From Tetrapyrgos nigripes (Eukaryota > Basidiomycota > Agaricomycetes > Agaricales > Campanellaceae), in the NCBI GenBank assembly GCA_013368315.1, contig JAACJM010000020.1:558001-622000 (forward strand): DNA of 64,000 nt. The letters are read 5' to 3'. Both the position numbers and the translations under genes were made by a program. The notes beneath the pieces were generated by a model. The model saw only the letters and a program-made list of their open reading frames with translations. It was not told the origin of the DNA and searched no databases. Below are positions 1 to 64,000 of this stretch, one piece after another (the stretch's first letter is position 1; every line of letters starts with the position of its first letter).

Positions 1-270
1 GGCCACGTTCCCCTGCCTTGCAAAAACATCTCCACTCCAATACGTGCAGATTCCTCTGCTTGTCCATGCTGTCGTCGTGCCCCCGAGACCGTATTTCACT
101 ACCTGTTGCAATACCCTGCCCAGCGTGATGCCAGAACCCGTCTAAGCCAGGATGTTGGTCATCGTAACATGAGCCTACGTTCCCTGTTGTCAACTCGTTC
201 GTGCATTGTTGCCCAGTTCCGATTCGTCAACACGACACGCCTTTGGTGTTTTACCGCCGCTCCGAGATGA
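1..270 (+). pseudogene. 3' end of a non-LTR (LINE) retrotransposon ORF2, partial
   Basis: Reading frame 1 is open from the first base to a TGA at 268-270 and has no start codon, so the element continues to the left of the window. The peptide starts GHVPLPCK, followed by ADSSACPCCRRAPETVFHYL and, further on, VAQFRFVNTTRL. That order (GH-PL, then a C-x-x-C cluster, then ET-V-H-L, then RFVN-T near the end) matches the conserved tail after the RNase H domain of fungal LINE ORF2 proteins. The usual first motif (LHRI-type) is altered here, which suggests an old copy. Family assignment is from memory of these tails. It could also be a domesticated fragment, but nothing supports that. Confidence 0.6.
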
Positions 271-561
271 AGAGGAGTATGAAGAAGTTGGGATGATGCA
301 GGGGTGATGGGTTGTTTTTCTTTTGATTCCTGGCTCTTTTCCTTTTATCTTTCTCTCTTCAAGAATGGTCTCTCTTCTTTCCTTATGTTTTTTATAACGA
401 TCTACTCAACTGTGAACAGCCTCTTAATAGAATTACAACAACAGTCATCACATACATGGTTTCCTTTTCCTTTTCCCTTTTACTCTTTCTTGTTCCTCCT
501 GATTCGTTTCTTCTTCTTTCATACCTTATATCCTCAAGACATAGACAAGTGCTTTAATACC

Positions 562-790
562 GCCCTCGTGGCCAGACGGTTTTCCGTCAGGAGCCCTTCG
601 GGACCAGACATTGTAGTCAGATTTCTCTCTCATGGACTACTTTTTTTTTGGTGTCACGTTTATTCGCCTTAGCGCAGTAGCGTACGGTAGCGAACACAAT
701 CAATAGGTACTCCTACTAGAGGAAAAAGAAGTCTGTCCGTATGATATAAAAACTATCGTTCCTGACGGGAAACCGTCAAGCCACGAGGGC
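562..790. mobile_element. Small element with 29-bp terminal inverted repeats (MITE-like)
   Basis: The arms 562-590 and 762-790 are inverted copies of each other, matching at 26 of 29 positions, with a 171-bp spacer. Each arm runs from GCCCTCGTGGC through a nested palindrome (GACGG-N4-CCGTC) to the inner end. The total size of 229 bp and absence of coding capacity fit a miniature inverted-repeat element. I could not identify a target-site duplication, so it may also be a structured remnant of the adjacent retroelement. Confidence 0.45.
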
Positions 791-1253
791 TGTAGGTTAG
801 TGGGTTGTCCGCCATGATCTATCCGTCTAGTGCTGAAATTTAGGAAGCGTAGCGTTAGCGTTGAACCGGACCCGACTCGGCCAACTTTTCCTAGTACTTT
901 TTCGATGACGGCCCGGGGATCTGCGGGATTTCTAGTATGTTGGTAGGGCTTCCACGTTGCCAAGCTCTTGTTTCATACTAGTACGACTGGGATCTGCAAT
1001 CAGGCTCAATCAGGTCGTTCCTAACCTAAAAAACAGACAGATACGATGACCTGGGCCCAACGACAATCATAGCATGTAGGTCGCTCCTATGTATCCTGAT
1101 GGTCACGACCTATTGCAGTGCCATTTAATGGATAGTCGGAGTCTCCTCCTCTCTGCCATTGCTTTTTGTTGGTTATCCGCACGAAAGTGGCGCTGTGGGA
1201 ATTGAAGATCGCATGATGACCGACGCGCCTTGAACTTGACCCTCACTAGATGC

Positions 1254-1281
1254 CTTGGAATACGCGTCTTGGAATACGCGT
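1254..1281. repeat. 14-bp direct tandem repeat, two copies
   Basis: The 14-mer CTTGGAATACGCGT occurs twice back to back. It lies in apparently non-coding DNA about 320 bp upstream of the P450 start. No function is evident. Confidence 0.6.
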
Positions 1282-1598
1282 CTTTTCTCTCTCTGACTCT
1301 CGGCGGAATAATTGATGGATACGCCACTTCTTACACGCAACGCTCGCTTAAAGTAACTCGCAGCCCAAACCAGAACACACGCCGACGGTGCATCCGCATC
1401 CATGACAACAATTAGGTGAAGAATTCTTTCAAAACTCGTTCAGGCTCCGTTCGTGCCGGCTCCAAAAATATTTATTGCTTCTTCAGGAGAAGCGCTGACC
1501 CTTCTATTTGTCCTTTTAGATCATAATAGATGAACGTCCCGTTTCTTATAAAAGACTGCACTCGAGGAGCTTTCATTACTTACGACTCCACGACCATC

Positions 1599-4363
1599 AT
1601 GACAATGATGCCTCTCAGACTCTTCTCTATCCCAATCCATCTTTCCTCTGCTGTGAAAGCAGCCTTTCTCTTTCTCTGTGTATTTATATTGTATGCCCAC
1701 CTCAAACGACGCCGTGCTCGACTGCTCGCCAATCCTTTCGGCCTGCCCTCTCCTCCTGGTCCAAAGCCTCTGCCGGTTATCGGCAACCTTTTGGTAAGTC
1801 CGAAAGAATTGGACCTCGTGCTTCAGGCTTGTTTTTAATGTGCCACATCCACATCCCTAGGATATTCCTAAGGAGAAGGAAGCTGCCACTTATTTCAATA
1901 TGGCTCAGAAATACGGTAAGTTTTTTCGCTTGGAGTACACGTTGAGTACTAGATAGTAACGTCTTAATATCCGGTACAGGTGATCTTGTCCATATGAGCG
2001 TGTTGGGGCAAAACATCCTCATAGTCAGCTCATTCCAAACGGCAAATGAACTATTTGAGAAACGTTCTTCTAATTATTCCGATCGTAATGAAATGCCAAT
2101 GATTAAAGACCTGTACGTCGTGTCGTCTTTCTGACTTTTTACCTGGAAACCCCGTTTTGTTCTCCTTTTCGTGCGTCACATAACGTTACTTATAAACTTC
2201 AAGAATGGGCTGGGACTTCAGTTTCGGACATATGCCATACGGTCAGTATATGAATAATCATTGATTTTCTGTCGATTTGTTCAATCCTGATTCCTCTTCT
2301 GCAATGGCAACTCAGGTCCGCGATGGAAAGCCCACCGCACCATGTTTCATAGACAATTCCAATCCTCCGTCGTTTCTTCCTTCCGGCCTACCCAGCTCAA
2401 GGAAGTACATAAATTGATCAGACGAATGTTACATGAACCTGAAGATCTGATCAATCATCTTCGTTTGTGAGTCAAATTGCATTGTACCTACCTACCTTCG
2501 ACGTTCGTCTTGCTTGGCATCATGGTCTTTGACCCTTTTTTTTTCTCGTCGAGCGTGGAGACGGAGCCGAGAGATCTGACTACTTTACAATCCACAGCAA
2601 TTCAGCGAGCACGATTATGAACGTCACATATGGGATAGAAATCTCAGATCATGACGACCATTACATTGTCGTTGCTGAGACTGCTCTTGAGGGAATGGCC
2701 AAAGCTGCGCATCCCGGAGCGTTTTTTGTTGATATTTTCCCTATTCGTGCGTATTCATTTCTAGCATCTGTATGTTTGTCTTCTTCGACTGAATCGACTC
2801 GATTCCTTGGCCCTGCCCTGCAGTTAAACACGTCCCAGACTGGATGCCTTTTGCCGAATTTAAAAGAAAAGCAAAGCATTGGAGAAAATACGTGATGGAG
2901 ATGAAGAATGCTCCTTTTGAAAGAGTCAAAGCTGCTCTGGTGAGTTAACTATTATTTTATTATTTTTTCCACAACTTCCTGCCTCTATCTTGGTTCCTCC
3001 ATCATCCGCGGACTCCGTCAACTCACTGAACTCAAATTTGCTTAATTTCATATCAATATTGTGTACTCTGGACTAACCTGCCTTTCCGGTCCCACCATCA
3101 TTCGAACATGGTTGATTTCGATGACGTAGAACCAAGGAACAGCCGCTCCAAGCTTCGCCTCCAATTTATTAAGTGACATGGACCTTCAGAGAAGTGCGAA
3201 AGACTCCGAGGAATTAGAGGAGACGATCAAGAATTGTGCGGGGTTGGCTTATGCTGGTGAGTACTTCTACAAATTGCCTGGATTCATCAACGAAACTTAC
3301 GATATACGATAATCCCGTTTGTAGCTGGTGCTGAAAGTGTATGTCTCCTTGAGGAATTCTCTCAATATGTACCCCACATCGTTAACCTCTCTGCAGGTCG
3401 TCTCGTCTCTGTCGTCCTTCATCCTTGCGATGATCATCCATCCTGAAGTCCAAGAAAAGGCTCGAAACGAGATCGACAGAGTCATTGGAACAGGTAGATT
3501 ACCTGACTTCAGTGATAGAGGGTCCCTTCCATACATCGATGCGATTGTAAAGGAGACTATAAGATGGAGTCCTGTTGCGCCATTAGGTGAGTGCAACATC
3601 TTGACAGCTACCTGCATCGGAAGAGCGGCCACTGATCATTATTTGGGGATTCATTGGCAGGTCTACCACACATGGTCACGAAAGATGATGAATTTCGAGG
3701 GTTTCATAGTGCGTTGATCAGATTTATGAAGTTCTCCACAACATTCTCATATGAGTGGATGCAACACTTGCAGTAAAAAGCGGTACCATGGTTATGGGCA
3801 ACAGCTGGTACGTTCGAGCTCTTTGACTTACTGCACACACTCACTTGATTAATGCGAATCTCTGGTTAACAGGACAATCCTTCACGACCCATCCATTTAC
3901 CCCTCACCTATGAGATTTAACCCTGACAGATTTCTCTTCGACCCCTCTTCTTCACCAGAATCCATGTCGAGAGTCATCGACCCCCTCTCCGTGGCCTTTG
4001 GTTACGGTACGTACATCTCATCTGTCGAACCCGAGTCTACATATCGAGTATTCTCTTATACATTCCTCTGCAGGTAGGCGCATTTGTCCTGGTCGTTTCA
4101 TGGCCGAGGCGCAGTTGTGGATCAGTATAGCGTGCATTTTGGCAGGGTTTCGTATTGAATCCCCTGGGGAGAAGGTGAGGGCAGAGTTCAAGAGTGGAAT
4201 GATTTGGTGAGTGTATCATACCTACCCATATGCGTCTGTGAATCTTATTGAGTGTTTCTTTCTCTGCCGCCAACGCAGCCACCCCGAACCGTTCAAATAC
4301 TCAATCAAACCACGAAGTGAAAAGGCAAGGATGTTGATTGAGCAAACTGTTGATCTTATTTGA
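1599..4363 (+). CDS. Cytochrome P450 monooxygenase (O-methylsterigmatocystin oxidoreductase-like)
   Basis: Heme-thiolate monooxygenase, probably ER-anchored. The ATG at 1599 (ATGs at 1605 and 1608 also possible) is followed by a hydrophobic anchor, then LKRRRARLL and the proline hinge PSPPGPKPLPVIGNLL. About a dozen introns can be placed. Visible P450 signatures are WKAHRTMFHRQF (helix C), AGAES (oxygen-binding I-helix), KETIRW (ExxR), the PERF-like region around MRFNPDRFLFDP and the heme loop FGYGRRICPGRFMA with its cysteine ligand. The I-helix core is encoded by a 14-nt microexon (3325-3338). The reading frame closes at TGA 4361-4363 after HPEPFKYSIKPRSEKARML, so the gene looks intact. Substrate unknown. 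This large basidiomycete clade is usually annotated as O-methylsterigmatocystin oxidoreductase by similarity only. It is convergent with the ABC transporter, 111 bp apart. Confidence 0.9.
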
Positions 4364-4474
4364 ATGACTTAACGTCATATGATTTCTTGTCACTGGTGTA
4401 ATATTCCTCCTATTGTTAGTAGTACATTTATTACACTCTACATCGTAAATAGTTATCGTGTCTAGTATCCTATC

Positions 4475-9870
<5,396 letters not shown>

Positions 9871-10407
9871 CGAGACGAGACGTGAGACGGAAAACCGTCC
9901 GCTTCTGGTGCCTGATATATGGGCACGTTGGAACTCATTAATACACAAGTTCCTCCGACGGAGGCAAAGTTACTATTACTAAGCTGAACTCTTAATAAGA
10001 CCGAGGCTAAATAAAACACAAATTTATGCGTTGGGTCTGTCTTAGTCAAAACGTTGACACACCTTCGCTGATTGTTTTATGAGAGAGATTTATACACGCC
10101 CCGTATAGCTACAATACATGGCAGGTAGCTATCCGTGGATCCATTTGCTGGATCTATTATGTATTTGATCTCGATTTTGTGGGCTAGGCCACTGCGTCCT
10201 TGCATTGCAAAGTCGTAGATATCGCAGTGGTAGTACTAGTAGCACTTATCATCTATGCAATGCATTACACTGGACTGACGCGTACACTATGTCATCGTCA
10301 CTGGACCGGCATCCTATATTCCAAGTACCGAGTAACAGATCGTTCTCCAGCATCGAATGACATCCAAGTCATGGGGGACGGCTAAAACTGGATGAATGAC
10401 TCGCCGC
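9871..10407. other. Intergenic region between ABC transporter start and PIG-X stop
   Basis: This stretch of about 540 bp should contain the promoter of the minus-strand transporter and the 3' end of PIG-X. Only short frames without recognisable content are seen. Apart from the palindrome at 9886-9899, nothing stands out. Confidence 0.5.
9886..9899. promoter_or_regulatory. Perfect palindrome with CGG-N4-CCG core upstream of the ABC transporter
   Basis: GACGGAAAACCGTC is a perfect 14-bp palindrome lying 16 bp upstream of the transporter ATG. CGG triplets in inverted orientation are the known type of site for fungal Zn2Cys6 factors, some of which control drug pumps. The position is so close to the ATG that it probably lies in the 5' untranslated leader. 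The same 14-mer core occurs in the inverted-repeat element at 575-588, so it may be a repeat remnant instead. Confidence 0.3.
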
Positions 10408-11120
10408 TTATTCGACTTTGGCATGACCAGAGTTGTAGTAGAGTCTCCGCCAAGTTTGACGAAACACGACCACCAAATAGCAAAAGCAGGCCACCATGGT
10501 CAGCACTGTCCCAGCTTCAACTATATGAAAATCCCCAGGATTTCCAACAGGAACACTAATCATTACAGCCGCAGCTGGTTCCGACTGAATGGCCAGACAA
10601 GCCCGTTCGTCGCTGACACTGAGGGTTGTAAATTCCGTTGGCCACGGCAATGAGTCCACCCCTGACACTTCTGTTTACCGGGACTATGAGCAATAGAGTC
10701 CTGACAAGGAGAAAATAACGTACGGGCTGCAGGACACGAGAAAAACGCGATCGGCATAGAGATTTCAGCGGATTGATGTCCATCTGGTGAAGGTTCACCG
10801 TACCGCAGATGGAATGGTACGTGTATCTCCAAATCCGCGCCTGAAAGCGCGACATTTAGCAGTAGAGATGAACCGTTCGAGTTCATGGCAACAACAGGCA
10901 ACTCTAGGTTTGAGTGTCCATGGTGGTAAAACGTGTAGGAGTCACGGTAGTTGGCCAGTTCGTATGGGTCCCAGAAGGCCAGCACTGAGAGTTTGTAATG
11001 TATATGCAAAGAGCAGTCGGTGTATTTGTCCCATTGATTTGAAGAAATCTTGGTTACAAAACTTCGATGATAGCCTCGATTTGGAGGATCCAGGAATGAC
11101 CAGGACGTTGTTGAAGCCAT
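10408..11120 (-). CDS. PIGX: PIG-X / Pbn1-type subunit of GPI mannosyltransferase I
   Basis: ER membrane subunit that stabilises the PIG-M mannosyltransferase, which adds the first mannose to the GPI anchor precursor. The ATG at 11118-11120 gives MASTTSWSFLDPPNRGYHRS. The diagnostic core follows: SLHIHYKL, FWDPYELANYRDSYTF, SNLELPVVA and the conserved VPFHLRYGEPS. One intron (about 10676-10722, GTACGT...CAG) joins the frame ending FFSCPAA to QVSGVDSLPW. The C-terminal part has SVPVGNPGDFHIVEAG running into one transmembrane helix (TVLTMVACFCYLVVVF) and a short basic tail. The length, about 220 residues, is close to family members. The gene is divergent from the Maf-like gene with only 29 bp between the start codons. 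The N-terminus is short, so an upstream exon is possible. Confidence 0.8.
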
Positions 11121-11149
11121 AGAAGGAAGGTGTGGCGGTGTCACCTTTC

Positions 11150-12234
11150 ATGATGCCAGACCACAAGCACGTCCTGCCTCACGCTCTCCAAGTACCTGCC
11201 ATCAAGAAACTCGCTGGAAAGCGTATCATTCTCGCATCCAACAGTCCGCGTAGAAAAGAAATCCTACAAATCTATGTGGGCTTTGGTCCGTCAATATCAT
11301 TCCAATTCCCAATCTGAACCCAAGGTGTACTACTAGGGGCTTGCACCTGAAATTGTCCCATCCTCATTCGAGGAAGATTTGCCTCCACATTCGTTTCAAG
11401 ACATCCACGAATACCCGGTGGCTACTGCCTCTTATAAAGCAGTGGAAGTGTATGAAAGATTGGTAGTGCGTGCTGATGATTGCGTTCGCGTTTGAGGATA
11501 CTGACCGATTGCATTGCAGGAACAAGACCCAGACGACCCTCCAGACCTTGTCATTGCTGGTAAGTCGTCTTCGCGAAGATGGCCCTCAGATGCTCATTGC
11601 CAAACTCCTCAGCCGATACCATCGTCCTAACACATGCCCAACCATCCACATCTGAGACAGGTTACTCTGTCCTTCCTCAAATCAGCCAGGAGCTACTGGA
11701 GAAACCTGCATCTAAACAAGACAATCTGCGGATGTTACTCGATCTGAACGGCGGAGTATGTGAGGTGGTTACTGGCGTTACTATTGGTTTGTCTTCTTCA
11801 TACTTGTGCAGGGCTATTATATGATGACTGACTCTCCCACAGCATTCCCCATCCTTCAAGCTCCAGGATATGGTCTCAAGTGAATTCCATCCTCGTACTC
11901 ACTTCTGTCTCTTGCTGATGCCTGTTTAAGATCCATTGACGAGCGTTCATTGGTATATTTTGCTGACAATCCCCGACACGTAGTCGAAGCGTATGCCGAG
12001 CATGGTGAAGGAATTGATCGAGCTGGTGGATTTGCCATCCAGGTGTGTACATTCTTGTTAATCTCCATCGTGCAGAGGATAACATTGGCTCACTCGTTCG
12101 AACAGGGCGTTGGGGGAATGCTTATACGGAAGATTGAAGGAGATTATAACAACGTTGTTGGTTTCCCAGCTGCCTCGTTCTTCCAGCTCCTGGATATGAT
12201 GGTGGATGAAGAACCTGATTTCCTTGACATATGA
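11150..12234 (+). CDS. Maf-like nucleoside triphosphate pyrophosphatase
   Basis: House-cleaning enzyme of the Maf/ASMTL family that hydrolyses non-canonical or excess nucleotides (dTTP/UTP type) to monophosphates. The ATG at 11150 precedes AGKRIILASNSPRRKEIL, the Maf signature that binds phosphate (SNSPRR). Further motifs are the catalytic AADTIVL, KPASKQDNLRMLLDLNG, and the C-terminal GIDRAGGFAIQGVGGMLI followed by GDYNNVVGFP, which closes the active site. Five or six introns are needed. The first (from about 11273) ends just before GLAPEIVPSSFEED. The stop is TGA at 12232-12234 after EEPDFLDI. The gene appears complete, with the length usual for the family. It is divergent from PIG-X. Confidence 0.9.
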
Positions 12235-12531
12235 TGGTAATGGGAGAAGAGTGTATATCTCAAAAATTCACACTGTCTGCGCTCGTCCTGTAGCAGTACC
12301 GCTGATTCTACTTTGCAATGTGATGGTCTGCAATGTGCATGGTGTTTTGGTCGTCAAATCGCTGAATGGGTGGAGTCATACACTAAAACTACATGCTATG
12401 CGCTATCTATGGATACAGCAATTATAGATGTCTAGCAGTGAGATGTACAGTAGAATGATAGTCCGAAAGTCCAGATGCCCATGTCCCTAAGTAAAGGCAT
12501 GAAAGACGTGAAGTAATCGTAACAGCGAGCT

Positions 12532-14281
12532 TCAAAGCAATTTGGCCAAAGAAATCTCATTCTTGTCTACATTGGTGGAGAGGTAGACGTTTTTCAAAAA
12601 GGTGTCACCCACCAAATATTGAGTCGGATTATTCTCGTTCACAGCCCCAGCAGCGATCCCCGAAATACACCTTCCGTTCCCGAGGTTTCCAAACGCCAGA
12701 TCTCGACTATCAATAGCAAACTCCCTACCCCCAATCGTCAACGAGACTGTTGCATTGGTATCACAGGGAACTGTGAATCCTCCTTGCCCGTCTTGTTCTG
12801 CACCATCGATCATGCTATGGATCGTTTCAACGTCGTCAGGAGGACCAACGAAGAGGGTGGTGCCGGTATCGAGGATGGCGGTACGACTGCGCAAACCGGT
12901 GGATACGCCTCCAACCGCACTGTCGTCCAGGTCGACTTCCCAGAAGCCGACTTGATTGACGTTAGGGACTGTGACTAGAGTGTTCTGATCGAATTTGGTG
13001 GCGTCGAGTGCTCTGGATAGAAAAAGTAAGTATGAATATGAAGCTATCCTCAATAAATGAGACTCGCCCAAAAGTAATCTCGCCATCATCTGTTCCATCC
13101 TTTCTGCGGGAGATCTTGTAAGAGGTGATAGCTTCGCTGATCAATCCCTGTGCAGCAAGGGCTTCCGGGGGTGTGAGGACTTTCTGTGTCGAAAGAGACT
13201 AAAGATATTTATCAGAATTACGGGCAAAGATAGCACATTGTAGGACGAACCGATCTCCCCAATCCCATGAGCCCGTCAAAAGGTGCCTTTTGATCAGCGA
13301 ATTGCTTGGACTCGAAATCCGCGACCCCGAATTGATGGCCAGATAAAGTCAAGCCAGCTATGACTACATCGTCTTGAACTTTGGTGCCGTTGGCATGACC
13401 AGAACCATAAGTGATATCCCAGGGTTTCTTAGAGTCGAGAAATGTAGCCGAGCTCAACTCTCCCAAAAATATGTGATCACCCTTTGAATTTCACAATTAG
13501 GACGAAGACAACAACCGAGTATCCAGAAATAAACACGTACGCATCCGTTACCGTCTTCTTCAGAGATGCAGGCCTCAGAACCGACCTATTTTTTTCCATA
13601 AGTCTACATTAACTAAGGAGAAGCAAAAAACTCTTGCCCAAAAATCGCCGGATCCAGAGTCCATGAGTATGCTGAAGTCTCGAGGGGGAGAGCCGATCTG
13701 AATCGTTGCTGTGTACGAGGTATCGATGCCCACGATGTCAAGGTGCAAACTATTCTCGGCCAGTGTAGTATTGTTTGATCCAGAACTGCGTCGCGTTAGA
13801 GCTGCCATTGCAGTCAAAGAAAATACAAGCACTTACTCATCGCTATCTTCAATTCCTTCCGTATGCAAGTTCAGTGTCCCTTCATCAGAGAAAGAGTTGG
13901 TTGGTGTGAAATCGGTGCCTTGTACGTTGTAGCGTTTCCTAATGCTGTGAGGTAGAGAGGCCAGACGTTTCATGATGTTCTGTCGTAGCTCCTCTTCACT
14001 AGGCTCACGAGTGCCCATCATGCGAGCCATCTTACGATGGGCATTGTTCAGACGCTGCTGGAAAAGCTGCTGGTGGCATTAGTGGAACATTTACAATGGA
14101 GTATTTGTGTACGCACCAAGTGAGGATGTACATCGTCGTTTTGGCTGACGCGCTTCAGAGGCAAAGTCACGACTCCAGAGCCGCGTTTTCTTCTGTGAGT
14201 TGGTAAAGCATTCGAGTGTGTGCATAGGAAAGCGATGATTAGAGAGATAGAGAGATAGAGAGATAGAACTGAAGTCTTCAT
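12532..14281 (-). CDS. Secreted pepsin-like aspartic protease (A1 family), copy 1
   Basis: Extracellular or vacuolar endopeptidase. The ATG at 14279-14281 starts a signal peptide (MKTSVLSLYLSISLIIAFL). A propeptide follows, with SGVVTLPLKRVSQNDDVHPH and an RKMARMMGTRE segment. The two catalytic aspartates are visible in MDSGSGDFW (about 13650) and AILDTGTTLFVG (about 12850). The C-terminus shows the family order FLKNVYLSTNVDKNEISLAKLL. Several introns of about 50-60 bp split the gene. It lies head to tail with a second protease (14698-16809) that shares the propeptide motif, which points to tandem duplication. The signal peptide is encoded partly by an 8-bp tandem repeat (14241-14264). Substrate preference cannot be told from sequence. 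Confidence 0.9.
14241..14264. repeat. 8-bp tandem repeat (three units) inside the signal-peptide codons
   Basis: Three perfect AGAGAGAT units lie in the coding part of the signal peptide of protease copy 1. On the minus strand they encode the SLYLSIS stretch. The unit length is not a multiple of three, so a gain or loss of one unit would shift the frame at the very start of the protein. Confidence 0.7.
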
Positions 14282-14697
14282 GAGTCAAGTCGGGACCTTG
14301 GGCAGAACGTTGAAAGAGTGTCGTTAATCGGGAAAGTCGTTAGTGATGTTGCTCAGCCAGGAGCTGCCGACGTTACAGTCAAGTAGGATAGGGTTATGAG
14401 AAGGATCATCTTCATTTTATAGAAGCAAGAACAATGGACAAAGAACAATGAACGATTCCTTTTGTTCTGGGATTGTATTACCTTTGACAGGTATACATGT
14501 AAGCGTTGCCGCGCGTCAGTGCAGTAATTGTGTTCAGGCTTGGCTCACTTCCTACTGTCGGTCAGACAGCTCAGGCAAGATGCAAATAGATACATAATTC
14601 CCCATTATAAGGATCAAATGTTCTCCCCGAAACGTTCTATAATACAAAGCTGCAAGTACAAATAAGCAAACTAGTTTGATCAAAGCAGAGTCGAATT
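14282..14697. other. Intergenic region between the tandem proteases
   Basis: About 415 bp separate the start of protease copy 1 from the stop of copy 2. It should contain the copy 1 promoter and the copy 2 terminator. No gene or clear element is seen. Confidence 0.5.
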
Positions 14698-16809
14698 CTA
14701 CACAAGCTTGGCCAGCTGAATCTGGTTCTGGTCCACATCGGTGCTGAAGTACGCGTTTTTTAGGAACACGTCGCCCACCTGAAAATCCCGGAAACATAGC
14801 GTAAAAACAGGTTTAGAGTCAGTCAAGGTTCCCCAGAAGGAGCAAAATTGCACTTACGAGCCACTCCTGCGCTCCACCAACTTGTCCTGCGCTAATTCCG
14901 GACAAACAGTCACCCTGAGGGTCATTGGGGTCCAAGGGAGAGAAAGCAATGTCTCTCGGGTCAATGGCAAACTCGGTTCCTCCAAAGGTCAAAGCAACAC
15001 TCTGGTTGAGTGTGCAAGGAACAGTGAATTGACCCTGGCCCGCATCTTGTGCACCTTGAATGAGCTGGTGGACAGCAGCGGCATCATCAGGGGGAGCAAC
15101 GATGAGGGTAGTTCCAGTGTCGAGGATGGCAGTGCGGCCTTGCAACCCAGTGTCCTGGCCATCAACAGTGACGGCGTCCATAGCGCCCTCCCAGAAGCCT
15201 GTCGGGGGAAGAGGTTATTACACTAAACTGGAACGTCTACCACACATATCATACCTTGGGCGTTCACGTTCTGCAAGGTGGTGAGGGTTTGAGGATCGAA
15301 TTTGGTCTGGTCGAGACCACTGCAACAAAAACATTAGTGCTATCGCCTAGAGAACATTCAGAGCAGACACCCACCCAAAAGTAATCTCTCCGTCGTTCAA
15401 GTTGTCAGCAGCACGGGAAATCTTGTACGAGGTGATGGCACTTTGAACGAGACCTTGTTTCGCCAATGCTTCGATGGGGGTCAAGGTCTTTTGCTCAGAT
15501 AAGGTCTGTAATACGGGGTCAGCCAGCAATCACCGCAGAGCAAGGGACATTCATACAGATTGAGCAAGACCCATAAGACCATCAAAGGGAGTCTGAGGGC
15601 CAGCGAAGTCCTCAGTCTCCTGGTCAGCAGTACCAAAAGTGTGCGCCGTCAACTGAAGACCAGCAACGTTGATGTCGTCTTGGACGATTGTACCAGCAAC
15701 GGCTCCTGTACCGTATGTAACTTGGAAAGGTGCACCCGAGTCTTGGAAAGAGCTTGACGACTGTGCCCCGAGGAATTTGTGGTCACCCTGGTGATAATAG
15801 TATTTTTAACACAGGTCGCGCAGTCAATTCAATAATTAGAGGCACTTACACAGTCACCTCCGTCAACGGACACGCAATTTTCTGATCCCACCTATTTGGC
15901 CCATAAGTCTACATTAATAATAAGTTTTTTTTTACCCACCCAGAAATCGGCAGAACCTGAGTCCATGAGGATCAGGAAATCTTGGGGTGGTGTTCCCATT
16001 TGAATTGTTGCGAGGTAGCCCACATCTTGAGCCCTATAGGTCTGATCAGCGAGCGGATCACTATGCGCAGCAAGAACGGCTTACTCGATATCGAGCCCGA
16101 GAGAGTTATCAGCAGTAGGGGGGTTGGCAACTTCGACGGAATCAGCAGCCGCAGATGCAGCCCCTCCTCCATTGGCAGCGGTACCATTTCCATTGGCACC
16201 GTCACCGCCATTCTGACCACCGGCAGCGGCAGCACCAGCGGCACCAGCAGCAGCACCACCAGCTCCGGCAGCCCCAGCACCACCAAAGCCACCTCTGCAA
16301 ACGTAGATTAGCAAAACGAACCATCCAACTTAGAAATGATCCTTACTTCCTGTTCCTGAACGATTGAGCTGCAGAGCCAGCCAATCCAACACGGTTGCTA
16401 AACCTCTTAGCATTGGGTTTTTTGGCAACCTTCACTCCAGAACGATTGAAGCGTTTTGCAAGAGCAGGATCCTCGAGTGCAGCCACGCGCCTCTCGATGT
16501 TTGAACGAAGTTCGAGCTCAGAAGGTGCATCACGGCCAGTGAAGCGGGCAAGACGACGGTTACTTCGGTTAATGTGTTGTTGTAAAAGCTTAATTTGGAA
16601 AAGACAAAGGTTAATTGTATTGTGATGGACAGACGGCTCGAAAGACGTACGATGGAGGGGTGAATATCATCGCGCTGAGCGATACGCTTCAATGGGAGTG
16701 TGACGACACCACTGTTGCGATTGACCAAAGGACGTGCTTCCGCATCCTGTGCGGACAATGCGAGGAGAACGCCTGTCAAAAGAGAGGCAAATGACAGCTT
16801 CAATTGCAT
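14698..16809 (-). CDS. Secreted pepsin-like aspartic protease (A1 family), copy 2, with Gly/Ala-rich insert
   Basis: Second A1 endopeptidase in the tandem pair. The ATG at 16807-16809 starts a signal peptide (MQLKLSFASLLTGVLLALSA), followed by the propeptide motif SGVVTLPLKRIAQRDDIHPS shared with copy 1. A basic stretch (FNRSGVKVAKKPNAKRFSNR) leads into a low-complexity Gly/Ala/Asn insert of roughly 50 residues (about 16125-16297) absent from copy 1. The catalytic sites are LMDSGSADFW (about 15960) and AILDTGTTLIVA (about 15110). The C-terminus is FLKNAYFSTD...QIQLAKLV with TAG at 14698-14700. Short introns interrupt it at about seven or more points. The basic stretch before the insert may hold the maturation site. 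It is not predicted to be defective. Confidence 0.9.
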
Positions 16810-17579
16810 GATGAAAGTGAGCTGGATGTCGTGAAATACAAAAAAGAAGTAGAAAGGAATGAGCAAGCAAGGCCCGGCCTTGAGTATAGAGGTAAGGAGA
16901 GATGGGGGAGACGGGGAACTTCTTCGGAAGCAAGGCCTTATAAAGCGTGGAGCTACTTTTTATAACCCATTGTTTCTGCGTGGGATAAGAGGCCAGTTTC
17001 TACCCGTCGCTATCGATATAAAGAGTAGCCATCAGAGTGGCATCTGTTGCCAGCTCATTCGAGCCACTCTCATTCCCCAATGTGGTAGGAACACTTGATG
17101 AATTTTTAACTTGTGCATCTTAGTAGCGAATGTTGCTGTTGTTGAATAGCAATGGATAGGAGGCGAGATATACAGTACCCGTCGCTCTCGGTATATAGTC
17201 ATCAGAGTGCATCTGTTACCAACTTGTTCTAGGGGTCAATCACTATGACTACTTTCATCCTCCAATGTGGTTGGAACCATGATGAATCTTCAGCTTGCGC
17301 ATATTGGTAGCACATGTTGGCGTTGTTGGATAGCAATTGAGTCTGATTGTTTGTTGGTATCATCACTGCGGCTGGGATTTGCTGTATCAGAGGGGCTGAG
17401 CTGAGTTGCTAAGAGTCTTGATTCAAGTGGGGCAAAGCCTCATGAGCGCCGCCGCACCGGAAGTTATTTTTAGAACACAAATATCATTACGCCTGTTTTA
17501 CTTGCTAGCCGAGAAAAGTCCAGTTCACAGGAAAAAAAACACCAGCCAGTTGTTTGAATAGAGTATGTGCTAGAACTCT
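16810..17579. other. Intergenic region containing a duplicated block
   Basis: This region holds the promoter of the minus-strand protease copy 2 and the 3' end of the enoyl-CoA isomerase. Most of it is occupied by two diverged copies of a block of about 160 bp (annotated separately). No coding potential beyond short frames is seen. Confidence 0.5.
17001..17339. repeat. Diverged direct duplication of a ~160-bp non-coding block
   Basis: Copy A (about 17001-17156) and copy B (about 17176-17339) both begin TACCCGTCGCT and then share ATCAGAGTG-CATCTGTT, CCAATGTGGT-GGAAC, GATGAAT and GTTGTT-GA-TAGCAA in the same order and spacing. Several small indels and substitutions separate them, so the duplication is not recent. 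No open frame is conserved between them. They could be repeat fragments or duplicated regulatory DNA of the protease. Confidence 0.75.
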
Positions 17580-18726
17580 TCACAGTCTTGCCCTGGCTGC
17601 AGCATCTTCAATATTCGCGTCTATGACCCTGACTTCTTTCTTGATAGTATCCAAAGCATCTCGATAGATTTCCCCCTGCAAGTCGAGACCTCAGCTTCAT
17701 ACATCATGATGTATAAAGGCAGCTGCTCACCTTTATGAGACCCCAAACACCGCCTTTGGCATTGCCTGCCCACTGATCTGCAACCTCTTCTGCCTTGGCA
17801 AGCACGGCCTTGGTATCTCCTTGGACAATGTAATCCACCAATCCTGCGTTCAAAGCTTCTTGCGGAGTGAAACGGTGACCCTCAAGTGCAATCTTCCGTT
17901 GAAGCGGGCCATTGCCAAACTTTGTAATCAAAATACCTCCAAAGGATGTCGGCCATGAAGCACCAAAGTGGACCTTGCCAACCATTCATCAGTATTTGAC
18001 CAACAGGGGAACATCAAAAGATATACACGTACTTCATTCATACACAGCCATGCGTTACGCTTGGATCCGTCCGTCATGACTCTGTAGTCGCAAGCAAGTG
18101 ATAATAAAAAGCCACCTGCGAAACAGTGACCATTGATTGCTGCTATGGTAGGCACTTTGGTAACCATTTGTGAGCGTCTGAATATGATTATCGTATTCTA
18201 GTGCTCACGTGGAAAGGTCATCAGCCGATGGAGTAGAGGATTGAAAACCACTAGGGTGAATGAATGCAGTCCATTAGACGGTGATTCGTGTTCAGCATGA
18301 AAGGGTGCGTACTCGGGAAGAAGTTGGGGTCATCGACGATTTTGGCGAAATCCAGACCTGAGAGGACAAGTTGAGATGATGACGGACTGCCGTTTGGCGA
18401 GCATACCGTTGCTAAAGAACTTATCCTGATCCTTGCGACCCACTATTATCAACGCCCCTTTGCCCTCTTGGCTGTTCTTGTCCTTGCGCGACCTTCTCCA
18501 TCCTTCTCTCCAGTCTCGCTCAACAGTATTCAGAGCCGGTTTAAGACCTTGGTTAATCAATTCTGTAGTGAGGCGCGAATCCTGACCATTATGTAGCTCG
18601 ATAATCCATAGAGACTCCTTGGCTGGTTCAAAGCATGAGGACTGGACAACTCTGAGAAGATTCTGACCTACGATGGGTCAAGGTTATGAGCGGATTGCCT
18701 GCTGGAAGACTGAGAGGGTAAGACAT
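17580..18726 (-). CDS. ECI1: Peroxisomal enoyl-CoA isomerase/hydratase (crotonase family, Eci1-like)
   Basis: Crotonase-fold enzyme, probably Δ3,Δ2-enoyl-CoA isomerase acting on unsaturated fatty acids in peroxisomal β-oxidation. The ATG at 18724-18726 gives MSYPLSLPAGNPLITLTH. A 48-bp intron (about 18622-18670) must be removed to read on into PKESLWIIELHNGQDSRLT. Crotonase landmarks are GALIIVG...KFFSNGLDF (first oxyanion-hole strand), VPTIAAINGHCFAGGFLLSL and the ACDYRVMTDG segment with NEV and HFGASWP after it. Helix residues EALNAGLVDYIV follow. The protein ends AAARARL; the last three residues A-R-L fit the peroxisomal targeting consensus. The stop is at 17580-17582. The intron count is about four or five. 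A hydratase activity instead of isomerase cannot be excluded. Confidence 0.85.
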
Positions 18727-19014
18727 CGTTGATGTACAAGAAATACGATACGATCTAAACTCCAGTCCCTAAACTCCAGTCCGCAAGATATTCACATGTC
18801 AATGCTTATGTTTGAAAATTTGCGAGAGTGATGGAGGACGCGAAGACCAAGAAAACCGGGCTCGTTTTCAGTTCTTCAGACTTGTTACAGGATCGTCCTG
18901 CTGCATTCAGGGAAAGCAAAGACCGACGGCAGTTTGAGTGTAATAAGTGACAGACTGTATACACTACGCGAAGCAACTGCCAAATAATCCACAACTCCTT
19001 CTTCACTTCTAACA

Positions 19015-19365
19015 ATGGCAGTAGACGAAGCCCAACGAGCAGCCATCAAAGGCAAGCAATCGCAATCCTGCTCTGAGCATTCTCTGACGGTTATTTGAAC
19101 AAAACAGCCAAGCTTGCAAGTCGTGACGAACACATACGTGAATCATGGGTCCGCGCGATGGAAGCCAAACTTGTCCGTGACGAGCTGGACAAGTGCCAGA
19201 GGACGGAAGGTGTAAATCACTACGAAAACTGCAAATGGCTTTCCGAACTCTATCTTTCGAAACTGAAGGAGTCAAGGGTGCGTGTACAACCACTTGCGGC
19301 TTGGATGTAACCTGACGCGCCATTACCTCTGTCAGGTGCAAGGCTACAAGCAAATTGATATATGA
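19015..19365 (+). CDS. NDUFB10: NADH:ubiquinone oxidoreductase 12 kDa subunit (NDUFB10/PDSW-like)
   Basis: Small accessory subunit of mitochondrial complex I, about 78 residues. Exon 1 encodes MAVDEAQRAAIK. The first intron (19052-19107) begins with GC (GCAAGC) and ends CAG, because no GT donor gives the correct frame. Exon 2 reads AKLASRDEHIRESWVRAMEA and then LDKCQRTEGVNHYENCKWL, with the two conserved cysteines of the family. The second intron is a regular GT-AG intron (about 19279-19336). The last exon gives RVQGYKQIDI with TGA at 19363-19365. The family call rests on the E-x-I-R-x-SWVxAMEA and GVNHYExCKWL pattern of fungal 12 kDa subunits, recalled from memory. It lies 515 bp upstream of actin on the same strand. 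Confidence 0.75.
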
Positions 19366-19879
19366 TGTTGTATTGCGCATTAGACTTGCTGTAGAATGAC
19401 AAAAGCCCTTCAACACACGTCTGTGGACGTGCCCGTACATCTACTGCGCCTTCATGCATACCTCGGCATGACAAAGCTTGGTCTTAAACCCAGTCGGGAA
19501 ACAACGTTATCTTGCTCAGATTGAGAAGTTCTTACAATGGAATCGCAGTACCGTCTTGTTGAACAGCTACGGAGAAATTGACTATTAGTGTCTGTCGGTC
19601 TGCGCCTTACTACGGACAGTCCCGTCAAGACTTAGTGCCTCTTTCGCAAAACAGACCCGCGAAGGTCGTAGCAGCACTCTCCTCCAGCGCAGTCCAGTTG
19701 CGGAGCACGGTCACCTCTTCGAGTCGTACGATGTAGAGTGTTACGCAGTTATCTGACTGCACGTATGAGTAGGTATAAGAGAGGATCCCAGCTACCGTCA
19801 CTCTTCAGCAACCTCACCTCAATTTTCATACTCTAATCTCACTTGTCTTGCTATCAACAAAACGCCTACATAGCTCAAC
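19366..19879. promoter_or_regulatory. Actin promoter and 5' leader region
   Basis: Gap of about 510 bp upstream of actin. A TATA-like GGTATAAGAGAGG lies about 110 bp before the actin ATG, followed by a pyrimidine-rich stretch (19795-19860), the usual layout of strongly expressed basidiomycete genes. No gene is seen in it. Confidence 0.45.
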
Positions 19880-21497
<1,618 letters not shown>

Positions 21498-21822
21498 TCT
21501 CGACTCTCCGGTCCCCGTCCACGGTTGCTCATGATTGTATAATGTTCTCGTTCCTCTGAAGTTGATACCAGTGCCAAGTTAGTCTAGTATCACGGTTCGC
21601 AGAGAAATGGCATTATGTTATCCATTCACTCTCTTCTCAACCTGAGCTCGAGCATGAAGGTTGTGAAGTGTTTTCGTGATTTTCATACACTATGATACAC
21701 AGTTTACGGGTCCCAGCGTCTTGAGGGCCCAGATAGTTTCAAATCAACTACACATCGCTGTCCTAACGTTCATTTGATGTTCTCGTCCAACACAGCAAGA
21801 TGGAAACGCACCCCGCCGTTGC
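21498..21822. other. Convergent intergenic region, actin / mucin-like gene
   Basis: About 325 bp between two stop codons. It should hold both 3' ends. No gene or repeat is seen. Confidence 0.5.
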
Positions 21823-24800
21823 TCATGCCAAGATCCCTCTCGCATTTCTCATATCTTTAGAGCAGATTTGCATCAGTAGTGAAAACTGCTCAAAGCTCAA
21901 ACCAAGAGGACAAGCGGAGTACATTTGATTGGGGTCGGCGACAAGCAGTGGTGCGACACCACTGAAGTCGATTTCATCAATAATGCAGCTCAGTGGGCAA
22001 GGCTAAAAGATGTCAGTGAAGGACATGCATAGATGCTTGACATACCTTGTTAGATGGCATAGGGGTAGGCTGCGTAACGACGTTCAATCCCAATGTGAAA
22101 TTCGTTGCGGTTATTGCAAAAGACATACCTCCGTGCAATCGTGCGTAGTGGGGGTGGGATGGCAAGTCTGTAAGTGGGTTATCAACTCTGTGAACGTCCG
22201 CGCAGATATCGCAAGACATACTTCAGAGACATGGGTCGTAGTACACGGCATTGTAGAGGTAGGGTGATGAGAAGTCTAAATGTCGCACAATCACATTATA
22301 AAACCTCTCTAAAAACATTGGAAACATACCTCAGTACAACCAGCCATAGTACTGCTTGACATCGTAGATCTCGTCTATATGTTGATCAATGACGCAGCTA
22401 CAATCTCCATCGCTGCTGCAAGACATACCTCTGTGCAATCATTCGTAGAACTGCCTGGTGATGTAGGCTGAGGAGTCTAAAAGCCAGTCAATTACACTGT
22501 AAAGATCTGCGTGGCTATTGCAAGGCATACCTCAGTCGTTGGGGTGCCTGGCATCGTGGGTGTAGACTGGGTCGTCTGAACTCCGGTCAGTTATATTGCC
22601 AAAACGTATGCAGTCATTGCAAGACCTACCACAGTTGCCGAGCTGCTTGGTGTCGTAGACGTAGGCTGACTCTAAACGGCCGTCAGTCATGTTCACTGCG
22701 TATGGATTACAGTACATACCTCAGTCGTTGAGCTGCTTGGCAGCGTAGGCGTAGGCTGAGTCTAAAGGGTGGTCAGTCACATTCACTGAAAAATTCCGCG
22801 TAGGGATTACAGGATATACCTCAGTCGTAGGGCTGCTGGGCATTGTCGATGTAGGAGTCGTCTAAACGTCGGTCATCACTTTAAAACACTATGGGACTAT
22901 CGCAAGACAACACACCTCAGTCGTAGAGTCTGGAGGTGTAGGCTGAGGAGTCTAATGCCGGTGAACAGGTTGTGGAGATCTGACAGCTATGCAGGACATA
23001 CCTCAGTCGTAGAGCTATCTGTAGGCGTAGGCTGAGGAGTCTAATGCCGGTGAACAGGTTGTGAAGATCTGACAGCTATTGCAAGACATACCTCAGTCGT
23101 AGAGCTATCTGTAGGCGTAGGCTGAGGAGTCTAAACGCCGGTGAGCCGCTTATGGAGATCTGACCGCCTGAGGTATTGAAAGACATACCTCAGTCGTAGG
23201 AGGAGTAGGCAATGAAGTCTAAACACCGGTCAGTACCCTGTGAAGATCTGATAACAACTGAGAACTACCTCGGTGGAATCGTTCGTAGAGCTGCCGCCTG
23301 GCACCGTAGGTGTAGGCTGGATGGTCTGAGTATTGGTGAGTCCCATTGAGAAGGCGTGATACCCAACGAAAACATACATCAGTCTCGTCACTTGTCGAGC
23401 TGCTGGGCCACGTAGGTGGCGGCTGGGTAGTCTATGAGTTGGTCAGTCAGGCTGTAGAGATATGTGCAGGTATTCCAAGACATACCCCGGAATCATTGCT
23501 GGGCCACGTAGGGGTAGGCTGAGTATTCTAGACGTCGGTCAGTCGAAGTGTGGAAACATGCGCAGACCCCGAAAACCCTACCTCGGTGCCAGGATTACTT
23601 GTAGATGTAGGTTGGGAAGTCTGATCGTTGTTCGTTCACATGGCGGAACTAAGCTCAGGTGTTAAAAACGCACCTCGGTACCCGAGGCGCCATTGCCCGT
23701 AGAGCCGTTACCGGTAGGGCCACTTCCCGTAGTGCCATTCTCCATAGAGCTGTTACCCATAGTACCGTTCCCAGTAGAGCTGTTCCCAATAGAGCTGTTC
23801 CCAGTAGAGCCATTCCCCGTAGAACCATCCCCTGAACCGTTGCCCGTAGAGCCATTCCCTGAGCCGTTCCCAGTAGAGCCATTACCAGTAGAGGCGGTCC
23901 CAGTAGAGACGTTACCAGTAGAGCCATTACCAGTAGTGCCGTTCTCAGTAGTGCCATTACCAGTAGTGCCATTATCAGTGGGGCCATTGCCTGTAGTTCC
24001 GTTGTCTACGGATCCGCCTGGTGTTGTGCCATTGGTCGTAGAGGTGTCCGGCGTCGTAGGTGTGGGCTGGGATGTCCAAAAGGTCAGTCACATTGTGAAA
24101 AAGCGCGGGCAATTATGGAAGACATACTCCAGTGCCATTGCTTGGAGAGTTATCCGGCGTAGTAGGTGCAGGGTGAGAGGGCTGAGCGTTGATTAGCATT
24201 TTAAGAATACAACCAGTCACCGAAAGACATACCCAAGTGCCCGAATTAGAGTTGTTTGGCGTAGTAGGAGTAGGCTGGAAATTCTGAAGTCAGTACTTCG
24301 CAGGGTGAAAGTACTCATAGACATACTCCACCACCGCTCGGATTAGTGTCGTTCGGCGTAGTAGGTGTAGGCTGGAAAGTTTGAAGTCTGTCTCTGGAAA
24401 TACACAAAGTTACTGAATAACATACCCCGCCACTGCTCGGATTAGTGTCGTTCGGTATCGTAGGTGTAGGTAGGGATGTCTAAAAGGCGTTCAATCAGGA
24501 TTGTGGAACTGAATCAAGCTAATGGAAAATGTGCCTCAGTGGCATCAGCTGTAGAGCTGCCTGGCATCGTGGGTGTAGTTTGGGAAGTCTATACGTGGAT
24601 GAGTTATGTCGTGAAACTTATAGCTAAAGAAAAACATACTCCAGTGCTCGGAGTATTCGCAGCAGTGTCGTGTGTCGTAGTTGGAGTAGGCTGGGGCGTC
24701 GTAGGCGTAGGCTGGGTAGTCTGACCGTCGGGTCAGCTAAATCGTAGGAATAAGCATAGTTATTGAAGATATATACCCCAGTGCTCGAATTGTTCGTGTT

Positions 24801-25897
24801 CGTAGAAGTTTCTGACGTCGTTGATGGTTGTGGAGTCTAGACGTCTGTCACATCAAAAAATTATGGGCGGGCATTGAAAGATATACCCCAGTGCTCGAAT
24901 TGCCCGTAGAAGTGTTCGACGTCGTTGATGGCTGGGGAATCCAAACGTCCGTCAGCCACGGCCCACATGCTGAAATTGCGCGCAGCTCATGGAAAACATA
25001 CCCCGGTACCATTGCTCGTCGCGGTAATAGTATCAGTTGACGTCGTCGTTAATGGCTGCGGAGTCTATATGTCTGTCAGTGATATTATTCGACTGTGCGG
25101 AACTTATTAGAAGAGGTACCCCGGTGACGGTAGTTGTGGTAGTGGTGGTCATGCTCGTGTGACACGGCGTCGTAGTTGTTGGATGGTGAGTGTGACAATC
25201 GCTCGTAGAAGTGTGCAGCGATCTATAATCCTTAGGTATGTTATTGCAACAATTTTCGAGCAACTCGGCGAAGATTCCGATGTCGAGATCCAAAGGACAC
25301 GCAGAGGTTAGCTTATCAACATCGGCGATGAGTTCGCACGCAAGAGAGGAAAAGTTGGTATCGTTGATGATACAACTCTTTGGCCAAGTCTAAACAACGG
25401 TCAGTCACATTGAGGATCAGTTGCGCAGCTATAGGAAATATACCTCAGCGCAGTTGTCGGCGGGCATCGCAACGGTATAAGGCTCTGTGTCCTTGGGCGT
25501 GTCAGCCTAGCCAAGGGTTGGTTAATTTGCCACTGTCATAAGGAATGTGACCGCGCCTTGTCCATATCATCACAACAACCGTGGATCAACCCTTTGAAGC
25601 GTTCCGTGCTCAGATGCGAAGGACAAGCATAGGTCAACACATCAGTGTCGGCGATGAGCTCCTTTGCAACACAACTGTAGTTGATTTCGTTGATGATGCA
25701 ACTCGGCGGGACCGCTGTCTTCATCTGGGGAGCAGTCAGTCACCTTTGTGCTTGCGGAACGCGTGCACACCTACTGTGTTCTGTTGACATTGGGCGAGCG
25801 TGTTCTCAAAGTTGGCGCTTTGAACCCTCGGACCAATTGGAGCAGCAAAGCCACTCTTGACCAGTAACATGAAGCCAAGTGGCTTGAAAAAGGGCAT
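21823..25897 (-). CDS. Secreted mucin-like protein with three Cys modules and a tandem mini-exon array
   Basis: I do not recognise this gene. The ATG at 25895-25897 starts a probable signal peptide (MPFFKPLGFMLLVKSGFAA); exon 1 is 25775-25897. Cys module 1 (about 25557-25724) and module 2 (exon 25120-25389) are near the N-terminus, and module 3 is the last exon (21823-22002, TGA 21823-21825). The modules share SCII-N/D, then about 14 residues to L-x-AD, then ACP, then F and one or two Cys. Between modules 2 and 3 lie 26 mini-exons of mostly 24-70 nt, each separated by introns of roughly 50-60 bp, and one 393-nt exon (23674-24066) rich in N-G-S/T sequons. Typical mini-exon peptide: TPQPTPTDSSTTE. 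All exon lengths I counted are multiples of three with phase-0 joints. Predicted product about 800 residues, heavily O- and N-glycosylated, secreted or wall-associated. The donor of exon 2 and of some mini-exons is uncertain. Confidence 0.7.
22046..25064 (-). repeat. Tandem array of exon-intron units in the mucin-like gene
   Basis: On the plus strand each unit reads: end of an intron as ACATAC, a short exon complement starting CTCAGT or CCCAGT, a GTAGG-GTAGGCTG core, then the acceptor as CT. Checked examples are 22129-22167 (39 nt), 22916-22951 (36), 23002-23040 (39), 23092-23130 (39) and 25002-25064 (63). Units of about 90-110 bp repeat across 3 kb. The units at 22916-23130 are nearly identical in both exon and intron, which shows that duplication copied whole units. 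The 3'-most mini-exon (22046-22069) has lost the usual acceptor but an internal CAG keeps the frame. Confidence 0.8.
23674..24066 (-). repeat. Sequon-rich coding minisatellite in the mucin-like gene
   Basis: A 393-nt exon is built mostly from degenerate 15-nt units encoding N-G-S/T-T-G. Reading the minus strand gives about eighteen N-x-S/T sequons in 131 codons. No stop occurs in this frame although other frames also stay open, as expected for a repeat whose unit is a multiple of three. Length polymorphism between strains is likely. Confidence 0.8.
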
Positions 25898-26418
25898 TGC
25901 ACCGTCGTAAAAGAGCGTGGATAGTAATGAGTGTGGGGAGCGATATAAAATCGCTAGTCAGTAGGGAGTAGGAGTGAAAGAAGTTGAAGAACGCCTAGAA
26001 GAACGCCAGCAAACAAACCACACGGAGGCAAATCAAAGGAGACAATCACGCCAACATTTGAGGCTGGCGTTAATGCAGATTTTCATCACTACTAGATTTC
26101 TTCAAGTTCCTGAGGGTAATTAGTATCTGATAAGTATCCGCCTTTCTTGGGATGAGTGAATGCTTTTTTGTGAAAATATTTGAAGTCGAGACATTCTGCT
26201 AGACGGTCATTTCAGGTCTTGACTCGGAGAATGGCCCGGCATTTCATTGAATGCAAGTTGTTATACTATTACCAGGTGAGCGCGGCTGAGAACAACTAGA
26301 ACGGGAGCCTGGTGGACAAATATGGAAACTGTATAGTTGCTCGGCAATAACCTTATTTTCCAGTCGCGACATCGGACGGAAAATATTGCAAGTTCGCAAA
26401 ACTCAAGATCCACCGACA
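25898..26418. promoter_or_regulatory. Divergent promoter region, mucin-like gene / RPL4
   Basis: About 520 bp between two divergent start codons. A purine-rich stretch (about 25960-26040) lies on the mucin side. GCCAACATTTGAGGCTGGC forms a loose dyad near 26050. No TATA box is clear for RPL4. Confidence 0.35.
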
Positions 26419-27798
26419 ATGGCCTCAAGACCCACCGTCAACGTCCGCTCCGTCTCGGGAGGTAGGATTTGCGGTATCTTTGCATCTTATTCATTTTGTC
26501 TGATTATTGTTCAAAACAGAGGCATCTACCTCCCTTCCCCTTCCCGCCGTTTTGACGGCCCCGATTCGTCTTGATGTCGTGTCTCAAGTCCACAGTCGGT
26601 ACCAAATCATTGTTGAGGAACCTGCTCTGACTAGGAATATACAGAAAGCATGGCCAAAAACAGAAGGCAGGCGTACGCCGTGAGCGTGAAGGCTGGTCAC
26701 CAAACTAGTGCCGAATCTTGGGGTACTGGTCGTGCTGTTGCTCGTATTCCCCGTGTTGGCGGTGGAGGAACTCACCGTTCCGGCCAGGTGCGTTTTGTGA
26801 TGCATTCGGTAATATGGACCATTTTCTAAATGTTTTAAACAGGCTGCTTTCGGTAACATGTGCCGTGGTGGTCGTATGTTCGCTCCGACCAAGACTTGGC
26901 GTAAATGGCACGTCAAGGTCAACCAGAACCAGCGTCGCTTTGCTGTTGTTTCTGCCCTTGCTGCTTCTGCTCTTCCTTCCCTTGTCCTTGCTCGTGGACA
27001 CCGTATTGAGCAGATCGAAGAGGTTCCCCTCGTCGTCTCCTCCCAGATTGAGGGCTTTAAGAAGACCAAGGAAGCTGTTGCCCTTCTCAAGTCCCTTCAC
27101 GCTTACACCGACGTCGTCAAAGTTTCTAACTCTCGTAAACTCCGTGCTGGCAAGGGTAAAATGAGGAACAGACGCCACCGCCAACGTCGTGGTCCTCTCG
27201 TCGTCTACAACGAGGACAATGGTATTGTCAAGGCATTCAGGAACCTTCCTGGTGTTGAGCTTGTCAATGTGAGGAGGCTCAACCTTCTCCAGCTCGCCCC
27301 TGGTGGTCACCTTGGCCGATTTGTTATTTGGACTGAGGGTGCTTTCGGTCTCCTTGATGAGGTCTTTGGTACCTTTGACAAGGCATCCTCCTTCAAGAAG
27401 GACTACATGTAAGTTCGTCAACAACCTTACCCCATTCATTTCTCATTCCCTGCCCATAGCCTTCCCACCGCCAAAATCTCCAACCCGGACGTTACCCGTC
27501 TCATCAACTCGACGGAAATACAGTCTGTTGTCCGCCCCGCTGGCCAGAAAGTACAGAAACGTCCCTGGACCCAGAAGAAGAACCCTCTTCACAACAAGGC
27601 TGTCTTGTTCCGTCTCAACCCCTACGCCAAAACCCTTCGTCGTCAAGAGCTTCGTACGTGTACTCTCTACGCTGTACTTTTACTTGTGCTTACTTCTTCC
27701 CAGTCAAGCAGGAGCGTATCAAGGCCAAGGGTGCCAAGAAGCCCAAAACACCCAAAGCTGCTGGCGAGGCCTTTCTCTCTATCCTTCACGCCCCTTAA
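26419..27798 (+). CDS. RPL4: 60S ribosomal protein L4 (uL4)
   Basis: Structural protein of the large ribosomal subunit with a loop lining the exit tunnel. The ATG at 26419 gives [14 protein letters not shown], then spliced [20 protein letters not shown] and [16 protein letters not shown]. The tunnel-loop hallmark is [20 protein letters not shown] followed by [18 protein letters not shown]. Further conserved blocks are [32 protein letters not shown] and [20 protein letters not shown]. Five introns split the gene, and it ends [11 protein letters not shown] with TAA at 27796-27798. Length about 360 residues, as expected. Codons are strongly biased toward C- and T-ending ones (GTC, CTC, ACC), typical of high expression. 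Confidence 0.96.
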
Positions 27799-28061
27799 GC
27801 TGTTGGACGGAGCAATGGTTAGGATTATCTGTTGTTGTGTTATACGTTTACTGCACCCATGTTCTATGTTCGCAAGTATGCTATCTCTATGTGTCCATAG
27901 ACACTCGATATGAAAATCACATTCTCCATTGGGTCATAACATGCATGTTCTATGTACGAGCAGCCGCGATACATTAAATATTAGGGTACTGTATGAGTCA
28001 AAACGAGTGGGGTATGTATGTCTGCAGTCCAAAACGAGCGATTCTAAAAAATACGAGAAGA

Positions 28062-29941
28062 TCACTGCGGTCGACACTCCGGTTCTCCAGGTTGGTCATC
28101 ATCCTCGTCCTCCCAGTCGTCCTCATCGTTACCGAACTGATTCATAAAACCATGATCAAAGAAGTTGCTGCTAGCTTGATAAGATTGTGCACGCACGTCC
28201 ACTATATCACTCTCCTCATACTTGGCTTCATCGACGATCTCTGGTTGTGGATCCACGTCCGCTTTCTTGGGTGGGAGAAGTTTGAGCAGGGCCTGTTGAC
28301 ACATAGGAGTTTAGAGACAGAGTACTATTAGATTAGGCACTGACTCACCTGTTGATCAACAGTGTTTAACCACTGGCTGTCAGGCATCTCAATTTCAAGC
28401 ACAACGTAGAGATCGCCCTTTTGTTCCGAGTGCTTGTACACAGGCATGCCTTCTCCCCGTAGAACAATAGAGCTACCTGAAGACAGAATCTTTCCGGGTG
28501 TTGAAGTGACTTTGATACCCCGTCCATCAAGATGGGTGACGAGAATCCTCGAGAACCCAAGGAGAGCTTCAGAAAGAGTTATTTTGACAGTTGTGAGCAG
28601 GTCATTCCCAGATCGTTCAAAAGACTCATGATGAATCATATCAAGAACAAAGACTACGTCTCCAGCAGGAAGTCCGGGCTAAAAGGGGAAAAAAATCGGC
28701 CGAATTAGCACTGCAGTGGATGTGATTTGGGACGGCATACCTCTTCGTCACCGGCACCTGCAAGAACTATCCTCTGACGATCGGTCATGCCCTTTTCAAT
28801 GAAAAGTTCTTGTCTCGTCTTTTGCGATACAGTTTTTTCGCCTTTACACTTTTTACATCTGAGTAGAGAGCTTAGTCGAGACAAAAACCAATCATCGAAG
28901 CGAAGCATACCTGTCCTTCTCTTTAAGTTTTTCACCAGAGCCATCGCAATCAGAGCATTTGACTCTGGATGTCCCCAGGTGTGAGGGTGATATCTAAGTG
29001 ATGTCAGTGTACGAAATGTTCACAGATGGGTGGGCAACATACGTGGCTTGTAGCAAACGTCCAGCCTTTTCCTTCACATGTTGAACAGGATTTAGGCTTG
29101 CCTTTCCCTCGGGCACCAGTACTGCGAGTGGTAAGTAGGAGTCTGATTCTCTGATGGCAAACGCACTCACCCTTTGCAGACATCACACACGACATCCTTC
29201 TCCATGTTCAACTTGATCGACTTTCCGTTGTACAGGTCTTCCAACGTCACTTCGTGATGATGAACGGAGTCGGTGCCTTTTGTTCTTGGTCTTCCTCCTC
29301 CTCCACCAAGGTCGAATCCAAAGCTAAACCCTCCTCCTCCACCACCACCACCACCAAAGAACTGTGCAAAGATATCGTCCATGTCTCCCATACCTGCCCC
29401 TGCTCGCAAACCATCCATACCACCAGCATCATAGGCTGCTCTTGTATCGGGGTCACTCAAGACCTCATAACTGTCAAATGCAACTCGAGGTCAAGAATAG
29501 GAGATATGACTAATGGGAAACAACGGACGCAGCTTGGACTTCCTGAAATTTTTCTGATGCATCTGGGTCATTGATGTTCTATGGCCTGGATAAGAGGTAG
29601 GGTCAAAGATGACTGGAAGGAGACACGTACTTTGTCCTGCGTAGAACAAGTTCTTCAGGTTAAAGGAACAACTAAGAGTGAGATGTGGACCCACTGGATG
29701 AATATCTCGAGCCTGAATAATTATGAGAGTGTGTTATCTGCAAGAAACGAGTAATCCACCTTCTTTCTGTAGGCCTTCTTGATTTCGACTACACAATGTT
29801 CAGCGGCGCACTGGCTGCTGAGGGTGTCAACTTACCTTCACTTGCGGTCACTGAGACATCGAGCAAATCGTAAAGGTGGGTCTCCACGGGCACTACAGAC
29901 AGGTCATTCAAGAAAATAGACAGGTAAAGGGGACACTTACT
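28062..29941 (-). CDS. Class A (type I) J-domain co-chaperone of Hsp70
   Basis: Hsp40 that stimulates Hsp70 ATPase and binds unfolded protein. Domains in order: J domain with LYDLLDV, KKAYRKKARDIHPDKN and YEVLSDPDTRAAYD; a Gly-rich linker (GGGGGGGGGFSFGF); a four-repeat zinc finger (CDVCKGSG, CSTCEGKG, CSDCDGSG, CKKCKGEK); and client-binding domains containing GDVVFVLD and EMPDSQWL. The tail is acidic (DEDDWEDEDDD) and ends in CRPQ. No ATG precedes PVETHLYDLL in its exon. Removing the intron 29893-29940 joins A (29941) to TGCCCGTGG, so the start codon itself is split. One J-domain intron uses the rare donor GTCCGT. It is Ydj1/Xdj1-like but its C-terminus differs from the usual CAQQ type. Divergent from RCM1. 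Confidence 0.9.
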
Positions 29942-30309
29942 TTGTGAGTAGCAGGTGTGTTGAAGGATCGCCCCGAGGATGACAAAATTGGGCGTGTGAA
30001 CACAAAAGAAAAATTTTGAAATTGCTCGACACGCCTTCGATTGCTGCTTGTTGCTTACCACAACAGTCAACAAGGTGAGATTTTCCTTCCTTTTCACGTT
30101 CTGAATGATGTTTTCTTTCATAACTTATCTACATTGTCCGACTTTGTGACGACTACTATCAACCTGACACCCTCTTCTCTCTGTCTTGACCCCAAGCTGA
30201 CTCGTGTTTCATCAGGTCCAATACTGTCTATCTCGTCCTGTAGTTCCTCTTCACTCTTCATTGCTTCTACAATTCTGATAGGTTCCTGTCTGTACTGTAG
30301 AATGACACC
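29942..30309. promoter_or_regulatory. Divergent promoter region, J-protein / RCM1
   Basis: About 370 bp between the two start codons; it also holds the 5' leader of the J-protein. AT-rich stretches occur near 30005-30020. No heat-shock element with three clear GAA/TTC units was made out by eye. Confidence 0.35.
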
Positions 30310-32164
30310 ATGAATTTTTACTTCTCTGCCGCTGAGGTTCTTAACCGTCTCGATGCCAAGCAAGGTTCTATCAAGGGCCTCATTGCCAACATTCCCGAAA
30401 AAGATAGAAAGAGAACATCTGCACTTGTGATCGAGACCCTCAAATGTAAGGTTGTGCATCCAGACAACTACCTGTACCTAACACACGTCGTAGATAAACC
30501 TGTCCTGACCGAAGTCATCAATGAAGCCAAACTGATGAAGGAAGAGCGGAAAAAACTTACTTCTCTCAGTCTGGTGCTCGTCCTCGTTCACGATCTCCTA
30601 CTGGCCAACGGGATACAAGCAGGGGATGGGCCTATAAAACAAGCCATTCTGCGACACAAGACGCGTCTTCATGGAGAATTTCAGAAACTCAAGATTAAGC
30701 GTGGAGTCAGATCGAATGGAGAATTGGCGCAAGTTGGGGATGCTCGTGCAGGTTCGTCCATGTCATGACTATTTCCATGGCCGATTAACAGCTTGTTCTT
30801 TTCGCAGCGCAAATACCCCGCTATGTCCGTGTCAACACCTGTCTTTGGACAACGCAAGCCGCAATAGCCTACTTCGTTGCCAAAGGCTTTACACTGTCTG
30901 GACCATTTGACTCGTCAAAGTAAGTCGTTCACCTTTTTCTGCGTGAAGAGGAAATCGACTGCTGTGATACAGTAACCGAGGTTTCGCCGAGGATCCTCAC
31001 ATACCCAACCTCTTGCAATTCCATCCTCAAATCTCTTTTCAAGAAGACGCTGCGTATAAGGATGGCAGACTTATACTTCAAGACAAAGCCTCGTGCTTCC
31101 CTGCTATTGTTCTGGACCCCCCGGCTACAGATGAAGCTACAGTTATAGACGCAACGTCCGCTCCGGGGAATAAGACTTCTCATCTTAGTGCGCTCATGAA
31201 AGGAAAGGGGACGGTATATTGTCAATTATGCTCCTAGTCTCAGTCCACCTGAAATGCCATTTCTAGCTTCTGGCTTTTGAGAGAGACAGAAAACGGTTTT
31301 CCACTCTGAAAATGATGCTTTCCAAAGCTACATGCAAAAATGTTACAACTATAAACGCAGACTTTCTGACAACGGATCCCTCGGACTCAAAATATGCACA
31401 GGTTACCCATATGCAAGTGTCCCCTGTTCTCGTGATGGACCCTTGCTGACTGCCATGAAAAAAAAACTCACAGCCTTTTAGATCCTTCTTGTAGTGGTTC
31501 TGGTATCGTCAACAGACTGGATTACCTTCTTGAGTCCGGTAATACTTACCTTCTCGTTATCTTCACTGGCTGACAAGGAATATCTCTTTCATTCAGAACA
31601 AGATGACGACACGGGTCAAGAAGACCGTCTAAACAAGCTGGCTTCTTTCCAGGCTATGATGATCAAGCACGCCATGAAATGTGAGTTTGTATACCGACGG
31701 AGTTGTCATTCCGCTCAAAAGTCTACCAGTCCCCAACGTCCAGAGAATCGTCTACTCCACGTGCAGTATACACGCTATCGAAGACGAACATGTAGTCCGA
31801 GAGGTGCTCAAGTCAGACGAGGCCCTATCTGGTCCCTTCAGGCTTGCACCTGCGGAACAAGTTTTACCGCAATGGACACGTCGAGGTCTCCCAGACGAGA
31901 TGGATGACCCTGGTAAGTGGTTTTAATCTATAGTTACACGTACACCAACTATCAACGATCGGCGCTCGAGCTGACGTTGTTTCAGACCATGCTTCCTCTC
32001 TGGTACGTTGCCTACCTGGGGAAGATGGAACGAATGGTTTCTTTGTGTCGTGTTTCATCAGGAAGGCATCTACATCGAAACGCAAGATCGAAGAAGCTTC
32101 GAATTCCTCCGAAGAAGTGCTGCAGCAGCTTCCGCGGAGAAAGAAGAAAAAGAAGAAAACATAG
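30310..32164 (+). CDS. RCM1: 25S rRNA (cytosine-C5) methyltransferase, NSUN5/Rcm1 family
   Basis: S-adenosylmethionine-dependent m5C methyltransferase of the NOP2/Sun family, acting on large-subunit rRNA in the nucleolus. The ATG at 30310 opens MNFYFSAAEVLNRLDAKQGS. The N-terminal part (YLYLTHVVDKPVLTEV, LVLVHDLLLANGIQ) is typical of NSUN5. Then IPRYVRVNTC, motif I VIDATSAPGNKTSHLSA, the DPSCSGSG motif IV cysteine and the STCSIHAIEDEHVV motif VI cysteine. Motif I reads DATSAPGNKT in place of the common DxCAAPGxKT. The C-terminus is very basic (RRKKKKKKT), a likely nucleolar signal, with TAG at 32162-32164. Around seven introns. Looks intact. Confidence 0.9.
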
Positions 32165-32569
32165 TGCTGCCATTGGCTGTTCTTACTTCTTTCTGTCTAC
32201 ACTATTCGCTTACGACAGTACAGTATATTGCAATACCACCATTTTTAAGGAAAACGATCTCATGACATTCTGAGGGAAGCTTTAACGAGAATGAAGCTGT
32301 TATGTTAGCTGGTTAGCTACCGGTCAGTGCCTACGATGTTACATCATAATCATTCCTACTCGCCACTCCGATATCTCCTAGGAACTGCTGGACGACAACT
32401 GAACTGTCAGTCAAAGCTCAAACATACAAAGAACCGAAAACGACTCGGGCAGGAAACGAGATGAGCTAGTGTGGAGCGACAGGATGGGGAAATTTTTAGT
32501 GTTTTTCTGCTGATGGTTAGAAAGGAAGGGCTGGAAAAGGGAATCATGAATTTGGGAACGATTAGTGGT
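32165..32569. other. Convergent intergenic region, RCM1 / branchpoint-binding protein
   Basis: About 400 bp between two stop codons. No gene, repeat or conserved element is seen. Confidence 0.5.
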
Positions 32570-34364
32570 TTAGCTGGCCTGTTGTTGAGCGTATTGACCC
32601 TGGTAATACGAGGCGTAATTGGCGTAATCTTGAGATTGCTGGGGGTATCCACCCTGCTGAGAATATCCTCCACCCCATCCTCCATATCCACCACCACCAC
32701 CACCACCACTGGATTGAGAGAACCCTCCCTGAGGAGGTCGATAGCCCTGGTTCTGATTCTGAGGGATATTGTTTGTTTGCCAATTCTCGGGACGACGCCA
32801 AGGAGGAATATTCGTTCCTCCGCCCGTGATATCATGGCCTCCACTGGGTCCAGCAGCCCAAGAAGGTTTGTTGAGATCGATGGCATTCCCAGCTGCAGTG
32901 GGTTCACCCAATTCGGCCATCAGGCTCGCATATTCGGAATCGAAGCCGCCTCGCGACATGTGAGGCGTAGGTGGAGGAGGAGGAGCGTTGGGGTCTTTGT
33001 TGACGGTACAATCCCGAGCCATGTGACCTGCGCTGCCACAAACACGACATATGATATTGGCCGTGAAGTTGCGCTGCTCAGGGCAATCGTACTTCCGGTG
33101 GCCTACGCCACCGCAGTTCTGGCATATCTGATTTTCGTCATCCCGCAGAGTACCGTTCAAGGCAGCGAGTTCTCGAAGCTGGTTTCGTTTGTGGTCATTC
33201 TGGCCTTCGGGGGTAGATGCGGCCTGGAGAAAGGGTTAGCAATCATTGGTAATCCAACGAGGATAAAAAGAACGAACGCACCGTCTCGATGACTCTGTTG
33301 ATCATCTTAACGCAAGCCGCCACTTTTTCCTCCGAATCAGCAAGCACCAAGCAATGGAGATCCTCTTCGGCATCGTCTGCATACTGGTCTTGACGAGCCT
33401 TTCCTTCCTTCACGCTTCCTTTTCCCCGAATACTGATCTTGGCTCCGCTCTCTCTCTCCATTTTCTTCAGACTGTTTCCACGAGGGCCGACGAGGAGACC
33501 GAAGAAGTTAATCTCAGGGAACTCCTTAACTGGTATGTAGACTTTGTCAGAAGGACGTTGGGAGCGTTTTTGCTGGTGGTATTCGACGGGTGGACGGAAG
33601 TTGGGATCATTTTTCATGGCGCGATCAACCAAACGGATGCGCTCGTCCTCGAGCTTTTTGCGGTAGCGGACTTCGCGAGTGTTGGTTCTGCGACCATGGG
33701 CATCGTAGGTGGGTGGTGGGGATGGAGATCTAGAGAACGAGAATCAGTACATGTACACGTCGACATCGAAAAGAAAACGCACCGTTCTCGCTCAGGCGGA
33801 ACGTAATCATTGAGCCTTAGTTTCCTGTTGATTTCTTCCAGTCGCAAGTGAATAGCATAATTGTCGAGCTGAGCCTGCGAAACTCCAGCAGCAGAGATGG
33901 CGGTAGGAAGACCGGGAATTTCGGTCTTTCCCTCACCCCAGCGACTACGTCGTTTACGAGGGGCGTTGGAGTCAACTAGCGTGAGTGATGGTCAGGATTA
34001 GTAAAAGGGTCAGTACTCGTCAGTTGTAAGTGCAAGCTGCCGAGTCAAGTCTCGTAGTGCTGTGAGAAGTAGACCATGCACGTCTGTTGTAACAGTGTCC
34101 TGCTTACCTTTAGGATCTCCATTCACAGGAGATTCTTCTCTGCCGCGTTTGCCTGGGCTGTCAAGACTATGGTCTTGAGGCTTTGGGTAGGCAGAAGGAC
34201 TTGGCTGCGCTAGCTGAGGAGGAGCTGATTCCTCTGCGGGAGCTGGGCCAAAACGGCGACGCTGGCCAAGAGGCACTATAAAAGAGTGAGTTGAATGAAA
34301 ATGGACGAAAGAGGACCATACCATCGTTGGTGCCGGTTATCTGACGAGTTGCTGGTCTCCACAT
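32570..34364 (-). CDS. MSL5: Branchpoint-binding protein / splicing factor 1 (BBP, SF1)
   Basis: Recognises the intron branchpoint and, with U2AF65, marks the 3' splice site in the commitment complex. The ATG at 34362-34364 starts [14 protein letters not shown]. An intron joins this to [11 protein letters not shown]. The U2AF ligand motif RKRRSRWG is present near the N-terminus. Then come the coiled helix-hairpin ([18 protein letters not shown]), the KH-QUA2 domain ([20 protein letters not shown]) and two zinc knuckles of C-x2-C-x4-H-x4-C type ([28 protein letters not shown]). The C-terminus is Pro- and then Gly/Gln/Tyr-rich. Four or five introns. The stop is at 32570-32572. Divergent from the bZIP gene. 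Confidence 0.95.
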
Positions 34365-34835
34365 CGCGAAAAAAAACTCAAGGCAGTTGGACGGAGGTTG
34401 CAGGGAGTCAGGTGTGCTGACATAATCATCCTCGGCAGAAATGATCATGATGCACCCGCCGTCCCGAGCCACTGTGTCTGCTCTCATGCACCGGGTTTGA
34501 AAACAGGGGCAATTCCCTTCCATCGTGCGGCACCCGTCGCAACACGATCGAGTGTTCAGTTCCAGAAGAGTCAGGACGGAGAAGTGTGGCTTTTCTGAGA
34601 CAGCCTCTTCTCTTGGCTTCTTACACGTTCTTACACAGTCTTACGCAGTCTTACGCTCACTGTAACACGAGGCGGCCGAGCCTCATCCGCACTACACGTG
34701 TTCCAGAGGTTGCTATGATGACATAATAATAATAGGAGTTAAAATAATTTATCGATCGACCAGATTCAAGTGCCCGATGCGAAAGAGGAAAAGGGAAGGG
34801 TATATATGTTTCTGGGCTTCGTCCCTGGGCCCTCC
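34365..34835. promoter_or_regulatory. Divergent promoter region, BBP / bZIP factor
   Basis: About 470 bp between the start codons. Three close repeats of TTACAC/GTTCTTAC-type sequence (CTTACACGTTCTTACACAG near 34620) and an AATAATAATA tract near 34725 are visible. A TATATATG motif sits at 34801-34808, overlapping an in-frame upstream ATG at 34806. The true bZIP start could therefore be 34806 or 34836. Confidence 0.4.
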
Positions 34836-35854
34836 ATGTCTTCTTCCAAGCGTGGCCGCAAACGAAACGACACTCTCCCACCAAACCGTGCTCGTGACGT
34901 CCAACGCGCCTTTCGCGCTCGTCGCGCTGCTCATCTCCAGGTCAGCCCCCCGAACCCCTCCTTTATTTCATATCTAATTTCATGTTCTACTTCTAGGCCT
35001 TGGAACAGCGCGTCTCTGACCTTGAAGAAGAGAACACTTATCTCCGGCAGGCTCTCAACCTGCCTCCTGCCAATCGTCCCCCTCTAGGCAAGGGGCCCAC
35101 CGGCAAGGACAAGGCCAAGCCCTTCGACACCTCTCCAGCCCCTCCTTTATCTCTTCGCTCCCGCGAGTCTTCCTCTGCAGACTCGCCAGACTCTACTCGC
35201 GTCAGCTCACATTCACCCTCCCAAGTCTCCGGCCTTCCTTCGTCTCATGTAGACGATGTCAGTGGCTCGCAGTGGGACCAGCCCATCCTTCTTCACGAAC
35301 ACCCGCAGTCGGATATGTCTAGTTCATCCGCCTCCTCCTCATATCCCCTACCTCCCTTGAATATCCCTGCCATCCCTTCAAAACCCGTGCAGTACAATCC
35401 ATACCCTTCTTCAATACCCTCTACCTCTCGCTCCCCCGTGTACATGAACAGCTCCCAAACCGACTACCCACATTCTGCCGATCGGCCGATGACTTCGACC
35501 TACAATAGCCCGACTTTCACTTTGCGCAATTCCGTTCGCACTTCCGATGATGCGCGCACCTACTATTCATACGCATCTCACGACGACCACCTCCATGCTT
35601 CTGCCGCTGTTATCTCAGCCCCGCTTCATACCCATCACCGTGATACCTCCCTTCCTTATCCCTCTCGTCGTGCCATGACCGACCCTCAGTCAACCTACAC
35701 CTCTGACTTTACCCACATCCATCTCCCTTCTCCTCATAGCATTCGTTTACCTTCGCCGCCACAAGGTCTTCAGGATGGTCGGGGAACCAGTAGTGGTCAT
35801 ATTGCTTCAAGGCACACATACGAGACAGATGGTCGCGTTTCGGGAATGTCGTGA
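34836..35854 (+). CDS. bZIP transcription factor with atypical basic region
   Basis: Nuclear DNA-binding protein of about 320 residues. The chosen start (ATG 34836) gives MSSSKRGRKRNDTLPPNRAR; ATG 34806 would add ten residues. The basic region is ARDVQRAFRARRAAHLQ. It is followed by a zipper with leucines seven apart (ALEQRVSDLEEENTYLRQAL) that ends at a proline. One 56-bp intron (34941-34996) lies exactly at the basic-zipper junction. Counting back from the conserved F-R, the invariant Asn of N-x7-R is Ala; an Asn sits two residues earlier. The rest is Ser/Pro/Tyr/His-rich and likely disordered, with no second domain. I recall similar sequences as conserved in basidiomycetes. Target genes unknown. 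Confidence 0.85.
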
Positions 35855-36650
35855 TTCTCTCGTAGTTGGCTGTGCCACTTTGTTTTTCTTTTTACGGTGT
35901 CTGTAACGATTTCATGAGCTTTCGAACTTTATTCGCGTGTTATTGCATGAACTTTTTTGTATCCCTACTAATTGTTTGACCTACATAGAGTCGTATATGT
36001 CCTCCTACGATACCTACTTTGACGAGTTGTACTTCTTATTACCCACCGTGTGGACTTATTAATATTCAAGTACTATCCAAGCCTATAGTCTACCTTATTA
36101 TCAATATTCCTACTCACTACAATGTCGAATCCCAATGCGCTTATACGCGCCCTGTACCCCGGAAAGGGGCGTGTCAATGTTCGACCGGAAAAAAGATTCG
36201 TGCCATACGGAATCCCGGGATTTCGGATACAGGATCAGACCTTCCTCTCCAGAATGGAGAGCACCGCTTGTACCACTCGATCGAATCCGGTATCTTTTAC
36301 GACATGGAAGGACATGGAGGGTCCGAAATAAAAGGGCTTGAGATCTGGTGAGACTCTGTGAAACTGTTGACTTACAAACGACTTGGAAGACCACACAGGC
36401 TAGTCCCGGTCAATAAACAAAAATCGTATATACATTATTCGATTCGATTCAGAACATATATGTACATTAGAGTTTGCCTAGTAGTTAGCCATTAGCCACG
36501 AGCAGGTATATCAGATAATCAGCAATATCAACATCAACCACTCAGCAGATTCAGGATAGATTGCGCAAAAACCACATTCCCAACAACCCATGATCTCTCC
36601 AGGCTCGAATGCAGGGCGGATACGGACAATTAATGTAGATTGTCATTGCA
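35855..36650. other. Convergent intergenic region, bZIP / UNG, no supported gene
   Basis: Nearly 800 bp between two stop codons. Overlapping short frames occur at 36110-36390 in several phases, but none shows a domain or convincing splice structure. GC-rich inverted bits (CCCCGGAAAGGGG near 36160) make a small hairpin possible. Could hold an unrecognised RNA or repeat fragment. Confidence 0.4.
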
Positions 36651-38443
36651 TCACTGAGAGGGCTTCGGTGATCCATCCGATGTGGCGGACGGGACGTCGA
36701 GCCGACACCAGTCCACTTTACCCTCTGCTCCGTACTTTTTCTCTAGCCACTCGTTTGCAGCTCGGAAGTGTCCGTTACCGAGGAAACCTCGATGAGCTGC
36801 GCGTGGAGAAGGATGCTGTCAAGTAAATCAATCAGAAAGAACCATGCATGAGCAAACGGTCTGAGCGAGTAAGGGAGAAAACACGAGGTGGAACAGCAAA
36901 AAGAACAGAAAAGCGGAAAGAAACACGAGGCATTACACGATGGCATGGAGACTCACCGCACTTGTCAAGATTAGGTGCTTTGTCTGTTCAAAAGAGTGGC
37001 TGTGTCAGTCAACGAAAATAAATTTTCAATGTATCAAGGATCCACCGACGTCCTCAGACAGCGCGTTTAACGCGTGTTTCTTCCCGCTCGGGCTTCGATG
37101 GGATCCTTCCAACTGGAGTAGAAGGAAGTTGCACTAACCTTGTCAAGCTTCGCCACTCTTTCTTGAGCAAATGCACCCCAAGCCATGAATACAACTCCTC
37201 TGCCCACGCCACCCCCAGATGGAAGGTTTGCACCACCATACTTGTTCACGACGTCAACAACTTTGTCCGTAAATTGCTCCCAGCCTTTGCCCGAGTGGGA
37301 ACCAGGATTACCTGGTTGGACAGAGAGGCAGGTGTTCAGCATGAGAACCCCGTTAGAAGCCCACGCTGATAGATTGCTGATTTGGATAGAAAGGGTCCAT
37401 CGACCGGAACTGTAAGCTGGGATGACAGATACATGAGAGAGAGTATGCACACACCCATGTCTAGGCGGTACAAAGTCAGGATACTCCGCCTTGATTTCGG
37501 CATAGATCTACAAAGTGAAACACCACAGGAAAAAGGACGACAAGCGCGAGTCAGCTGGGGGTTGGGAAACTCATTGATTGTTGCCAAAAGTTAAACGAAT
37601 AGTGTGTGCATCCATCAATTAATCGTCTTGGACTTACGTTTAGCAAGGATCCGGGCACAGCAACCCCAAGGGGAACAGAGAAACAAAGACCTAGAAAAGG
37701 ATCAGTCGCAGACCAAAGAAGCAAGGATCATTCTTACCTTGAGCTTGACCGCGTCCTGGATAGGGATCTTGACCTATGATGACGACTTTCACTCGCCCCA
37801 GTGGTGTATTGGACCAGCGGTAGATGTCAGCAGCTACAAGGAAAGGCGTCATCATGACCATGTTGTATGATGAAAAGAAGTTGAGGATTTACGAGAAGGA
37901 TACACTGTAAGAGGTTTGACGCTGTCATTGATGCTTCGAAGACCTTCTTTCCACAGGAAACGCTTGAGTGCAATAAAGTAGGGTTTCTTGATCTCATCCT
38001 TGAGGACTTTGAACCTAATTCAGAAGAGATAAAAGTTTCTTAACCGGAACAGCATATTCCGAGAATTGATCTCACCAACTTTTACCCAGCGTCTGACATT
38101 CAAGTTGAAGAAGGGTACTCTGCTCCTCATTCAGCGAGTCACGGAAGGCCTTGAGAGAGAACGGAATGGAATTGAGCTTCTGCAGCCCGTTGAGAGTAGA
38201 TAACGATGACGTGGACGCGTCCAGCCTCAGCTTTTTGGCACTTGGCTCCGACGATGTTTTTTGTGAAAACATAGCATCCAGCGTAGCCTGCCGCTTCAGA
38301 GAGGGGTTTTTGGACGCGTCTTTCTTGGCAAGTGGCGCGCCATTAGACACGGGTGCAGTGACAGAAGTTTCTGACTTCTGCGATGATTTCGGGGTGTCTA
38401 GATCTTCAAGATAGACAGCGCTGTCTTCTGAATGAGATGTCAT
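36651..38443 (-). CDS. UNG1: Uracil-DNA glycosylase (family 1 UDG)
   Basis: Base-excision repair enzyme that removes uracil from DNA. The ATG at 38441-38443 opens [17 protein letters not shown] disordered N-terminus contains QATLDAMF, matching the PCNA-interaction box pattern, and KKLRL. The catalytic region reads [20 protein letters not shown] (water-activating Asp in GQDPY), then [40 protein letters not shown], and the active-site [17 protein letters not shown]. These pieces come from about eight exons. The His common after GQDPY and the QAHG His are Pro and Gln here. The last exon ends GSPKPSQ with TGA at 36651-36653. Divergent from dolichol kinase. Nuclear form likely. Confidence 0.92.
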
Positions 38444-38673
38444 TGAGAAGAGAAGCGAAAAACGAAAAGACGGTGCACAGAGACGCGCGGTCCACTGTCG
38501 TGGCCACTTGGAACAGAAATCATCACGTGTTCTACATCATTGTACACGTCGAACCTGAAGGTGTATTTCATTACATCTTTTCAAGCTGCCTCGTTCCAAG
38601 TCTTCTCCTTCTCCTCCTCCTTCGTCGAGGCTCGTGTCCAGACGAAGCGACCCAAACCGCAAGCAGTCCCAAA

Positions 38674-41600
38674 ATGCTCCTGTTCGAAAACGCTCGGCGC
38701 TCGTCAATACTAATGGAGACAAGGCTGGATCACAGGTCCCTGCTCTAGACTGGAGTACTAGTTACCAGGCTGGTTCATCCAGGTGCGTGTTCTTAATATG
38801 TGTGTTTTTCCCAGATATCTAACAATGCTACAGCTCCCAGTCGCGAGAAAGCACGGACGACTCGGACACTGATGTAGACTTGCCTATGAGATCTCGAGGA
38901 CGGACATTTTCTTCTGGAACCGCCAGCTCTCATAGGCCACAAAATCTCTCAGTAAAAACACGCCAGCCTAGTCCGCACCAAAATTCCTCAGGCGAGTCTT
39001 CCGGGGCTGGAACTCCGAGTCTACGCACGACTGCTCGAGGCCCTTTTACGCGCTCCAGATCTCCCGCAGTCAATCATTCTTTTGCCAGTCATCGTCACTC
39101 TTCACCTGCAGGCTCGCCGTTTTTAAGGAACAAGCTTATGCCTGCAGAGTACCGAAGCATTCTACCAGCCGTGTTCGAGCTTCGACTTCGCATTCCTTTT
39201 ACTTCGTATCTATGGACAGTATCTTTAGACGCCAGAAGAGCTGGCGAATGCCTAATCATTATTGCATCCTTATTTTTTGCAACCTCAAGGATTTGGGAAC
39301 ACACGGACTTTCAATCTCCTAAATTTGATTCACGCAAGTATAATTTATGGATACTTACTGGTTCGTCCCTACATTTCAACCTCCATTCCAACTTGGTATC
39401 TAATTTACCGACAGAAACGCATACCCTTGCTGGAGCCTCTATTCTATACATGCTGTGGCTTCATAATACCATAATGACTTCCAAAAGCCCCGAGATGCAA
39501 CGAGTTATACCTTCATCTAATCCGTCCAATCGTCGTCCGGGGTCTCCACGCATATCCGAGCAGCGTGAACAGAAGCGGAGCCACATTCTTATCCCTAAAA
39601 GCAAAAGGTCAGACTTTGGCTATGTGTGGATGACGGTTCCCAAAAATTACAGGTTTGTTTCATGTCATCTGAATACCAGCAATATTTCTGATTTCTATTA
39701 AAGGGATTCCTTTGACGATGGTGTATTCACCGGTCTTCTATTTGGACCGCTGGTTTCGGTGTCACTACTTTACGCTTCGTTGTCGCTCTCTCCGACCTCG
39801 AATCCTCTTCCTGGTTGGAGAATAGAACCGCCCGCTACGTTAAGTAATGAAAAGGGCCACTACACTGCCTTGGAGGCTCTCATTCTCTCAAGATACAATC
39901 TAGTAGATCTCGCCAACCTTTGTTCAACGATCTTTCTACTGCATATTTGTGCATCCTGGTGGCTAGAAGCTCGATACCGTGGGGGCGCTAGTAACGTGCT
40001 AGACGCTGAAAGGCGCTCCGTTCCTCGCGGTGAAGGCCGTCGTCTAAGCTACTTTGCTCTCTTTACTCTGGCGACGAGTTTGGCAATGATAGCCCTACGG
40101 CTTGGGCTTGAAAAGGCGTCGTTAGGCATATGGCAGCGTGAGTAAGTTCTCCCTTCCAGCTGACTGCTCACTTAACGTGTACTTTTAGACCTGAGTTGGC
40201 TGGAAGTAGCGATTAGCTCTACATTCTTCCAATGTACCCTTTACGGATCTGTCCGTCTCGCTCATCGAGGTTTTACCCTCGGTGAGCTAGGAACGGTCTC
40301 TTTTGGTGGTACAGCCCTGTTTATGGAGTTTTTGAATATTACCAGAGCAAAGGTAAACAATGAATTCGATATTCTGTCAACGACAAATTCTAATCTGCCC
40401 CTGCAGATCTGGCCGTTGGCGACACCGTTTATCAAAACATTTCGACTGCCTACACCCCTTCTCATATTTCAGACCGCTCTAGTGGCCGGGTCATTGCTCA
40501 CTGGTTTCGCGTTGTCTCCCCTTCTCGTTCTCTCTCGATCCATTGCCCAGCGTCCAGTCAGGCGGATGAAATATCCCGAGCAGAAACTCCGACACCGACG
40601 ATTACTTGCCCTGGGTTTCTATGTTGGGACGGTTCTCATCGTCGGCGGTGTTATCGGTATCTGGACTAGCTGGTGTCTCGGTAAAAGGAACCCATGGGTT
40701 TGGGTAATCTTCTGGCTGCTGGAAGGGCGCAAGAAGTGGAGCAGGCCCGCTCTGTTGATTTACTGGGGTTTGCTCGGAAGCTTAAGTGTTGCAGGGTGGA
40801 CTCGACAGCTTGCAAGATCTAGGAGATTCCGGACTTGGAGTACGGCTGGAGAGAATCTGATTGTTCCGGGTGCTGGAACAGCCGCAAGCGGTATTCTGGA
40901 AAGTACAAACTCTTCCCCTGGAACCGGAAATAGCGATCTTCCCCCTGTGGGTCCACCTGGTGTACCATTGTCTCCCTCGACTTCCGGTGTATCGGGCCTC
41001 GGTCTAACGTTTCCTAATCTCCCGCAGCTTCCCAATGGAGCGAGCGTAGCCACAGACCTCTTAGACGCAGCAGATAAACATGTTCCAACTCTTAGATTGA
41101 ATGCCAGGAGAAAGTTCTTCCATGCTTTGACAGTGGTAATGTTCATCCCAGGAGTGGCATTTGATGTGAGTAACCAGCCGTGTAACGAGACCGAAAGCTG
41201 ACCTCTCCGTCTGGTGCAGCCCGCTTTCACACATCTTTGTTTCAGTGCAGCATTTGCATTATTCACCTTCGCCGAATACGTGCGATACTTCGCGATCTAT
41301 CCCTTCGGGGCTGCTGTTCATCTGTTCATGAACGAATTTCTGGATCACAAGGACAGCGGGACGGCTATCCTTAGCCATTTCTATCTACTGACTGGTTGCG
41401 CGGGTAGTCTCTGGTTGGAAGGGTTAGTTTCTCCATTTGGGCGCGCTCTGGGATGAACTGATCTTTTTGCATGACGTAGGCGTTCTTCCTTGGTACAGTT
41501 CACAGGAATTTTGGTGCTCGGTGTTGGGGATGCACTCGTGAGTATTGTAGATCTGTCTGGCCCGAGTCTCCGTTGTTGACACCCCCTTTCTTTGTCGCCA

Positions 41601-41939
41601 GGCTTCAATTGTTGGCAAGCGCATAGGTTTTCACCGATGGTCGCGTACGACATCCAAGACAGTGGAAGGAAGTCTGGCCTATACCGCCTCTATCGTGCTC
41701 TGTGCCTGGATACTGAGACTTTTCGGAATGGTGGAAAAGTTCTCGGTGAGTCGTGTGTTGACACTCTTTGACATTCCTTTCCGGTGCTAATCTTTGCATA
41801 ACATCAGACGCTGCGGTATGCCATCGTGATTGGGGTCTCGTCGGTGCTGGAAGCTCTTTCTGACCAGAATGATAATGTGACGCTTCCGCTTTTCTCTTGG
41901 AGTCTGTTAACGTTGATGGGGGAGAGTATTTATATTTAG
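38674..41939 (+). CDS. SEC59: Dolichol kinase (Sec59-type)
   Basis: ER membrane enzyme that phosphorylates dolichol with CTP, supplying dolichyl phosphate for N-glycosylation, O-mannosylation and GPI synthesis. The protein is multi-spanning. The CTP-binding signature is near the C-terminus: VLGVGDALASIVGKRIGFHRW, and earlier FFHALTVVMFIPG, YFAIYPFG and FMNEFLDHKDSG are typical. It ends LTLMGESIYI with TAG at 41937-41939. The 5' end is uncertain: ATG 38674 (MLLFENARR) works only if a 90-bp intron is spliced, and the next in-frame ATG is 38886. The N-terminal Ser-rich region (RSRSPAVNHSFASHRHSSPA) is longer than in yeast Sec59. Six or so introns. Divergent from UNG1, 230 bp apart. Confidence 0.85.
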
Positions 41940-42207
41940 AGTTATTTGTAGACTTGGGACTTGTTGTAGAATTCTAACGGAAGACTTGTAAACCAGTCAT
42001 GAAACAAAGTTGAGACAGCCACTTCAAGATCAGTTTGGCGAGTCTACTGGGGCGTTCAAGAATCCTCTCTGTTTCAGCCCCTCAGGTACTTGCTGATCAA
42101 GTCCGTCTCATTTGGCATTGCCAACGCCCGCCGAGGATTTCCAGAATGACAGTCTTGTGTCTGGACTGACTTGTGACGATCGCAGTACGCATGGTCACGT
42201 GCCTGCT

Positions 42208-45200
42208 ATGACGCAGGCTCCACAGTCTCGCCCTGCCAACACTGTATCTGATCCTGTCCAATTTCTTTCCCAGTCAACTGCCCCGTCTGATGCGTTCTCA
42301 TCGTCTTTGACGATGTTGATGCCCCAGAAACGTGCCAGGAAGTCCCCAAGACCGTCAACAGCCCCAGCAAAGGAAGATGTTATCCTTTTACCTTCCTTGC
42401 AGGTCCAGAAGAGACTCTATTCCTCATCGAGTCAACCACCCTCACCTGCAATGCAGACCCTCACTGAAGACGAAGGGTCGGACCAATCCGTCTCGAGACC
42501 TCATTCCATGCCCCCGACACCTCTCGCTGACCCAGTTCCAACTTCTGATGGCCACATAAATGATTCAACCTCCATACACACGACCTCCTTTGTCTCCGAA
42601 GCTCTGCTGCTGCAGCCTTCAGCGGGATCTGGAACATTGCTTCAGTCTACTACTATTTCTTCAGCGCAACCAAGATACAAATACAGCAACTTCTCTTATG
42701 ATTGGGGCACATTTATTTCAGCATATTCATCAGGTCGATGGGATCCTCATCGCACTCCGAATCCTCCGACGAACGGGCTGGGGACGTCAGCTTATGGGTT
42801 TGGGGCATGGGTGGCCTCGGAAAACAGGCCGAAGAATTTGGATATGCAGACAAGTGCGTTGCGTAGTGCGCAGGAGGTGGAATTGGACGGGGTAGAACAT
42901 GATAGTGAGATGGATAGCAGTCGAGGAACTTTTTCTGGCAATTCCAACCAGACGCAAGAGAATACTTCCCATTCACACCCTCACCCTAATCCGTTGCCTA
43001 AACCAATAGGGTCACATCGGTTCAGAAATTCCTTTTCCGCCTCTACCACTCTTCCATCTACGTTCTCCTCATCCCCTACATCTTCTCCCCTACGGCAAGT
43101 CAATCAGGTTCAATCGCACCCTCTCGGGACCAGTTTCAGTGCAGATTCCTCCGCTGTGAACGGACATGGCGTTGGGAAGCCACAGAGGGCTAAAGCAGAT
43201 TTATTCTTACCTTTGCCACAACGTCTTCCATTGACCTCTTCCTCTTTATCCTCGAGTGGTCAACCGTTGGTATCCCCTTCTCCAGTCACAGCTGCACTGC
43301 AGACTCATGCTCTCTATCCGAATACTCCTCAACCCCAACCGAGCCATGGCTCCAGTCAGGAAGCACGGTATGTCTATCTTGTCATCATGATGAATCAAAC
43401 TGATATACTCCTTTCAGCTCCGGGAAAATGACACCTCCTCATATACCTGTGCACTCGTCCACAGCACCAGCACCCTCCAATGGGACAGCTAAACTGCCTG
43501 CCATGTCCTCAAGTAAATTATCGCATGCGATTTCAGCCTCTCGAGCTAACTCCTCGACTTCCTCACAATCTCATTCCTCGCTTCCATCCTCTCACATACC
43601 TCGTCTGCAAGATTTACCTAATGGTCCTACAATCAATGCCGCTGCTTTACGTCTTGCAGGATCCAACGTCAATATATCTCCTCTCGCACTCCCTAGTCCT
43701 GAGCACGAACTCACCGACCCAATGCGTGCTGTTTGTGTCCCTGTTCCAGGTACGGTGCCATCTGAAGAAGCAGATTCTGAAGCTGCTCTTCCCTCGTTAG
43801 ATGAAGGAAGTCTCTCTGACGGTATCTTGTCTGAAGTCACCAGCGGCAGTGGTATGACAACCCCTGGTGGTAGAGACCCGTTATGTCTGCATAGTAGGAA
43901 CACTAGTTCTGAATTGCGAAAGTTGGTTGGTGATAAAGACAAGGACATCTGGGAAGGCACAGATTCTACGGTTACAACTCCAGGCGGTTCCAATCGTAAA
44001 TCAAGGATATCAGTGCAGCTGCGAAAGTTCTGGGAAGGGACAACGGATGTTGATGAACCAAGTGGTAGTACTCAAACATCGTACACTGCTCACGTTAGGA
44101 CTGTATTGAGTGATAACTCGAGTGGTAACATGGTCGTCGGCAAGCTGGCTGCTACCAGTACCGACACTTTGAGAGGAAATATCTCAACATCAAGTAATCC
44201 TCCAACTCACACAGAAGCTCAGAAAAATGTCGCAGAAGATGACTACTTCACCCGTGGACGAGAATTTTCTGCTGCTGCATTCCGCGATGCTACGATTTTC
44301 GCACCCCAGGTCGTTCCTCCTACACCCGAAGCCGACTCCAAACCTCTAACTCAACACGGCGACCCTGCCAACGAACTCTCGCCCTTGGATTCTGATACTC
44401 GCCATTTGTCTACCTCCCCCACCTCCGTGACTCCCGTCTCTGACACGGACTCCACCGCTTCAACTTCCAACTCTTCCATCGTGACATTATCTAACGCACC
44501 CCCGTTACTATCTTCATACTCTTTCCCATACCCATACAACCACGGCCACGTCCTTATGCACCCCACTGGTGCCATGACTGTACCAGTTCCCCCGGCAGCT
44601 CCTACCAGTCTTGAAGAACACCGTGAACTAGATGCGAGTATTACCAGCCTTCCGCGACGAGTCGGCCTCACCAGACAGATCAGCGCGCCATTACCTGTCG
44701 GGAGTGGAAGCAGGGCTAGTTCTGATGGAAAAATGGGGACAGGTATTGGGATGCCACCGCAGCTACTTCCTTCTGTGGATGATGTAGAAAAAGCGGCCGT
44801 GGAACCTGGGGACTCTGTACCTCAAGATATCAAGTCTGGAACAACAACCAATGTCGAACATTCCACGAGGCGCAGATCGGATGATAGTAATTTGAAGCAT
44901 GGTGAACATGAAGCTCAGGAAACATCTCATTGCGAACCCAATGCCACAACCAGTGTTGTCACCACCAGCATGTCCTTGAGCAGCACAGGTTCTTCGGCGA
45001 TGCGTGCTGCCAAAGAAGAGCAGATGTTCCAAGAAGCTGGTTATTTGATCCCTCCCAATCCTCCCGACGAGCTGGAACGAAGGAGAGCCCTCTACAAGTA
45101 TGCCTGACTCCCCTTTATTATACTTGAATCCGTATTCACCATTTTTCGATATAGGTTCAATATTTGGAATACAGGCTCGGATATCAATTTCGACCGGATA

Positions 45201-48200
45201 GCTCACTTGGCCAAGTTGGTTTTCAACACGAAAGGCGTTTTCATTAGTCTTCTGGACGGAAATGAGCAGTGGTTCAAGTCTGAATGTAAGACAGCCACGA
45301 CTTAGCTTTGTCATATATGCTAATCTTGACTGTACAGGGGGATTGAAGATGACTTCGAACGTGCGAATGCACTCATTCTGTGCACATGCCATCCTACAGC
45401 GGTGAGCAATCATCTACTTGATTCGCTTTGCTGACTCAACTGACCAACTCTAGGGACGACGAGCCGATGGTCATCTTGGACACTCTTGATGATTGGAGGT
45501 TCGCAAAAAACGTCAGTAGTTCTTTCTGAAGAGCACTCCTTAGACTGACCTTTGATCTCAGCCTAATGTAACAGAAGCACCACATCTGCGGTTCTATGCT
45601 GGTGCTCCTTTACGGACGCAAGATGGTTACAACATTGGAAGGTTGGTACTAGTCTATGTTATGCACTCTTCCTGACCTCTTTGCATTCTTCTTAGCCTAG
45701 CAGTCATTGACGACGCTCCGCGAGAAGAGTTCACACCTCGGCATAGGCATACCCTCAAGGAATTTGCTGCGATCGCCATGAGGGAAATGGAGTTGTGGAG
45801 GGACAAGGTAAGTTTTTCATCTTCAGCGATTCGACGAAGTTGCTGATAACGCTACGTACAGATACAACTCAGAGTACGGGATCGGATTCAAAGTTCGGTA
45901 CGATGGTTTTGTTGATTTTTGCGTGATCCCAGCTGATGGTCGCTTGCAGATGGAACAATTTAGTCGTGAATGTCTTGAGATCGATATGGAAGAGCAGTCG
46001 GACCCCTTAAGCCGTAATTCTTCTAATTCATCCCCCGAGCCCAAAGATGAAGTAGGTCAGTCCGGCGGCTTGCTGATGACGTCGTCGATGGATAAAGTCT
46101 ATGATCGAGCTGCGAAACTCGTCCAACGTACACTCGACGTTGAAGGAGTGATCGTTATGGATGTGTCACATTGCGAAGTATTAGAGTCCATGTCTGGAGA
46201 AGGAAGCGTCAGCGTTGTCATGCATCATGGCGATCCCGACACTCACGAAACCAGCACCAAGAGCCTTACTTCCGAGGAATACGCCATGCTCAATGCATTT
46301 TTCACTCGATACCCTGACGGAAAGATCAGTGAAGGCATTGTTCCGCCGTCCTTCAGGCAATTCCTACCTACTCGCATCCAGTACGCCCTCAGTAAGTTGG
46401 AGCAATAAATCATGCAGCATGACACTGACTCACCTCTGCAGCTGTTCCCATCTTCAACATCGACAAAAGACCATTCGCGCTATTATGTGCTTACAATGTT
46501 TCTGATCACACCAAGCGCTTCGTATGTCTTCGTGGTTTTCTCGTTCTCCTTTTCGCTGACTCGTTACAGTTGGAAGGCCATGAGTTGTCCTACTTGCGCG
46601 CCATAGGTAAGTCTGCAAAGCGAAGAAGAGTGGACGAGGTTTCTCATGGCCTTTCAGGTGTTATTATACTCTCCGCAGTCCTCAAACGTCGGATGATACT
46701 CGCCGACAAGGCGAAAAGCCTGTTTATTTCCAAGTAAGGTTAATTGTGCTTCACCTTCCAACTTCTCTGAGTTCTTGTTCTCTTCACAGCATCTCTCATG
46801 AACTAAGGACGCCGCTGCATGGGGTATGTCCGATTACACGTCGATTGACCCTTCGTTTCTGAACCCCGCCGCCACAGATTCTCGCCGCTGCAGAGCTGCT
46901 CGGCGATACTGACCTCGATCATTCACAAACCTCGTTCCTGCAGACAGTGCAAGCATGCGGGACATCATTGGTGGAAACAGTGAATCATGTTCTAGATTTC
47001 ACCAAACTGAGTGGTAATTCGAAGGCAGGAGGTGTTGAAAACGTTATCGTTCCAACTAAGTATGTATTTGGCTTCACTTAGCTTGCCTTTTTGGATGATA
47101 TTGATCAACCTGCGATCAATGAACCAGGGTCAACCTTATGCAACTCGTTGAGGAGGCGGTGGATGGATGTTGGATAGGACACCGGGCACGAACAGTACTC
47201 ATGGACGATACGGGGATTGGTAGTGTGTATTCTCCCCCCAAAGAAGACAATTCTGCTTCCCGAAAACATGTCGAGACTGTCATAGATATCGGTCATCGCA
47301 AGGAGGTATGGACAATCATCTCCGTAGCTCGGGAAGGTTCTGATTTATGTCCTCTTCCAGGGATGGTACTTGAGGTGCGAAAGAGGCGGTATTCGTCGTG
47401 TGCTGATGAACGTCTTTGGCAACAGTTTGAAATTCACATCTGTAAGCGTTTAATTACAGGACATCGTCAAACTTATTAACATTATTTTTAGGACGGTTTT
47501 GTCCATGTCATGCTACGGCAGCTACCGCCGTCGTATGGTGATCCGCCGAACAAAGTTAAGATAGAATTGGCAGTTCTCGATACTGGAAAGGTGAGTCTCT
47601 TGCACTTTTTATGCACCAATAACCAATTCATCTTTTTCAAAGGGAATAAGTCAGAACTTCTTAAAGGTATGTGCTTGGGCTATAGGTTGTCCTTATTAAA
47701 TCTGACGATGTATGCAGAACCAATTATTCCACCCTTTTTCCCAAGAGAACCCGCTTCAGACTGGTACTGGCCTTGGGCTTGCCATAGTCAACAGCATCGT
47801 GACTTCAGAAAGCGTAGGCGGCAAAGTCGACGTGTGGAGCGAGGAGGGTGCGGGCACCGAAATCAAGATCACCTTCTTTGCGGAACTTCCTGGCGAGGCA
47901 GAAGAGACCGACTCGACCGAAGGGCTGAAGAGCAGCAATCCTCGGTATACCGTGTCACTCATAGGATTTGACTCATCGCATCGTGGAGTCCAGCTTCTTC
48001 GTTCAGTGCTACGAAGATATCTCGTTGATCGATGGGGTTTCGAGATCCGCCCTCCTGAGCGAGGATATGGAGACATCATTATCTTGAACGAAGATATTGC
48101 TCCACTCATCGCTGCGACCGAGCGCCGGGATTCTAGTAGGCCATTCATCATACTATCGTCCACTAGAGGAAGTCTGGAGTTGATGTCGGCTGCAAGCGAG

Positions 48201-49244
48201 CATGAACTCATTGGTGGTTTCTGTCGCTTTGTTTACAAACCAGGAGGACCTTCTCGTGTATGGGCAGCGCTCAGTCTCTGCTTACAGTCGATCAAGATCA
48301 GGTCGCAAAGTTCATCACCGCATGGTCAGTACTCGGAAGTTCAGCAACGGGAGGTCAATCGTCAAATGTCTCTGATGAATGGACTTGTAGCTCCAGTCAT
48401 TCCTTCTCGACGAAATTCCGAAGAAAAACCAGCATTCCCTCTTCTAAGACCTCACATAGGTCCTCGTGCTAACACTGTCCATCCCACATCTGCGTCGTCG
48501 TCCTGGAGAATGAACGGTGTGCCGGAGAAGGACGAGAATCAAGATACTCCCGACCCTGATACCCTTCAACCGACGATAACTGTTGGTTCAGGCGGTACAC
48601 TCTTGAAATCGTCCGTTGGTGCATTACAACCGAAGGAACACAAAATCAAAATATTGGTCGTGGAAGACAACACCATTTTACGGAATCTTTTGTGAGTATG
48701 GTTCTTGTGAAGATATTTCTGACCTTCGCTGATGCCTTTCATACCAGGGCTAAATGGCTTAGATCCAAGGGTTATGATTTCCGAGATGCTGTCGACGGTC
48801 AAGATGGCGTGAACGTCTATTCAAGAGAAGGTCCCTTTGAGTATGTGATGTTCACCATTCGGTAATGCTTGTCTCTGACCTTCGTATTCAGCGTCGTTCT
48901 CCTGGATCTTTCAATGCCAGTTCTCGATGGTAAGTGAACTGAGTGCATTCTGCTCAACTTCGCTGACACCTCACCAGGAATTGGCGCAACCACAGAGATA
49001 CGAAAACTCGAGACTACTCTATTTGGGTACAAGGCGTCCGGTAATCGTCAAAGCAAAATCCTCGCTCTGACTGGGATGTCGTCTCTTGAAGACAAGCGCA
49101 AGGCCTTTGAAGCTGGTGTTGACGGATAGTAAGCTTGCTACCTTTCTTTTACGACACTTTATCTGAATATGGCGCCCCAGTCTCGTGAAACCCGTAGCCT
49201 TCAAAACACTAGATGAGATGTTCCACAAACTAGGAGTATCGTGA
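42208..49244 (+). CDS. Hybrid histidine kinase with N-terminal disordered region and GAF domain
   Basis: Sensor of a two-component phosphorelay, probably soluble since no membrane helix is seen. About 950 N-terminal residues are Ser/Thr/Pro-rich. A GAF domain follows (FDRIAHLAKLVFNTKGVFI, MHSFCAHAIL, RFYAGAPLRTQDGYNIGSL), then a long linker, and the kinase: H-box NISHELRTPLHG, N-box MNVFGNSLKFT, DTGKGIS and GTGLGLAI. The receiver has VVEDN, phospho-acceptor VVLLDLSMPVLDG, LTGM and the Lys of LVKP. It ends HKLGVS with TGA at 49242-49244. About eighteen introns, mostly in the 3' half. The open frame extends 5' of 42208 without an earlier ATG, so an upstream exon is possible. A middle segment (about 47950-48260) resembles a degenerate second receiver. 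Confidence 0.88.
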
Positions 49245-49643
49245 ATTTTTTTTATCCAAGATCTTTATGTTTCCGAACCTGCACGCGGACCTTTGAGCAT
49301 CTATACTAACATAACGCTTTCTGTATCTTTTGGGCTTTACACTGGTGCAATATCTATAATACCTGCATTCCTATCTGCTTTCTAAAATACTATTCTCATA
49401 CGACGTGTATACTAGTTCTGTTGTACTGACTACTCCTCATGTAATCTACAGTACCTACAGGTACTCGAAGCGAATAATTTGTAGGACAAGGTTCCTATTC
49501 CACAAAGGTTAACACACGCGGTCCGCGGATGACGTTACGGGTGTTATGACTCGGTGCCAAAAATTTTTAACTTGAAAAGTATCCACCCTTGAAATTAGAC
49601 CCTCACCATCTCTCCCACTTCCCTTCAAAAAGATTCTTTCAAG
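49245..49643. other. Intergenic region upstream of homocitrate synthase
   Basis: About 400 bp with the terminator of the histidine kinase and the homocitrate synthase promoter. CACACGCGGTCCGCGGATGA near 49512 contains a CCGCGG palindrome. No TGACTC-type Gcn4 site was identified with certainty; TGACTC at 49549-49554 near ATGACTCGG is a candidate. Confidence 0.35.
49549..49554. promoter_or_regulatory. Possible Gcn4/CpcA-type site (TGACTC) upstream of homocitrate synthase
   Basis: The hexamer TGACTC lies about 90 bp upstream of the lysine-biosynthesis start codon. TGACTC is the core of sites bound by Gcn4/Cpc1 bZIP regulators of amino-acid genes in fungi. A hexamer occurs often by chance, so only the context makes it notable. 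Confidence 0.3.
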
Positions 49644-51415
<1,772 letters not shown>

Positions 51416-51806
51416 ACACGAGGACCACCCGAGGTAATGATGTGGATCAGATCTAGTAAAAAAGGACGTGTAAAGAAAAAGAGACACCTCTCTTGCTTAG
51501 TTGCAATGGTTGTGTGGTATGCTGTCCGTGTTGTATATAAATGTATTTGCTATCGTGTACATGATGCTAGGCAATCCAGTTCGATTGCAGGAATGGACCG
51601 ATTACTCTGCCTACGTCAGTGAAGGTGCTTCTTGGGCTCGTGTCTGTGGCATGCTTCTTTTCAAGCTCGGCGTGACTGTGGCGACCAACCAACCTAAGGC
51701 AACCTTTCGTTACTTCGCCTCTATCCGTACAGCACTTTGACCCCAAACCTCCACTTTCCTTTACTTTTGTTGCAGTGTCGCTCATTCAAAGCACATCGAC
51801 GCGCAG
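51416..51806. other. Intergenic region between homocitrate synthase and protease copy 3
   Basis: About 390 bp. TATATAAAT at 51533-51541 resembles a TATA box, but it lies about 270 bp from the next ATG. Short frames without recognisable content only. Confidence 0.4.
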
Positions 51807-53706
51807 ATGATCTTACAGCCCAGGCTGATCTCATTCCTTTTGGTTTTCGGTTCTCTGCTATTCACGACAGCTCTTCCTCGACCAGCAACTGTTCCAAAGA
51901 CCTTATCACTCCCTCTCCGTTCCATAATAAATGCATCAAATACCACTGGAGCTCATCCAGCTGTTGTACGTGCTTTGCTGCGTGGCTAGATTCACCGAGC
52001 TGACTTTTTCAAAAGAATTACCAACAGCATATCAACAGAGGTCTTCATCGACTTGCTATGATGACTGGACAGCCTTTACCCGACCATGATGAGCTCCTTT
52101 CTCAGTTAACGCGCTTGCGTGAAAGCACTACTCAACTTCAGTCCCAGGTGAAAAGTGCTCTACTTTCGTTCACAACGGATCATTCATTTTTGGCAGGTAC
52201 AAAACAATAGCTCAACTAAAGAGTATTCTTCCATTCCGCTGAGTATAGAGTGAGTCCTTACGACATGCCTAAAGTATATCATGCTCACATACTACTAGCG
52301 CTAACGATGTTGGATGTAATTCTTATTTCAATTCGAGGTGTTTTTCCCTACTTACAAAATGAATCCAGACTTTTGTGAAATTGAGTTGGGCAATCTTGGC
52401 TATGTCTTTAACGTCCTTGTTGATACTGGCTCTGCTGACTTGTTTGTTGGCGCATTAGGGTGTAAAGCAAATGATGGAGGCAGTTGTGTATGCTTTCTCT
52501 CTCTTGTTCGTGTCTCTGTCATAATCATGACCTTGATTCGGATTTTGCTTTAGGGCAACCACAACTTCCTTGGACCCAACTCGAGCACCAGTCTGAATGT
52601 TACCCGGGAAGGGTGGTTCCTTTTCTACGGTTCTGGAGATGTGGCGGGCTTCATGGCATACGATTATGTCACTATCGCCGGTCTGTCCTTACAAGGGCAC
52701 AAATTTGGTATTGCGACCGCTGAAAGTGATGCGTTTACAGGGTGAGTTACATGCTGGCTTTGATCTGTTTGGATGTATCAAACATGATTTATCGCAGAGA
52801 TGACGTGCCTTTCGACGGGATCCTTGGTTTGGCCAAGTCGGTGAGGAGTCATTTTCTTGATCTATGAGTCTCAATTCCCGTCTTAAAGAAATATTCGCCC
52901 CAGACGATTTCTCAGCAGAAAACCAAGAGTCTTATCGAAGCACTCCGAGATGCGGGTCAGATACCTCAAGCTATCGTGTCGTACAGCATTTCTCGACTTG
53001 CTGACCAAGAGAATGGAGCAACTGAAGGGGAAATGACCATTGGTGGACTAAATCCGTTAAAATATGACCCTGACACATTGGTGACACTGAAGAATGTCAA
53101 TCCCAGCGGCTTTTGGGAGGCACCAATGGACGATATTTCTGTGAACGGTCATGTCATGAACTTCACCAATCGAGGTCTGATTATGGATACTGGCACTGTG
53201 AGTCCTCAAAATTCATTACCAATAGCTGGCTCAGTTATGTTTTCTTCACAGACTCTGTTAATTGTTCCTAATGAGGTGGGCCATCGGCGTTGCTCTCTGT
53301 GAAGCTGTGTTTTTAATGCATATTCTGTAGGACGCCAAAGCCATTCACGGAAACATTCCTGGAGCCAGACTAGATTCAAACACTGGTGCCTACAAGGTCC
53401 CCTGCACGACCAACGTCTCAGTCACCTTGTCTTTCGGCGGCAGACAATTCTCTATTGACCCTCGCGATATTGCTTGGAACCCTGTTGACCGAGGGAACCC
53501 TGAAGGGGATTGTTTCTCCGGAATTCATGGAGGCAATTTCGGACTAGGCCCTGGTCACTGGCTGGTAAGAGGTGTTGGCTCCTTCATCTCTTCTTGCAGC
53601 TCATGAACCCAAAAAGGCGGGCGATACGGTTCTCAAAAATCTCTACTTCAGCACGAATGTCGATACCGACACGATCTCCCTGGCGTCATTGGCTTCAAAA
53701 ATGTGA
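51807..53706 (+). CDS. Secreted pepsin-like aspartic protease (A1 family), copy 3
   Basis: Third A1 endopeptidase of the window. The ATG at 51807 begins a signal peptide (MILQPRLISFLLVFGSLLFT), then a propeptide with KTLSLPLRSI like that of copies 1 and 2 and the segment QQHINRGLHRLAMMTG. The first catalytic site is VLVDTGSADLFVGALGC, with a canonical DTGS in place of the DSGS of the other two. The second is IMDTGT joined across an intron to TLLIVPN. Later blocks are FGGRQFSIDPRDIAW and DCFSGIHGGNFG. The end is NLYFSTNVDTDTISLASLAS with TGA at 53704-53706. Around ten short introns. It lies 35 kb from the tandem pair and on the other strand. Presumed extracellular. Confidence 0.9.
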
Positions 53707-53960
53707 ATGAATAGGATTTTGGGACTGTAGCTTTCTACGTCATGGACTGGTGCATCTTGTACAATCTTCTGTTTTCGACTCGCTCGTTTCTTGATATTGT
53801 GGACCTGCATAGGACGCTCTCGTTCATATTTATGGACTCGTAATCAACCTCATAATGATAGCAATGTTCTCGGTTATAGTACTGTCATCTAAAAGCAAGC
53901 AACTACAAAATACATACATACATTGTTCTGGAACCCCGTTAGATGTCGTTCGGGATGCAC

Positions 53961-55383
53961 TCAGAACATCGGGAGGCAGACGGCGGCAAAAGCCAGGAAG
54001 GACATCAAGCCAGTGCTCGCTGATATAAGACCGATGGCGGATGAGCTTGTAGATACAGGGGCAAGCTTACTAATGGCGTGAAATTCAGGAAAGCAGTAAA
54101 AAACTCACGAACCAGACTCAGTGGAAGGACCACTGGATGAAGTCGAGTTTGTTGATGTTGAAGTGGACTCCGTATTACCAACCATTGCGCTACTGTTAAA
54201 CGCTCGAGTCGTATTCGATTGCAATGTCCATGTAATACCTCCAAGGACATGTGCCATAAATAAATCGTCCTAGCTCCATCATCAGCACAAGGACAAAACG
54301 TCTCTCCGGATGTCCTACACACCTGCCACGTCTCATTCAAATGCCCCAGGCTAGTATAGAAACTGCGTCCTGACGTGCCTCCGTTCTCCACACCGGCACC
54401 GTGTTCCTGGTACCATGCTGGAGCCAGAAGTCAATCAGTGAGAATAGCGACATTCGAAGACTTACCGGTTGGGTGAGGGGTGCCTTGGTCGAAGTTCCTA
54501 GGGCCCGGGTCTATACAATCCGTTAAAAAAATGAGAACTGAGCAGAACGGGAAGGATTTACCATTGTAACTGGATTCGTCGGCTGACAGAATGACTACAG
54601 CACCGACACTCCTTGGATCCGACTTGAAGTTGTACCTTGTTTAGTGCTCGTGTTCAACACCACCTCGTCACTGCTCATTGAATACACCTACATCTCGTCT
54701 TGTACCTTCCATTGAGCTGGGAGTATGCTTGTGCTTGGGTGCGATGCGTCAATGACATTGACAGTCTGTAACGAGACAAAGCGACTTGTTCAGTAAAACG
54801 AAAGTGGTAGATATTACGAGGAACATACAGCATTTTGAAGTGGAGGATGGTAGTCAAAATAAGCGCCTGAAAGCTGAAAGTAGTACAAGTTTTGTCTAGA
54901 TAACGTTGACGGAGGAGACGCACCTAGTTCCCTTTCATAAAATGTAGTATTCCTTAAGCAATCCGAAGCAGAGTGGATGCCAATAAAGTTGCCTCCAAGA
55001 TTGAGATATCTTTGAAAAGCTGCTTTGCCTTCATCATCGAGAACTGTAGAAGATCCAAGGCCCGTTCAGAAAAATAGTCCGAAGAAGGAATGTTCTGCTA
55101 AATACCCATGCTTACCTTCACCAGTGTTATCCAGAAAGAGCAGAGCATCATATCCAGCCAAAATATCATCTGCAAATTGATTTTGGTCTTCTGTATCGTC
55201 GAAAGTGACATTTATCGAGGATGCCTTTGACTGGAGAGCCTGAATTGCGGTGGGTATAGAGTCGTGTCTGAATTCCCGAGTGGCTGAGTATATTAGAATC
55301 CTGGCTGGAATGGTTTTTTGAGCAAGCAGAGGTAAAGCAAGTGATACCAAGAGGATAGGAATGAGAGCCAGTGTCTTTGACAT
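53961..55383 (-). CDS. ThuA-like domain protein, probably GPI-anchored
   Basis: The ATG at 55381-55383 starts a signal peptide (MSKTLALIPILLVSLALPLL). The ThuA (trehalose-utilisation-like, glutamine-amidotransferase fold) core reads ARILIYSATREFRHDSIP, FADDILAGYDALLFLDNTGE, GNFIGIHSASDCL, and SIL...WKVQDEMYNF, then AWYQEHGAGVENGG and GRSFYTSLGHLNETW, and VLGGITW. A Ser/Thr-rich stretch (TESTSTSTNSTSSSGPSTES) and a terminal hydrophobic segment (LMSFLAFAAVCLPMF) follow, the layout of a GPI-attachment signal. The stop is TGA 53961-53963. Six or seven introns. Possible glycan-modifying or binding role. The fold is known but the reaction is not fixed for these fungal proteins. A further ATG upstream in frame would bury the signal peptide. 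Confidence 0.82.
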
Positions 55384-56702
55384 TGCGAAGGCAGATGGCG
55401 GTTGCAACATACGGCGAAAGCAAGTTGCCAATGACAAATGACGCAAGAAGGCCAAGAAGCACTGCTATAACGGGCCGCCTTTCTGATCTATGTATATCCA
55501 GGACTTACCCAGAACCAAATGGTTTTCAAGGACTGACTATGTAGCCATTTCAGATTTTTGGCGCAGCTTCCACCATTGTCGAATTACCCAACAAAGTACT
55601 CAGGTCGCGGCGACGTGCTAAGTCTTCTAAACAAAATTTCAAACTTTTCTTACCTGCAAGGAAACAGAAGTAAGAAAAAACCTGGTGTGTATGTCAAGAG
55701 CTGGCTGGCGATCTCGACGTCGAAGTAGGAAAGCAAAGGCTGACGAAGTTACTAAGCAGACGCCACAGCTGTCAAAGCAGAGGATAACGCAAGAAGACTG
55801 GCGAGCCCCTTATCCTTAAATGGACAGTCCATGGATTTTATGTATAAACCAGAAAAAAATTCAAGTCTTCTAATAAAATACATTCCACAAGTCCTACTCG
55901 CGATTCCCAAATTCATACATACATCATAGTATATTGCCAATCTATGTTTCACTAAAAACAGTTGCTGTTGCAGTTGTTATACAAACCGAAATTGTCATGC
56001 ATGGGCGGGTGTAAGGTATTGAGGGAGGATGACCTCGTCCGGGAGTAGTCGAGGTTGAGGCAGTGAACGGAAAACCGAATAAGAGGGGAACAAAAAGAAC
56101 TGAACAGAGTGGGATAAGGGAGAAAGAACGACATTGACAGGAACAATAACAATAACAGTAACACGAGCAGTTGTAGTTGCAGATGCACAGAACATACAAT
56201 GTGAGGGAGAGAGAAGGGGTGCGATGGCGATGAAAGGAGGTTATACATTGATACGGAGGGCAGAGCGGTCGGGTAAATGATGCACATATAGGTGGTGATG
56301 TCGGAACAAATGGTAACGCTAATCTAGAGTAGATATGAAAAGAATGTGAAGGGTGGTGTTGACGTCTATAGAGTGCATCACTGCCTCGTTGACAACGCCG
56401 AAAAGTTGCAAGCCGGAAGGGCAGTAAAGTAGTACTACCATACCACCCAGGGCGCGTGACGATGAGGTTGTAGCGGTGATTATAAGACGGTGCAGGATCC
56501 GTCCCGATGGCATTGCCCCGCTCGAGGTCCCAGTGGAGTAAAACTTGATATATAAGGGACATTAACAAATCGTGACGAGACTCCGATACTTGATACTTGT
56601 ATAGCGAGGGGTTGTAGTACACTTGGGGATTGTATTATAAAACCGCGCGTCCGATGAAAACCAAGGCGAAATTAGGCAAGACAGCAAGCATGATATTACG
56701 AG
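55384..56702. other. Long intergenic region, low-complexity, no supported gene
   Basis: About 1.3 kb between the ThuA start and the LAMMER kinase stop. It must hold the ThuA promoter and the kinase 3' untranslated part. AAC/AAT-rich tracts (about 56140-56165) and several open but unrecognisable minus-strand frames (55940-56620) are present. A short minus-strand peptide ending LASLLALSSALTAVASA near 55752 resembles a GPI tail, but no gene body could be attached to it. Confidence 0.4.
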
Positions 56703-58693
56703 TTATATCTCATTTGGGATATCCAAGGAGAAGTATGGATGCTTGAGAGCATCCTCGACAGTGATGCGTTGAGCAGGGTCAAACGCAAGTAACTTCCTGA
56801 CGAGGTCGAGGAAGTGTCTGTTAATAGTGTCGGTGGGGGGTATCACATCCTGTAAGAGAAGCCAAGGTGAGTCAGAGATCTAAAGATGAAGTGAAACAGC
56901 TAACCGCTAACGGCCTTGTAGCCCGCACATCCTTCTTGCTCTGCCTTGACGCCTTGGGTTTCGGCCAGTCGAGCTTCGGTCCTTCCTTGAAGTACTCCGG
57001 TTTAGACCGGGCACCTGCGCGGGCAAAACGCTCAGGCATTTTGCCCATAACCATCTCCATCATGGCAAGATGTTCCAGATTATCATGGGTCTGGAAGAGG
57101 GCTAGTCCGGTATAGAATTCGACGAGAATGCATCCCAGCGAGTATACATCACAAGGGAAGGACCAGCCTAGACCTGGAAAGTGAAATTATGAGCCTGACG
57201 CATCATAGTGGCAGGTTGACTGAACACACCTAGTATAATCTCTGGAGCACGATAATGGCGGGTAGACACAACCTGAGAATGATATTCTTTCTCGAAGGTT
57301 GCTGATCCGAAATCAATCAGATGGATATCAGTCGACTGCAGTATTCGTTTTAGTTTCGGGGGAGAGTTACGCTGACAAGAAAGAATGAGTGTCTGGTAGA
57401 TGTTTAGGACGTGAAGGAACCTACCTTGCCCGGAACAGGCACTTGAGCTACCTTGTAGTCGTTGTGCACGAGAAGGATATTCTCGGGCTTCAAGTCGGTG
57501 TGTATGAGCGACTCGCGGTGAAGGACTACGACGTAGTAGTCAGAAGCGAATGAGTCTACAATCAGGCGAAGACTTACAGGCCACGCTTCCGAGGAGTTGA
57601 CGGGCGAAGGATTGGATTTGTTGTCGAGGAAAGGGTGCAAAATCGTTCTCCTTCAGGAAATCGTACACACACATGCCCAACAGCTCGGAGACTAGGCAGA
57701 TATGGTTGCGATGATCAAACCAGTTCAACAAATGGATACATTTGCTGTCGTAAACGAGGTCAGCAATGAGTCTGTTATCGATAACACTGAAAACGTACTT
57801 CTCGTTACGAGGGTCTTTCTCCTTTAGCCTCTGCAACACTCGAACTTCTATTTTACTAGCATCACGATATTTGGGAATAGCACGAATAATCTTAATGGCC
57901 ACTCTGCTGTTGGTATGAGTGTCGACGGCTTCCACCACCTTGCCAAAGGTGCCTTGTCCCAGAAGCCGGACGGTACGATCTGGTTGGATAAGGATGAGAA
58001 AGGGCCAACATTGAGAGCATCAAATAATTTACATCTCTTGAATATCATATCGTCTGGAACAATAATATAGTGACCCTCTTTGTCATCGCATGGAGGTGGG
58101 CCTTTGGACGTCTTGATAAAAAAAGACGCGTTAAACAGAAGCCATAGTGGAGCAAACGAACAACGTACATCGTCTGTGGCAGCTGCACTTCTGCCATCCC
58201 AGGACTTCGTATGGGCAAGTGCCTGAGAGGTTTGGCTGCTTGCAGCAGCTTTCTTGGTTGGCGGTGCACGGACCTCCTCGGCATGATCCCGCTTTCGCTT
58301 CTTTGGGGGTGGTGCTGCAAGACTAGAAGTACTTGCAGAGAGACCTTGTGCTTCGGCTGCTGCACGAGCACGAGTGCGAACTGTTGTAGAGTAGACGGGT
58401 GGTTGACGAGGAACAGAGAAACCACCAGTGTGGGTCGATGTAGCGGGAGACATAGTTGGAGGTGGAGTGTCTTCGATGACGATGACATCGCGAAGTCTGC
58501 CATCGCTATCGACTTCCTGGACCTCGCTGTAGCTAACGGTGATGTGGGTGGCCCTCTTGCGCTTGCGACCTACGGGTGGAGTGGGCAGAATGCTGGGACC
58601 AGCGGTAGAGTTTGAGTTTTGGATTCCATTGAGAGACTGGCGAGGGTGATAGGACATCATTGGCGGAGGTAGTGGACGAACCACCGCCGACAT
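56703..58693 (-). CDS. LAMMER (CLK/Kns1-type) dual-specificity protein kinase
   Basis: Kinase that phosphorylates SR splicing factors and other nuclear targets. The ATG at 58691-58693 ([20 protein letters not shown]) precedes a disordered region with nuclear-localisation-like KRKR and PPKKRKR. The kinase domain begins [17 protein letters not shown] and VAIKIIR, with catalytic loop [10 protein letters not shown] (the HTD form usual for this family), [30 protein letters not shown] and the signature [11 protein letters not shown], where the classic ER of LAMMER is EM. It ends [12 protein letters not shown] with TAA at 56703-56705. Seven or eight introns. The frame is open upstream of 58693 but has no ATG. 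Intact. Confidence 0.93.
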
Positions 58694-59470
58694 CGTCTGG
58701 GTGGTTGTGAGAGTCAGTTTGACGTCTGGGTCGTCGTTCAGATGAAAAATGGTGTCAGACCTCGACAACTGGGGTTTGACCTGAGCTTTGGTTTTGTTTG
58801 GCCCTAACTAAGTGGCTCTCGCTCCGTTGCCCTTATCCTCTCGCTTTTCCTTCGCTTTTCCTTCTGCCTAAAATGTCCTTGTCTGTCATTTGTCTTTTTA
58901 ATGCTGTAGACCCTCCTCTGTTGTTAATTGCCCTCAGAAAGGCTTGCACGTCCAACCGCCCAGGCACACTGTAATGATATCTCTACACAATTGACGGCCT
59001 AGTCCGAAAAACACGTTTGATATAGTCAAGTCAGGTCACCACCCGGGTTCCACCTTGACTTAATCATCTCATATGCCGTGCTTAACTATAGACCAGGTTC
59101 ATGCGTGAGGAAATCCTTAAATGCACTGGTTTCCAAATCCACTGTGACTCCCAGCTCAAGCCTCTCAGGGCTTGGGGTTTACCTCTCACATGCTGTACAC
59201 CGGGCGAACTCACGCATACTCAAGCCGACGTGTGGTACTGCTGTTCGCGGGAATATAGCACTTATAGGTAACAATAGACAATAGGCCCGATGGTCTGTTT
59301 CGACATGACTCGACGTATAGAACGCAGATGTCTTTCGGCCGTCGCGCACTTTCAAGGGTCAAATTACCGAGGTCTTAGAACGACGATAGCAAGAAATGAT
59401 ACAGTACATGCAAAAATACTATCTTACAGTTGGAGATTCTTTCTTTCTTTCTTCGACTATGAATGTTCTT
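58694..59470. other. Intergenic region, LAMMER kinase promoter side / Rieske-AIF 3' side
   Basis: About 780 bp. A CT-rich stretch (58830-58870, TTTTCCTTCGCTTTTCCTTC) lies upstream of the kinase, as in many fungal leaders. No gene is supported. Confidence 0.4.
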
Positions 59471-62127
59471 TCAAGCAACTCTTTGTAGCGCGTTTACAGT
59501 AGACATGTCTACCGTCAAAGGATCCTGTGCAAAAGCGTTAACGATTGGATCATTCCAGGACGTGTCTACATACCTTTCCACCCCTGAGCTCTTCGGGAGA
59601 CGGCATCAGTCCTAGGCGGAGCAGTTCAGATGATTTGCTGACGACGGGATCATTTTGCATGCTGAACCATCAGGCTTACAGTTAGTCTGGACCGAAAACA
59701 TAGAAAAAAGAGAATACAGACCTAGCAACAGCAACAACCTTGCTGTCCTTTACATAGTAGGCGATGAACTATGCACAGGCAAGTCAGTAAGATCCTTAAT
59801 GCAGGGGAATGGATACACACCTTCATTTCACCAGGATCCCCAGTTATAATGACATCGTCGTACCCATGCACATACCCGCAATATCTTAATTGCTGGCCTT
59901 GAGCACTCCAAAACCTGTGCAATAAGAAGTTCAGACACACACATACCAAGTCAGAGTACAGTCAATGTGACTTACACTGGCGTTTTGACAAAAGGTTGAG
60001 GATCACCCGCAATGGTCTTTCCAACAGCTCGACCGTGATTACCTGCAACCTGCATAAGATGTATGAGCAATCATCTACACACTCTACTGCATATCACTCA
60101 CGTTCCAGTGCTCAATCCTCACTTGGTATCCATGCTGAGGGTAGATAGCAATGTCGCCTAGAAACCATTTAAGTCGCTGGAGCATCACAACTTCATGTAA
60201 GCATACCTATGGCATAAACACCTTCGACACCAGCAGGAAGTTTGGAGACCTCCAAAAACTCGTTCACTAAAACTCCGCCATCCTTCTCAACCTCGATGCC
60301 CGAATCCTTGATGAACTGCGTCGCTGGAGCGACTCCAACACCCATGACGACGAAATCAGCAGGGATGGTCTCTCCATTGATGACTACACCTCCAGCAAGG
60401 TTCGGGTTGCCTTCTTGAGGAACAATCTTTTCCACCTTTGTTTGCATGTGGAATTTGACTCCTTGGGATTCGTGATACTATTCAGTCAGACCGTCAGCAT
60501 GGGTGCACATCTGACAACATGAAGCTCACCTTCTTAAGTCCAGCTCCGACTTCTTTGCCAAGTACCGCTTCGAAGGGGTACTCTTCCATGCCAATGACAT
60601 CTATAGATGCCAATTTCCTCTTTGAAACGGCTGTGACAAGTTCCATGCTGATGAACGAGGATCCTGAAGGGATGCAATGGTTAGCATCGCAAAGTGCACA
60701 ACACGCCGAGGATGTACCTATCACAACCAGTTTCTTTCCTTCCTGAGCGGCTAGTCACTTACAGTCAGTAATGGAGCCGCATGCTCATCTGAATTTCTTA
60801 CCTGCGTCGACTTTGTTTGCATCCTTTCGAAACAGTCAACCAAAGAAAGAGTGGGGCGATTGATTCTCTTACCTGAACTCCACGGAAAGTATACACGTTC
60901 TCAAAATCGACACCTTCAATAGGTAGTTTGCGGGGCGTGCCACCAGAGGCAAGTATCAGCTTCTCGTACGATATGGAGTCCTTGCCACCATCAAGCACCA
61001 CTTTGTGTTCTTGGAAGTTTATGGAGGTAGCTTCCTGTGAAAAGAAATAAGATAAGGTTGGTTACTGATAACTGAGGCGCAATCTGAAATGGAACATACC
61101 ACACCAACTCTGAGGTTAACACCGTATCTGATCTTGAGGTCCGCAGCACTCTTCCATTCAAGCTTGGAGGCGTCCGTAATGAGTGCTTTACTGAGTTTCG
61201 TCCTATAATAACAGCATGGTTAACAAGGTATGAGGAAGCGGATAGCTGGGTAAAGAGATATACCGGTCAATAGGAGCATGAGGCTCCTTTGAAACAATGG
61301 TGATAGGATATTTGTACCCATGCTGATCAAGCCATGGGAATGAGTAAGCTCTGCTTAGTTCAAGCGCCATCACTTATGCTCACCTCACGCAGACTGACCA
61401 CAGCATGGTAAGCCCCAGATCCTCCTCCAATGATGACCGTACCCTTAGCTTCATTAGTATTTTGGCAGCGTAGAGGAGACTCGAAAAGGTTATTCACCGT
61501 GCCAACAGCATCAAAGCCAGCCGTTGAAAGTTTTGGAGGCCTGCTCATGTTGGCTTTCTCAGTATAGGATGGGTTGGCTGTAACCCATATCTTCCCATCA
61601 GCTACATGAGCACCAAAGCGATGAAGTGCACTAGGAGCTGCACGCATTCAGTATCGTTAGCAGAATGAAATGAGTAAACTTGGAAATAAGAACCTGGGGC
61701 GTCCTCGATATCACAGGTTTCCACGTTGAAGCAAGCTGGACAACTCAAACATAAGCAGCGAGAAAACTATGAGACAAGTAATGCTAACCTCCATGCCATG
61801 GGCAGACGACGCGACCGTCAGCAGTAAGTACGCCCTTTGCGAGGGGTGCACCTGATGCAGAAAATTGGTCACATTGAGGCAGAAGAGGAGAAGGCTTCAG
61901 GTACCATAGTGAGTGCAGAAGGCACTGGTTGCGTGTATCTTGTCCCCTAGACGCGAGAGCAGGACCTTTCCTTGCTCAAAGTCGACCTCCTTCATTTCTC
62001 CATCTCTGAGGGCAGAGTCGTCGAGAACAGCGATGGTTTTAGCAGACATGCTTCGTGTAGAACCTCGAAGAAACAGTAAGGGCCGTGTATCAGTCAGCCT
62101 AAGGGCAGAACGAAGTCGAAGTAGCAT
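59471..62127 (-). CDS. Rieske-domain FAD/NAD oxidoreductase, AIF-like (AIFM3 type)
   Basis: Flavoprotein with an N-terminal [2Fe-2S] Rieske domain and a pyridine-nucleotide-disulfide reductase body. The ATG at 62125-62127 gives [20 protein letters not shown], Arg-rich and without acidic residues at first, as in mitochondrial presequences. Rieske ligands are CTHYGAPL and, after one intron, CPWHGACF (C-x-H and C-x2-H). The FAD fold follows: [37 protein letters not shown], the second nucleotide-binding strand [10 protein letters not shown], and [10 protein letters not shown]. The C-terminal domain has [12 protein letters not shown] and [11 protein letters not shown]. It ends [10 protein letters not shown] with TGA at 59471-59473. 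About fourteen short introns. Likely mitochondrial redox role, possibly linked to cell death as in human AIFL, but that is inference. Confidence 0.88.
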
Positions 62128-62812
62128 CCATGACGCATTGTGAGAAGGAACCAATTAGAATGTCTGGATTACTACTACTGACGTCACGCAATTGCGATAT
62201 TCCTGGAATCTGACACGACGCGATATAATTTCCTTTCTCCAAATTCTTCCTCAATCTATGCATATGTCAAAGCATCGAACAGCTTGGTCCATTTCCAGCA
62301 ATCTAGTAATTTTCAAAGTAAATACTCTGCTCTTTGCGTGGTGCCGCAGTTGCTTGTGTTCTCAATAGGCTGAATGCATGTTCGAGATGGTATTTGTGCA
62401 TTTTTGAACAACTTACAAGACACGGAGGCAGTGGGCATTACAGAAATTCCTCAAGATGCGCCGCAGTGAAACATGGGCGCATCATTGGCGCATCAGGCGC
62501 ATCTATGTTCTTTGCAAGCCCAAATATACATACACGGGATGCGTACCAGTCATCGAAAATCCAGAGTTGGGCAAGTAGAACGACATACAGTCCATGCCCA
62601 TAAAAGACCAGCCTCAAACCAAGTTTCTCCCCATTCCAACCAGCACCTCGTTTCCTGACATCCTGTCTCGAATCTTCATCTTATCATCTACTATTTTCAG
62701 TCAACCAGCCACCCCGACAGGTACATAACGCAAGTGAGTCCACGACCCCCTCAGATATTCAGAATATCTCACAGAATAAAAACAACAGGTGATAAAATCC
62801 TCAGCATCAATT
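62128..62812. promoter_or_regulatory. Divergent promoter region, Rieske-AIF / ABA3-like gene
   Basis: About 685 bp between divergent start codons. CGCATCATTGGCGCATCAGGCGCAT near 62478 contains three GCGCATCA-like repeats. No TATA box is certain. No gene is seen. Confidence 0.4.
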
Positions 62813-64000
62813 ATGGAGCAAAATGTTACCAATGCTAGCCAAACCCCCCGAAGCAACGATACGTGGTACTATCCGCCCGACATCGCCAATGATCTGCAAG
62901 GCGTTGAGCTTCCAGACGAACTGAAAAATGAAGCCTTCGCCTGCGCATGGGAGTACTCGCGCTGTGTGATCCCGCAATACACCAACTGGGACCGTTACGT
63001 GGCCTTTATGCGCGTAATCATTATAGGCATTATTGCAGAATTCCGTGGAAGCCTCGTCGACGTCGCAGCTGGGGATAACATCCTGGGCTACAGCCTAAAT
63101 GGCACTCTCGCTGCTCTCTTCGAGGGCACCCCAGGACACGAAGACATGTGTCGTGAATTCCGTTCCTTCCTCCTTATTACAGCCGACAAGGCCAGTGGCA
63201 GGCGCGATGGCGAGCTCTTCCGGCGCTACGTGAATGCCCTTACCCAGTCGCCAAGACATTGGTTCCGTATGAGGGACTGTGACGCACTGGCGAGGTTCAC
63301 CATCGCCGCAGCTCTTGCCTGCAATGACCTGGACGACATCTGGTTTACTGATGACCAGTTTGAGATGCTCAGCGAAATTGGTGACACACTGTACGACGCT
63401 GTGGCGTTCTACAAGCACCGATCCGAAGGGGAAACCAACAACACCTTCGCTTACGTCCCCGAGGATGTTCGTATCAACGCTTTCCGACGGGCTCGAGAGA
63501 CCCTGTGGGGTTTAGACGTTGCTTGGGCGCGCAAACCCGAGCTCCAGGGCGTCATCAATTTCGTGCGCTTCTTCGGTGGACCCATCCACATGATGATGAG
63601 GCGATACCGCTTCGTCGAAGAGGACCTGACCATTGGCAAACCAGAGACGGACCATGTCGTCGATCAGACCCGGCATAACTACAAGCTATGGAACCGTGTT
63701 GATGTCGGCGAAAACTCAAAGACTGTTCAGGACCTCCAGCGCTACAGGAACCTGATTTCTAGGAGTGATGAGTTGATGTTTACTGGCCTCGCCGATTTTC
63801 TGGAGACAGGTGGCGACGGAGTTTGTGATCGCTGCCAGTATCGTGCTTCCTACGGTGCCGAGTCGAATTATAGATTTGGTGGTGTTGAGCTTTGTGTGGA
63901 ATGCAGAGCCAAGTGGAGGGATTATCTGGAGTCATTTCCAGAACGGGCTGCGAAAGTCTTCCCTGAAACTTTCAAATCGACCACAGCTGTACGCGAGGGA
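62813..64000 (+). CDS. Conserved fungal protein, possibly ABA3-like terpene synthase family, partial
   Basis: Open without a stop or intron for 396 codons from the ATG at 62813 to the window end, so the C-terminus is missing. It has no signal peptide and begins MEQNVTNASQTPRSNDTWYY. Notable segments are CNDLDDIWFTDDQFEML, IGDTLYDAVAFYKHRSEGE, INFVRFFGGPIHMMMRRYRF and VVDQTRHNYKLWNRVD. The acidic DDLDD and the later E-rich helix recall metal sites of terpenoid synthases; from memory similar basidiomycete proteins are compared to ABA3, the sesquiterpene synthase of abscisic acid synthesis. I am not sure of this. Near the end a C-x2-C...C-x2-C pair (CDRCQYRASYG, LCVECRAKW) suggests a small zinc-binding ribbon, not typical of synthases. 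Being intronless, it contrasts with all its neighbours. Confidence 0.6.
   Translation, partial: MEQNVTNASQTPRSNDTWYYPPDIANDLQGVELPDELKNEAFACAWEYSRCVIPQYTNWDRYVAFMRVIIIGIIAEFRGSLVDVAAGDNILGYSLNGTLAALFEGTPGHEDMCREFRSFLLITADKASGRRDGELFRRYVNALTQSPRHWFRMRDCDALARFTIAAALACNDLDDIWFTDDQFEMLSEIGDTLYDAVAFYKHRSEGETNNTFAYVPEDVRINAFRRARETLWGLDVAWARKPELQGVINFVRFFGGPIHMMMRRYRFVEEDLTIGKPETDHVVDQTRHNYKLWNRVDVGENSKTVQDLQRYRNLISRSDELMFTGLADFLETGGDGVCDRCQYRASYGAESNYRFGGVELCVECRAKWRDYLESFPERAAKVFPETFKSTTAVREG

Follow-up and report, generated by a model that had tools for sequence, protein, structure and literature searches.

The MEGs of Schistosoma encode secreted products and consist of 10-20 very short exons, 6-81 bp long and mostly multiples of three, which are separated by introns of 100 to almost 5000 bp and for which splicing variation is discussed in the extracts available (PMC10526429). 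The bicycle genes of aphids also code for secreted proteins and contain many small internal exons, almost all of phase 2; a 'megacycle' gene with over 100 microexons is mentioned in the same excerpted account (PMC9168663). According to the part of their description at hand, the SP7-like effectors of arbuscular mycorrhizal fungi are repeat-bearing secreted proteins whose genes have a conserved intron ahead of the first repeat (PMC11333574). In Trichoderma, the transcription factor gene Xlr2 contains one fungal microexon with regulated inclusion, as stated in the accessible text (PMC11121469). Among the matches listed from the open-access literature, and within their extracts, no fungal gene with a tandem array of mini-exons was present.

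Fungal stalk genes of the FLO adhesin type are intronless, with an S/T-rich arm whose length shifts by repeat copying, and the usual description of a repeat arm in fungi is that of a minisatellite without introns. In animals, symmetric runs of small exons code for the flexible extended regions of titin (PEVK) and tropoelastin, as cassette exons with known isoforms. The gene described here lies on the minus strand of a 64,000-nucleotide stretch of DNA (the window) from Tetrapyrgos nigripes, a member of the Campanellaceae (Agaricales). Strain CBS 291.85 of this species is listed, in the extract available, with the code LD, taken here as litter decomposer (PMC9469724).

Dynamic programming was used to build a gene model from generic splice signals of fungi, with no restriction on phase and with in-frame stops barred. 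The best free-phase model runs on the minus strand from an ATG at 25897 to 21826, with a TGA stop at 21823-21825, and predicts 32 exons, 31 introns of 43-70 nt and a product of 789 residues, all 31 joints being in phase 0. Exons 5-31 (22046-25064) form an array of 27 phase-0 exons coding for an S/T/P-rich arm. Twenty-five of them measure 24-63 nt, one 81 nt and one, exon 14, 393 nt, and all 27 lengths are divisible by three. The initial annotation had placed about 26 minus-strand mini-exons with phase-0 joints in this very interval, and the independently built model is in agreement with it: the two ends match the end of exon 31 and the start of exon 5 to the base, and the count is 27, or 26 without exon 14. 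The exon lengths that it had checked (24, 36, 39, 39, 39 and 63) are all present in exons 31, 25, 15/20/30 and 5, with an uncertain one-to-one matching; exon 21 also measures 39 nt if an upstream acceptor is taken. These results confirm the mini-exon array as a real feature of the sequence.

By its predicted structure the gene resembles the MEGs, since 26 of its 27 array exons measure 24-81 nt, exon 14 being the exception, and all are multiples of three. It differs from them by a row of 27 such exons with homologous introns, whose length of 43-70 nt places it outside the MEG class as the extracts describe it. It shares with the bicycle genes many small internal exons of a single phase, but this phase is 0 and not 2, and the extracted text on those genes describes no S/T/P arm and no introns copied in tandem. 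When the gene is set beside the SP7-like effectors by their excerpted descriptions, intron 4 precedes the first unit, but introns also split all later units, so that an intron before the first unit is not diagnostic of such an effector. Xlr2 has a single microexon, whereas the T. nigripes gene has an array. In gene structure, the run of symmetric small exons is like that of titin PEVK and tropoelastin. Exon 14 and the paralogue L011 resemble the single-exon repeats of the FLO type, whereas elsewhere in the array almost every repeat occupies a separate exon. The combination of phase 0, homologous introns of ∼54 nt and a fungal host was absent among the literature matches listed, as far as their extracts extend. 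Both modes of repeat growth are found in one gene, with the exon 14 minisatellite lying within 26 other array exons, and because this exon and the intronless L011 arm stand beside mini-exons, the effect of introns on repeat decay, homogenisation and frame safety can be compared directly. If splicing of the gene varies, fungi would join the lineages with micro-exon isoform genes, so far flukes and, structurally, aphids.

Outside the array, exon 1 (25775-25897, 123 nt) encodes a likely signal peptide, judged by eye, and exon 2 (25557-25724) carries the first of three copies of a Cys domain of ∼50 residues, which we named SCII. It is followed by intron 2 (25507-25556), the 63-nt linker exon 3 (25444-25506), intron 3 (25390-25443) and exon 4 (25120-25389), the latter containing Cys domain copy 2 and the beginning of the Thr-rich arm. 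The C-terminal copy 3 is encoded by exon 32 (21826-22002). This reading of the gene was checked on a relative: the product of the paralogue L010 is identical with the public T. nigripes protein D9758_013328 over 321/321 residues, the end of L010 having been set by eye where the script model overran. The first exons of L010 measure 123/162/66 nt, with three phase-0 introns, versus 123/168/63 nt in the array gene, and L010 then continues differently. Introns 2 and 9 (24480-24534) start with poor GC donors, at 25556 and 24534, and may be inefficiently removed; the donors are otherwise GT, and in L010 a GT intron follows the same domain exon. Phase 0 was exclusive in 7 of 9 parameter variants of the model, namely four with a changed intron penalty, two with a changed exon bonus and one in which the branch term was left out. 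The number of introns was 29 with a penalty of -12, 30 with a bonus of 0.06 and 31 in the other phase-0 variants. The pattern was broken when the exon bonus was set to -0.03 (31 of 33 introns in phase 0) and when GT donors were forced (28 of 31 introns in phase 0), the latter because introns 2 and 9 start with GC.

We consider it likely that the locus is one gene and encodes a secreted linker protein resembling a mucin, whose arm grew by tandem copying of units made of a mini-exon and a phase-0 intron; the predicted structure with its phase, the homology of the introns and the coding constraint are established at the level of the sequence. One unit, a mini-exon with its ∼54-nt intron, would have been copied repeatedly, about two dozen times, by unequal crossing-over or slippage. 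The seed was probably intron 3, before the second Cys domain. Both ends of each unit being in phase 0, the arm length would change without frameshift when units are gained, lost or skipped. A uniform phase is expected from copying one unit and is by itself no evidence of selection for shuffling, so that it is largely to be regarded as a by-product of copying. A probability calculated with 31 independent phases was dropped, introns 3-30 being largely copies; there are perhaps about four independent phase positions (introns 1 and 2, the intron family and intron 31).

The introns were compared with 156 predicted, unverified introns from 18 control loci, up to 150 of which were sampled per array intron. 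Introns 5-31 gave a mean mutual score of 6.65 versus -1.09 against the controls, and 58 of their 351 pairs exceeded the 99th percentile of the array-control scores. Among the 28 introns 3-30, 24 had a best partner scoring above all 156 controls, the partner being the best of 30 and therefore favoured by the choice; this was the case for intron 3, the first member of the family, with intron 13, and for intron 9 with intron 20. For introns 7, 8, 10 and 28, one of the 156 controls scored as high as the best partner, and introns 1, 2 and 31 had no above-control partner in this comparison. On average, introns 10, 11, 12, 17, 27 and 28 were little closer to the array than to the controls. Tandem Repeats Finder highlighted two units that cover exon and intron: an 89-bp unit (22910-23199; 3.2 copies, 88% matches), which is the least diverged stretch and in which introns 20 and 21 are identical at 57/60 positions, and a 100-bp unit (22698-22879; 1.8 copies, 77% matches). 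Together with the likeness of the introns, these two repeats indicate that units were copied. The proposal of the initial annotation that the exons were duplicated together with their introns stands in this respect, but the similarity of exons only weakly tracked that of the flanking introns: between units (26 units, without exon 14), the Spearman correlation was 0.144 (p = 0.027) with the upstream intron and 0.081 (p = 0.15, not significant) with the downstream one. This weak agreement suggests that older units diverged or recombined. The greater the distance between units, the lower was the similarity, both of exons (0.43, p = 0.0005) and of introns (0.17, p = 0.0035, and 0.21, p = 0.002). 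Copying therefore seems to have acted locally, with its latest rounds in the 3' half, and the older units are strongly diverged. Exon 14 (23674-24066), in which repeat finding revealed an intronless 15/45-bp minisatellite of the TGNGS type, lies within this array. A second copy of the flanks (29800-31800 and, outside the actin-like part, 17000-21700) was not found in the assembly. As the array and the flanks tried match only themselves apart from actin-like copies, there is no allele for comparison; potential alleles were removed from the T. nigripes gene models described in the available part of PMC7368018, whose assembly may differ from this one.

The model bars in-frame stops, so that the open frame counts only through comparison with shuffled sequence; T/P/S-rich codons also make stops rare and thereby favour open frames. 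The full-gene score was 169 versus at most 52 in the shuffles, of which 28/40 yielded a model and 12/40 none, and 34% of the introns of the shuffle models were in phase 0. A phase-free search for strict introns with short open exons between them gave a chain of 18 introns, all in phase 0, which correspond to introns 14-31 in the 3' part. In 44 control strands the longest such chain had 8 introns (both strands of 22 loci of 10 kb, or 220 kb of the 98-Mb genome, four loci, L010-L013, having been chosen as related genes), and in 200 first-order Markov shuffles it had 7, with a mean of 2.7. A gene on the plus strand was rejected: the ORF at 23693-24196 mirrors exon 14 and its neighbours, and the best plus-strand chain of the window, 6 introns of mixed phase, is at control level. 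The lengths of introns 3-30 fall into the three remainders modulo 3 as 14/8/6, versus 27/27 multiples of three for the array exons. Differences between neighbouring mini-exons were distributed over codon positions 1/2/3 as 53/29/64 (p = 0.0014), and dN/dS over 231 aligned codons was 0.47 in the predicted frame, the two alternative frames giving 1.01 and 1.80; in pairs of Cys domains it was 0.21-0.55 in 4 of 6 comparisons, the other two being saturated. These values support a protein-coding array, and with a constraint specific to the predicted frame it is hardly credible that the model threads introns by chance through a low-complexity, non-coding repeat. The dN/dS of 0.47 among the mini-exons also speaks against a formerly expressed gene that is now a pseudogene, although it measures past selection. 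Such decay would be consistent with the two GC donors and with the public proteins, none of which, at lengths of ∼114-364 or 434-1381 aa, was returned for the array gene; annotation may have skipped the gene, or the protein may have another length, or the model may be wrong. Genes with very short exons are indeed hard for automatic annotation, according to the excerpts of PMC10526429, and the 789-codon open frame threads far better than in shuffles, so that we regard decay as improbable.

A burst of the introner type, in which members of one mobile intron family were separately inserted into an intronless repeat, would account for homologous introns, for the weak correlation between exon and intron similarity and for the intronless S/T repeats of L011 and exon 14. 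The repeat units, however, include exon and intron, intron 3 of the family comes after a linker exon like the one before a phase-0 intron of L010, and a search of the genome assembly, weak for diverged 50-nt introns, gave no copies of the array DNA elsewhere; separate insertion is thus an improbable origin. Tandem copying of whole units could be combined with an additional role as isoform generator, mini-exons being skipped or chosen in many combinations to give many arm lengths. Such a role has been suggested for the schistosome MEGs, and the initial annotation had envisaged many surface isoforms from this locus. All model exons are symmetric and any skip would be frame-safe, but this symmetry follows from copying. 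The two weak GC donors could favour skipping, but skipping a single short exon needs a donor-acceptor span of 126-188 nt versus introns of 43-70 nt. Splicing in fungi proceeds mostly by intron definition, and exon skipping is uncommon among them; with such long spans, skipping is rated below a choice between tandem acceptors. In-frame acceptors 9 nt apart were observed in 11/28 array introns versus 6/155 controls (p = 1e-6, a value that ignores shared descent and so overstates the case). This excess makes choices of three residues the most likely isoforms, and local variation would be mainly of this kind, adding or removing three residues, often TPQ or TTQ. Retention would mostly truncate the product, since an in-frame stop is present in 24 of the 31 introns; three introns lack a stop and have a length divisible by three. 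Any alternative splicing concerns about 6% of fungal genes in the extract consulted (PMC11121469). Generation of many isoforms by skipping appears rather unlikely. It is similarly doubtful that the gene is a fungal counterpart of micro-exon genes, in which paired-acceptor splicing would give graded arm lengths and the number of units would also drift between strains.

For the protein encoded by the copied units and their flanking exons, the predicted layout comprises a likely signal peptide, two small Cys domains, an arm of 522 residues (62% S/T/P) and a third Cys domain. Secretion is probable, the signal peptide having been judged by eye and containing a lysine inside its hydrophobic stretch, and the arm is probably O-glycosylated. 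No GPI-type tail was seen by eye. A search of the Cys domain against Pfam-A returned 0 families at E up to 10. The model of copy 1, obtained from a 3-row alignment, is small and helical (pLDDT 91.5), and its predicted structure had no convincing fold match. From the Cys domains at both ends of the arm we infer a bridging or wall-associated role, on the same footing as splicing, secretion and glycosylation.

L010, L011 and L012 open like the array gene, with a signal-peptide exon, a phase-0 intron and a Cys domain, the motifs being diverged in L011 and L012. In L010 (4052-5301; D9758_013328), the Cys domain is joined to a further segment without Pfam match, which presumably resembles a beta-sandwich of the rhamnosidase type; the structure predicted from the lone sequence was unusable. 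In L011 (4822-5746), the diverged Cys domain is followed by an S/T repeat arm with TCDTMTSSGST and STILP units, which is encoded in a single predicted exon. The predicted model of L012 (4766-6992; C20:513965-516191) runs from the signal-peptide exon and the diverged Cys domain into a kinase-like region, which we take to be casein-kinase-1-like, suggesting a gene fusion if the model is correct. L012 is convergent to an actin-like gene, as is the array gene in the window, where the DNA at 19853-21437 is presumably actin-like from its translation. The contig of the window carries further copies of this actin-like DNA near 516 kb (82%) and 555 kb (71%), partial ones are present on C55 and C78, and one SCII-actin pair resembles a segmental duplication.
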